From Phaffia rhodozyma (taxonomy: Eukaryota; Basidiomycota; Tremellomycetes; Cystofilobasidiales; Mrakiaceae): a DNA stretch of 64,000 nt. Location: NCBI GenBank assembly GCA_014706385.1, contig JACGZH010000003.1:1753501-1817500 (forward strand), written 5' to 3'. How positions within the stretch are numbered: position 1 is the stretch's first letter; each line of letters starts with the position of its first letter. Below, piece by piece: positions 1-64,000 of the stretch. The notes under the pieces are model-generated. The model saw only the letters and a list, made by a program, of their open reading frames with translations, ran no database searches and was not told where the DNA came from. The translations under genes and the position numbers were made by a program.

Positions 1-408
1 TGGTGGAGCTGGGTTGTGGTCTGCGAGGTCGAGGGAAAAGGAGTGGGTAGCGTTAGGAGGTCGGAATTGGCTATCAGAGAATGGGTATGTTCGTTTGCTA
101 ACTCTCTTTTGCTTCTCCCGTCCTGTTGCTGATTCGATAATTTGTCGTCCATTGCTGATTGCATGCGTCCCGGAATGTTGTTCTTTTGAATCATCACCTT
201 CGATCTATCGCTTTATCAGCTTGCTACCAACCCCATCACTCTCCAGGGTACATCTAACGTTCCGACAAAAACTCCCCGTCCCTCCAAAAATGAAGCATCC
301 TCAGAGTGGGCCTTGATTGATACGGGCGTGGGTGTGGTCATTCATGTAATGACTGCTAATGCCCGAGCGCAATGGGGAGTGGAAGGTGTCTGGGCAAATG
401 TAAATTGA
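1..408 (+). CDS. RsfS/Iojap-like protein, 3' end only (partial)
   Basis: This is the last part of a gene that begins before the window. Reading frame 1 runs from the window edge to 84, where a GTATGT donor opens an intron that closes at a CTCCAG acceptor before 247; the frame is phase 0 on both sides. The final exon (247-408) encodes a segment containing EWALIDTGVGVVIHVM followed by AQWGVEGVWAN and a stop at 406-408. This pattern (W-x-L-I-D-x-G, V-x-V-H-V-M, then a short 'LW' helix) is the C-terminal half of the RsfS/Iojap domain, which in bacteria and mitochondria binds uL14 and silences or helps assemble the large ribosomal subunit; in fungi it also occurs at the N-terminus of Atp25. Here the protein stops right after the domain, so a stand-alone mitochondrial RsfS is more likely than a full Atp25. 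The upstream exon is less typical and its frame is inferred from splice phase. Confidence 0.6.
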
Positions 409-783
409 ACATGAGTACATATCACCATGCGTGTTCTGTCGAATGTACAGGCGCCTTGTATAAAGATGAACGGATCATAATAGAAACTCATTGTAGAGAG
501 TTGAAGCGTCTCTGCTGAAAGACTCTGCCGTATGATACCAAGCAGTAGCCACCGTCTATTTCAACATATTCTTTGCGCTTTACGAACGACATGGTCCTGC
601 CTAACCACTGCAGTCAGAGCTAGAATTGATAAAGAAAGATGAAGCAAACTAGAGACACAAGAAGAGTATGAACGTGTCGTCGGTTGATGGTTACTACCGC
701 TTATTCTTTCCTTACCCTTCTGTCGATCATCACTTCCGTCACTTTCACCACCTCCATCATCTCTTCTACCTTCTCTGGTCATC
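409..783. other. Intergenic gap before AP-3 beta
   Basis: Holds the 3' flank of the RsfS-like gene and the 5' flank of AP-3 beta. The open frames seen here on both strands show no recognisable domain. The last 80 bases before the ATG at 784 are rich in C and T, as is common in leaders in this window. No tRNA or repeat was seen. Confidence 0.6.
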
Positions 784-3700
784 ATGGATTCTCTCAATCG
801 TCTCAGTCAGCGGATAAGCGAGAATATTCAGGTCTGTTCGGATCTGTCTCTATTGCTACACGTGGACTAGACCGAAAAACGTCAGTCAACTGACCATCCT
901 GGATGAACCGTTCCAACTCGCTTCGTTGGCCATATTCATCATCTCTAGGAATCAGCCAGAGACTTGACTTTCAACGGATCCTCCAAAGATCTATACGAGA
1001 CAAACGATGATCGAACTTTGGAGATCACCAAGCTTTTAGAGAGCAGCCATGAGCGGGAAAAGATCATGGGAATGAAGAGACTCATTGCTGTTCGTCATCT
1101 TCTTCTCTTTTCCTCCGAGATCGACGCTTCTCACTATCATCATCTCTTTGTCCGAAACATCAGCTCATCTCCAAAGGCCGACCGGTCTCATCATTCTTCC
1201 CGGTCGTTGTCAAACAAGTGTCATCGCCCTCTCTCGAGCTTCGGAAACTCGTCTACATATATATCCTTCGTCACGCCGAGCTCGAGCCTGACCTCGCCCT
1301 CCTCTCGATCAACACTTTCCAAAAAGACCTGAACGACCCGAATCCTTTGATCAGATGTATGGCCCTTCGTGTCCTTAGTGGAATATCGGTACCTATGATC
1401 GGTAGCGTAGTCACGATGGCAATCAGAAAGGGAGCAGGAGATACGAATCCGTATGTGCGAAAGGCGGCGGCATTGGCCATTCCAAAGTTATACGAGTGAG
1501 TCCTGGGCACACTTGTTTTCTTGCTTTGACAAGCTTTTGGGATATGCTCATTGAACCATGTTTTGCAAAATTCTTGACCCTGTCCTTTTGGACCAAATAG
1601 AACCGACGCATCACATCACCATACTCTCCTTCCGATCATGCAGATACTTCTTCAAGAGCGGTCTCCCATCGCCATCGGTTCCATCCTTGTAGCCTTTCAG
1701 AGTTTATGTCCGCTTCAACCCGAGTTGCTCCATCCTCATTATAGAAGACTTTGTGGCATGCTTGTCGAAGCAGATGAGTGGGGTCAGGTCGTGATGATGA
1801 ATGTGCTTGGAAGATACGCGAGGATTATGCTAGAGAAACCCAAGGTTCGTTACTCTCGATGATATTCTTTCTTACAAGGCGATCGGCAGATCTTGAGTAT
1901 ATAGTCATGAGCTGAGCTACATCTCTCTGGGGAACGCACAGAACGATCAGGACGATTCCGACTCTGAGCCGGACGAAGATCTCTTGCTTCTCTTTCAAGC
2001 TTCTCTCCCTCTTGTCCATTCGACTTCCCCTGCTGTTCTCCTCTCGTTGATAAATTTACACCACATCCTATCTCCATCCTCACCTTCGCCTCTTCCTCAC
2101 CTCGCCCCTCCTCTACTCCGAGTATTGGCAACTACCGAGTCTGAAGGCACTCGGATTGCGATCCTCAAGACGTGTCAAGTTCTAGTCAAAGAAAGGAAGG
2201 ATATGTTCGAGGATGATGAGCCTGGGGAAGGCAAGTGGAAGGCGTTTTTGGGAACAGGTAGGGACGAGAGTAGAAAAGCCGTGATTCTGAGGATCGACAT
2301 CCTGAAAGAGCTGGCTTCCTCGGAGAACGTAGCTGAACTTCTTGAAGAGTTCTTGGTACGTCTTGTATTTTCGGGACCAATACTTCTATATCTGACAAAA
2401 GAAAAAACTATCAGATCTCCTGACACGACGTATGTTTTGTGTATATATCTTTAGCATTACGAGAGGGATACAGACGATAAGATCTCTCAAGCTGCGATCG
2501 AGGCTATCGGATACTGCGCACAACATACGCCTGAAATCAGGGAGAAAGCTACCCATCATCTTCTCAGGTTGTTGAAGAAGAAAAGAGGTAGGATAGTGTT
2601 CTTTCTCATTCTTTCATTTTGCCTAAAGCTTTGGCTAATATGTCACTTGATTCATGTCTTCTTCTTGTGGTGGAAACGATCTAGAATCCACGATCACCAG
2701 TTCGATTCTTGTACTCAAAGGTCTCATCTTGTCCTCTCCCTCATCGTCATCGTTAGACCTGGTGGCTCGATTAGCTAGTAGATTGGATGATATCCGGAAT
2801 CCAAAGGCAAGGGCTTGTGTTGTCGGACTGGTCGGTGAACATCTAGGTTCTGATGGACGATTGGGCGCAGAAGTACTGAGGATTGGTGTGAAGGGTTTCA
2901 TCGATGAGGTTCGTGCCATACATCTCATCCTCGGTCTATTCTCCTTTATCTTTGTCCAGGTGACTGATTCATCCTTGTGGGAACAACTCTCAGTCCGAAG
3001 AAGTCAAACTGGCACTTCTCACACTCTCTTCCAAACTTCTTCTCCTCCTATCGGCACCCTCGGCTCTGCAAAATCAGGTCGAGCTTCTCTCCTCACATCT
3101 GTTTTCTCTAGCTCGGTATGACGGCTCGTATGATGTTCGTGATAGAAGTCGGTTCCTCAAATCACTCGTCCGTGGTCTGACCCTCGCTGGAAAAGAGGCG
3201 GGAACAAAGCAGGACGAAGATCAGGATGATGAAGGGGAAGGTAGAGGCGGTGTCATTCTCAGGAGGGAACAGGTGGCTCTCGTCTTGGGCGGAGGCCGAG
3301 TGGCAGGCTCTTCTGTTCATGAACAGGACCTTTCGCAAAGTTTGTTCTTCCTCCTCTTTCTTCTCATCCTCATCTGCACTTAGATCTTTGTCACTGATTT
3401 CTTGCCTTCATCTCGATCAGATTCTGAAGGCTCTTTAACGACCAACACAGAAATAAATACTCTATCCCTTCTCACCCAACCTCAGTACCTCCCATCCTAC
3501 CAGCCCACGCCAAGCTGGCAAGAAAGAGGAGTTGATCCCTCTCTCCGAGAGGTGGTCTCTTGGGAGACTTCTGGAGTCAAGCCGTCCTTCAATGGCCGCG
3601 CCACCATTCAAGAAGGAGGAGGAGGTGGTTACGGGTACGGAGTGGAATATGATGAAGACAAAGGTTCGAAAGTCGTTGGTATGAAAGCAGGACTTGGAGC

Positions 3701-4166
3701 TGGAGGCGCGAAAGCAATGGCGTCAGCGATGGCAGGAGGGGTGAGAGAAAAAGGAGGACAGAAGGAGAAAGAGAAGAAAACGACGGATCTAGAAAAGTTC
3801 TATGCTAGTCAGAGCGAAAGGTTCGTTCACTTTTCCATTCTCTTCTCTTTAACGATCTGAATACTGAATAGCATAACTGAACTTATATAACCCTGAACCG
3901 ACTCGATCAGCGAGGAGACGTCGTCTGAGGAAGCCGAATCTGAAGACGACGAGGACGAAAATGTCGTCATTGGAAAAGAAGGAATGCAAGTCGAAGAAGT
4001 GATTCAGGTCGAAGGAGAGATGGACGAGAGTGAGTATGACAATTCAGATGAGGACGATGCTTCTGAAGACGACGATGGCTCGTCGAGCGACGAATATTCG
4101 GAGGATGATTCTGAAGATGACCGAGGGGAAAGCGGAGGGTTGATCGATCGATTCGGCCGGATATGA
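784..4166 (+). CDS. APL6: AP-3 adaptor complex, beta subunit
   Basis: Large subunit of the AP-3 adaptor, which sorts cargo from Golgi/endosomes to the vacuole. The ATG at 784 opens MDSLNRLSQRISENIQ, cut by a GTCTGT donor; the next exon continues with TLTFNGSSKDLYE. The adaptin trunk follows: a helix with KIMGMKRLIA, then RKLVYIYILRHAELEPDLAL, DPNPLIRCMALRVLSGI, and PYVRKAAALAIPKLYE, all strong AP-3/AP-1/2 beta signatures, and the combination with a later acidic-serine hinge points to AP-3. Near 3500-3530 a segment SWQERGVDPSLREV matches the position where AP-3 beta has its conserved 'W-x-E-G-V-D-P-x-L-R'. The C-terminus is an Asp/Glu/Ser tract ending GLIDRFGRI. At least eight introns are needed. 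No clathrin-type beta ear is evident, as in other fungal AP-3 beta proteins. Confidence 0.88.
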
Positions 4167-4502
4167 TCCATTATATCCCTTGTTTTTCTTCTACGTTTCA
4201 CTTGAGATGCATGGTCTCGTTCTTCCCTTGCTATTCGTGTGCTGTGGCTGGACTAAGTCGGTCTGTAACGTCAAATGAAGTCGCTCACATGAGGTTTCTA
4301 AAGCAAAGCTACACGTCCTACGGCACGCGTGGCCGGAATAGTGATCACTAAGAGGGGGTATACAACTCATGTTGTGATTTTCAAGACTAGGCAAATATAA
4401 AAGAGTAGAATGGGGAGGAGGATAGAGAAGCACGAGAAAGGAAGGAGAGGAATAATAGAACCGAGCTAAGGAAATGCAAGAACAGTCCGAGCTAGATGTG
4501 CT
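4167..4502. other. Convergent intergenic gap AP-3 beta / SEC61-beta
   Basis: Three-prime flanks of two convergent genes. I see no further gene, RNA or repeat in it. Confidence 0.6.
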
Positions 4503-5230
4503 TTATTTGGTGAACGCCCTGACGATCTTGCTGATGATGTGTAGCGAGACCACACTATTGCATAAGAGACCAGTCATAGGAGAGAAGAAAGGGCTTCATC
4601 GTCAATACTTTGTGTATCAAGCAGGAAATATAATCGAGAAATGTACGTACGAGAAGATCAAGGCGATGGAGAGGACGATGATGATGAATGGATCACTGTG
4701 TATGTAAAGGACGTGATGATTAAGGGAATTAGCTACTGATGTCCATGTACCTTCTCGTCCTGAGGTTCAACCTCTACTAATCAGCGCTCTCTATGCTCTT
4801 GATGGCTTTATGGACAACAGGACAAGAGAAACCTCGAGAAAGAGGATTTGAAACAAACAGATAGATCACACATACACTTTCAATCCGCCTTCGCCATCAC
4901 CAGTGTAAAGCCTGAGCATCGTCTGCGAGCTTCCTCCAGCGCCTGCAGCTCTTGTAGAGTTGGGCTTCTGAGCAGGAGCCGCTCGTCGTCTAGGTTTATG
5001 GGAACGGTTAAGCAAGAGGTACTCAGCATAGTACAGGGCCAAGATACGAAGATGAAGGAAGGGAAAGAGAACCTTACCGGACGGCGTTAGCTCCGTGAGG
5101 TCGAACGACGCCAGAAGATTGGGCGGCAGGGTTGACCGGTCGAGTGGCAGACGATGAGGCGGACTGATTTCAAACAAAAGTGAGAGGTCAGCATGTAATT
5201 CCACCGGCTTGAGTCTACAGAACGCACCAT
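4503..5230 (-). CDS. SEC61B: Sec61 translocon beta subunit
   Basis: Small tail-anchored subunit of the Sec61 protein-conducting channel in the ER membrane. Four coding exons: the ATG alone (5228-5230), then 5078-5163 (SASSSATRPVNPAAQSSG...), then an exon with RRRAAPAQKPNSTRAAGAGG and MLRLYTGDGEGGLKV, and after two more introns DPFIIIVLSIALIFS and VVSLHIISKIVRAFTK with the stop at 4503. The Ala/Pro-rich cytosolic head, the invariant L-R-x-Y-T-x-(D/E) and G-L-K-V-(D/G)-P motif, and one C-terminal membrane span are the full family signature. The predicted length of about 100 residues is normal. The intron after ATG is 64 nt, so reading through it would shift the frame. It faces BET4 across 161 bp, so the two genes probably share a promoter. 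Confidence 0.93.
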
Positions 5231-5391
5231 GGATGTAGATGGGATAGATGCTTGTATGCTATGTGGGATGGGTGAAAAGAAGGGAAAATGCCAGCAAGAG
5301 AAAACTCGGCCGTCCCAAGAAATTCCGCAGCTTCCTTCGATTTCCCATCAGCAGTGTCAGAGACGTGAGGCAACATCGACCATCACCCACC
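5231..5391. promoter_or_regulatory. Shared divergent promoter SEC61-beta / BET4
   Basis: Only 161 bp separate the start codons of the two head-to-head genes. The interval must contain both leaders and core promoters. No clear TATA box is seen. Existence of a promoter is inferred from gene layout only. Confidence 0.5.
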
Positions 5392-6911
5392 ATGGTATGT
5401 CCTTCTCAGATGTCGAGATCTTGACTCCTGAGGCTGATACAGGACAATATGTAGCACGGAGTCAGACGTCAGAAAAAGCAAACAGATCTCTCCCAGGATC
5501 AGCGTCAGAAGGAGCAGACTAAGATCAGAGACTACCGTTCGGTCGTCGACGATCTCCTCGAAAGAGTAAGTTCAGCATGTCTCATCCCATGCACTCGTGA
5601 TTCTTGTTTACTCACTCACCAGAATCCATACATCTCTATCAGAACCAGAATGATGTATACGATCAAATCTCGTTTGATCTCACGACGAAGGCCTTGCAGC
5701 TCAATCCAGAACTGTACACCGCGTGGAACTATCGTCGAAAGATCTTGCTACGTGGACTGTTTCCCAATTCGTTCGTTGGTCTCTCTTCTCTCTGTCTCTT
5801 CAAGTCGCGCGCTCAGATCATGCGTTCATCATTCATCCTTCTCCACTCTTGTTCATAAAGAACACAAGTGACCGTCCACAACTTACTGCTGTCCGATTTG
5901 AACATGACAACTGTCTTTCTCAAATCGTTTCCCAAAGTATATTGGATCTGGACTCATCGAAGGTGGTGTCTAGATAATATCCCCTCTGGACCTGGAGGCT
6001 CGGAAGATGGAAAGGAGGATATTACATGGCGTAGAGAGGCTTGGGAGCGAGAGTTGATGTTGGTTGAAAAGATGTTGTCCATGGACGCTCGAAATTGTTC
6101 GTCCTTGCTTTGGTTCAGCCGATGTTATCAATTATGACTGATCTTTTCGCTGATTGAGTGAATGAACAACAGATCATGCCTGGAATTATCGGCGCCTAGC
6201 ACTCTCATTTCTCCCACCAGACTCTGTCGTCCCTCACTCTAGAGATTCCGAACTTGCATACACAAAGAAGAAGATCGAAGCAAATTTCTCGAACTTTTCG
6301 GCTTGGCATCAGCGCACAAAGTTCATGGGCTCAGGACCGTTTGTTGGCGGTGAAAAAGAGATGGCTGCTGGTGAGTTTCCTCTTTGTACATCTAGACCTA
6401 AGTGTTCGATTGTGCGTGTCTAACTCCAATGATCTTTCTGTCCTGTTCGTGTATGAATAGAGTTTGACCTGGTGAACCAAGCGTTATGGACGGACCCAGC
6501 GGACCAGTCATCCTGGCTCTACCACCGGTTCCTGATCTCCAAAAGTTTGTTCTTGTTCTCTTTCTCCAAAAATTTGTTCTGTTCTGGATTTCTTTAATTC
6601 CTTTCTATCAATACTCTTTCTCGTGTTTTGACAATCTCGATTACTTCTCACTCAATCAAGCAAACAACGAACCAGACATCATTCGCCGAGAGATGACACT
6701 TCTTCGAGATTTACACGATCTTGAACCAGAGGCAAAATGGCCGATGGATACATTGGTCTATTATGCTTCGATTCTGATCCATTCCAGTTCTACAGATGTC
6801 GAAGAACGCGTTCGTTTGAAATCTGACGCAGAAGGTTGGTTGGATCGATTAGAGGTTGTCGATGAGGGAAGGAAAGAGAGGTATAGAGCGATCAAGACTG
6901 GCTTGAACTGA
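5392..6911 (+). CDS. BET4: Rab geranylgeranyltransferase alpha subunit
   Basis: Alpha subunit of type II protein prenyltransferase, which with the Bet2 beta subunit and Rab escort protein attaches geranylgeranyl groups to Rab GTPases. The ATG at 5392-5394 is a coding exon on its own, followed by a 60-nt intron with an in-frame TGA; the next exon opens at 5455 with HGVRRQKK, giving the family start M-H-G-V/R. Several PPTA repeats follow: ALQLNPELYTAWNYRRKILL, KVYWIWTHRRWCLDNIP, a degenerate MLSMDARNCHAWNYRRLALS, then FSAWHQRTKF and SSWLYHRFLIS. The C-terminal exon (6661-6911) contains EMTLLRDLHDLEPEAKWPMD, the conserved closing block of the family. About six introns are needed. Length and repeat count match yeast Bet4, without the Ig-like and LRR domains of mammalian RabGGTA. 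Confidence 0.92.
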
Positions 6912-7046
6912 GGAGAGGTGGAGTAATTAGTTTTGACGGCATCCGAGTTTGGATTTGACAGATATGTACTCTTATGAATGACCAGATAGATTTTAGACAG
7001 GCAGTAACAATCTATTGAATCTATAGGTTGACTCGACTCGAAGCTT

Positions 7047-8633
7047 TTACAACCCTCTGACAAGCCTATAAAGATCTGCCACCAAATATAAACTCCCACA
7101 GACCACAATCAATCCATCCTTCGCGCCTTCTACCGCCCATTGAACAGCCCTCTCTAACCCGTTTGATTCAGTTGTCACCCAAACATCTCCAGTCGGACCT
7201 ACAAGACCTCTTCCTACATCAGCTACCTCGTCTAGAGGGCAAGGTCTAACCCACGGCATCCCTTCAATAGGCGTTGTAAAGTTGACGAGTGCTACTCTAT
7301 CACCTGAACGGATGAGCGGAGAGAGCGTCTCATGTGGGGTTTTCGGAGGTGAATGAGAAAGAGAGATGATAAACGTTGTCGGATGAATTGGCGCGGTTGA
7401 AGAGGAGGAACAGTGAAGGGAATCTATGTAGGATCGAAGAAGGGTGGCCGACGCATGATTATGCGCTCCATCCACCAAGATTCGTTTTCCTTCGTGAACC
7501 GTAAGAAGAGAAGAGAGATGAGTCGGTAGATCCTCTAAGGGGACCCATGAGCAACGCCCTTCCCAAACTGTTTCTCTTATTCCAGTCTTGATGACCTCGT
7601 CCGTCAATCTGGACTTGAATGAAGGAATTATCGACAATGGTTTTCGATGCGAACGGAGGGTGTCCAAGACAGAAAGAGCGAGAGATAGATTGTCTCGTTG
7701 ATGGGAACCTGGGAGGGGTAACTGGCTGATTAAGATAGGAACGGGATTGGATGAATACGTCGAGATGAAGGATTCGAGTGCTTGGACATTGTTATTATCG
7801 TCTATGCTTGATGAAGTTGAGCACGCTGCTTTGAGAAGAGATAGTTGGGATGATAAGGTTGAGGCCGCTGCCGCCGCCGATGATGATGATGATGACAGCG
7901 AGGAGAAAGAGGAAGAGCGTGGTAAAGGTGTGATTACTACCTGACCGGATACACTCTTTAGCTCCTCTCTCTCCTCCATACCGATGAATGCTCTATTGGC
8001 CCAGACGATGTCCGCCTCCCGTTCCTTTCCCAAGGACTTGACTATCCTCCCCACATCCTCTTGGTGAGTCTGTAAACCAACTACCAGCACGCCTTTCTCC
8101 TTAACAATCCCTGCCTTCGTCCTCGCGATAGCTTCTATCGTATTCCCAAGGAAAGCTTGATGATCTAAATCAACAGACGTCAGAACGCAAGCTAAGACGA
8201 GCTCGGCAGGAAAGACATTGGTTGCATCTTGAGTACCCCCCATCCCACATTCGATTACCAGTACGTCCAACTTTGTTCCTTCCAATGCGTCTCGGTATCG
8301 TTCGAATATTTGCAGAGCCGTGACAGTCAAGACCTCGAACAAACTTGCTCCTGATTCAATCTCTTTATCCACACGTTTGACTTCCTCTCTGACTTTATCA
8401 TACACCGTTCTCTGACAAGGTTGTCCGTTTAACCGAATGCAATCTTCGGCAGAGATCAAATGAGGAGAGTTGAATCGACCGGTTTGGTAGCCTCCGGTAA
8501 GAAGAGTAGAGTCTAGAAGAGCAGATACTGATCCTTTGCCGTTCGTTCCAGCGAGGTGGATGACGGGAATAGTGAGCGGAGGAAACCGAGAGAGTAGGAG
8601 GGTGATCCGATCGAGGCCTGGGTTGATTGACAT
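7047..8633 (-). CDS. FOL3: Dihydrofolate synthase (Mur-ligase family)
   Basis: Catalyses ATP-dependent addition of glutamate to dihydropteroate to give dihydrofolate. One uninterrupted reading frame of 528 codons, a rarity in this intron-rich region. Residues 29-35 are the P-loop GTNGKGS; SPHL (56-59) is the folate-binding loop; ECGMGGTQDATNV (128-140) is the omega-loop/Mg site; TSVDLDHQAFLG (152-163) and ARTKAGIVK follow as in Mur ligases; late in the protein VDGAHNHAS is the family's ligase signature in the C-terminal domain. Dihydrofolate synthase is preferred over folylpolyglutamate synthase because the protein starts directly with the G-L-D-R-I helix, as in Fol3, and lacks a mitochondrial leader. 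Around residues 235-260 a Ser/Ala run is inserted. It converges with BET4 across 135 bp. Confidence 0.92.
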   Translation of the reverse strand: MSINPGLDRITLLLSRFPPLTIPVIHLAGTNGKGSVSALLDSTLLTGGYQTGRFNSPHLISAEDCIRLNGQPCQRTVYDKVREEVKRVDKEIESGASLFEVLTVTALQIFERYRDALEGTKLDVLVIECGMGGTQDATNVFPAELVLACVLTSVDLDHQAFLGNTIEAIARTKAGIVKEKGVLVVGLQTHQEDVGRIVKSLGKEREADIVWANRAFIGMEEREELKSVSGQVVITPLPRSSSFSSLSSSSSSAAAAASTLSSQLSLLKAACSTSSSIDDNNNVQALESFISTYSSNPVPILISQLPLPGSHQRDNLSLALSVLDTLRSHRKPLSIIPSFKSRLTDEVIKTGIRETVWEGRCSWVPLEDLPTHLSSLLTVHEGKRILVDGAHNHASATLLRSYIDSLHCSSSSTAPIHPTTFIISLSHSPPKTPHETLSPLIRSGDRVALVNFTTPIEGMPWVRPCPLDEVADVGRGLVGPTGDVWVTTESNGLERAVQWAVEGAKDGLIVVCGSLYLVADLYRLVRGL

Positions 8634-9105
8634 GATGGAGTGGGGACCAAAAAATTATATGAGGAGGCAACGAATGATTGATAGGGATGAGAAGACTTAT
8701 GAAATCTCATCTTGATCTAATCTTTCCGCAGTTTGTCCATCTCCTTCTCTCTATCAAATGTGCTCGTGTACTCTCCAATATTGGCGTACCACGTTGTGAT
8801 AATGAGTTTGATAGAGATACAGAACCGACGTCGAATGGAAGATGGTGGTGATGAATGGAAAGAAAAAGAAAAGAAAAAAAAGAGCAAGGAATTGAAAGTA
8901 GTGATATAGCGAGGTCCATAACCACGATCGACAGGCATTCCTGCCTCTGATCGACTTTTGAATGTTGTACTTTAGAAAGAACAAGAAAGAAAAAGAAAAA
9001 GAAGACACAATCTCTTTTGGTAAGAAAGAGCGATCAAAAGTACAGGAGCAAGAGGACCAAGATAACAAGAATCTCAATCGAAACTCTGATGCAATGAACA
9101 TGACA
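8634..9105. other. Gap between FOL3 start and eIF4A-like stop
   Basis: Contains the promoter of FOL3 (transcribed leftward) and the 3' flank of the eIF4A-like gene. Two A/G-only tracts lie here (about 8859-8889 and 8974-9006), which are C/T tracts on the FOL3 coding strand. The open frames across them are low-complexity and not credible genes. Confidence 0.55.
8974..9006. repeat. Polypurine tract with AAAAAG/AAAG periodicity
   Basis: The stretch consists almost only of A and G (one C), with repeated AAAGAA/AAAAAG units. A second such tract sits at 8859-8889. On the strand transcribed for FOL3 these are CT-rich and upstream of the start codon. Confidence 0.7.
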
Positions 9106-12100
9106 CTAGAAAACTTCTCGCAAATTGACGGGAACCTATTTACTCAAAGATAATTCAAACGTAGGTTGGTAAGCAAATCCTCGACAATACATCCATATCA
9201 AGAAATCAGCTAGTCTCACCTCAGAACATTTGAATTTGTACGCGCACTCGATGCTTCGGAGCATTTCTACATCGCCTCCATTGGCTTGAATCAAATTGAC
9301 GACTACGCCTGGTCGGCTATGAGAGATTGTCTGAGCAGGGGATACTCTGTTGGCCGAACGTCGTCATAGAGAGCGAACAACTATATGTTAGCCGTTGCAA
9401 CTAGAAAACGTGTGAGGAACAAGAAGTTCGACGGAAAGACATACCGTTGAGCGTATCCCTCGACAGATCTAGGCAGGTCATAATTGATCACCAGACGCAC
9501 CACTCCGACATCACTGGCCTTGACAGTCAGGTCAAAGATGACCAACACTTTACTTCGACCGTTAGTGGAAGGGTTTCGGAACTTTGTCAAGAGAGCCGAT
9601 CGGGCCTGAGTGCCCATATCGGGATGCTGTCGAGATCCAGAAGCAATCGAGAAGAAAAAAGCTCAATCAGTAAGTCGCCTGTGGCAAACCTGGCTCACTA
9701 AATATATGGTTTACTTACCAAGAATAGAGCCTCAACGCCACGGTTGGACAATTTGTACACGACAGAGTCCATAGCAGCTTCACTACCAACAAACACAATC
9801 GCTGGTAAGATGGTTTCGTCATCCAGCAGATCCGCCAAAGCATCCAATTTCCACTCCTTGGCCTGGTTGGCCTCGCTGCCCGTTCCTGTCGCACGACCCG
9901 ATCCAATCGCTCCTGTTTCGGCACTAGCTCTGGAAGGACCATGCGTCGTGAAAGCCAGGTACAGGTAGAGATGTTTGAGACCACCGGCGGCCGCGCCACC
10001 CACCGAAGAGGTTGCCAGGTCAATATTCGCTGACGTGATGGACGAAGCGCCTTGGCCACCTCCACCTCCTCCTCCTCCGCCTCCACCATCTCTTCTGACA
10101 AGCACTCGGACGGGCTCTCGAACCTGAATCGCGTTACTGAAGTTTAACACGTCCTGTGGAACCGTATTTGAGAACAGGCAAGTCTGACGTTCGACACCGT
10201 TGTTATTTACTCCTTCCACGGGTCCTGGCATATGTACCGATCCAATAGCTCCGGCTGGGTTGTTGCCTGGGAACCGACGAGAAGTACCTGGGAACTGGGT
10301 ACTGGAAGCGGGGTTGAAAGGCGAGGAAGCTCCGGTATCGTAGGGAGAAAGGATGGAAGGAGACATCAGGGCTCCACCCCCGGGAACTGCACCCGCCAGT
10401 CCTCGAGATCGGGGCAGGGGAAGTTTCTTGACGACCTCGATCTGTCGTTTACAAAGAACAGTTAAGATAGAATACTTGAGATGCATGTATGATCAGCATC
10501 GCTCACAAAAAGAAAAATCGACTTACGACAAACTCATAAAGGTTTCGAGCGATAAGTTGGTCAACCTCATCAATCTAGATAAGGAGTATACGGATTTCAT
10601 AAGCAAGGAAATTTAAAACAAAGGAAAGAGAGATAATCCAACTTACCACCAAGAACCTGACGAGCTCTCCGCTCAAAGCTCTAGAGGAAGTGAACAGCTC
10701 AGAGATCTTGGCCGGCGTACCAACCACAATTGAAGGAGCCAGCATTCGCTGCTCGTCGATCCAGCCTCCGTTGGAATTGTTGGCGGACGAAGATCCGACA
10801 CAGAGCGAAGATCGAAGACCGAGAGGGGTGGCTAGGTCTCGAACGCTTATTACATTTTCGTGCACAAGCCACCTGGTGTCATCTTTCTGCGCACATTTGA
10901 ACTCAAACAAAGAAAATAACGAACAGTTTATAGGCCTGTGTCGCCTGATCAACAGTAGTGGTGATGATCACTACTTGAGGGCCCTTGTAGGGCCCACTGA
11001 CAGGATGGGATAAGCAGGCATTGATTCCGGGCACGACACTGGTAAAGATAAGCACATAGATGGATGAGGAACACCTCAATAAAGCAGAATAAATCCATGT
11101 CTGAAGCAAGCTCACTAAGCAATGATCCTTTCCTGAGTCGGGGGGGCTTGAGCAATGATATCCGCTCCTCGAAGAAGGAAAGGCAAAGCCCTCTGTTGAA
11201 CCTTGTTGGGAGGTCCAATTCTATCAAGATGCAGTGAAAGAAGACGTCAGCTCATATCTTACACATGGACACCATAAGATAGTCTGAGGAGTGACTGGAC
11301 TTACCCATATTTGAGAACAGCTCTCAATAATTCTGGAACAAGACCGACTTGGTCCCACTTGGTAACGTTGTGAGCTGTACCAGGACCCATGTTGGACCCT
11401 CCAGGAGTGACAGGACCCGGAGGCGGAGCAGGCCAACCACTTTCGTTTGAGGTCTGTATTTCCTAACATGCAAGGTTTATCAACGTTAGATATATGCGTT
11501 TCAGTTGGTATGATCTTCAGACAATGAATTGATAAATTTGACTAGCCTCGTAACTATCCACTCTACTCAAGTTTATTACTGGCCTTCGCAACCCAGTCGC
11601 TCCGGGCGTCGGCGGCTTGTCTCCTGTATTTGTACCTACTCCACCGCTAGTACCGGTGTATGGACTCGAGAAACTTCTAGCCATATCTGGCCGACCGGAG
11701 AGAGCGCTTCCTGGCCTGGATCCTGGCGCATTGATCCATTGGGTGGCGGCAGCTAGAGACATACCGGCAGGCGTTCCTGGTCCTCCACCAGGCGAAGGCA
11801 GAGGGAACGCAGGTGAGAGCGGAGCTGCCGTTCCACCGGTCATGCCAGGCGCGACGAAAAACGGGGAGGGGGTGTGATGCGCCGAAGGGGAGGATACTCC
11901 TGATGTAAGCGCAGGAGTCGGTCCTCCTGTAGGCGTGACCGTCTTGGAATCAGGCAACGTCAGGTTGAAAGGCACTTGCTCCCGGCGATACTGATTAGGC
12001 ATCGGCGAGGGAAGATCCATTTGAGGGGTCACCGTTGTTCCTTTAGATGTCTGTTGCTGGAGCGCAACGAGAGCTTGAAGCTGGCTGACCGAAGTAGAGA

Positions 12101-12840
12101 GCGTCATGACCTGACTGGCGAGCAATCGAATCGCATCGGGCGACATCTCTGTTTGTCGATCTCGGACACTATTGTTGTTGCCGTTGATGTCAGCAGTACC
12201 AGAGTTGGAGGGAAGAGAGAGTCCAGGAGGTACTGGCGAACGGCTGGCATTAGCCTGTACCGAGTTCGAATGAACGGAATACGATTGAGAAGTCGAAGAG
12301 TTTGAGGAAGTCGGCCGGTTGGGAAGAAGAGACGTCAGAGAAGTATTCAAGTTGACGAGTTGCCCGGACAAAGATAGGACAGATGCTTCGGTCTGAGTAA
12401 TCCTCTGAGTCAAGTTCTATGAAACCAACAAAAAAAAGACGACAAGAATCGTGACGTTGATGAGCGTGTGAGCTGGTCCTCAAGATGAAAAGAACCTTTT
12501 TCAGACGGACTAACCTTGATCAAAGGACTATCTCGAAGAAGCTTATCTAGCTCGTTGTCGACATGAATGTCTTGCTGTACACCAAGACCAACTCCGGGCG
12601 AAGGAAGAGGCAAGGCCCCTCCCTCTCCGATGATGCCCTCCCAGCCTCCAACCCTACTGCCTCCAGATACACCCCAGACGTCATTCTGTCCGTTGCCATT
12701 AGCTCCCCAGACTGCACCATAAGCAATACCTCCTATCCCAGGAGTAGCCCTTCCACTACAGGGAATAACGACTGAGGCAGCTGGAGTCTTGTTATTAATC
12801 TCCTTAGCTATTCCAGGAGTGGTCTGTGATGGGGCGGATC

Positions 12841-12872
<32 letters not shown>

Positions 12873-13204
12873 GGCGAAGGTGTGAACACGCCGGCTTGAC
12901 CATTCAAACCCGTCCCTCCAGGGGACGAAGGTCGAGATGCTGCTCCAGTTCCTCGAGCTCCACTACTAGTCGCACCAAGACCTCCATTAGCACTGGGGTT
13001 TGAAGACGAGGTGTTGGAAGAAGTTGATGAAGCGGACAGCGTCGCCTTATGCGATGGCTTCCATTCTGTTCTTGGCGAGCTGGGTTCGGGAGTACTGATA
13101 TTAGGCGTGGTCGCATTGAAGGAATCTGACGAAGTGGACGTGTATGAAACGTGAGTCCGGAGAGGAGACGGCGGAGGGAGTTGAGAAGGTGGCAATCTTG
13201 GCAT
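9106..13204 (-). CDS. eIF4A-like DEAD-box fold with degenerate helicase motifs, long low-complexity N-terminus
   Basis: I recognise the fold but no named gene. About 11 exons encode roughly 1,100 residues. The first about 550 are Ser/Pro/Gly/Ala-rich, with a poly-Ala run and a possible short coiled coil (TQRITQTEASVLSLSGQLVN). The helicase core then starts with WDQVGLVPELLRAVLKYG and VQQRALP (Q motif kept). Motif I reads AQAPPTQERI (11124-11153) where eIF4A has AQSGTGKT; Ia reads TTTVDQA; Ib TPAK; II DEVD (10560-10571); III SNT; V FDLTVKASDV; VI YAQRVSPAQTISHS in place of YIHRIGRSGR. Spacer blocks match eIF4A closely: EWKLDALADL, VINYDLPRS, GVVVNLI, final VPVNLREVF. Long inserts sit between motifs II and III and again (poly-Gly) before EWKLDALADL. 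ATP hydrolysis looks impossible; an RNA- or eIF4G-binding scaffold is conceivable but unproven. Confidence 0.75.
10053..10089. repeat. Trinucleotide-like tract coding poly-Gly
   Basis: CCA/CCT/CCG units on the plus strand encode eleven consecutive glycines on the minus strand, inside the eIF4A-like protein between its two RecA-like domains. The codons are mixed rather than a pure repeat. Confidence 0.7.
12842..12870. repeat. (AGC)n microsatellite coding poly-Ala
   Basis: A pure run of nearly ten AGC units. Read on the minus strand it gives consecutive GCT alanine codons in the low-complexity N-terminus of the eIF4A-like protein. Pure triplet runs vary in length between strains. Confidence 0.85.
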
Positions 13205-13590
13205 GCTGAAGAACCTGATCAGAGATCAATTAGGGACACGATAGATCGGAGAAATGCTTCCTGATGAGGAACGAAGATGTTTTCGAAAGATGTGTTGATG
13301 TGATGGCGACTGACGGGCCAATGTCCAGGTCCAAAACAGTTGTAGGAGAAAAGAACAAGGACTGAAAAGGATGAAAGGATACTTTGTAGTACAATGAAAA
13401 GTTTGTAGGATACAGTGGTCTTCCAAATGTCGAGACTGCCGGACAGATAGAACGATACACAGAATGTAAAGAGATGAGCCATCTTTTGTTCTGTCAAAAA
13501 TAGCCGTCCTGGACGGTTACAAAACCGCTTCTCACGTAGGACACTCACAAAGATTGAACGATACACTGTTGACTATGAAGAAGTCCGATC

Positions 13591-13633
13591 AGAGAAAGAA
13601 AAAGAAAAAGAAAAAGAGAGAAAGGCAAAGAGA
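13591..13633. repeat. Polypurine tract (AAAAAG units)
   Basis: A run of A and G (apart from one C near its right end) with tandem AAAAAG units, upstream of the start of the leftward eIF4A-like gene. In the transcribed sense it is a C/T tract, about 390-430 bases before the ATG. Confidence 0.7.
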
Positions 13634-13952
13634 GCTAGAGACTGGCTTTCTTGTTGGTTCGTTGGCTTGTTGACTTATGAACCAAACAGTTGAGCAAGGA
13701 AGGAAAAGAGGATAGTCGTTCCGATGAAAGCAAAGAGGAATGGAAGAAAAAAAGGAACATCATTCTCGCTGATGGCTTACGTAAGCAGTCGTTTCGTCAT
13801 AGTGTCGATCTAGACATCTTTTTCTATTCATGTTGGGCGGGCGGTCGTCTTTTTGCTCAGCCTGAACATACACGATACAGATGGGTTCACGAAAGATATC
13901 AAGATGATGACCGAGAGAGTTATACAAGCTACAATATATTTGGCCCTGTCTC

Positions 13953-13955
<3 letters not shown>

Positions 13956-13998
<43 letters not shown>
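13956..13998. repeat. (AC)n dinucleotide repeat, about 21 units
   Basis: An unbroken AC run of 43 bases. It begins three bases beyond the stop codon (14002-14004) of the leftward FMP32-like gene, so the mRNA would carry a (UG)n tract right at the start of its 3' untranslated region. Confidence 0.95.
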
Positions 13999-13999
<1 letters not shown>

Positions 14000-14001
14000 C
14001 C

Positions 14002-15516
14002 CTACGCGCTTCCCTGGACACCACCCATACATTCTCTCCCTGTCCCATCCTCATCCGCTTCACCAAATACAGCTCCTGGCCAGGGACCGAGTCTCTTTCC
14101 ATTGTTAGAATGATCTCCGTATGAATTTGTGCTGCCGCTTATTGAAGGATATGCCGAAGATGAGGGAGCATAGCCAACTGACTGGAATGATGACGACGAT
14201 GTTGACAGTGGCGGTGGAGCAGGAGCGGGAGGAGTTGTTGGTGGAAATTCAGTCAACAACGTGGTAGATCCAACGATGAAGAGGACGAATATCGCAATGC
14301 CAACGATTCCTTTCCGAGTGGTGTCCCATTTGTATTGTTCGATATCTGTTCGAAGGTCTCCCAACGAAATAGTAAACTTGTTGTTCAGTTCCTGAGTGTT
14401 GTGATACGAACAAAAGAATTTATAAAACAATCATGGCAAGATTAGCACCTCGTATATATCTAGGGCAGTCTAACAAAATTCACCTCAATCGCAATCTCAT
14501 ATGCCTTTTGTTCTACCCTAGTGTCTGCTTTTCGGTTTTCTAATTCAATCTCGATACTGATTTGCAGATTCAACGAATTGGAAAAAAGTCATTCGATGTT
14601 TCAGACCGGGTTGATTCATGAAGAGCTTCTTGGAGAAAAAAAATTGAAAGAAACGAGAGTATAGACTTACTCGTGTTTCAGCTGTTCCATAGATTCCTTG
14701 ATTCTAACATCCAATGATTCGACCTCCCGTTCAGTAATCATGGTCAAAGATCGCCTGGTAGCTTCTTCATTCCTCGTCCGTAGAGAGAGAACTGTCCTGA
14801 GCTCTGACAACGCCGCTCTGAAGAGATAAGCTTGCTGTCAGTCAGGGAAGAGAGAAAGCAAAAGTAGATGATCAGTTACTATACAAAAAGTGGTTGAGGA
14901 TAAACATCGCCATTCAAAAACATACGTTCTCCATATCCTCTTTGCTCATCAACTGATCCCTCGCCTTCTCAGTCCTTGCAATCACCAACGCTCTTGTTGC
15001 CAACATAAGTTCTCTCGCTACACCGGATTCTATCGTAGACTTTTCCAAATGCTTCACGATCGAATGGGTATCGAACGGGTGAGGGTGGAACTCTTTCGAT
15101 CTAGGGGGACTGTGCGGTGGCCTCGGCAGATTTAAAGGCTCAACCAAAGCCGGGGCTGATGTGGGCTGGACATGCTGGCCTGCGTACGGATGATTCGAAT
15201 GGGAAGACGGCGGTGGAGAAGAAGAGTTTGGAGACGCATTTGACGAGATGTCTATGAACGGACCACTCGAGGAAGATGTCTGAAAGGAAGAGGAAGAGCT
15301 GGGTGATGACGATGATTCAGAGGGAGGGTGAATCTGGGACGCATGAAGGAGTTCCGGATGGAGTGTGTTCAATGGGGGTGTAGGGAATGCGACATCGGAC
15401 GTAGTCGGTTGGGGAAGGGTGATCACACTTCTCTTAGGCAAGGTTAGAGCTGCTGTAGGTATCTGCACAAGCCTACGCCGAACGGACGAGAGCAGTATTG
15501 CTGTCGATTGCTTCAT
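14002..15516 (-). CDS. DUF1640 / MCUR1-FMP32-like mitochondrial coiled-coil protein
   Basis: Member of the family of yeast Fmp32 and animal MCUR1/CCDC90, inner mitochondrial membrane proteins linked to proline or calcium handling and cytochrome oxidase assembly. The ATG at 15516 opens a basic, Ser/Arg-rich leader (MKQSTAILLSSVRRRLVQ), a probable mitochondrial presequence. After a Ser/Pro-rich linker comes FDTHSIVKHLEKSTIESGVA, the family's 'F-D-T-x-x-x-V-x-x-L-x-x-x-G' start, then long charged helices over three introns (ELRTVLSLRTRNEEATRRSL; KESMEQLKHE; TDIEQYKWDTTRKGI) and a single membrane span GIAIFVLFIVGSTTLL. A Pro/Ser/Gly-rich tail follows the span and is longer than usual. An upstream in-frame start codon (15636) would bury the presequence, so 15516 is preferred. 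Confidence 0.78.
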
Positions 15517-16484
15517 CTTAAGACGACGGCCCGAAACGAGAGCGAAAGAACAAGAGATATAGACACAGAAGATGAGAAAGGAGTTGCCTATATGTTGCTG
15601 AGTTAGGTTGAGAGGCAGATATGAAGAAAACGACACAAGCTGAACAAAACATGATGAATTTAAGTGACGAAGCTTGTCGGCTAATAGGAAGCGTTCAAAC
15701 TGTGTACCTTGTGACTACACTGAATAAGAATGCCCTCCTATTTGAATCGTATAATCCTTCCAATCAATCTCAATATTTGTTGTAGTTTGCGATTCTGTAT
15801 TCGATAGGAAATTATTAGAGTACGTATCACAATCTTTCGTAGTCATATCGTTCGCGCTGTTTACATCGTAAGGCTTTCCGATCGTCTTCCTCAATCTCGC
15901 TTCGTTCTGTCAGCTTTTCACCCCGGTACACTTTATACCTCCTTGCGAGTACGCTATCAGACCTTTTCTCAATCTTGTCTGTGAGCCAGACGTGTTCGTC
16001 GCTCGACTTCACTCAACTGCTTGGTATCGTGCTTACCATTTTGATATTTCTCTCTCACAGGCCATCTCGCTCAGTTGGCGTGCTTCCCTTGAACGTTCAT
16101 TTCGGGTCTGTGGTCCGTAAATACATATCCAGATCACAAACTTCACGAACCTTTTGAGCTTGGTAAGTTCTTTGGAAACTCTTAATTTACCTCAAGCAAG
16201 GAATCTGTAGTGTCGTTCAGGCAGTACATGCTATCTTGAAACCTATCTCTCACACTCTTGGCTTCTCTCTCGCTTAATACTCTTTGTTCGCCCTCTGGCC
16301 GTTCTCATCTCCGTCCTTTCCCTCCTTCGCCCTCTTTTTCCTCGCTCTTCCTCAATCACAACGAACTAGATCAGACAGACACTCGAAGTCTCTGATCTTT
16401 CATTGCATCTCGAAAATAGACTGCCAACCCTCCAATCTGACCGTGCCCTGACATCTGCCTAAACACGACGACTCGATCTTTCTC
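15517..16484. promoter_or_regulatory. Divergent intergenic region FMP32-like / AGC kinase
   Basis: Nearly 970 bp between two genes transcribed away from each other, so it carries both promoters. The right part (about 16240-16440) is strongly C/T-rich on the plus strand, fitting a kinase leader. The gap may hold untranslated leader introns. No other gene recognised. Confidence 0.45.
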
Positions 16485-19400
16485 ATGAGTTCCTCGGCTT
16501 CGTCTCCAATGTCTCAAAAGTCCAACTCAGGAACAAAATGGACAAAGATGTTCAAGTTCTCCTCCAAATCTCGCTCGGCCTCATCTAACTCGAACTCAGG
16601 AGCTCCGACCGGCACGAGCAACAGTGGAGTGAATAGCTTGGAAGATCCTAGCTGGACCAAATCCTACAGTGATGAACACTCTCTTCCATCCAGTCGGTCT
16701 TCCTCTCAAGTCAATCAGGCTAGGTTGAGATCTCCCAGTGGAGCTTTCGCTTTGAATCCCTCCTCGTCTCCATTCATCCTGACTGGGGATCCCGAACCAA
16801 TTCATCTGGAAGCTAATTCCTCGTCCTCCTTCACTGCCTCAGAGGACACTCGGCCATCCAACTCTAATTCATCATCCTCACCTCAGATGAGCGGAGGCTG
16901 TACTTCGGGTCCATCCTCCCCGTCGCCTATGAAGTCATCGTGGTCGAAGCTTTCGTCGTCTTCCAAGACTGATAAGTACAAAGGTCTTGGGAAATCTTCT
17001 TCGACCGGGCTTGGTTCCTTGCTGAAACCAAACGGGGATTACTCAACCAACGGAGAGAAGGGGAGCTCACAGATCAGACTAGTCTCCACGCCTTCATCAT
17101 CGTCAATCTCTGTCGAGACAGGAGCTCATCCGTTTCCTCATCCACCACCTCCACCACCGGAACCGTCATCGTCATCCTCTGGAGGATCAGCAACGACTCG
17201 GTGGATCCGTCGAGTGGCCTCGGCCCCAAATACTAAACTCTTTGGAAGCAACGGGCTTGGATCGAGTCAGAGCAAGCAGCCTGCGACCCAGATTCCAACA
17301 TCAAAGAACACGTTCTTATCGGCTTCGTTCACGGAACATGTCCAGGCCAACGGCTCAAGCTCTGGTGGGAAGCAATCAAACCTCTCATCATCGAATGAGG
17401 CCGAGTCCCTGGAAAAGTCATCGTCTTCCCCGTCAAGGTTGAGATCAGGGTCCAAATCGAAGCCATTCGCCCCTCAGAAGAATCTAGGAATTGCCGACAT
17501 ACCGGAAAGCCCTCAGAAACTAGCTTTCAGACGGACTTATAGTTCCAACTCGATCAAACTTCGTTCGGTAAGTCATCTACGAGTTATTTTTGAAATTTAG
17601 CATGTTGGTCATCAGCGAAACGCAAGACTAATTATATATGCGTGCTCGTGGTTATCTATATTGTCGTCCGATCAGGTTGAGGTTGGACCTAGCTCTTTCC
17701 AGAAGATTAAGTTGCTAGGTAAAGGAGACGTCGGAAAGGTGTATCTGGTACGAGAAAAAAAGTCAGGTAACTTGTTTGCAATGAAAGGTACGCTTGCAGT
17801 TTGACTTTCGATGATTGATACATGCGTTGCGCGTTTCGCTAATCGACATTCAACCGTGGACCTATACAAACTTGTCTTTTGAATAGTCCTGTCCAAGAAG
17901 GAGATGATCAAGCGAAACAAGATCAAACGGGCTCTGGCCGAACAAGAAATCCTGGCCACCTCGAACCATCCGTTCATCGTGACACTGTTTCACTCATTTC
18001 AGTCTGAGGATTACTTATATTTCTGCATGGAGTATTGTATGGGCGGCGAATTCTTCCGAGCCCTTCAAACGAGACCTGGAAAATGCCTACCGGAGGAGGA
18101 CGCCAGATTTTATGCGGCAGAGGTCATAGCTGCACTAGAATATCTGCATTTGATGGGATTCATTTACAGAGATCTCAAGCCAGAGAGTATGTCGACCTCT
18201 CTTTCCTCTCTTCTCACTAAGTAGGTTGTTCCGCGAATGTCCGCTGATGATCCCTCCTATGGGATACTCAGACATTCTGCTCCACCAGTCTGGTCACATC
18301 ATGCTTTCAGATTTTGACTTGTCGAAACAATCGGGCGAGCCAGGAGGTGCCCCTGCATTGATACGGACGAGTGCTTCTACAGGTGTATGTTCTCTTAGTC
18401 AGCTTTTTCTCTGCACATATACTAAACGAAGTCTTAATGGCTAACCTGAATTGTGCTACCTCTTTTTCTCTGTCATGATATCTATAGATGCCTATGGTAG
18501 ATACTCGTTCTTGTATCGCCGACTTCCGAACAAATTCATTCGTCGGGACAGAAGGTGCGCTTGTCTTGCTAGAAGCTAAGTAGACCGTTGCAGGGACTGT
18601 CATCAGTTGTCTGATCTCCTATTTCTTTTCCTCCTTTCTCTTCTAATTCGTCATCAAAAGAGTACATTGCTCCTGAAGTAATAAAAGGAACTGGACATAC
18701 CTCAGCTGTAGATTGGTGGACATTAGGAATTTTGGTCTATGAGATGATCGTATGTGTTTATGATCCTCTTTCGTTCATATTCACACACTTTGGCTCTAAC
18801 AACAACTTTTCTTGCGTATACTGGCAGTTCGCAACTACTCCGTTCAAAGGCCAGAACCGAAACGCAACCTTTTCAAACGTGCTAAAACACGAGGTCAACT
18901 TTCCGGAACATCCAAACGTGTCTGCGTAAGTTTTGGCCGTTTGGTTACATCGATTCTTCCAACTATATAACTGATGAACCATCGCGGACGTTGTCCTTGG
19001 TTTCAACAGGAATTGCAAGTCCGCCATTCGCAAATTACTTTGCAAAGAAGAGATTCGTCGACTTGGCTCTCAATCAGGAGCCAGCGAGGTAAAGGGGCAC
19101 AAGTGGTTCATGCCTCTAAACTGGGGACTACTTCGAAATATGACTCCACCTGTTCGTTTCAGTCTTATCTCAACCTCCATCATTATACTCTGTCTCGTAA
19201 TCCAACAACTAGCTGACCTTTTTTTTGGGCGCACGATTTGAAAGATTGTCCCTGCGACGTCAAATGGCGTGGACGCTGTCAATTTCCGGCATATACGAGA
19301 CAGCAAGTCGCTAGATTTTGAAGAGCATGGGCCAGTCGCTCCTGTATGTTCTTGTTCTCGTTCTCGTTCCTTGACGACTCCCCTTCATAAGAATGTCTCT

Positions 19401-19654
19401 GCTTCTAACTCGCCTTTTCGTTTCCACTATCATTGCCCATGCCCTGCCTTCTACATCATCAGTCTCAGCTCATTCGAGGCGTTGCCGGTCATCCCATCAC
19501 CCCTGGCACGCCAGGATTTCCCTCCCCACCTGAGCTAGTAGATGCTTCAGGTCTACCAGCCCCGTTAGAAGCAGAGCATAACCCGTTCGGCGAGTTCACG
19601 AGCGTGACAAAGAGTTATGATGACCCTTACGCTTGGGCTGGCAAGTCTTCTTAA
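16485..19654 (+). CDS. AGC Ser/Thr kinase of the NRC-2 / Fpk1-Kin82 group
   Basis: Probable flippase kinase. Exon 1 encodes a Ser-rich N-terminal region of about 360 residues. The kinase domain then spans many small exons: [20 protein letters not shown] (glycine loop), FAMK (VAIK lysine), IYRDLKPE joined across an intron to NILLHQSGH (catalytic loop), SDFDLSKQ (Mg loop), [15 protein letters not shown] after an intron (APE), [14 protein letters not shown], and RRLGS near the domain end. DFD instead of DFG is normal for this AGC subgroup. A long insert with [20 protein letters not shown] before the APE motif is also typical. After the domain, [20 protein letters not shown] and [20 protein letters not shown] form the C-terminal tail. 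Relatives phosphorylate Drs2-type lipid flippases; that role is inferred from family. Confidence 0.9.
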
Positions 19655-20432
19655 GGTCTTATCTTTCTCGGCATGCTAAACACAAAGATAATTATCTTGA
19701 TGTTGCTCATCTTCGTAGTTTTTGGTGTTTAATCTCGTCTATCACGTTCGTTCCCTTCGTCTTCATCCTTCAGTCCTCCGCTCTCTCTTTGGTCGCCTTT
19801 TCTTCTTTCCGGTCTTCTCTCTTCTTTCTGTTCCTCTATCATCTCCTCTTATCTGCTTTCTTCCCAAATCGACAGTCTGAACTATATCTGTTACACTTCG
19901 CTCTTTTCATAACATATCACGTGCGTAGATTCATCTAGTCTTTTGTATGCTTGTCCTTTTCATATCCCTCAAAGAATCCCTCTCCTTCTCCAATTCCATA
20001 TTCACGGTTCTCGGTTCGAGAATTTCATATCTACACTCTTCTGACTCTTCCTTTCTTTTGTGATCGTGCTTGTGTACTTCTACCTGATGACCTTGCTTAA
20101 TTGATGAATCAAGTATCTCATCGCATGTTTTTCTCATAGACCGGCATTATGAATCTTGTCTGTGGAACGCCAGATTTGAGCGGCCTCATACACTAATGGC
20201 CGACGGACTGAGAGTAAATGTTGACCAGGATAGCATTTATAACTCAGAGTTAGGGTTACATTCAATACCCTTCTTCATACTCATATCTGCTTTTTATCAA
20301 TCACCAACCGATTATTCAGTTCCGTCATTACCAACATCACAACCACCATCTTTGTCTGACCGTTATTATTCCAGGTGTCTTCGTATACAGGTTTACGTCT
20401 TTGTATAACGGCTCTTTTTTGAGTGTAAAACC
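19655..20432. other. Gap between AGC kinase and CRIPT
   Basis: Tandem genes; this holds the kinase 3' flank and the CRIPT promoter. It is C/T-rich from 19740 to 19880. A 70-codon frame at 20196 has no recognisable domain. No RNA gene seen. Confidence 0.55.
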
Positions 20433-21179
20433 ATGGTTTGTGCGAAATGTGAGAAAAAGACGAGCAGGCTTGCCGCTCCAGATCCTGTATGTTTCACTTT
20501 CCTACTATTCTGCATTCTGTGCTTCTCTTTATCTTTCTCTCTTTCATAGCACGATTGAAATTTATCGATTTTGCAAGTATGGTCTGAAACATTTAACGGT
20601 GTTCTGGTGTTTTAGACGGTAGCTTCATCCTCATCCAACAGAAAAATTGGCGAAAACAAACTTTTATCGTCCAAACGTTTCTCGTCAGTCACACCTCTTT
20701 CACCTCTACTTCTTCGATATCTTTTCCGAAACGTTGAAGTGAGAACTGATTGTTGTATCGTCCGTTGAATTTACGGTTGAAATCGACCGTCTCTTAAGTC
20801 CGTATTCAACGTACAGCAATAAATGTAAGGACTGCAAGTCATCTGTTGCTCAAGTGAGTTTAACCCATAGCACCGTTCGGTCTTGAAATGTTTACCTGAG
20901 AGCACTCGTTTGACGGCTTTTGGTTCGACTCTATATTTCCCTTATCTTCGATGTGTAGAACATGGCTATCTATTGTCAAAATTGCGCGTACAAAAAGGGA
21001 CTATGTGCTATCTGCGGAAAGATGGTTCTGGACGTCAAGAAAGGTGAGCGTCTTTTATCCCTATTCGTGGTCCTCTTCAGTCGGCTCCTGATTGAGTCAA
21101 GCATTCTGATAGAGGACTTTTTTTTATGACCATTTTTGTTCGGCTCTTCGTAGGAGGATACAAACAGAGTAGTAAATAA
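20433..21179 (+). CDS. CRIPT: CRIPT-like zinc-binding splicing protein
   Basis: Small protein of about 100 residues; the family was named for PDZ binding in neurons but is a minor-spliceosome and nuclear zinc protein in most eukaryotes. Five exons can be joined: MVCAKCEKKTSRLAAPDP; TVASSSSNRKIGENKLLSS with KRFS; PYSTYSNKCKDCKSSVAQ; NMAIYCQNCAYKKGLCAICG with KMVLDVKK; GGYKQSSK and stop at 21177-21179. The four CxxC pairs, the N-terminal M-V-C-x-K-C-E-K-K and the K-x-Y-K-Q-(T/S)-S tail are all present, so the gene is complete. Every junction keeps phase. Confidence 0.93.
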
Positions 21180-21798
21180 GAGGGGTGTAGAGGGTATTGT
21201 CTTATTACTCCACTGTATGCGGATCGACTTGCCGAGGTATTTCTCACGGATGGAGAGGAAGCTATCATAGCCAAGACAGTTCTGCTTTCGATCCCCTTCC
21301 ACCCTCTTTCAGGCTACTTAGTCACCCGTTTGTTTGTCGATCGGTTAGAATCATCCTGCTCCTTCAAGGGATAGTTAGAAGATGCCCACTTCACAATGTA
21401 GTAGTATAATATCCCTCTCGACTCCTGTGTAAAGACATGTACTTTTACCATACCTATCTTCGATAAAATCTTTCTCTTATATCGTGTGATTGCTATTGGA
21501 GCGCTACATGAACGCATCACATTGAGCAAACTCTTTGTCGTTGCTAGCTAGCAAGCAAGGGGGTAAAATGAGGCATGGCCTATTGGGAGCACAGCCGCGG
21601 GGCCCCCACACAGTATTTTTTGAAGTTTCGACCCGCAACCTGCCATAATTCAATTCTCACTCCTTTCCTTTCCTACCTCCTTCCCTCCGGTCTTCATCAA
21701 CAGAAGCCAGACGACACTCTTTCTCTCTTTCTTCTTAGGAAACATCTGGACAAGATAAGCTAGCATAGGTCTGGTCCAAAAAATAACCTGTCATCAAT
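21180..21798. other. Gap between CRIPT and UTP14
   Basis: Promoter region of UTP14 and 3' flank of CRIPT. Contains a 14-nt perfect palindrome at 21541-21554 and a GC-rich patch near 21590-21610. No gene recognised. Confidence 0.5.
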
Positions 21799-24700
21799 AT
21801 GGGGAAATCTAGATCGAATCAAACGGGGAACAAGCCTCGAGCAGTGTTCTCCGCCTCATCCGCTTCCACATCCAAACCAAAAAGTGGTGGAGGAGGATCA
21901 GCCGCTTCCAAAGCTGAAGCAGGTTATGCCGCCCGTCAAGCCCGTAGGAATCCGCACGCAGATGCCGATCCTTTAGAGGTCTTCGATTATGCTCAAATGA
22001 AACATAAACGGTCGAATGTCGAGTCCGACTTGACGTTGGATGAGGCTGGTTCAGGTAGAGCCCAACGAGCCCAACGAAGGGATGAGGTCGACGAAGATGA
22101 TGAGAATGCAGAGGATGATGAGGAGGCTATGAAAGAGAGAATTAGAAAGTTTGTCAGTGGAGAGGGGAAAGGAGTTGTGGATGACGAGGATGATGAGGAA
22201 ATTGAGTCGGACGATGCGTTTGAAGGAGACGCTGAATTTGGAGAGGCATTCATGAAGAAGAACGTAAAAGGAAAGAAAGTTCTGAAGAAGGTACGTCTAA
22301 ATTCTGAGTTTCCTGTATTTCTTCCTATGAGATTCAGAAAACAATAGTTGCGTTTCAAGATTGGATCTTGTTTCTTGTAGCGGATCCCGACAAAGACCAT
22401 TACTGACTGTGAAACCTTGATTTGACTTGTGGATAATAAGACCAAACGGTCGATTCCACAGCCTGATTCCGATGATGAGGATCTCGACATTGACCTGGCC
22501 GAATCTTCTTCTGACGAGTATCCCACTTCTTCTGCCATTGGGGCTCGACAAGCCTCTGTTTTCGAGCAAACATCATCTCAAGATTCCGAGGAGGAGGTAG
22601 ATTTTGACTCGGACGAAGCTGGTCCTGAGGGTTTCGTCGATCTCAGTACCTTCCTGAGTGGACCAGCGAGCGACGACGATGATGAAGACGACAGCAGGGA
22701 CAAGAACACTGAACTGGAAGATATGGAAGATGATGACTCTGAGGAAGACGATGATGATGACTCTGAGGAAGACCAAGAAGATGAGGACGAGGACGAGGGT
22801 GAGATGAGCTTGGACGAAGATGGAGCTATCCGGCTCGAGTCCTTCATTTCCAATCTTAATTCTGGGAAGAGAAAGGCTGAGGAGTCAGACGAAGAAGATG
22901 TGGCGCCTAAGACAAAAAGACGGGTGCTCAAAGATCGAGCCGAGCAAGGTCGAAAGGAGGGTGAATTTGGTGCACCTCTTGCTCAGGACGGTATGTGTTG
23001 TTTCTTACGCCACAGAGTTTATTCATAACCAGTGTCTGGCTCGTTTTCTGATAGAACCGAAATTTAATCCATAAAACACAGGTGGAAAGCTTACTCTTCA
23101 GTCTCTACTCCAGCCTCTCCCCTCTTCGACCGCTAAGCGTCTACTTCAATCCAGCAAATCCACGTCATCCTCCTCCACCGCCGTTGCCGCTCCTCTTGCT
23201 ACTCGAGCCCAGGACAAGCTTGACCGAGTGGCCGCGTATGAGGCCACAAAGGAAGAAGTCCAGAAGTGGGGCCCTAGTATGAAGAGAATCAAGGAAGCAG
23301 AGCATCTCAGTTTCCCTCTTCAGGGCCAGAAGAAATCGGAAGCAAGCAGTGCAACTCTTTCGTCTAAGTTCAAGGTGTGTGCTTCCTGTTTCTCACGTTT
23401 GTAGCTGTGTTGTTATCAATCATGGTATTTTTGTTGACAATATTTTGTGCTATGCCTCACTCAACGGTATTATATTTTACAGCCAACAAATGACTTCGAA
23501 TCAGCCGTCGCCTCCCTTATCGCCTCTGCCAACATGTCCGAGAAGGATTTGAACAAGACCGAAGAACTTGCCATGACGAATCTTACCATTGAAGAGGTAG
23601 CTGCCCGAAGAGCCGAACTTCGACGAATGCGTGAACTCAACTTCCGAGCTGAAGCAAAAGCGAAGCGAGTCTCTAAAATCAAGTCAAAGGCTTTCCGGAA
23701 GATTGCCAAGAAGGAGAAGGAGAGAAACGCGCAGAAGTTGGAGGATGCTGGTCTGGGTCCTGAGGTTGATGAAGAAGAAGAGATGATCAAAAGGGAGCGA
23801 GAACGAGCGATCGAGAGGGCCACGCTTAGGCACAAGAACACCGGCAAATGGGCGAAGAGCATGCTCGGAAAAGCGGACGATCTTGATGTCGATCAAAGAA
23901 GAGAGCTGAATGAGCAATTAGAACAGGGTGATAAGTTAAAGAGGAGGATTCAAGGGCGAGGAGACGGATCTGACTCGGACGAGTACGATTCTTCAGAGGG
24001 AGAAGAAGGAGAGGGGATCGAGGAGATTCGGGGCAGAGCGCTTGAGGAGCTTGCCAGACTCGAGGAAGAGGAAGGTGTCGAAGGCGCTCAGGGAGCAAAG
24101 AGCCACTCCAAGAAGTCGGGCTTGTTCGACATGAAGTTCATGGCAGATGCTAGGGCTAGAGCTCAGAGCCAAACCAATCAGGAGTTAGATGACTTTAAGC
24201 GGGAGATGGGCAAGCTTAAGGAGTCGGATGAGGAGATTTCGGGAGACGAAGGGGATGGCAGTTCGGGCCAGGCCGGACCGTCTTTTGTTGGAAGTAATAA
24301 AGGACGTATGGTTTTCAACACTGCTGTCGTCAATGTAGGTCATCTTGTTTGAACATATTGAACGATCGCTAATCGTGAGCACTGACTGGATTTCCAAACA
24401 ATTCACTGAATAATCTTGCAGGATTCCACTCCGACTAAGAAGTTTGACAATACCACTGCCTATTCTGCCTTCGAGACTTCCGCTGAAGACGATATAGAGC
24501 CTGCTAATAAGGCTACTGTTACTTCTGCTTCTCATGGTGAGACTGTTCAAGAAGAAAACCCTTGGCTCACCGCTTCTTCGTCGGGCAAGAAAATCTCCAG
24601 GAAGAAGAACAACTTGGTCGGTCGAGAAGCTGAAGGCGCGGAGAAGAGCGCGAAAGCTATGAAGAAGTCCTTGTCCAAGTCTGAGGAGGCTCGTCAGAGA

Positions 24701-25722
24701 GAAAGAGAGGATGCTGCGGTAGAAATCGATCCGTCGCACGTCTCACTCAAGAAGTCGGAAACGACAAGCAGCCAAGGCGCCGCCCCTCCTGCCTCTGCCA
24801 CGGAGAAACGTAGAAAAGGCAAGAAGGCAAAACAAGACCAGGCTCAAAACGAAATAGAGAGCGATAGTGATATCGAGGACCACGAGATGCAGGGTCCATT
24901 GGCCATCAGACAGAGGGACCTTGTCGCCCAGGCATTTGCTGGAGATAACGTAGTCGAGGTTTGTTCTTTGTCGTTTCTTCATCTCCAGCTCCGGTTCCTT
25001 GTTCCATAATGTGTCTGACCATACCCCGTTCTGCACTTTTCAATTTGATCCTATCATCAGGAGTTCGCTGCCGAAAAGCGACGAGAAGAAGCTCGAGATG
25101 CCCCAATGGAAGAAGACATCACTCTCCCTGGATGGGTATGTGTTTTTCTTGTCTGATATTATATCTTTGAATCTCGGATCGCGTGAGAGCATTTCCAATT
25201 GACCTTTTCCTGTTTTTGCATTAGGGCGCTTGGGGAGGAACGGGTGTCAAGAAGCAAAGGAACCAGAAGAAGGTCATTCGAAAACATGAAGGGATCGAGC
25301 AAAGACAGCGGAAAGATTTCAACAAGTCCAATGTCATCATCAGCGAACGGAAAGACAAGAAAGCTTCCAAATTCCAGACAAAAGACCTACCGTATCCTTA
25401 CACAAGGTTGGTTTTTAAGACTCGTTGTTCTTGCTCTCTTGTCGTGTGGTTTCGTATCCTGATATCCTCTCTTTCTGATCTCTTAGTGCCGCCCAATACG
25501 AAGCAAGTTTGGCACAGTCTGTGGGAACAGAGTGGGCTACCAGGAAGACGCATCAGAAGCTTACAATGCCTCGCGTTGTCACCAAGGTTCGTTTTTCTTT
25601 CATATGGAGTTTGCGTCTGGGGAAGTAGTAGTTTAACAATGTTCTGGCGTCACTTTCTTCTTCTGATCATTCTTCTCTATCAGCTGGGAGCAATCATACA
25701 TCCTTTGGAGCAGCAGCATTAG
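21799..25722 (+). CDS. UTP14: U3 snoRNP / small-subunit processome protein Utp14
   Basis: Nucleolar factor of the SSU processome that activates the helicase Dhr1 during 18S rRNA maturation. The ATG at 21799 starts MGKSRSNQTGNKPRAVF. A conserved ADPLEVFDYAQMKHKR block and several very acidic tracts follow, then AAYEATKEEVQKWGPSMKRI, FPLQGQK, the helical block RMRELNFRAEAKAKRVSKIK with KSKAFRKI, and ATLRHKNTGKWAKSMLG, all Utp14 signatures. The middle has ENPWL, the Dhr1-binding type motif. The last exons give LPGWGAWGGTGVKKQ, DLPYPYTSAAQYEASLAQSV, and PRVVTK joined to LGAIIHPLEQQH, stop at 25720-25722. About eight introns. It converges on the chitin synthase gene. Confidence 0.93.
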
Positions 25723-26083
25723 TCTTTCCTATCTGTCATCCATCGACTTTCTTTCATTTAACATTAGAGCGATCAGTTTATGTTTATCTTATCTGGGGAA
25801 TTTGCCAAAATGATACATCTTTAGAAACTACCGAACCTGTCTTGGGTATACAGATTCCTCAGTAAATGTGGGAATATTAGGACATGACAAAACGAGAGAA
25901 AAACTACATAGACGAAGTTGAGAATAATCGAAACAACATTTGTAAGGTAAAGAAAGAAAAGAGAGTTAATGACTTATGCGTTGAATCACCGATGTATCTA
26001 CGAGCGACGGCAGCATCGAGTCATATTACGCCATATAAAGTACGCGAGGCACTGTTTTCAATCATAAAAAAGGCATATAAGCG
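25723..26083. other. Convergent gap UTP14 / chitin synthase
   Basis: Three-prime flanks of two convergent genes, A/T-rich in the right half. Nothing else recognised. Confidence 0.6.
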
Positions 26084-29000
26084 TTAAACAAAGATAATCA
26101 GCGTTTGACTCGTTAAATATATCAACGAGTCGATCATGCGCATGCTTACACCCATAAACCTCGCAAAGGAAAGACCGAACTGAATAAGTTGTTGAGTCAG
26201 ATACATCACATGATTGTCCGACACTATCAGACAGGTTACGCGATGAGGCACTCACTGTTGACCAAAGAATAAACTTGAAGTACACGTTTTGCTTTTTCAC
26301 CAGGTGCATTTCGTTTTCGTTGATTGCCATTGAGACACAATCCGCCATGGAAGGTGACTGCAAGTTATTTGAGTCATTTGAGTTGATGCAATGGAGGACA
26401 AGAGCATCGGTTGTGTCTAGTCCATTTAGGTTTTGAATGACAAGCGCGAGAGCGGCGTTGGTGAACATCCATAAACAGACCAATCTAGTCCGGAATGTTT
26501 TATTAGAATCCTGTAAGCAACAAAGCATAAACAGCAATTGAGCATACTCGATAAAATATGGTAACGAAAGATAAGAGATACAGAAACTGACATCAGGTGT
26601 AGGCTTCTCGTGAACTGTTTCTGGCAGAGATTTCGAGATAGCTCTGGAAACCGTATCCTTGAAGGCCTGGTCGATATCCGCTTGATCCTGTATGATAATG
26701 TGCATGCAGACTTGTTATCAGACGGGGCAGACACTGGGCGCTCATTGTTTGTCAAATGAACTTGCCTTCTCAATATCCTCGACAACTGGCTCGGACTGCC
26801 CCTTTTCGTGGGTGGATGAGATCGAAGGCAGAGTATCGTCCTTGTCGGAACCTATCCGAATGTCCGATGTAGCGTCAGTCCCGTAGCTTCTTGACTATCG
26901 GAGCTAGAACCATCTATGAACTTACCTTTCGTTCCCCAACTCACATCGTGCAAGTTGCCTAAATATGATTCAAGGATGAAACAGACTCAGGAAAAGAATG
27001 AAACTCGACCAGTCCATTTGAGTTACTTACAGAATGCATATACGTTCAAAACATTGGTCAGACTAGGCGCGATGAGCATGTACTGTGGGAAACTAGATCG
27101 CAAGACCGAAAGAACGATTATCAACATATGCCCAGCTGATGAGAGGCAACATGAGCTTCCGGTGCCTTGGGCGCATACCTCGTCAACATATGCCAAGGAT
27201 CCCCCTAGAGTGATAAAACCCATATCACAGCACGACAAAGCAAAACTCCATCAGTCATGTATTCGAAATCAAGCAACCAGCAAGACAATACCCACGAATA
27301 GGACAGACGCAAATAGATAGATTCCGAAGTTTGAAGCTAGAGCAGCTAACAGTACTCCGTTCGTCGCATTGAATAGAGACTCAAATCTCTGGGCCAAGCC
27401 TGGCAGATCAGGATTTAAGAATACTCCCTATGAAGTCATATTCAATAACGGCAAAACCAATCGATCTCGGTTACCGCTTGGGCTTGAATGTAGAATTGAT
27501 AATGTACGCACCTGAAACGCTTTGACGGAGAGGATTACAGAACAGGCGATGAGATAGGCTGACAAGATGGCGAATATCCTGATAAATAGATGCGCAAACA
27601 TAGGTCTAGATAGCAATAAGCATTGAATGGGCAAAAAGTACGAGAATCAAGATTGTAACTAACGTCAATGTCATCACGTATAAGAATCGTTCGCCTTTAG
27701 GACGGTTTCCGAGCGCCAACACAAACTGAACAATGCACATTTGGAGAAACAAAGATATCAGCGCTTGATGTCAAACACATAGAGAGAAAAATGTCGTCTT
27801 TGACTTACTTGAAGCATCAGAAGCGACAGATAGAGCCATTGCAACCCATTGTTGACCCAAATTGTCTTGTTGTGATGGAACAAGAATATCCGGTAGAAAC
27901 CGCGGGTGTTATGCAGTTAGCAGAATGCCAAGCTTGGCAGTAATGAACTGATCCAAACTCACCACTGCAGGGGTTCCAAAGAGATAGATCGGTCCTGGGC
28001 TCAGAGTAGGTACCAGACTGACAATGATGGAGAATGTAAGCCAAACGTTGGCCAGCGCGAACCAACTAAAGATAAGCTGGTATACATTATACTGTATATT
28101 CAATATCTGGTTATGTCAACAACCTTCATCAAAAGGACACAGAATCATACGTTGAAAGGACGCACCAGAGCCTGAATGTGAAAGAAAAACAATCTGAAGA
28201 GAAAGAACGGTGATATCATGAGCCTCATGAACATATCAATGTGTAAGAACATCATCGCACCTGATGATATTGTGTCCGGACCGATAGAGTCTGAAGAAAT
28301 GATAGAGAGAATACTACGGAGCGAAAGACAGAATAAACATCAGAGTCGAACATATCACAAGGGATGAGGCATGGGTATGACTCACGATGGAAGCTGCAAA
28401 AGAACCATTCAACCATCGTCTTCTCTGCGAGATGAGTTCCGCCGTTTCCTCAGGAACATCAGTCTCCGCTTTACTAGCCTTCACATATGCTAAGGTCCAT
28501 TTGTCACGGGCCTAAAAATGATATAGGTTCACAATTCAACATCGTTGGATTGATACCAGAAAACATCAAAAAATAAAAGTTGAAGGAACATACCTTTGCC
28601 ACTAGCTCGAAACAAAGGATTCTGTCCTCAGCCAGAAACATGTTCTTGCTTTGGTTCGTAGAAGACAACGTATTGGATCGTATGAGCGATATTCTAAATT
28701 ATGTGGGTGAATAGATATCGACTCACGTGAAAATCCCCATCCCGTTGGTACCCTTCTTGCCAAGTCTCTCGGCCACTATTTTCGAACATAAGGAAGGGTA
28801 AGATTATTTGCGTCACGATAGCCGGATGTAGAAAGAAAGGTCGACAAACTGGTATGATCTCCATGGAAATATTGTTCCAAAGGTCTCCCTTGGATTGCGC
28901 GGAAACGGTAAGCGCTAAATGCTCCAGGAAGAACGCTCACACTTGAAACAAGTGAAACCGAAAGAAGATGGGCATAAATTACTTTCATGAACGTGTATAT

Positions 29001-31175
29001 GAACAGACGGCTTACTATCCAAAAACACTCTCGAACGGTTTGTCCAAGATATTTGACATCTTGTACTCAAAATTCTGAGCGGCAACTTAAGAATCAGAGA
29101 AACAAGGGTAGATGTCAATTTGTCGATCTGCAACTGATTTCAAAAGAAGATAATATGAACGCACCAAGAGGATTCAAAAGCTTCTTGCCTCCTTTCAACA
29201 TGGCATGGATTTCTCCACATGCTCCACCTAGATTGGCGTTGTTCTGAGAGGTTGAGTTGAAAATTAACAACAAAGTTTCGACCACGTACAAGTATTGGAG
29301 ACAAGAATGAAACCCACATGAAATGCTTCCCAGACTAGTGAATACCAAGGAAAACATGAAAAATCAGATGCGATAATCCTCATGATTTCCGATGCAGACG
29401 TAAGGATGTGAACGTACGGTGGTAGATAGCTTTATGCCCTGGTTTTGTCCCTGCGTCCAATAGCACACAAATTTCGGGCTAATGGGTTCCGTTGATACGA
29501 CTGGTGAGTACGCATAATATCCTTTTTTTTAAAAAGACCTAATTTGGATGGCTTTAGAGAAGACATACCTGCAACATGCGTCCAACTCCGTTAAAAAGCC
29601 AACGATGGCTGTTGATCTTCTTCGCATTCTTCTGCTTCAAGATCAGGATTATTTGGACAGGAACAAGGTTATTGGGATCATCTTCACGGGGTAAGGTCAG
29701 CGCCGGCTTGGAGTCAACCGAGAGTTGAGTCGTGTACTGTTAGGAAAAACGAATTACGTCGAAGTGTTATATGATCAGCAAATTCTGTGTCTGCCCATTT
29801 CCTACATTGTATGAGCCAGTGTGCAGGAAGACCACCGACCTCGAATATGTGCGCGACGGTTTCTCTACCGTCGACTTCCTTCTTCATAATCCCATCCTGG
29901 TAAACTCCGACAGTAGCCAAGAGATCGAGAACTTCTTTGTCCATGGGTCCTATACCATCGCAAACCAGACAGACTGTGATCTTTTGCCAAGTGGGTTTGA
30001 TAAATCCTGCTTCGATCCCGGTCTCTGAAGGGGTACGCCAGTACTTGGATGTTTTAGATCGACAAATGTCCCGGACATTGAGCATAATGTTGTGAAGTGT
30101 TCGAGAATAGAGCTCTTTGGACTCATTGTCTGTATATCAAAGCAAGAATGTACAGAATCAGTCGGTTAATGTTCACAAGGTGAACAACTTTTGCTCAGCG
30201 CAAATGACCTTACAAGAGGTGACTGCAATGAGCAGCTCAGTTTCACGACGGTAATTAGACGTTCGCAGAGACCAGCCATTGGCATTGGTAAAGTCGTCGG
30301 GGTCGCAGGTAGCCGCTAAATGCAAGAAGCAGACAAAGCTCGACGTTAGTGACAGCAGCGTCAAAGAGTGATCAGAAGCACGCCTACCCGTATATCTCAT
30401 GTGTCTTCAAGAAGGAAAGATCACCAAGACATATGTATTTAGTCAATGATCCAATGTTTCGAAGTTGTAACAGAACTCACGAAAACTCTGTCACTTTGCC
30501 CTCTAGTTATCACAAGGCCGATGACATGAAGGTAGGGATTTGAAAATGAAGTACATTCAGCAATCGTATATGACGACGATATAAGAACTTGTTCGAGCAC
30601 GGGGACGTACCTTGCAGATACTTTCCTTCCACCGCACTTCGGATAGCCGTCGGAACCGCATACTCGCAAACAAAGTTTCTCCCTTCGATCAGACGAATCT
30701 TTCTCGTTGTTCCCCTCTTTGGGATCAACTGTCTCCTGGACCATTCGCTTCCAGGTCCCGCGGGAGTCCTTGGATAAGGCATACTACCAAGGTTTCTTCC
30801 AGATTCACCATATTGAGCTTGATCATACCTAAACTCCGGCAGGAGGCCCATACCAGCACCGCGCTGTTGTGGTTGCCTTTGATGAAAAGGAGACGAGTAC
30901 TCCTCTTCTCTGGAGTATACCAACCGTTCCCGATCGTTCTCAATCATATGGGATCGATTGTGATGATGAGGATCTTTCTCCTGAGAGTCCAAGAGTGCTA
31001 CATCACTCATACCTGAAGCCGTCCGATTCCGCCTAGCTGATTGTGCAGGGAACCGAAGGGGATCGCGTGGGGAGCGAGGTGTTCCATATCCCAGATCGAA
31101 GGAGGGTTGATGGGCCCGTCGAGGGGTCATAGGCTCGTCAGTAGGTTGCCGGGTTCGGCGTGGTGTTTCGGGCAT
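26084..31175 (-). CDS. CHS: Chitin synthase (division 1, GT2 family)
   Basis: Plasma-membrane enzyme polymerising UDP-GlcNAc into cell wall chitin. The N-terminus is a Pro/Arg/Ser-rich cytosolic region (start taken at 31175, [20 protein letters not shown]; an upstream leader exon cannot be excluded because a TTTTCAG acceptor lies at about 31236). Then [101 protein letters not shown] and [14 protein letters not shown]: the EDR and QRRRW catalytic motifs are intact. Multiple membrane spans follow. The best C-terminus joins YFKFILWST to [10 protein letters not shown] across an intron, with stop at 26084. More than 15 introns. Classes I-III all have these motifs; I cannot fix the class. Confidence 0.9.
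26107..26131. repeat. Perfect inverted repeat (8-bp arms)
   Basis: GACTCGTT and AACGAGTC flank a 9-base A/T spacer. It lies in the final chitin synthase exon about 20 bases before the stop codon and could fold as a hairpin in the mRNA. Confidence 0.6.
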
Positions 31176-31782
31176 ACGAGGGGGTGGCGCTACGATAAGA
31201 TCTGGTGAAGTAAGGGAGGAGAACGTGCTGAGCAACTGAAAACCCAGGTTAGAGTTGATTCTCTTTTGACCTCTTGCCTATTCTCTGTAGATGCGACGGG
31301 CAAACAATAACAACAACAACGACATTAACGACAGGGGCAAGTAGGTCATAGGCACCGTTAGTACGAGATGATTTCTGAACGCATCATCAGCGCAATGTCA
31401 ACAAAGGAACATCTCGGACAAAGTTGGAAGTCAGTACGATCGAAATTTCCAAGTCAGCACAACCAAATCTTTTTTCTTCTAACGGCGGAATTCAATCTGT
31501 CTTTCTTGGTGTGGTGTTTGATAAAGCAGACTCATTTAAAAGTCTCAAGAAGGTGAGGCTATATGCGAATGAAACAGTCTGGGCAAATGTGGGTGAACCC
31601 TTGGCGTATCTGGCCAAACATGGGCGGGGGCTTTTACAGATGAGCTGGCCGATGAATTGAATAAAAGATAGCCTCGTCAACCTCTGTGGCTCGTTCTCTT
31701 GTTATCTTCCGTCCTCCACATACTTACACTTATATCCATCCTCTTCCCTTTTCATCCACTCAACCACAAAAACAGAACCAAA
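31176..31782. promoter_or_regulatory. Divergent promoter region chitin synthase / metallothionein
   Basis: About 600 bp between genes reading away from each other. Carries an AAC-rich run near 31304-31323 and, on the metallothionein side, a TATA-like GAATAAAAGA at about 31658-31667. Two copper-response-like motifs are listed separately. Function inferred from layout. Confidence 0.45.
31639..31648 (+). promoter_or_regulatory. Candidate copper-response element (GCTG core)
   Basis: GATGAGCTGG fits the degenerate Cuf1-type consensus D-W-D-D-H-GCTG-D described for fission yeast. It lies about 10 bases before a TATA-like AATAAAAG and about 135 bases before the metallothionein ATG. A second match on the other strand is at 31387-31396. 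The consensus is loose enough that one match is expected by chance in roughly this length, so this is only suggestive. Confidence 0.2.
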
Positions 31783-32508
31783 ATGGCCTGCTCGTAGCTT
31801 CCTTTCTCTTCACTGTGGAGTGGTCAGGGGAGGACCGAGCTTGTGTTTACAACTTCTGACCGAGTATCATCTTCTATTTACCCTCTCTCCCCCAAATTCA
31901 TACACCTAAGCTGTTCTACCAAGCCCAGTGTTTGTGCTTGCGGCGGAGACCCCAAAGCCTGCACTGTCAGTATTTTTAATACCTTCCATCCTCTGTACTC
32001 GATACACCTCTGTCCTGAACGCTCATGTTAATTAATCTCTCGACCCGACTTCCCCGTCTCAGTGCCCTACCGACAGTTGCGCCTGTGCTAACTGTGATAT
32101 GACCAAGAAGGAAGTCAAGACGACTTGCGCTTGTGGAGGATCCGAGCAAAGTTGCACTGTGCGTTCATCACCGGTTTTTCATATATATCAAAGGCAGTTG
32201 ACCAATAGCTTGACCATCCCTCTCTACTTTCTCAGTGCGTCCCTGGACAGTGTATTTGTTCCGGATGTGACATGACCAAGAGAGATACCACCTCGTGTGG
32301 TTGCCAAGGAGACGGTTTGAAATGCACTGTGAGCCGCCCTTATCATGATCCGGTCGTCTCTCTTGCAACTGCTAACATCACGCGTCACTGTTGTTTATAG
32401 TGCCCTCCGGAAAAATGTGTTTGTGCTGGTTGCAACATGAAGAGCAAGTCTGCAGAGTCTTCGGAATCTTGCTGTGGAGGCAAGACCGAGACCAAGTCTT
32501 GCTGTTAA
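31783..32508 (+). CDS. Copper-type metallothionein with repeated Cys modules
   Basis: Short Cys-rich metal-binding protein; relatives in Cryptococcus (CMT1/CMT2) bind Cu(I) and are induced by copper. Five exons: 31783-31793, 31929-31965, 32063-32158, 32236-32328, 32401-32508, giving 114 residues with 26 Cys. After MACSVCACGGDPKACT each exon is one module: C-P-T-D-S-C-A-C-A-N-C-D-M ..., C-V-P-G-Q-C-I-C-S-G-C-D-M ..., C-P-P-E-K-C-V-C-A-G-C-N-M ..., ending SCC. Modules 2 and 3 end in C-T exactly at a phase-0 donor, as does exon 2. There are no aromatic residues or His. Copper specificity is inferred from Cys-x-Cys spacing and resemblance. It converges with TRAPPC11. Confidence 0.9.
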
Positions 32509-32755
32509 ATACGCGTTTATCAAGAACAAGGCCTGGTCTAAAACAAAAAGAGCAGGATCGGTCAGAAATTGAGAGTAGATCCGTGTAGCTGTATTGAGAT
32601 ATTGTCTATTTATATCTTTATCGACTAGCCTGGCGAAGAGGTATTCCTCTGTGTTCGCGTTTTGAGTTGAAGGGAGAAAAAGAAGTTAAGAGCAAGGGAC
32701 CAATTATGTTAACGTGCAACAAGCGACGTCTTATCAAGAACATTATCAAGCCTCT

Positions 32756-35700
32756 TCAAACAGGCAGTACGAATACCTTCCAACCTTCTGCCCTTCCGTC
32801 TTCTCCGCCGCCGTTCTCAGTTATACTCGATCCGTCGCCATACATTCCCTGCCTATCTACACGAACCGGGTTGATCTCCGTCTCTGCCTCCTCACCCTCC
32901 TCAGCCGACTGAACGACTTCCCACACCCTCACCCTGGGCAATTTGACCCAGCCTGTCCGAAGCGGTGAAGCCTTCATCCTGACAATCGTACTCTGACCAG
33001 CTAGTAAGATGGGCAAGGCAGCCTGTCGAGGGCCCGACCACGCGAAGGCATCCGATGAGTCTACTTGTATCTGGAGGTTTGCAGGTGCATATGAAGGAGA
33101 TTGATTATGAATTGTCAGATTGATCAAAGCCGGCTGGAGCAGTCGAAGGTCAGAATTCGAGACAGATAGGGTGCATGAAAGGTGGGATGTCGATGATGGA
33201 ATAGAGATAGGGGTCGATAGATGAGGCGAGACAGATATCGCGGGAAGAGGTACCAAGGTGTGCGCTGCTTTGCTTGTTTGAGTGGACGTGGCTTTCCTTC
33301 GCCAGGTGATGTCGAACCAGCCAGGCGATTCACCGCTATCCGTTTCGAGGTTTGTATCCAAACTGGCAGGGAGCGCCAGATCGAAGGAAGAAAGTACTGA
33401 AAACACATGCCCTTGTTTCCAAACTGTTTGTTTTATTTGTTTCGTAAGGCTGATCAGTTTCAAGCTTGTCTTAAGGAAGAGAGTTGAACCGCACCTTTTC
33501 CGGGGATACTTTCTTGAGAAGAACTTAATGAAGAGAAGACATTTCTGCACCTTCGTCGATCCTATATAAAGTAACCCAAAATTAAAAACAAAAGAGGAGA
33601 GCAGGTCGGTGTTCAGACAGGCTTCTGAACCCTGTGCAATAGCGGAAGAAGACAAACCCCTTGTTTGAATTCTATATTCTCGATCACGATTTCCTCACTC
33701 TCAACCATCTCCAATTTAGAACTGAGCCAACATTCTTCTACCGATTCGAACACATCCTCGCCATTCAAATGGGCTGTGTCCAACAACCCAGGAAGTGGTT
33801 TGCGCGGTGGGTTCCTTCTCATTGTGAACGATGCCGAGATGGCATGCACACAGGGAATGCTAATTGTACGGATAATTTCTGATGGCTTTTCGAGAACATC
33901 ATGTTCCTGGTCTGAGTTTGGTGTTGAAGATGCTTCTAACGAGAGGGATTTGATAGAAGAGGTCGGACGAGACTGGATTGAAAAGTCGAGTATGCGATCA
34001 CCTGGTATCCCGTCCAAATGGAGGAAGAGAGTCTTGGAAATGGACGATGTGGGGGAAAGAGAGCCGAGGGATACTTGCTTGATGATCGAACTGGAATATG
34101 ATTCATCCAGAGTGATGGTATTGACTAAAAGTAGTGATAGAATAGCGTGAAAAACTTTTCGCCTATTTCACATCACGCATAAGAGCCAGTACTTACGTTG
34201 ATCTTCCGATGGGTACAGTAAGACATCCAGCCACACATTCAACGACTGATCGTCTGAATTTGTGATATCTATTGAGATTGGGTATTTCTCATCCATATAT
34301 GCCGGTGATGTATGATGCAACATAATATCCAACATATGAGGCTTAGGCTTGACACTGACAAAGCGCAGAAAACACGCATTATGAGATAAAAGGGAAAGGT
34401 TCAGCGGATTGTAACTGGGACCCAATAGCTTACGACTGAGAAAAGCACCGTCATCACTCACACTGTGAAAGAAGGATGAACCCCATCGATATTGACAAAT
34501 TTGGGTGGGGAAGGCGCTGTGAGCCATCGAGTGTTCAATGCTGATCTGGGTTCGTTAGAACCCAGATCAAAACGAAGCTCAACAACCCAATCATTCTGCA
34601 TAAGTTCCAACACAACTGTAGAAACCTATTTCGATTGAAGACAAAGAAACACTTAGACGGGCGCTCAACTAAGACTTCATAGTTGAAAACCGCTTACTTG
34701 AAGCTCCCCTATGATACCGGTCGTGTCGATCTTTCCAGAGATGACTAGTAGACTACCCGGGTTCCACCTTAGAGAAGCTCCCCCGCTTCCCTGTTCATCT
34801 GGTGATACCAACTGCACTTCCTTAGATTCCGACTCTGTATGCTTGACCAAAACGGGTGGGATACTTTTGTCGGAGAACTCTACGCGGATGGAGGAGAACG
34901 GCAAATTGTGGAGATGATTTTTGAGGGGGCAATGTAAATGGACTTGGTAAGGCGAGGAATTGTTGGCGAGAGTCGTCGAAAGATAGAAAATCGATGACAC
35001 TTCCACTGTTAAATAAGATAATCGCTTGTGCTCAGTCATAACTTAAGTCAATGACTATGAGTTGAGATGTCTAATACTTACGGAGCGGCGCTGAGGATTC
35101 TCCCAGATTGATGATTGATTTCTCTTGTGGCGTGGGGCCCGGATTCTAGTTTAAGTTAAAAAACCAATGGACGCTAAGTTACAACGCAGTCATCGTTTAA
35201 CGAGAGAAGAACTTACTTCCAAAGCCTCTCTCAACAAAATCTCCCAATTTGCCTCTCCCTCTCCTAAACCTTCAATCGCTAATTTAATGACCGTCCCCCA
35301 CTTACACTCTTCTTTCGCACACTCCACCCAAAGTTTTCTCATCTGACTTCCTAGCAAAGTCCAATGTTCCTTTCTGTAGAGTTTGCTGATTCGGTCGAAA
35401 AATCTGAGCGCAAGGTTGTGTTGGCCGGACAGATGATAGGCTTCGGCAATCAGGAAAGCTATATAAAGTGTCGTTCGAGTTTGGTTCGGACTTGCGGTCG
35501 CCACAACAGATGGCGTTGTTTTGAGGAGCTCGTATGATTTCGTGTAGAGCTAGAAATGGCAACATAGACTCAGAAGAAGGTTAACTTTGTATTCAAATTT
35601 AACAAAACGAGTGTCGAAGAAGTTCGAGCAAGCTCGACCAGACAAACCTCAATGATAAGAGCCGAGTGATCGGTTTTCTTTTCGTTTGCAAATCCAGGGC

Positions 35701-37741
35701 TAGTGTTGACAAATCCAGCAGCGGCACCAGACTCGGACTGAAAGATAAAAGTCAAGCAATCAATATCTTGACCATCTTTGTCAGAAGTCCGATCAGACCG
35801 ACCTCTAGCGCGTCCTTTTCTTCATCAATAGCTTTTTCGTAACACTCTCTCCGCCGCACAGTGCACCTAGCTGCAGTATAAAAGTAGAAACCAGGATGTT
35901 GTAGAGTGGTAGCTGGATTGAGAACATTGGTTGATACTTGGTCATTAGAAGGAGTTGCAAAAGATTCTGCAACAGGAATGATGAGGTTACCGGCCTGGTA
36001 AGCCAGTTCCAGGAGCTCTGCGAAAATCCGATACCTGATTTTGAGCGAACACAGACCGCTCCATAAGTCAATACTTGATCAAAAGAACTCAACTCAAATC
36101 TGCTTCTATACTTACTGTCTAGCAACCCAGCTCCAAAACTCGAAGGTTTCTTCACCTATACCCCAACCTTTACTTAAATCTTCGAACGCCTTGAGGTGAC
36201 TCCTGAAGAATCCGAGGGCCCTGCTTGTATCGCCCTGATATAAGAAGAACTTGCAAACTTTTACTGCCACGCAATCAGCCAACACCTTGCTCTCCGCCCA
36301 TCGTTTTGTTCGAGGAGGCAGGAGAGACGTTGAGTGAAACATTTGGGTAAGGATAGCGTGGCAGTCCAGATAATATTTTCGGGCCTATCCAAGACATTTT
36401 GGGACTGGTGTAAGTTGAAGATAATATTTTAGAACCATTTGAAACTCACTCACTGCATCTAACTCTCCCATAATTTCTGCAAACACTCCAGCCTTGAATT
36501 CATACCTCACCGCCCACCCTTCTTTGCTTAGCAATTTTCCTCCCGTCCCAGCAGATGGACCAAGAAGTCCGCCAGATGCCCCTGTCAAATTTCCTAATTT
36601 ACCCCTCTTTCTTCTGACTCGCTTCGAGTGCGCGTGATAATAATCTAGCGCAGGTTCGTATAGTACGCCTTGGAGGGATTGTACAAAATCGACAAGCTCG
36701 GGTGTGGAGACGGGAGTCAAAACGAACAGCGACGCTCGAGAGTCCAAAGAAGATTGACGACGAATTTGAGAGAGACGAGGATCGAGCGTTGTATCATCTG
36801 ATGGTAAAGTTAGGCATCAAATATCAGCATATGATTCTCATTAACGGAGTTGATGACAAGAGGCAGACAAAGTCACGGCACATGATGCAACCTACCGAGT
36901 AACTCTCTACTGGCCAGAAGGACGACAGTCAACTTGATTCCTCTCTCGTTTAGCGCCTTCCTTCTGACCATGAGATCCTTGATTAACTGCTCATCTGCCG
37001 CTCTATTCACTTCAGGGTCTGAACTCTCTTTCAATTGAAGAAATAATACAAACACCGCTGGCACAAGATCTGTGTGCTTTCGTACCCAAATAGGTGCGAT
37101 CAGTCCGTCGGGATAGAGGGGAGATGACGGTGTTAGTGGAGATAGTGGTGAGCGAGGAGGGGGAGGGACTTGACCGGACGTGGTGCTAGTTGAAGGGAAA
37201 GGGATTTTGGAAGGTGGAAACCGGACATCCTTATAGATGCACACAGAGCCGGAACCCCAGAGATGATATTTAGATTGGTCTGCTCATTCACATAGATAGA
37301 TAAGAATGAACAGACCTTGTCAACCATTATGACTCGAAACTTTCGATTTTCATCCTCGTTTGCCCGGATAGGTTCCCAGACCTTACTAGGTCCTAATGCT
37401 CCTAATGTTGCTCGTAGTCTTTGATGAAGCAACGAGAACGAGTGTTCATCAGATGCTGCAGACTGGTCAGTTGATTGTTGATTTCGAGAAGGGCGTGTTG
37501 TCGAGGTATCTGAGCCTTCTACGGCTGAATTTGCAAGTTCTGATGTAGTTTCTGTGGCATCTGTTTCTGATGGGATCACTGGATTGGCATGAGGTGCTGT
37601 TTCTAACCCGGCCACAAACAAGAGTGGGAGATGATGTGATAGAAAGTGGACGGGCTGCAGATGTGATCATTGGATCAGGCCTGAGTATCAGCAGCAATAA
37701 CCAAGGTTTAGTAGTCGACTGTGACTCACATAAGAATTCAT
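32756..37741 (-). CDS. TRAPPC11: TRAPP complex subunit 11 (foie-gras / gryzun domains)
   Basis: Subunit of the TRAPPIII tethering complex acting in ER-Golgi transport and autophagy; S. cerevisiae lacks a true ortholog. The first coding exon is only MNSY (ATG at 37741), then PVHFLSHHLPLLFVAGL, which matches the family's start. YPDGLIAPIWVRKHTDLVPA follows, then the foie-gras domain: DSRASLFVLTPVSTPELVDF, ALDYYHAHSKRVRRKRGKL, WAVRYEFKAGVFAEIMGELD, RWAESKVLADCVAVKVCKF and WSWVARQ. A solenoid segment (YHLSGQHNLALRFFDRI) and beta-rich gryzun repeats fill the C-terminal half, ending WKVFVLPV with stop at 32756. More than a dozen introns. It is head-to-head with the methyltransferase gene over 310 bp. 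Confidence 0.9.
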
Positions 37742-38051
37742 CCTTGTACTCCCTATCGGTTCTCTCAAGGAGCAAAGAGATACGAAAGAAAGATTGTCGA
37801 GAGGAAGAAGACGATGGATCGGTCACAAGCGAGTAATTGAAGGTCAAAGATGATGGACTGGGTAGAGAATCTGATATTCTTTGATTTCGCTTCTTCCCAC
37901 ATACCATCGAGCATACAACTCTCTTCGGCGCGCTCATATTTGGACACCCGGACACCTGGACACACGTACACTCACATCCCAAAAACGGAGAGGACTCATA
38001 CATATCTTAAGCGATTTATCCGGTAGACACCACAAACATCTATACATATCG
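37742..38051. promoter_or_regulatory. Shared divergent promoter TRAPPC11 / methyltransferase
   Basis: About 310 bp between two head-to-head start codons. Plus-strand open frames here are not conserved in appearance. Near 37944-37970 short direct repeats built on GACACC/GGACAC occur. Confidence 0.45.
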
Positions 38052-39261
38052 ATGACTGAAATCATCACTGGAAGCCCAAATTTGTCCCGTCGGTCGTCCA
38101 CTGAGGACTTCTTCAAGGACAATGCCGATGTGGGACCTGATCAAAGGCCGACTGTTCTTCATCAGACAACAATTGTTCCCTTCGATGGGCTAGAAAGAGG
38201 ATGCAAGCTAGCAATAGATGCCTCGCCAGGATGTGGTGGTGTTGGTGAGTCTTTGTTCATCCATGATATATTCACCTGTTCGTGAATGGACCGTGTTGAT
38301 GATCACCTAACTCTGTTCTCGTTTTCTCGTTTTAAGTTTGGCCAGCCGGAGAGGTTTGTATATGCTTAAAACTCCCTTCTGGTTTGAAAGAGTACTGATT
38401 CTGTCTTTGGACATATGGTTCTCCTCTATCTATCTATTCCCCGACGAGCCTAGTAATAGATCATGTGTAACTATTTTTTGCATCTGATGTCAAAGCAGCC
38501 CGACCTCTTGGCTGGCAAAAATGTTCTTGAGCTCGGCGCGGGGACAGGTATTCTTGCTTTGGTGCTAGGATTGAAGGAGCCAAGAGCGAACATATACGCT
38601 ACAGATCAAGAGTAAGCCTTTCCGCTCGTACATACGGCTATTCTATCATACTATAGAGAGTGAAAGGTGTGTTCTGACATTTCTCTCGACTTTCTAGACC
38701 GTTGATGCCACTCTTGAGGGAGAACGTCGCTTTGAACGGCTTGGAGTCCACAGTGCAAGCTTCGGTGCTTGATTGGGGAGAATCAGTGTTGCCCAAGAGC
38801 ATACCAAAGCCCGACTACGTCCTCATGGCGGACTGCGTATACTTTGAGCCCAGTTTTCCTCTGCTAGGTATGCGTAAATAATGTGATCGTTGCTCTCTGG
38901 AAAGAAAGTCACTCAATGTTTGGTCCTCGTATCTTCTATCACAGTCCGTACACTGATACTGCTGACGGACGATCAAGAATCTCAACCAATCATCTACCTC
39001 GCTTACAAAAAGCGTAGAAAGGTGAGCTCGTCTACATACATCCGCAAGACTTTCGATCGATTTGGGACTAATCACTTCTGCCCATGCATCGATTCGAAGG
39101 CGGACAAGCGATTCTTTACACTTTTACATAAATCCTTCTCATCCGAGACAATAGAGGACGATCCTTTGAAATCGACATACGACCGACAAGGATTGCATCT
39201 CATGGTGCTCTCACGAAAGAAGCAGGCAATTCAAGGTCAGGGGAGAAAAGAGCTAGAGTAA
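38052..39261 (+). CDS. METTL21/EFM6-like protein lysine methyltransferase
   Basis: Seven-beta-strand SAM methyltransferase of family 16; close relatives methylate lysines of eEF1A (Efm proteins) or chaperones. ATG at 38052 (MTEIITGSPNLSRRSSTEDF). The core is seen across five or six exons: VWPAGE, LLAGKNVLELGAGTGILALV (SAM motif I), ANIYATDQEPLMPLLRENVA (motif II), VLDWGESVLPKSIPKPDYVL with MADCVYFEPSFPLL (the D-x-x-Y substrate motif reads DCVY), then LLTDDQESQPIIYLAYKKRR and ADKRFFTLLHKSF. The AYKKR element resembles Efm6/METTL21 more than histone enzymes. The target protein is not knowable from sequence alone. Confidence 0.8.
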
Positions 39262-39453
39262 GAATCGAAAAGATGATTGGATGTAGGAATGTGATATACC
39301 ATGGCCGCTCTCAAGCTCACCAGCTATGATGAATCAAGATAGTTGAGGGTTAGCGCAAAAAAATCTTGTGCACACAAGCAACACGAGTCTGTCCAGATGT
39401 TATATCGAGTTTAATCAAACATCTATTCAAACAAATTATAACTTTGTTGATAA

Positions 39454-41426
39454 TCAATCAATGGACATGTCTTCCTCATCTTCATCCTCATCCTGTTCAT
39501 CTCCATCTCCATCTTCCTCGTCATCTCCATCCTCAACCCAACCTTCGTTCCTAGCGAGACCTTCCAACCGTTCGATTTCTTCATCGTCGTCAGAATCTAC
39601 CAAACCACTGAGCGTCAAATACCCTTCCACCAGTAACGGGCCAATCTCATCTTCTTCATCTTCTTCCTTCCCACAGTCTTGAACGATAGTTATTCGAGGC
39701 CGAATCTTTCGGCCTTGTTGCAAATACCCCAAAGCTTTCTGCAAAAGTTCCCTTGCTTCTTTCCGTCTGCTTTCGTTCAACTCTGCCTGTGCTTCATCTT
39801 GCTCTTCACTTTCTTCGACAGAAGTCTCGAATTCCTCTGAAAGTCGAGAGCCAAGTCCTAGCCAGAGCCCGCCTTTACCTAGAGCGACTTCAAACTTCCA
39901 ATCTTCCTTCTGCTCATCTGCTCCATCCTTCAAGGAGGCAAGAAGAGGAGAAGCCTCCATCTCGAGTTGATCAAAAATTCCTCCCGTCCAAGTGGCCCAT
40001 CGAACTCGTTCCTTCTGGTCGGAAAACTTTTCGACAAGAGGGCTTACGCTAGTTGCAATCTCTAGAATGTTCTTGAGACGTTGATGTGAGGTGAGGGTTG
40101 GCTGGAAGGATGTCACTGGATCTCTAAATGGTGTTTTTATCGGTTCTACAGGGGAAGGAGTAGCGGACGGCGAGGGGCGAGGCATGAGAAGTATTCCCAG
40201 TTGAAAATGATCGGCTGCTTGGGTCAGAAGTTGTCGAGGCGATAACAATGAAACCGGTGTCTTGGCCAATACAGTTGGAAATGCCGAAGCAGATGCAGAC
40301 GCAGGCTCAGGCTCGGGCTCTGGTTCTCGCGTTCGCTTCTTGCTTTTCATCAAGCCTTTCGCCTTTCCAGCTTTTGCGTTTGGGTTGATAGATTGAACTC
40401 GTTCTTTCGGTAATTCCTCTTCATCCCCATCCTCAAGTTTCTGTCTAGCTAGACGAACTAATGCTCGGCCCCAGGCAATCTCTAACCTCCAGTCGGACGC
40501 TATCCTTCCTTCACCCACAAGGATTGGCGAACGAGGTTCGGATTCGGCGAATTCATCTTGATATCCTTGAAGTGCTTTCTCAAAGAAATCGATTGATTTG
40601 GCATTGATTATCACTGGCGATGGCTCCGATGGGTCTGCTAGATCGGGCACTTGGTCGAATATATCGGCCAGAGTAAGGAGCGTCGTTCCTGAAGTCAAGT
40701 GGATATAAAAAGTTCCATAAACAAATGAATTCAGGTTTAGCACGAAAGCAGCATACAGTGAATTGATGTGCAGAGTTCACTTAGATTTGATGTCAACGAT
40801 GCCTACCATAAATATGAAAGAAGGAAAAGGTCGAGAGAGCCTGCCCAGGATGAAGTGGCCCGGGATGTTCTTTGATTGTATTTGATGATCTCCCTGTAGA
40901 TCCAACTTGGGTGACAGATACGTTCGAGGGAACAGATAGATCCCATCGAGCTTGATCTGAATTGTTTTCGTTTTGATTGAGAGTAGAATTTGCGCTAGAA
41001 GATTGAAGTGGTCGGTTTGGATCGGGAGAGTTTCGAACGATTCGATCACACTCAAAAATCAGCCCTCGAAGAAGAGGAACCGCTGAAGCCGGCTCGGAGC
41101 CTAGATTTGGTTGAGGAGAAGGTGATAGATGAGTTGAAACATGATTATCTCAGATCTTATCTTAAGCACGGAATAAACAAACCTTCAAACTCATCCATAG
41201 CATTTTCCCAAAGCTCCTTTAGATCTTCCCATGTTTGCGTCGTCAACTCTGTTTCGTCTTCCAATTGAGCTTCGTCTTCGGTTTGAGCCTTTATCTTCTT
41301 TGGCTCCTCGATGCTTGTTGACTCTGAGGGTTCCGCACCAGAGTCTGAGACAAGAGCTCCTGTTGCTGATGATCGAGCTCGTTTTAAAGGAGGTGGAATC
41401 TCTTGCATGGCTTGGTCGCTCATCAT
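39454..41426 (-). CDS. ETT1: Ett1/Nro1-like protein (enhancer of translation termination)
   Basis: Family of S. cerevisiae Ett1 and S. pombe Nro1, nuclear proteins affecting translation termination and oxygen-dependent prolyl hydroxylase (Ofd1) control. The start is one of two adjacent ATGs (41426 or 41423), giving SDQAMQEIPPPLKRARSS. Exon 2 has SAVPLLRGLIFECDRIVR, the family's 'LLRGxxHECDR' block, then the P-G-P-L-H-P segment and FFHIYGTTLLTLADIF. TPR-like helices follow: WRLEIAWGRALVRLARQKLE, SPRQLLTQAADHFQLGILLM, RARELLQKALGYL-type segments. It ends in a long Asp/Glu tract (DEEDMSID). Two introns. The basic KRTREPEPEP stretch could be a nuclear signal. Assignment rests on block order, not on a search. 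Confidence 0.75.
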
Positions 41427-41684
41427 CCGTATCGGATCGAGTATTTTGAAGAAGAAAGTTGAAAGCTGGAGATGATGATACAAAAACGAAGACTAGGTAA
41501 TCTTGGGCGTACACAGCTTCGATCACGTGTCGCAACCCTAGCCTAATTATCTCGGCTATCAAGCGGTTAATACCACCGTCGACCTCAAGGCCAATGCTTT
41601 CTCTTCGTCTTATTCTCTCCGACGGTTGTCTATCAATCGTGAATCATTCCGGACAGATTCATTTCGATCCTTACTTATTGAATC
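41427..41684. promoter_or_regulatory. Shared divergent promoter ETT1-like / PQ-loop gene
   Basis: About 258 bp separate head-to-head start codons. No clear TATA box. Inferred from layout. Confidence 0.4.
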
Positions 41685-43159
41685 ATGTATGCAAACCCTG
41701 CATTAGAAAACGTGTTTGGAACTATCGGTATGTCATTCAATCAAGTCTTGTTTTATTTGCTCTTACTGAATTTGTGGTTCCGTCTTATGTTTCATCAGGG
41801 ACTGTACTATGGTGCATTCAGGTATGATAAACTATCATTGCGTTCGACCAAACTCACTTGCGGCAATCTTCTTACTTTTTTTTCTTCTTATCTTAGATCA
41901 TCCCCCAAATCGTTATAAACTATCGAAGAAAGGACACCAAGGGGCTTTCCAGCATACTAATGTACGCGCTAGTCACACAGGTTAAATCTGTTATGTAGAA
42001 TGTCACCTTGATTCACCTTGTCAATTCGATGTTTGATATCAGGTTTACATGGAGCGCCGCCTCAATCTTCCTTGGAATTTACTGCATTGTTCAAAATATT
42101 AATATACCCATCATTGTTCAACCTCAACTCTTCGGCTTCCTTGCCGCCGTCTGCTGGATTCAGGTTAGTCCTTTCAGCAACACGCGTATGACTCTTTTGT
42201 AAGACTGAGAACCAGAAACCGATCCGTCTCTTGATGGTCCATAATAGTGTCTTTATTACGGCCCCAGGAAACTATCTCTGAAGAAATCAATCATATTGTT
42301 GACGGTTTATCTTCTCATCTTTGGTGGACTTCAAGCAGGGCTCGTCTTCGCCACAAGGGTTAGTCATGTCTCAATTCTTCTTCGATCGTCTATTGAGGGG
42401 TTGAATATTCTCTGCTGAATTTTCATCTCCTATGTCTCTCAACCCTTCGGTTCCCAGGCAGGAATACGGAATGGAACTGATGCTCCACTTACATTGTTTG
42501 GAGTCATATCTGTCATCGGCCTTCTTGGGGGACTTATGTACGTGTTCAGATTACATGCTTGCGCTATCATTATGATATACAATGATTAAAGTTATCACTC
42601 AATGTGTTTTTTGATTCTCTTTCTGATACATGATAGTCCTCAGTATTATGAAATCTTCAAGTACAAAGAGGTTATCGGATTGTCTCTGATTTTTATGACG
42701 GTTCGAAGTTTCTTTCAACACTTGGTTTTTGACGTTTCAAACGGAATATCTAATCTTGCATCTTATGCGCCACAATTTATATACGGGCGGAACGTCTACC
42801 AGTTGGATATGTTAGGCGGTTTATTTTGCACTCTCAGTCTCGTTTTCAAGGAAAAGTTTGACATCCTTGCTTCCGTACGTCCCTATTCCGGCTTCTTGTC
42901 TTCTATATCAATCGAATCCCGTTTGTTGGTCTGATGTGTTCCTTCCAGGGTTGATCTTCATGAAAAACAGGTGAACTATATCGGTATATTCGTCTTGGAT
43001 CTTACAATCCTAATCCTTGCCGCCATCCTAAATCCCCGAGCGAATCGACGTCGTCGAGCGCAGGGTTTCTTGGAACCTTGTTCGACCTCTCCAGATTCTT
43101 CTTCGGTACCCGTCGAAAGGTCTGGTCTTGAGCATTCGCAGAACACCTCTCTGGCATGA
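41685..43159 (+). CDS. PQ-loop repeat membrane protein
   Basis: Seven-helix membrane transporter of the PQ-loop/SWEET-cystinosin superfamily, usually in vacuolar or lysosomal membranes exporting amino acids or similar solutes. ATG at 41685 (MYANPALENVFGTIG). First PQ motif: IPQIVINYRRKDTKGLS; second: MPQYYEIFKYKEVIGLSLIF, each followed by a helix, which is the two-repeat layout. Other spans include AASIFLGIYCIVQN, LFGFLAAVCWIQ, IILLTVYLLIFGGLQAGLVF, TLFGVISVIGLLGGL, MLGGLFCTLSLVF and YIGIFVLDLTILILAAIL. A basic, Ser-rich tail ends the protein. One intron (42701-42802) is 102 nt with no stop and keeps frame. Substrate unknown. Confidence 0.85.
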
Positions 43160-43509
43160 CAAGAGTCCAAGGTGGCTGGGAATTTATGGAGAGATAAAAT
43201 AGATCAAGGCTAAGGGACGAACCGACTCGGGCATGAATGCTAATACATTTTCACTATATGAACAACGTTGCTTAAATATTGATACTTTGCTATTTTCCAC
43301 CATGTATTTTAGATTCTGGTGAATGCTGTATTTAGTATAGATGTATAAAACATTTTTCTGGGCATTAACGGTCTCTACAACCCCATCATCTGTCTCTGTC
43401 TCTATCTTATTCCTTCTCTTCCTCGCTGCTGCGGTCTCTCCAATCAGTTTCCTCTTTTCTTCTCTCTCTCTCAACTGGAACTGCCTTGCAACCCATCTCA
43501 GACACAGCT
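43160..43509. other. Convergent gap PQ-loop gene / cytidine deaminase
   Basis: Three-prime flanks of two convergent genes; C/T-rich on the plus strand around 43370-43480. No other feature recognised. Confidence 0.6.
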
Positions 43510-44537
<1,028 letters not shown>

Positions 44538-44734
44538 GGCTGTTGAGATGAAGATAAGGATGGTCGGCGTACGAAAGATCAAATAAAGTAGCTTTATATC
44601 GGAGAAGAGCATCCGCCAGAGAATACCTCATTGCCCGACTCCTCCGAACCATCTCCTAACGAACACTCATCTTGACTCTGATTTATACTGCACTCGATCC
44701 TTACGTATTGGCCTCTTCGTAAGGTCGTATAATC
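44538..44734. promoter_or_regulatory. Shared divergent promoter cytidine deaminase / PEX7
   Basis: About 197 bp separate the start codons of the two head-to-head genes. No distinct box seen. Inferred from layout. Confidence 0.4.
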
Positions 44735-46486
44735 ATGATGCCTCTTCAGCCATTGCTTCAAATCCCTGGTTATTCTAATTTCGGGATTGCTTGGTCTCCA
44801 TTCATACCCAGTATGTATGAGTCTGATACGTTCATCGCATACATATCCCGCCGGTCGACTCTCCTCGATCACTATCATATTGTTGAATGCAACTCTGACT
44901 CGATCTCTTAGACCGATTGGCTTTAGCAAGTTCGGCGAATTTTGGACTGGTAGGCAACGGGAGACTACACATACTATCCTCTCTAGGTCCTTTGGGCAAG
45001 GTTCAGATCGATCAGTAGTCAGCCCTTCCTCTCATCTATCCCTGACATCGAAGCAGCTGCTGATGCTTCCTTGTTGTGATTGAATTTCTCGACATCAGTT
45101 ATGACAACAAGGATTCAATATTCGACCTGGCATGGTCAGAGCTCAATCAAAACCAACTAGTCACTGCTGGGGGAGATGGGAACATCAAGCTCTATGATCT
45201 TAACTTGCAAGTGAATACTTGTTCTTTACAATTTCTCATTCGCGAGCATCTTATTTGCTGATCGCAAAGCTCTCAATCGGAATATTGCATTTTCTATAGG
45301 ACTTTCCAATCAAGAATTTTCACGAGCACTCAAGGGAGGTCATGAGTATCGATTGGTCAAATCTAAACAAAGAGATCTTCGCGAGTTGTAGCTGGGATGG
45401 CTCAATCAAATTAGTGAGTAGACCTCATCGATCATGTGCTACATAAACGATGTCTTGAGAAGGAAAGAAAAATGGTTCGATTCTGAACATCAACTTGGGT
45501 TGCCTGAAGGAAAAATCAGTGGTCTCCAGATAGACAGACATCTTTAGTGACCATCCTAGCTCGTACGTTTCCTCATCATTGCAACTCTTCCTTAGAATCA
45601 AGATGATTGAAATATGTTATTTTCTCTTTGATAGACCAAGCATGTGTATACGCAACTCAGTTCTCTCCCCATTCGCCCAACCTTCTGGGATCATCATCAG
45701 AAGACGGCACGTTCAAGCTCTGGGACCTTCGCTTACCAGATACAAGGACTTCTGGAACTATCAGTGGATCAGGAGGGGCTCGCGCAGTGGTCGAGATCCG
45801 GTGCATGAATGGTGGCGAAGTCCTAAGTTTTGATTGGAACAAATACAAAGAAGGAGTCAGTATTTGTTCTCAATATACTGGTTTTAATGCACTGAAATCA
45901 TGCTAAGTGCTTTGGAATCAAAATTGATCGCGAACAGATCATAGCAACCACTTTGACTGACTCATCTATTCAGACATACGACCTGCGCGCAAATCGGCTC
46001 TCAGCACCAACTTCGACAGTAATACCATCCAATGTAGGCCCGACGAGCCTTCCTGTACATCGACTAGAAGGACATGTATATCCGGCGAAGAAAGTCGCTT
46101 GGAGTCCTTGGAGGGCTGATGTGTTGGCGAGCGGGGGATATGACATGACAACCCGAGTGTAAGTATGTTGTTCCTTTGTTATCGCGAAAATTAATGCTTA
46201 ATGACAGATCGTATCAATTTCATTGTACCGCATTCACTTTGAGTTGTTCAGCTGGTCGACGATCAGACCGTCTCCGACCTTTCTTGTTGCCACTCAATCT
46301 GCTCATACTGAGTTTGTTGCTGGTCTTGCTTGGAGCCTTTTTGAGTGAGTCTCTCAATCTCATGCGTGCCTTCGCTCAAATTAAACCTGATTGTATCATC
46401 ACTTGATCGGTTTCATCAAAACAAGGGAAGGAATCCTTATGACTTGCGGTTGGGATGGAAGGGTTTGCCCTTGGAAACCTGTTTGA
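44735..46486 (+). CDS. PEX7: PTS2 receptor Pex7 (WD40)
   Basis: Cytosolic WD40 receptor that brings PTS2-tagged enzymes to the peroxisome. The start is one of two adjacent ATGs (44735, 44738); exon 1 gives PGYSNFGIAWSPFIP joined to NRLALASSANFGLVGNGRLH, the family N-terminus. WD repeats follow over many exons: SYDNKDSIFDLAWSE, LVTAGGDGNIKLYDL, FHEHSREVMSIDWSNLN with FASCSWDGSIKL, ACVYATQFSPHSPNLLGSSS with DGTFKLWDLR, and VYPAKKVAWSPWRADVLASG. The last junction gives AGLAWSLFE plus EGILMTCGWDGRVCPWKP, the hallmark Pex7 ending, stop at 46484-46486. The N-x-x-V-A-A/S-A-N-x-G-L-V-G-N-G block makes the assignment firm. Confidence 0.93.
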
Positions 46487-46778
46487 ACAGCTTTCTCTAT
46501 ACGCAACGGCGAAGGTGGCTAGGCAGCTTTTTGTATTTCTATATGCTGTGTTATTTTTATGTTGTCAAGGCTAGCAAGTTCACCAAACGGGTATTGTCTC
46601 ACTACATGACCCGCTGATCATCTATTGCTAAAGGGAAACAAATGATTTTAAATCATGTACATATATATTGTTCTGTTATGAAAGGTTATATCGAAGGAAG
46701 GGAGATGAAGAAAGAAGGCAAGAGAAGTAAAGCACATGTAGTGGAATGAGAGAGACGGATACGAAACACAACAACACA

Positions 46779-48123
46779 TCACGCCTTTGTTCTTTTCTTA
46801 GCCATGATTTCCGACGAAGAGGAAGGAGTTGCGTTGTACGAGGTATTCTGTTGGTCCTCTAGCTTCCTCAACAAATCCTCTTCGTCAAGCAATCCCAGTC
46901 CTACTGCTTCTCCTTCCTCCTGTGCATCATCTTCCTCCTCACAATTATCTCCGCCAACATCATCATCTTGATCGCTCGCAGACCCAAACTTTTCATCTCT
47001 CATTCTCTTCAATAGCTCGTCCAGCAAGACAGGACTACCATTTAGACTCATCACAATTGTTTCATCTTTTCTTGGTTTTCTGTATGAACCTGAGGTTCGA
47101 GCAATGAGTGGAGTAGCTGGAAGCAGAGGGTGAAATTGGAAGGTAGGGCAAGATGGCGGAATGACAGCTGAGCTTGAGGTGGAAGGGTGATTTGTCGATG
47201 TCTATATGGGAGGATGGTGAACCGAGGGGTTGTATTGAAAAAAACATTTATCAGTCGACAAGTGGATGAAAGAAGAGAGCAGAACGAAGTAGAAGATAAA
47301 GACAAACCGATTGAGTCGTTTTAGTATGAGATTTGCTGGTCTTTGTAGGTTTTCGAATGAATTTCATAGGCGATTTATTTGATGATGGATTCACTCGAGC
47401 TAAGATTGTGTTTTCAAAATTATATTGAGTATGCAAAAAGATTGAAGACGGAACCAAACACTGCCTTGTGTTAGACATCATGATCGTGAACGTACGTTGT
47501 TTGATTCGACGTCCATCGGTGGTGCTCTGAGAAGAAGTTGTCGTTGTTCGTTTCCTATCCGATGATGACACCCACACAGATGCAAAGATGAAAAGATGAG
47601 CTGATGTCAAATAAGAGACAACATACATTCATATTAGCAAGTGAAGACTTACCTTTTGCCTCCCTCCTCTCTGGCTTCTAGCTCTCTCTCTTCTCCCAAC
47701 CGACCTGCTTCCTGAACCTTCTTTAATCTATACCTTGCTAAACCTTCGACAACGTCTTTCATCCCTCCGGTGGACCATCTTTCACCGAGCTCCTTGACAG
47801 TTAGCCTGCGAATCTCGATGGGTATTCGATGTATTTCAGTTTCTTGTCGGGTAAGGAACGAGTCAAGAAGAGTCTGGTGAAGCATTTTGAAGTTCTCAAG
47901 TCGGTGGGCAACTTTATTCATAACGAATTCCAAAAGACAGAAAGTATGAAAGACGGAGGAAAGATCTGTGTTATCAGACTCTACGTCTCCAACGACTTCA
48001 GAGAAGTAGGAGAGAGACGACGGACAACCTACCTTCGAGATCAAAATTCTCCAAAATTGCCTCTTTCTCTTCCAAGCTCATCCTCATTTTCACCTGTCTC
48101 TCTGTCACTCTCGGTGTGCCCAT
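46779..48123 (-). CDS. Borealin/Nbl1-like chromosomal passenger complex subunit
   Basis: Probable CPC subunit that joins INCENP and Survivin in a helical bundle to place Aurora kinase at centromeres. ATG at 48123 (MGTPRVTERQVKMRMSLEEK). The next junction gives ILENFDLEVAHRLENFKMLH with RQETEIHRIPIEIRRLTVKE and LGERW, which follows the Borealin N-terminal helix pattern (F-D-x-E-V-x-x-R, then the helix ending in (I/L)-x-R-(I/L)-P-x-x-(I/L)-R). The middle is basic and Ser/Thr/Lys-rich with about five exons, suiting a DNA/nucleosome-binding region. The C-terminus has SLNGSPVLLDELLKRMRDEK and an acidic tail ending MAKKRTKA. The helix pattern is short, so a search is needed to be sure. Confidence 0.68.
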
Positions 48124-48655
48124 TGTTGAGGGTAAGTGGATGTGTATGATTGCCGACGGGCGTGAGAGTGAATGCTGTAGGACGAAAAGAAAGAAAGAAA
48201 TGAATCGATGATTGATTAAGACGCGTCTCAACTGACGCGCCGAGGCGCGTGCGGATACTTAGATAATTATTTGAATTAACTCCTCTTCTAGACAAAAGCT
48301 GTTCCTGTCAAAAAAGAAAAAAAGAAAAAGAAAAAGAAACGTCCAATCCAGGTGAACCTATAAGCCCGGGAACACTGAATTTTTGCACTTTTGACCACCC
48401 GTTCAGCAGAAAACTGGCTCACTAATCTCTTGTTCTTCAGCGGGTACGTCGAGTCAAGTCTTGTCTACAGTCATATCGAAAGATCTGGACGTTGATGGTG
48501 GAAGCGAGGGTTTGGCGGGTTATCAGAATTTACGAGGCTGACTTGCCAAAACTTTTGGCTCTCAATTTTTTTGGATTACCTTCTTTACAGTTCTCTCACC
48601 CACTTCTTCCTTTCTTCATCCCTCACATCGACCTATACAACACGTCTTGCTCACA
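48124..48655. promoter_or_regulatory. Divergent region Borealin-like / MAK16
   Basis: About 530 bp between head-to-head genes. It holds a palindromic CGCG-containing patch (48235-48252), a polypurine tract with AAAAAG units at 48310-48339, and a C/T-rich MAK16 leader. Open frames in the right half are not conserved in appearance. Confidence 0.45.
48310..48339. repeat. Polypurine tract (AAAAAG units)
   Basis: Thirty bases of A and G with tandem AAAAAG/AAAAAAAG units, upstream of the leftward Borealin-like gene; in its transcribed sense a CT tract about 190-215 bases before the ATG. Confidence 0.7.
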
Positions 48656-50175
48656 ATGCAAGCTGATCAAGTCATTTGGGAGGTCATCAACAGACAGTTC
48701 TGCTCTTACAAAGTCAAGTGAGTTTCTCTGTACACTTCCAACGTCATGGCCACCTAGTATTCTCACCGTTGGCGACGATACTTCCATTCCTACTTGTCCT
48801 GAACATTAACTCCTTCCTTGTTTCTTCTTTTTCTTCCTTTAAACAAAGAACAACTACTCAGAATTTTTGCAGAAATGAATACAACGTAACTGGGTTCTGC
48901 AGTCAGCAGTCCTGCCCGCTAGCAAACTCGCGATACGCGACTGTTCGAGAGAAGGACGGTTAGTTCTTTGTGTTTCGGTCTCCTTGACATATCTTTTCTC
49001 TTAATGCCCTGAGCGATTAGCTGATTCATGGTTTCTCCCTTTCACTTGTCTGGATCATGTCTCTTCCTTGTCGCAAAATGTCCTGTTCAAATCAGGTGTG
49101 GCTTACCTCTACATGAAGACGATCGAACGAGCACATTCACCTGCAAAAATGTGGGAGCGTGTGAAATTAAGCAATAACTACGCCAAGGCTTTGGAACAGG
49201 TTTGTTGTCTTTGCTCTGATCAAGCCATCATCAGAAGGGTTGTTTGCTCACCCTTGTTTGCTTGGTTGTCATTCGTCTGTACCCGATTTGGCACTTGAAT
49301 TTCAACTAAATTAATCAGATCGAGAAGGAGCTCATTTACTGGCCAAATTTCACTATCCACAAGTGCAAGCAACGTATAACAAAGATTACACAATACCTCA
49401 TCAAGATGCGAAAACTAGCAACTACACAACAGTGAGTTTGTTTATCGTTTTCTCTAAGGTTGATCTTCTTCCTCACTCATTACTAATACTCGTTTCTTCT
49501 CAAATGGATAATCTTCGCTAGGCCGACCATGGTGGGAATCAAGAAGAAGCTGGACCGACGAGAGGCAGCTAGGGAAACCAAGGCGCTTTCCGCCGCCAAA
49601 CTAGAACGGTCGATTGAAGCCGAGCTGCTGTCTCGACTGAAATCTAAAGCTTATGGTGATGCACCGTTGAATGTGAACGAGGATGTGTGGCAGGCCTTGA
49701 TGGAGCGTGATCGATTAGGCGAAGAGGAGGGCATGGACGAGCTCGAAGAAGAGGATAGTGGAGATGAGGATGAGGATGAGCTTGAGGAGGAATGGGATGA
49801 GGAGAACGGCACAAGAGAGTTCGTGGAGGACGATTCAGACTTGGAGGACGACGACGAGGACGATATGAGTGACCTTGAGGACTGGAGCGGAGATGATGTG
49901 AGTTTCTTCTTCATATCTTCTATGGATCTGATGGCGACTGATGCATTCTCCATTCTCATTCTGTACAGTCCTTACCGTCTGAATCGGAGGCTGAATCGGA
50001 GGCCACTGTTCCGACACAAGGCAAGCGCAAAGCCCCTGCGCCTGCCCCGACAAAGAAGTCTGGTCCAGCGCCAGCGAAGAAGGCCAAGAAGGCTTCTGGA
50101 CCGAGGGTCGAGATCGAGTATGAGCAGGAGATGGAGTCTGTGCCTATGACAAAGGACATGCTCAAAAACTGGTAA
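48656..50175 (+). CDS. MAK16: Ribosome biogenesis protein Mak16
   Basis: Nuclear 60S pre-ribosome factor that works with Rpf1. ATG at 48656: [20 protein letters not shown], then [20 protein letters not shown] and [54 protein letters not shown] with [20 protein letters not shown], and YLIKMRKL. The four N-terminal cysteines (F-C, F-C-R-N, F-C, C-P-L-A-N) bind metal in the family. The C-terminal third is a helical Glu/Arg block, then a long acidic stretch, then Lys/Ala/Pro-rich basic tail ending MTKDMLKNW. Five or six introns. Complete. Confidence 0.95.
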
Positions 50176-50508
50176 TTCTTTCTGGATATACCTAAAAGAC
50201 AAATTTAAAAAATCCATTCCTTACGGACTCGGATTATGTACCAAGCCGTATCGCCTGGACGGCTGGCTGGTCTAGATTACCATGCTGTATTATGATACTT
50301 TATGCTTCATTGTTGGTTTCTGTGAACTTCGACATCAAGCAAGATAAGGACAGAGAAAGAGGACATTAAGGAAGACGGAAAAACGTCATTCCTGACACTA
50401 CACGTGACCAGAACTACGAAAGTTTCAGCTACATACTAGACCTTCGCCAAATGAATCATTACACGATCTTGCTCATCCATTTTACCACTTTTTAGGGTCG
50501 TCCTTCCG
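50176..50508. other. Gap between MAK16 and TFB2
   Basis: Tandem genes; contains the TFB2 promoter. A TTTTTAG sits just before the ATG and could be an acceptor of a leader intron. Nothing else recognised. Confidence 0.5.
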
Positions 50509-53035
50509 ATGGCAACTTCATCTCAAACTTTCACTACTTCCCTCCCCTCTTACCTGTCTGCTCAGTCTCAACTGACGTTAACAAGACTATACTCCACACC
50601 AGCTGGATGTTTGTCGATTTTCAGGCTTTTGCCGCCCTTGGCGAGACAAATTGTATATTCACTGGTTTGGATGGAAGGTTCTCTCCGGAAGGATGATTTA
50701 GCACTTTGGATCAGAGAAGGAGAATCCAAAAGGTTCGTCTGTCTGCTTGGCCCTTAGAATCTGCCGTAAGTAGAGCAAAGCGGCGAAGATACGAAAATCC
50801 ATTCAATCTTCTGATCGTCATCATTATCGTCGTTATAACACGACTCCTCAACAGTTTATACACGGCAGCACTAGCTTTGCTTGAACATCGACACATACTG
50901 AAAGAGTCATCATCAAGATCGAAATATTCTCTGACTTCGGCTTTCAAAGAAAACCTTCGGAAGGCATTGACGGGAGGGTATGTCTGTCAAATTATTTCGT
51001 GTCAAGATGCCTACTTCCTTCGCGCCTATATGTTCATCATGTTGGTTCTTAATCAACAGAGGGACGCATCAATCTTTTGGAATCTTATCAGAAAAGGAAG
51101 ACAAGTATGCAAAGACAGCTGCAGAGCTGGATCAGATCGCAATTTCCAAATGGGAGGCGAGTAGAGTGTCTTAAGGACATTCCAATGTCTCTTTTTCTCT
51201 TCAACCAGTTATTGAGTAGCAGACTTACCTTCTACCTTCTTTACACCTACCTATTCTTAACAGACCATATTACATTTCATGGTGTCGAAAGGAGGATCCA
51301 TCAACATATCACCTATACCTCCAAAACCTTCAGTCCTGTACCTACTGGCCAACAGCGGGCTCATGGCTGATCCGTGTGTTCATTTCTTTATCTAGTCGTG
51401 TGTCAAGCCATGTGTAGCTGATATCGTCTTGCTCAACACGACGCGCAGAAATGGAGGAAATCAACTTATCAAGGCAGCAGACAGACTACAAATCACTTCG
51501 AGAGGGTTTCAATTCTTGTTGGAAGACGTGCACACTCAACAGTGGGATTTGATGTTGAACTACCTTCGATTAGCACCAGTTCGTCCAAGTTACAATGTCT
51601 TTGACCTACGATTCTTCAAGGACCCTCATATATGAACTGACCGATCTTGCTACATCTGATGTCATTACTATTTATGCTCGGTTCAAAAGGAACGAGAGAT
51701 GGATCCGATCGAAGCGCTTTCATTCCTATTCATGTTAGGCAACCTTGAGCTTGGTCGAGTTCGTGTGATTTTCTCTATTTCTTCACTCTGCGCGACCTTT
51801 TGTAAATTGATGTACTCGTCCTTGTCTCTTCTTTTTTCATCATCATAACACATTCAATAGGGCTACTCAACAGAAAATCTGACGGCTACTCAATTAACAA
51901 TGCTTGAGGATCTGAACGAGACAGGTTTTCTCTATCGTCGTACAGTGCGCTTCAATTACTATTGTTCATACCTTGTCTCTTCCATAGTTTTAGATGTTCA
52001 AAACGATATCCTTCATTTTCTTCCTTAGAAATCATCCAAGCGATTCTACCCTACCCGTCTAGCAGCATCCCTTTCTGCTTCAGTTGCTGAACAGACCGAA
52101 TCGACAGGTCTCCCTGGTTCAGGTGCACTGATATCAGCACCAACAACAGGATTATCGCCTGCCACACCTGGACCTGGGGGCGGAACTGAAAAGGGGTTCA
52201 TCATCGTCGAAACTAATTTCCGGGTGTACGCGTACACAAGTAATTGCCCTGCTATCGTTCACTCTGTTTTCGTCCGATCTGAAAATTAATCTCGTAAACT
52301 TGTTGTTCTCCTCTTCTCAAAATTCGATCAAACTAGACAACGTCCTACAGATATCGGTCTTGAATTTGTTTGTTCAGTTCAAAGCTCGATTCCCAAATAT
52401 GGTTGTCGGTGAAATTACTCGTCGAAAGATGCGAGGCGCGCTTGAAAAAGGAATCACAGCCGATCAGGTTCGTCTCTCAATATGTTGCTTCTTGGGTGTT
52501 TCTACATCTTGAATGAAAGACTTGACGTATCTAGCGCTTTTGATGGAACAGATCATCAGCTATCTGACAGTTCACGCCCATGCTCAGATGTACAAAAACG
52601 TTAGTATAAAAGTACTTCAAAATTGAATGCGTTATTGACTGATCGGATCTTTGCTCTGTGTGTTTTTGGTCAATACTAAATAGAACCCACTTCTTCCTGT
52701 GACAGTTCAAGATCAGCTTCGACTGTATGAATCTGAGCTTCACCGAATGAAGATCGCAGAAGGTATCCTCTCTTTAGTCTGTCTCCTGATGGATCTTCTC
52801 CTCATTCCCTGTTCTTTCTTTGAATTTTTTTGCTTCTGTGACAGGACATCTGTATTCCGACTTCTCTTCATTCTACCAATACTCTCAAGCACTGGCCTAT
52901 GCCCGTCAACTCGATGTTGTTCTACATGACGTTGGGAAGGAACGAATGATGTTCTTCGTTACTGTCAGCGGACATGCTGCTATCAGGGAATATGTTTCCA
53001 GATTACCCGCTGAGGAAGGTGCAGCTCCTTGGTAG
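50509..53035 (+). CDS. TFB2: TFIIH core subunit Tfb2 (p52)
   Basis: Core TFIIH subunit that anchors the Ssl2/XPB translocase for transcription and nucleotide excision repair. ATG at 50509; exon 1 has LPSYLSAQSQLTLTRLYSTP and LPPLARQIVYSLVWMEGSL. Later exons give AISKWE joined to TILHFMVSKGGSINIS, LQITSRGFQFLLEDVHTQQW (matching the p52 GFQFLL block), EREMDPIEALSFLFMLGNLE, TMLEDLNETGFLYRRT, RFYPTRLAASLS, GFIIVETNFRVYAYT, FPNMVVGEITRRKMRGALEK with GITADQIISYLT, and the Tfb5-binding C-terminal domain QALAYARQLDVVLHDVGKER and FFVTVSGHAAIREYV. About 12 introns. All landmark blocks are in order. Confidence 0.93.
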
Positions 53036-53345
53036 AGGAAGGGAAGAGAATGATTCTGGTTTTTGGAATCTGTCCCGTCAGTTGGACCTAAATATTTTGG
53101 AACGGGTTTTCATGATGATGAGATGACAAGAGCTATATGACGAGAAAGAAGCTCGTGCCTTCATAGCGGACTCGTGCTTTTGCTGCATCTTTGTATACCC
53201 AATCATCTTTCCCGAGTCGGTCGCTGCAGATAATTTCTACAACATGAAGATGAAACGAGTATGATATAAAGATGGCTTCTTTATCGATAATACACATCCT
53301 TTTCCCTCCCGCACCCCTTCTCCGACTCTCAATCATTCAGTGTAC
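53036..53345. other. Convergent gap TFB2 / MIC10
   Basis: Three-prime flanks of convergent genes. Nothing else recognised. Confidence 0.55.
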
Positions 53346-54163
53346 TCAGATCCTCTTGACGTTTTCGGCAGCAAGGACCTTGGATCTATTTTCAATGAGA
53401 GAGAACAGATGCAAAGATGATGTGCAGCCCATGATTGGTCGGCGTATGAGCTCCAATGTTCCTTTTCGAACCTTGAGGGTGATGAGTCGACTTACCCAGG
53501 GACGTTGTAAGGGTTGAAAGATCGGTCACAGTTCTGGTCTGTATTTTGGATAGCACCAAGCGACACCGGAACAACTATCAGACACATCAATTGACTTGAC
53601 CAAAGATGTGAGGATTTAACATACATGCTTGTCCAATACCAAATCCAGTAGCGAGAGCCACAGGCCAGGTTCGTCCTGTCCGAACCGAATTTGAATTGAA
53701 AATAAAACCACGTACTCGACGATAAGCAGTGTCATCGCTGGGCATAATGCCTGATGAACAATAATAAAAGACCAGACTCACGCTTGAAGACGATGACTGA
53801 GAGAGCGACACCGACAGAGAACCCAACACCAGTCTTCACAATCAAATCAGCAACCTACACAGATCAATGAAGGATGGTATGTATACCCATTTCACAAAAA
53901 ACAATTGATCAATCAGCTACACTTTTCATCCAGTTGGAGATATCTTTCTTATGATCCATACGACTCAGTAAGCACGTACACAGGCGTCGAACTATGTATC
54001 CGAGACGCGATGCAGAAGAGAAAGAGCAAAGGTGAGCGATCAGGTACATCATGATTTAGAACCACGTTTGAAAGCTACGGTCATGAGATATGCGAACCTT
54101 CTTAGCAACGATATCCTCAGAAGGTATCGGGGCAGATACAGGAGTGTTGAAAGGGGTAGACAT
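53346..54163 (-). CDS. MIC10: MICOS subunit Mic10
   Basis: Small inner-membrane protein that bends crista junctions. ATG at 54163 (MSTPFNTPVSAPIPSEDIVAKK), then a short exon with DISNWMKS, then VADLIVKTGVGFSVGVALSV with IVFKR, then RTWPVALATGFGIGQA, then YQNCDRSFNPYNVPG. The first span has the K-T-G-x-G-x-x-x-G motif and the second keeps G-F-G-I-G. The last donor GGTAAGT contains an in-frame TAA: if that intron is retained the protein ends at VPG (stop at 53492); spliced to the acceptor before 53370 or so it ends VPGSKVLAAENVKRI (stop 53346). The spliced form fits other fungal Mic10 tails better. Confidence 0.88.
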
Positions 54164-54383
54164 CTTATGAAGATAAGTGAGATTGGAAAAAAGAGAGTGA
54201 AGAAGTTGACTGTCAAAGGTCAAGGTCAAAGTGAGCACACGCCCATCTTAGATATCGTCAGAGTTACGCGGGTCTGTAACCATGTTCGTTGCGGTCCACA
54301 CAAGCCTTAACATCTGGTAGATATCTACAACACTACATTTTATACAACGAGAGTGCCACCAGATGGTCATACATGGGTTTCGT

Positions 54384-56390
54384 TTATTCGTCATCCCACC
54401 CTTCATATCCACCAGGTTTTCCCCATTCTGCCGGTTTGGCTTTTAGTCCAAATACGTTCAAGAAGCTTTTGAGTTCCGGAGTGACCTTCCAGTTCACCCA
54501 ACCCTCATCGTTTCCCATCCCAAACTTTTCCTCACATGCCTCCCAGACACCTTTAATGATGTACGGGTTGAAGTTTGACACCTGACCAAAGGCTCGAAGG
54601 ATGAACAGAATCCGTCGAGGCGTTGGCGAGTCCATCGCGCGGTTGTTTGCTCGACTTCGAGCAGGAGGAAGATATGACGCTCGAGGATTAGGGACAGTTG
54701 AGGAGTCTAAAACGCAATCAATCGAATTGAGAGTATGTCAGCTATGAGTTAGAAGAGCGACAAAATTGAAACAAGCGGAGAACTCACAGTTTGAAGGACT
54801 CATAGACAAGAAGCTTCGGAACAAAATAATCAATGTCGGCAGAACCCATTTCTTTGGCTCAGTCGCTCTGTTGACCGCATATTGATTTCTGCTAGGAATT
54901 TCTCCATTGAAACCAGGTGTATAGGGATCTTCAAGTGGAGCCTCCTGAAAGCCCATACCGATATTCCACATCTCTGTCGTCTTCCTCCTCATGTCTGCCT
55001 CGCTCTCTCTGCCTTCTGGGGATCCACCATCTTCACCCCGACGCAAGATCTTATTGTGGGCGTCATAATACCTAGCAGCGGCTGAATCGAGTGTGGGCAA
55101 CTCGCCGAACCGGTAGAATCCAGAGAAAAACGCGGTATAGTCAGAGACATTGGGTGGAAAGCTCTCGAGCTCGTTTGGCGGTTGACCTTTTTGTCCGGGA
55201 GGCGCACCAGGTAATCTCAACGAAAGCCCGTTTGGATTGAGCATATCTTTAAAGATAGTGAGCGCCAGGTTGAGTTCACCTCGGTAAATACAGCTTCGCA
55301 GAAGAATAGTGTATGTGTCTCGGTTTGGCTCCAGATCCTTCGGGAAATCGTATCCAAGGGAATCCAAAATTGGGTTTGCAAAACTCTCAGCCGGATCATC
55401 GTAGTTTTGATACAACCCCTTTGAAGCCCGATCGATATAAACCCTTCTCCAAGGGAGTCCGGCAGCATGTCTTCGAAGAGCAACATATGCTTCCATAGGA
55501 ACGGTAAGCCGAATGTTTTCGTCTGATGAAAATGCAGCTAAGACTTCATTCATCGCCTTGATTGTAAGCTTCCCAGTCGACGGGTTCTGTAGCAAGGCCG
55601 GCAGATTCGAGATAAGCGTGAACGACCGGGCGTGATGTTTGATGATCGGAGTCATGTGCCGATTTGGATTTGGTGATTGGCTAATCATGTTGCTGAAGAC
55701 GGAGGATGGATGTTTCGATTCAAGCAACATGTTGAAAGACCGACTCGATGGTCTATAGTATACGTCTCCCACTTGAGTGGCTGATTCAGAACCGTAGATC
55801 TTATTCCAATTGTTCATCTTCTCAACAGTGTTCCCGTGGAGTTTCAATTCAGCATACCGGTCGTGTTCATCCGCCTTATCGGGTGTGCTGATTCTGATGA
55901 GCTGATCTCTGACAAACAATGGAACTTCGACCCCAAGATTCATCATCCTCTGAACTACAGCCTTGAGTCGACGATAGCCATCGAGGGTGCCCCGCCCGCG
56001 GGCAAGTGTAGAGGCAACCTGCCTATGAAGCGCGGTGGTGATCATCGATGGGTCTAGAGCGAAATAATAGCGGGTGACAAGTAGATGCTGTTGCCAGGTG
56101 CATTGAGGAAGAATTCCGTTCAACGAGGACAGAAGCTGAACCTGAGATAATGGAGGAGGAGACGGTAACCGGTGAATAGGAGGTCGCTCAGTGGAGGACA
56201 ACATCCCGGATGCCCATGAGGCATCCGAGACAGAAGTGGAGGACAAGTAGGGGATAAGGAAGGACGGAAATTCTGAGGTTGGCTTCATCGAAGGTGCCTC
56301 ATCCGAAGCGATTACATAAGATCGGACGAGCCGGATTTTTGGTAGAACAGCTTGGCTAGGTAGGCGTTTTTGGAAAGAGGAGAGCCTCAT
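54384..56390 (-). CDS. PPR-type mitochondrial protein
   Basis: Two exons, about 620 residues. ATG at 56390 (MRLSSFQKRLPSQAVLPKIR) is followed by a basic, Ser/Leu-rich leader expected to be a mitochondrial presequence; an in-frame upstream ATG (56501) would mask it. The middle contains a clear pentatricopeptide motif, PNRDTYTILLRSCIYRGELN continuing LALTIFKDML, followed by a second weaker one, FPPNVSDYTAFFSGFYRFGE. Other helices look PPR-like but degenerate. The second exon (up to about 54700) ends in PAEWGKPGGYEGWDDE. Such proteins bind mitochondrial RNA or the mitoribosome; no specific ortholog is recognised. Confidence 0.72.
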
Positions 56391-56937
56391 GTCAAATCTC
56401 GACTTATTTTGTTTATATAAATTATGCAAGTGATCTGCTGGTAGGAGAGACAAAGAGTGCAACAGATATGGGTTAGCTGAGTTGATGATCGATGAATGCA
56501 TCCACTCAAGGACGCTCGATCTGAGACTCGGCTCATTGGCCGATCCGTTAATTTGCCCGATTCACCTGAAAGTTGTCATTGGCAGCCAGAAGCGTTTGGT
56601 GCGACCGAACAAGAAAACACTAACCGATGGCGATGACTGTATGTTTTACACAAGACTATCCGTACAAGAACAAGGGGTCCGGATACCGATGTTGATGTGT
56701 ATGTTTGTAGATGGAAGATGGAACGATGAAGGAGATGCGAAGACCCAAACAGACGAGAAGACTGGAGAACTGTGTGGGGTATATATTCAAATACCTTAGA
56801 CCCCGTTTCCTTACCTGGGCCTCCAGAGTCCATCTCTTCTGTCTTCGTCCGTTCAAACACCTGTTCTCCGATACCAACAATCCTTCAACCTTCTCTGATC
56901 CTCTTGCCACTCTAGCCTATCTTAAAAGCCTGTCGTC
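56391..56937. promoter_or_regulatory. Divergent region PPR gene / complex I LYR gene
   Basis: About 550 bp between genes reading outward. Near 56407-56420 a TTTATATAAA-like element is 20-30 bases before the PPR start codon and could be its TATA box. Several 90-105-codon frames on both strands overlap each other and show no domain. Confidence 0.4.
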
Positions 56938-58067
56938 ATGAGGGGCTATTCACACGCTCACCGTATATATATCAAATCGTAAGTGTCGTTGTTCTTCTTG
57001 ATGTGTTTGTTCGTTTGTATGTGTTGCCCAACTTGAAGCTCATCAAGTTCATCCCTCCAATCCCCTGCTTTCCTTTTCGGCATCTCATCCATCTGGAAAC
57101 TCGGTCTGATTAATCTCTTCAGGCTTTACAAGCGTTCCTGTCTGGATGCAAAGGCCACTCAGTACAATACACGGAACGACTGGTGTAGGGATGTCGCCAT
57201 CATTCGATCTGAGTTCGAAGCCGCCAAGTCAGTTGTCTTACTTTACATTCTCCTTCTCACGCGCTCGCTTGCCCACTCGACGACCCGGCCTTCTACTGGT
57301 TGACTTTGGTGATCGCTTTACCTATCTTGACGAAAAGCTGATTGTGTCTTATAACCGGTTTTGGCTTGCTTTGGTACATACGGATCATGCTTCATCGTCT
57401 TATCATCTGAAAAAGAAACCTGAGCGATCCCCGAGCCATCTCTGCATGGATCAAAGAAAAGGAAAACATCTTGAATGCTATGTGGCATCATGATCCTATC
57501 ATATACCCCAAGATGCCTGGAGGAGTTCTTTAGTACGTGTCTGGTTTCAAAAAATTGTTTTACTCTATGTTTTACTGATTGGATGGTTTCTTTCCAATTT
57601 CGAACTAAAACACAATAGCGAAAGGAATATGCCAGTATGATCATACTTTACTGATACGAGCATCGAAGCTTAGTCCTTTGCACTGACGAAAATATTCTTC
57701 ACGGTTATCTCAACTTTTCGTCACCCTTTTTTCATAGCCTCCGCAATTTACCGCTGAAGAATGGGCAGAGTCGGATGCTTATGCAGAGTCACAAAACGTT
57801 CGTATCATTTAGAAAAAATTGGAGGTAGTTTGCCGAATTCTTTTTGACTGACCCTCCACCATTTTCTGATTTGACTTGTACAAACAGACTACCTGGGAAA
57901 AATCCGAGGTCGAGTTCAAGGAATGGCAAGCGACGATGCAAAAAGAAGCCGAGTACAACAAAGACATCGCAGCCAAAACCAAGACTTACTATGATAAAAA
58001 GTGGGCAAACGAATTCCGCCATGAATCCGAGCGTGAGGATTATATCAAGCGAGGTGGAGAACATTAG
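56938..58067 (+). CDS. Complex I LYR subunit, NDUFB9/B22-like
   Basis: Accessory subunit of NADH:ubiquinone oxidoreductase in the inner membrane; LYR proteins bind mitochondrial acyl carrier protein. ATG at 56938: MRGYSHAHRIYIKS joined across an intron to LYKRSCLDAKATQYNTRNDW (the L-Y-K-R motif), VAIIRSEFEAAK, AISAWIKEKENILNAMWHHD, PIIYPKMPGGVLYERNMPPP, EWAESDAYAES, then TWEKSEVEFKEWQATMQKEA and a charged tail ending KRGGEH at 58067. The block H-x-x-P-x-x-x-P-x-x-P-G-G-x-x-Y-E-R is diagnostic of NDUFB9. The presence of complex I places this organism among fungi that kept it, unlike S. cerevisiae. Five introns. Confidence 0.88.
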
Positions 58068-58779
58068 TTGGCTATATCCTATCAAAGCACAAACAAGGAG
58101 GGGGTTCCTGTACGGTGGCTTTTTCACAATCAAGGTGTGCGATGGACGTTTTTCACAAGTGTTGTTGTTTCTCTTTGTTCTGTACTTTTCCGTTTTGTAT
58201 CTTCCTGTTTGTACCCTCTTTATGATTTGTGCTAGATCGGAGCGACGACAACAACTAGCATTGTTGAAGTCAGACTCGTGATGGTTTTTTTTAAGCAGAG
58301 TCGAGTATGCTATTGAGTCTTTTATACACACCGTTCAGAACGAAGTTTGTTCCTGTCTCTGTGCCATCGATAACCTTTGATAGGAATAGAACATGTCGAC
58401 AAGAGATACAGAACAGTACATATCAATCTCTTCCAACGTATCACATAGGCAAAGCTCGTATGAAAGCGAGAATGTCACGTGACCTGAGTAAGTTTGACCA
58501 AATTTGGGCGTACGGAAAGTTTCCGACGTTTAACCTCCCATACTTTGTATTTTTCTACCCAGACGAGCTTTTTGCCTTAACATTCGACAGACTTTCTCCT
58601 TGACCGTCTATCTTAAACCGTTGGATTAGTCTTTCCTTTTTTCGGCTTAATACGAAAGCCGAAATATCCTAACTTGATTCCAATCTAGAATCGAAGATCG
58701 TTGAGGTCCAACTCCACAACTACCAGTTTCAAAACCACTATCTCACGAACCCAAACGGACTTACGGATTTCACTTGCAC
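58068..58779. other. Gap between NDUFB9-like gene and UTP4
   Basis: Tandem genes; holds the 3' flank and the UTP4 promoter. T-rich patches at 58160-58240 and 58620-58640. A 98-codon frame at 58307 has no domain. No RNA gene recognised. Confidence 0.5.
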
Positions 58780-61700
58780 ATGGTTGCTCTTCCTCTTCAT
58801 CGAGTTCGCTTCGTCGACTATCAACCTCAGTCGATCACTCAGATTGCCTTTCCTCCATTACCTCTCCGAGTTTCTCATTCTTCTGCCCATGCATCGTCCT
58901 CTAGCTCGAAAGAGCCCGAGGTCGGATTGATGGCTGTTGGAAAAGGAAGTGGAGAAGTCGAGATTCATAAATGGGTTGAACGAAAGGATGGTGGTCAAGG
59001 TTGGGTTATTCTCAAGGTGCGAAGCTCTATTGATTGTTCAAGCTTTGTCTTTCCTGCCATCGATGGCTGATGTTCGTTCTCGCCCCGTGTTCATTTCTAT
59101 TCATCTGACGTGCTTGTTCATAATTCTTTCTGCGGATTCAATTAGCGTCTTGTCCCGCCCAAATCGACCAAAATTGACTCGCTGGTTTTCACGCTTCGAC
59201 GGTCGTTCATTGCCTCTGGCCGTAGAATTGCTGGGCTTGGAGATGTCCGACTATTTTCCTCTGGAGGTTCATCCGACCTGGTAGAATGGGATCTGACGAA
59301 CGGATCTGTCATGGTAAGTTCTTATTATACTGTCTTTTCTCTCATTTTCATTGAATGTTTAGTCTATTCCATACTGATGTTCAGCCCTTCCCTTTCCTTT
59401 CTCTACGTTTGATGCGTGGCCTATAGCGACTTCACTCATCCCAATCTGGATCTATTTGGTCTATCGCCCCCAACCCTTCTTCAACTATTCTTGCCATTGG
59501 ATGCGAAGATGGTTCTCTTCGACTTCTTTCCCTTGAAAACGATGAAGACCTGGTTCATATCAAGAAATTTGAAAGGACGAAATCCCGACTTCTCAGTATC
59601 GCTTGGGGTCCTTCTTTACCTCCTCTGAAAAAGACGGCTTCGGCAGCCAAGGTCGGCTCAGACGAGGTCGAAGAGTCAAGTGAGGATGAGGATGAAGCCG
59701 AGTGGAGAGACAGCTGGCTTGTCACTGGTTGCAGTGATTCATGCCTTCGTAAATGGGACTTCAACACGGGTCGGGTAGTTGAAAGGATGATCGTCGAGAG
59801 GGAGAAAGCGGCTGGATGGGGAAATGGAAAGAGAGGAGCAACAGCGAGCAAGGGGCGGAGTGTGGTCTGGTGTGTCGGTGTCCTCAGGTATGTCTACCTT
59901 TTTTCTTGCCTGGTCTTTAGTATATGAATATTGGAATGAGAACAATGTGCGCTGACACCAAGTTCAACCTGACATATACAGGGACGGTACCATTGCCTCA
60001 GGAGATTCTCTAGGAATAGTTCGGTTCTGGGATGCCGTTACGGCCACTCAAATCTGTAGCTTCAAAGCTCACGCAGCCGATGTTCTTTGTCTTGGGATCT
60101 CCCCTGTTCGTGTTGGTTTTTTTATCTCTCCGCAAAATCTAAATCTGACTTCTTCTCTTCGTATCATCAGGAACAAACTTCAGTCTTTACTTCTGGAATC
60201 GATCAAACCACTATACAGTTTGCTCTGGTCTCGTCTCCTCAGTCTCAGCGAGGTCAATGGATTCAGTCGACTTCGAAGAGAATGCACACTCATGATGTTC
60301 TCGCCTTAGCCATCTACCCTCCCGCACTTCCTGTCAATGAATCTTACATCCCTAAATCTCCCGACAACTTGGCGCCCATCCTGGTAACTGGTGGTGTGGA
60401 TACAACTCTTGTGTTCTCCGCCTGCTCTAATCCCGGACTCGACGTCAAGCCTGAGTCTATCGGAAACCCATTGCTTCACTACGGCAGTGGAGTGGGATCC
60501 ACTGTCTTCGGTGAGGCGTTCTCAAGACGAACCGGTGGGCTCAACGGTGTTGGCGCTGACGGAGGAGGAAGGGTCATGTTCTCTCGAGGTGCTAGGTGGA
60601 TCATGGTCAGACGAGAGGAGGCCGTAGGAATCTGGAGAATCAACGAGAAGGTTGAAGGTGAGGAGGAGAGTGCTTGGGAGAAGGTGCTCGAGATGGAGCT
60701 CAAGGGACAAAGCGAGCTCATCAGTGCAGCTGTGAGTGAGGATGGATCTTGGGTCGTCGCTTCTGACTTGGAGGAGACCAAGCTATTCTACATTGCCGCT
60801 AGTGCCGTACGTGATCTATCCTCCTTCAGTGCTTTTTCTGTGTGAAGATCAAGATACTCAATTTTCTTTATGCCACCGTTGAACTTTACTCTCAATTCGT
60901 TACCAACTTTGTTGACTTTTAGACCAACCCCCGACCACATCTGATTCGGTCTCTCACCACATCCTTAGAATCACAATGCCCTTCTTTGCCTCTTGCATCT
61001 CAAGGAACCTCCGCCTCTGCTCTTGCCTTTACCCCGGACTCGACTAAGCTTATTCTTGCAACCTCTCGACGAGGAGATGTCATCGTCCTTGACCTTGCCG
61101 ATCTCATGCCTGATGCGGACATCGTTGTTGCTCAAGGAGAGGACGATCCGATGGACGAACCAGTAGAGCGAAAGGAGAAGAAGTGGAAGCTTGGTGAGGT
61201 CAGGGTCCTTCGAGTATTTGAACAGAGCAAAGACCTCGGCACCAGAGTTGTTGTTGGCAGCCGGAAGGTCAAGTCTGCTGATGAAGAGTCCATAATGGAC
61301 GGTGATGAGCTCAGTCCCAACGCTAGTGGTGCATTGACCAATGCCGGAATCAGCATCGTTTCAGTTGCTCATGATGGCCAGTGGTTTGCAGTGGTAGACC
61401 TATCCGGCCGAACGAGAGTGTATAACCTCGATACGTTGCAAGTAAGTCCATTTTGAATAATTCTTCACGTCGAACTACGTTCTTTGACTATTACCGGGCC
61501 TGACCTGATCTCTGTCTTATTTTGCCATTTGCTCAGTTGCACGCGCATCTTCCAACTTTCCCTGGACATCCTCCGGCCGCGATAGCTTTCCTTCCAAACC
61601 CGATCACCCCCAACACCTCTGTTCTTTGCCTTGCACTTCCCTCCGGCAACCAGCTACATGTGTACGATGTTGAAAAGAGACGATTCCCTTCGGAATTCAA

Positions 61701-62112
61701 CATTCCTTCCCCAGCCGCACTTCGAAATATGCACGATCCAGTACTCGGTCTGTCTATCGATCCTAACGGAACGTTCGCTGATCGAAAGGAAGGTTTAGTT
61801 CTCATGTGGGGAGCCACCTGGACATGTCGGGTTCAGCTTTCGAACGGACAACAGAAGCAGCCTCGAAAGAAGGCCAAGCGAAATCAGAATGGTGATGAGA
61901 AGGAAGCAATTGCCATCCCCGATGCGGATCAATCGGCTGCTGAGGCAAACAAGGCTCAGCAGAGGATGTACAAGCTGGGAGAGATTTATCGACCAGTCAT
62001 CGGATTGGACTACATTGGACCATCCGAGTTGGTTGTAGTGGAGAGGCCAAGGTTGGATCTCGTCAAGAACTTACCACCGAGCTACTTCAAAGTCGGTAGA
62101 TACAGATCGTGA
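58780..62112 (+). CDS. UTP4: U3 snoRNP WD40 protein Utp4 (Cirhin)
   Basis: Tandem-propeller WD40 protein of the t-UTP/UtpA subcomplex that starts SSU processome assembly on nascent pre-rRNA. ATG at 58780: MVALPLHRVRFVDYQPQSIT, the family's 'H-R-x-R-F-V-D-Y' opening. WD blades follow: GLMAVGKGSGEVEIHKWVER, SGGSSDLVEWDLTNGSV, LVHIKKFERTKSRLLSIAWG, WLVTGCSDSCLRKWDFNTGR, GTIASGDSLGIVRFWDAVTA, ADVLCLGISPEQTSVFTSGI. The second propeller includes SELISAAVSEDGSWVVASDL, ALAFTPDSTKLILATSRRGD and SVAHDGQWFAVVDLSGRTRV. The last exon ends YIGPSELVVVERPRLDLVKN, PSYFKVGRY, stop 62110-62112. About seven introns, all phase-consistent. Confidence 0.92.
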
Positions 62113-62699
62113 GGACGTAAAAGAAGCACTTGCTTTACCGGTCATATATTTCATTTTGATAGTCACACACTTGTGTTTTGTTTGGATGCATGGATTTTTT
62201 ATACTTCACCCCAATAAATGAGAAAGACTTGAGGAGTTAGATCAGGCGCAGATGTCATCTTGTTAGTGCAGAAAGTTGAGAAAGCACATGTTTTAGTGTT
62301 ATGTTGCAAGTGTTTTCGATGGGAAACAAGCAGGGGGAAGTTGCTTATGCTAGATAAATATTGAAGATCATCTTGATTTAATCCTTTTTTGGTCAAAAGA
62401 GCAGACGTTCATCAACCAACAGCGTGACTTCGCAACGACCATCTCTTCACAATCATATACCTGCAATCAACCTTCATTCTCCTCTTGAATCATACTGTTC
62501 TGAACGAACTACGTCTTCCGCCAGCTGGTCAGAGTAGAGCTCTTGCCTTGCTGATACGTGAGTGAAATAAACTCATCTACGCGGGCTGTTGTACAACGTC
62601 GTCGGTTGTTACTACTTCGGACCATACTCATCATGTTCGTTTATATTGTCTTTTGAAAGCCTGCTGACGACCCCTTTTGAAGACAAGTGTGTCAACATC
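62113..62699. other. Gap between UTP4 and APC4
   Basis: Tandem genes; 3' flank of UTP4 and promoter of APC4. A 65-codon minus frame at 62199 has no domain. Nothing else recognised. Confidence 0.55.
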
Positions 62700-64000
62700 A
62701 TGTCAATTCTCGAATCCCAATCGTTCACATTGCTCTCGACCGTGTCTCTGCCCTCGCAGTGAGTATAAAGCTGGAACTACTTTGTGGCCTCGACCTTCCG
62801 TCAGGATTCTCTCATCACGTGTTAGAGACTGATGTCTGTTTTCTTGAATTGATACAATCCAGATGCTATCTACACCTCCAAGCAAGCTGTCCTACAATGG
62901 ATCTTGTCGCCCTCATTACGTACGATACGAAAAAGGATCCAAACTTGACCAAGGCTAAAATCGAGTTGCGCAGACTGAGCGGAGGACCGCCGGTCTGGAC
63001 AGCCCAAATGGAAGGGAAAGTCGCAGGGCTGGCCTGGAGATTTGATGGTTTGTTCATCTCGCTTCGTTTGCGTCAGCAGTTTGAATGATTTGTTAACCAT
63101 GTTTGTAATCGATGTCTTGTTCTGTCAGGTCTCTGCTTGGCAGTATATGTTCCGGAAGTATCTCATTTACGTATCTTGTCAGTTCACAACGGCTCCGTTG
63201 TTCGAGAGGTCGCTGTTCCCCAATACACTCGATACAAGGACAAAGAAACGGAGAAGAACCCTATGGACGAATTTTGGAGTGGTTTCAAAATGGAGTGGAA
63301 ATCAGTTTCAGTAAACAATCCAATAGACGGCCGAGGATCAATCCTCTCCAACAAGGAACAAATCGTAAGTCTTGGTCGTGTTCTTCTTTAGCCGTTCACT
63401 TTCCCTGACCGAAAAGTTGCCTGATTTTTGATCTTTCTAGATAGGCTCAACATTCAACATCATATATGATCTTCCTCTTGTCACACCTGTTCCACCTTCA
63501 AAAAAACCCTCAATATCGCCTTATTTTCCTATGATGATGCGGTCCAACCTACCATCCAAATCAAAACAATCACCGCTTCTCACGCCTGCTTTGCCAAGCC
63601 TACTTGCCTCGCCGCTTCCTCCATCACCTGCGAACCCAGTGCCCTTGAGCCTGTTGACGCTCTCTTTGATTTCCGCACCCACTCAACGATTTCTTTCAGG
63701 CACTTATCCCCTCCCTCCAACTAGCCCAATACCGCCTCTAGGACCTACGAATGGAGTTGAGCACTCCATCCCGAAAGTTGTCGAAGAGTTTACCAAGTCG
63801 ACGTCGGCGATTGAGGAGCTGATACGAGGCGCAGTTGAGAGTATTGAAGGTTTAGAGACAGAGTGGAATTCAAGAGAAGGAGGAGGGGGAGCGGCAAAAG
63901 AATGGATTGGGGTCCTGTACGATGTCGGAAAGCGTTTCGGTGGTGAGTATACATTATCATTGTGCCCACCATCCTTTTTTTTCCTTCGTCGCAATCAACA
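62700..64000 (+). CDS. APC4: Anaphase-promoting complex subunit 4, 5' part (runs off window)
   Basis: Scaffold subunit of the APC/C ubiquitin ligase that controls mitotic exit. ATG at 62700 opens MSILESQSFTLLSTVSLPSQ, which joins after an intron to CYLHLQASCPTMDLVALIT, the conserved A-x-C-P-x-M-D-L-(V/I)-A start of the APC4 WD40 domain. Then PPVWTAQMEGKVAGLAWRFD and LAVYVPEVSHLRILSVHNGS, blades of the propeller. Later exons are Pro/Ser-rich (about 63440-63770) and then helical (SKVVEEFTKSTSAIEELI-like), with EWNSREGGGGAAKEWIGVLY ending at a GTGAGT donor near 63943. The rest of the helical APC4 domain lies beyond the window. Confidence 0.87.

Follow-up and report, generated by a model that had tools for sequence, protein, structure and literature searches.

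The described proteins that most resemble the one analysed here are the DEAD-box helicases eIF4A (DDX2) and eIF4AIII/Fal1 (DDX48), with which it shares two RecA domains in the same order, a C-terminus alignable to the last residues, and the Q-motif Gln, D-E-x-D, EWKLD and INYDLP signatures. It differs from both in that the P-loop and the arginines of motifs Ia, V and VI are gone, and in carrying a disordered insert between the RecA halves together with an N-terminus of about 550 residues. The SSU processome protein Utp25/Def likewise has a DEAD-box fold in which motifs have been lost, along with a disordered N-terminus (PMC9539457); compared by its description in that source, it has lost the DEAD sequence, whereas the family reported here keeps D-E-x-D and stands much closer to eIF4A. 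In Ustilago maydis, UMAG_05873 has been listed as a 'basidiomycete-specific DEAD-box RNA helicase' of unknown function, restricted to basidiomycetes in the survey concerned, which describes it as a helicase that has several of the canonical motifs, without showing the data (PMC12511879). Our guess is that UMAG_05873 belongs to the present family, for which we found no description as a pseudohelicase in the open-licence PMC literature.

The gene lies in a 64,000-nt stretch of Phaffia rhodozyma DNA (the window, to whose positions all coordinates refer), running from 13204 to 9106 on the minus strand with 11 exons and a product of 1081 aa. Re-deriving the gene model reproduced the extent, strand, exon number and motifs given in an earlier note on this DNA:

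12515 to 13204, minus strand: exon 1, with the start codon at 13204; disordered N-terminus, as in the deposited protein P0207 except for 22 residues
11547 to 12416, minus strand: exon 2, followed by a GC donor
11305 to 11462, minus strand: exon 3; the RecA1 core starts at residue 553 (11366)
11116 to 11220, minus strand: exon 4; Q motif GPPNKVQQ (11193-11216) and motif I replacement AQAPPTQERI (11124-11153)
10925 to 11038, minus strand: exon 5; motif Ia replacement TTTVDQA (10942-10962)
10647 to 10845, minus strand: exon 6, start corrected; motif Ib TPAK (10707-10718)
10527 to 10574, minus strand: exon 7; motif II DEVD (10560-10571)
9719 to 10441, minus strand: exon 8; disordered insert, motif III SNT (about 10163-10171), GAIGSGR (9893-9913) and RecA2 acidic patch ADLLDDE (9815-9835)
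9445 to 9626, minus strand: exon 9; degenerate motif V FDLTVKASDV (9507-9536)
9220 to 9346, minus strand: exon 10; remainder of degenerate motif VI YAQRVSPAQTISHS, and GGDVEMLRSIE (9247-9279)
9106 to 9135, minus strand: exon 11; C-terminus VPVNLREVF and stop, aligning with eIF4A EMPMNVADLI

A start of exon 6 at 10872, which adds nine residues, was rejected in favour of 10845 on alignment with relatives; the Pfam, human eIF4A-I and 496-protein searches below used the core with these nine residues included. The deposited Phaffia rhodozyma protein P0207 shares the GC donor of intron 2, with the acceptor 9 nt further on, and 22 residues around a run of alanines are missing from it; the 1056 other residues are identical.

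The core matched the Pfam models DEAD (2.2e-10) and Helicase_C (2.7e-11) as well as human eIF4A-I (1.8e-38), and NCBIfam yielded only bacterial DEAD-box models below cut-off. A family profile run against PDB sequences ranked eIF4A-I (250.7 bits), eIF4AIII (224.1) and yeast eIF4A (220) at the top of the best 60 of 128 sequences, with Dhh1 at 138.9. The predicted fold contains two confident RecA halves, the first superposing on eIF4A with an rmsd of 1.9 over 206 residues; by full-chain fold scores, eIF4A and other DEAD-box proteins could not be told apart. These results agree with the earlier note, which had recognised two RecA halves matching eIF4A, and in trees the family (support 100) groups with eIF4A and Fal1 at 96 and 97 support. 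Placement with Dhh1 (0.039) or Sub2 (0.005) was rejected by the AU test; the Dhh1 placement survives the KH (0.056) and SH (0.29) tests, the latter rejecting no placement. The preferred position is sister to eIF4A plus Fal1, with the eIF4A-sister arrangement at p-AU 0.0245 and p-SH 0.156, values that come from a long branch and one sequence per outgroup. Judged by predicted fold and descent, the C-terminal half is thus a two-RecA core of the eIF4A/eIF4AIII type, and intact eIF4A and Fal1 are both encoded in the same genome.

The core search returned 496 proteins at E<=1e-3 among 7990 scored, and the relatives examined are the best 120 listed per search, of 496, 304 and 139 matches. Among the matches listed, named relatives occur in all three basidiomycete subphyla. 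One further row, P0231, comes from a fern assembly and is likely contamination, because it shares 92% identity with Meira, a smut relative. In six RRM-fused relatives examined with Pfam, the RRM is N-terminal in each and the RRM sequences look mutually unlike; these fusions may be gene-model run-ons and were not used as evidence.

A P-loop of the form GxGK[TS] was found in 0 of the 268 relatives retrieved, which upholds the earlier description of a non-P-loop eIF4A relative, and motif VI HRxGRxGR was likewise found in 0/268; the window protein has AQAPPTQERI and YAQRVSPAQTISHS at these sites. The earlier claim that every catalytic motif is lost holds for the P-loop, the R of PTRELA and the arginines of motifs V and VI, but not for the Gln of the Q motif, all three motif II acids, the S-x-T of motif III or one T and one A of motif Ia, which are kept throughout the family. 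Motif II of the window protein, DEVD, retains the acids with the A changed, and a single metagenome relative, P0233, has DEAD. With D-E-x-D, S-x-T and the Gln of the Q motif still in place, a residual nucleotide contact is possible.

What replaces the lost residues is itself conserved. The pattern QAP[PAS][TI][QT]ER occupies motif I in all 269 aligned proteins. Entropies in the altered motifs I (0.16), Ia (0.23), II (0.15) and III (0.16) lie below the core mean of 1.06 and place these motifs with the least variable positions of the core. The motifs of RecA2 drift (IV 1.59, V 1.57, VI 1.39); conservation of RecA1 is not uniform either, its GG doublet also drifting (1.62), and Ia, Ib, GG, V and VI, the motifs that face RNA, have all changed. 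Counting only positions identical in the eIF4A and Fal1 of the same genome, and taking as fixed those with another residue in >90%, we found 33 of 134 positions switched in RecA1 vs 8 of 123 in RecA2 (p 7e-5). All 20 named members from Pucciniomycotina have the motif I replacement, many with SRGLD- and HRI-like remnants in motifs V and VI, a pattern that, in these sequences, indicates graded erosion. Taken as a predicted protein, this is a pseudohelicase, with the helicase fold kept, the catalytic motifs lost and their replacements conserved as such. The near-invariance of the replaced pocket argues that the change is functional rather than passive loss, and the near-constancy of the altered core across many mushrooms, yeasts and smuts suggests that the protein probably acts as a docking platform instead of an enzyme.

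Human eIF4A1 contacts eIF4G through residues that include R45, D265, E268, D296 and T298 (PMC7470955). The first is kept in 256/268 cores and D265 in 259/268, position 268 is acidic in 254/268, and D296 and T298 are changed, one lost and the other switched to an acid in 268/268. Since Sub2 carries the same three retained residues, they are not specific. In eIF4AIII, RecA2 acids bind CWC22, as reported in a passage on D270K/D273K (PMC4482076), and D270/D273 would be equivalent to D265/E268 of eIF4A1.

The N-terminus had been described as 550 disordered residues. It is indeed mostly predicted to be disordered, but it also contains two conserved helical segments and, in the window protein, a PAM2-type motif:

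12324 to 12556, across intron 1, minus strand: conserved helical segment 1, residues 217-261; aligned as a conserved stretch across 27 N-termini and modelled as a helix in P0040
12051 to 12146, minus strand: conserved helical segment 2, residues 321-352; conserved block, and P0040 model at lower confidence (pLDDT 56-59)
12878 to 12907, minus strand: PAM2-type motif LNGQAGVFTP, residues 100-109, pattern LN..[AS]..F.P; candidate PABP MLLE-binding peptide

PAM2-bearing proteins such as Upa1 follow the consensus xxLNxxAxEFxP (PMC4466420). The Agaricomycete form LNPASxPFFP and the window form LNGQAGVFTP match its L, N, F, P frame, but Agaricomycetes have S for A and the E before F is missing. The pattern is found in 133 of 231 N-termini, the window's included, and in 132 of the 162 that are Agaricomycete-like; it is found in 0/57 later-listed proteins (Pucciniomycotina, Ustilaginomycotina, metagenome) and in 0/11 other N-termini examined, among them the deposited P0207, which is without the second half of LNGQAGVFTP. 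As many members lack it, PAM2 cannot explain the whole family. The pattern arose in 0.0006 of 20000 shuffles of the window N-terminus; related sequences not being independent in such controls, the better argument is that the motif is fixed (L in 126/126 and N in 122/126 anchored rows) while its flanks vary. One gene in the genome encodes an MLLE domain. Another N-terminal motif, EF..PF.P, is present in 71/231 N-termini vs a shuffle mean of 0.04, again among sequences that are not independent.

On balance, we lean towards an ATP-independent pseudohelicase derived from eIF4A, whose P-loop-dead two-RecA core would serve as a cytoplasmic mRNP scaffold or as a modulator of eIF4F. With ATP use through the P-loop gone, the nearly invariant rewritten pocket of RecA1 may form a fixed, nucleotide-independent binding surface, RecA2 would retain part of a MIF4G-docking face, and, in lineages with a PAM2-type motif, the N-terminus would provide a link to poly(A)-binding protein. 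It might, for example, hold, or compete for, an eIF4G-like (MIF4G) partner near PABP. A more specific version, which we offer as speculation and consider unlikely, is that in a basidiomycete ancestor the ATP pocket of an eIF4A-type duplicate was remodelled (AQAQSGTGKT to AQAPxxQERI) into a conserved, nucleotide-independent binding site, yielding a fixed look-alike that bridges PABP and an eIF4G-like partner in phylum-specific translation control. If so, Basidiomycota would possess their own layer of translation control, absent in other eukaryotes.

An unlikely alternative is a nuclear pseudohelicase of ribosome assembly or splicing, comparable to Utp25 or to a CWC22 partner. Utp25 provides a published precedent for a DEAD-box pseudohelicase in the SSU processome (PMC9539457), and eIF4AIII would use the same RecA2 acids for CWC22 (PMC4482076); however, the PAM2-type motif, where found, speaks for PABP, the nearest kin of the family is eIF4A rather than a ribosome-assembly helicase, and STRING data in the survey tie the putative smut member UMAG_05873, weakly, to translation (PMC12511879). 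We regard as improbable a nucleotide-free RNA clamp, with both RecA domains constitutively on RNA as an eIF4AIII-like anchor without ATP. The profile rank of eIF4AIII and basic residues at altered sites, such as R to K in Ib, fit such a clamp, yet the motifs that contact RNA (Ia, Ib, GG, QxxR, V and VI) have changed or drift, with constraint on them lost in RecA2. A weak enzyme that binds ATP or another nucleotide non-canonically through the kept Gln, D-E-x-D and S-x-T would account for their near-invariance and for the positive charge left by K to R at the Walker lysine position, but it seems very improbable with GxGK[TS] and HRxGRxGR missing from 268/268 relatives and a P-loop glycine replaced by E. 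A decaying pseudogene or wrong gene model, beyond the minor model differences, is hardly credible and was rejected together with mis-splicing, as the earlier note had anticipated: the near-identical P0207 and 268 relatives share the same substitutions, no corrected model restores GKT or HRxGRxGR, and many related species have the gene.

A core translation helicase fold would thus have been retained for roles other than catalysis in each of the three basidiomycete subphyla, offering a test case for the conversion of a helicase into a scaffold. Fungal helicase surveys would need a motif check before activity is assigned, and many database entries name family members RNA helicase or translation initiation factor; the smut relatives P0251 and P0255 carry the name 'related to TIF2 - eIF4A'.

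The proposed pseudohelicase gene and the features in or near it were placed as follows.

13204 to 9106, minus strand: pseudohelicase gene, 11 exons, protein of 1081 aa
12830-12890: poly-alanine run adjoining the PAM2-type motif, 66 nt removed in the deposited model
7047-8654, minus strand: open frame adjoining the pseudohelicase gene, folylpolyglutamate synthase-like by eye

The ten introns of the gene measure 72-98 nt, and each runs from a GT or GC donor to an AG acceptor. The exon 6 acceptor, placed at 10845 by alignment with relatives, yields the 1081-aa protein; a 1090-aa model was discarded, as aligning relatives showed that its exon 6 opened with nine residues too many. The deposited Phaffia rhodozyma protein (P0207) shares 1056 identical residues with the window protein, and the sole differences are that it is missing 22 residues around the poly-alanine run and another three where exon 3 begins; we take the window to come from this species. 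Since the 66-nt stretch omitted by the deposited model encodes the poly-alanine run and has no clear branch site by eye, we think that it is translated. At the search sensitivity used, no second copy was found anywhere in the genome (19.77 Mb in 15 contigs); the next-best match is the true eIF4A locus (39% identity), and the GTGKT, DEAD-type and HRIGRxGR motifs are intact at the genome's own eIF4A and Fal1 loci. For the neighbouring open frame, the only Pfam match was Mur_ligase_M, at 23 bits below the cut-off of 24.

To describe the family, we took the best 120 matches each of 496 (first search), 304 and 139 (two padded searches), giving 268 distinct relatives. Among these listed matches, neither GxGK[TS] nor HRxGRxGR occurs in any of the 268, and canonical-like strings are present anywhere in the protein only as DEAD in P0233, SAT-P in P0211 and ARGxD in P0026 and P0266. 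Including the window protein, motif I reads QAP[PAS][TI][QT]ER in 269/269 and motif III S[NC]T in 268/269, the remaining one having a gap. Weighted entropy across 268 of the 269 cores (P0206, without an anchor, was left out) averaged 1.06, with tight values for motifs Q (0.33), I (0.16), Ia (0.23), Ib (0.36), II (0.15) and III (0.16), and loose ones for GG (1.62), IV (1.59), QxxR (1.72), V (1.57) and VI (1.39). Where the genome's own eIF4A and Fal1 agree, the family is fixed for another residue at 33 of the 134 such positions in RecA1, compared with 8 of the 123 in RecA2 (p = 7e-5). All 20 named Pucciniomycotina have a P-loop replacement in common (AQAPAIQERI or a near variant), together with DECD or DETD, and many retain SRGLD-like (motif V) and HRI-like (motif VI) remnants, whose loss is more advanced in smuts and Agaricomycotina. 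This common replacement alongside persisting remnants indicates that the ATP pocket was rewritten early and once, RecA2 erosion coming later. Within the otherwise variable insert before RecA2, GxIGSGR (window 9893-9913) is present in 211/268 relatives.

Both Pfam DEAD and Helicase_C score above cut-off on the window protein, a single-sequence PDB search returned human eIF4A-I first (1.8e-38), and a profile built from 49 members scored eIF4A-I at 250.7 bits, eIF4AIII at 224.1, yeast eIF4A at 220 and Dhh1 at 138.9. The Mrakia relative P0001, as modelled by AlphaFold (mean pLDDT 73.3, pTM 0.50, pLDDT of at least 90 at 253/607 residues), comprises two RecA halves and a disordered insert, and its RecA1 overlays on eIF4A at 1.9 A across 206 residues. 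Full-chain comparison placed a pre-60S entry chain first, tied with eIF4A, with a large rmsd because the RecA domains differ in relative placement, so that fold alone does not single out eIF4A. In a tree of 14 family members and six own-genome DEAD-box proteins, the family clade (support 100) groups with eIF4A and Fal1 (96 and 97). The AU test favours placement beside both, rejecting eIF4A-sister (0.0245), Fal1-sister (0.006), Dhh1 (0.0385) and Sub2 (0.005) placements, while the SH test rejects none and KH leaves Dhh1 unrejected. As each outgroup is represented by a single sequence and the branch is long, we limit our claim to membership of the eIF4A/eIF4AIII group, with no finer placement.

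Five eIF4A1 positions are given for eIF4G contact in PMC7470955. Kept in the family are R45 (256/268), D265 (259/268) and an acidic residue at E268 (254/268); D296 is lost and T298 replaced by E or D in all 268. At the three kept positions the genome's own Sub2 reads R, D and D, so their retention is no proof of eIF4G binding. The genome encodes three MIF4G matches above cut-off and one MLLE gene.

Alignment of 27 diverse N-termini revealed two conserved blocks of helical heptad character. In the model of the Mycena relative P0040 (mean pLDDT 59.9, mostly below 50 elsewhere), one forms a helix at 197-235 (about 83) and the other a weak helix at 280-305 (56-59). The PAM2-type pattern LN..[AS]..F.P, for which the consensus is given as xxLNxxAxEFxP (PMC4466420), was found in 133 of the 231 N-termini that exceed 300 aa (shuffle mean 0.33), namely 132/162 Agaricomycete-like N-termini and the window protein, and in none of 57 proteins from P0212 on or of 11 other N-termini, P0207 included; the window motif falls where the P0207 model has its 66-nt gap. 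In 126 anchored rows, where the anchor itself dictates the P-F-x-P part, L is present in 126 and N in 122, and the flanks drop to 13-60%. A second conserved peptide, PEFKDPFAP, occurs in 71/231, in Agaricomycete family N-termini. Six Agaricomycete entries (P0144, P0157, P0163, P0191, P0196, P0205) have an RRM domain ahead of the core, either a gene-model run-on or a true fusion; the RRMs of two Tulasnella and one Ceratobasidium entry are mutually similar, and the remaining ones differ.

The window protein, whose ATP site looks inert, whose rewritten RecA1 is strongly constrained and which is kin to eIF4A, is best read as an ATP-independent scaffold. RecA1 would provide a fixed binding surface, RecA2 might dock partially onto MIF4G, and members with the PAM2-type motif could be tethered to PABP. 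Pseudohelicases are already known as a class, Utp25 being described in PMC9539457 as the first fully validated one; a nuclear, Utp25-like role for this protein seems unlikely, and action as an RNA clamp improbable. Residual nucleotide binding, with the kept Gln and D-E-x-D as a possible route, is very doubtful.

In the open-licence PMC literature, we found no description of the family as a pseudohelicase. A 2025 survey (PMC12511879) lists UMAG_05873 as a DEAD-box helicase specific to basidiomycetes, its function unknown, that STRING connects with translation; this protein may be the family's smut member. Named organisms among the matches listed include Agaricomycetes, Tremellomycetes, Pucciniomycotina (Rhodotorula, Sporobolomyces, Leucosporidium) and Ustilaginomycotina (Ustilago, Sporisorium, Tilletia, Exobasidium). 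One relative, P0231, is filed under the fern Adiantum nelumboides; it is 91.8% identical across 1242 columns to P0230 from Meira (Exobasidiomycetes), so its 1.2-Mb contig is probably fungal contamination.
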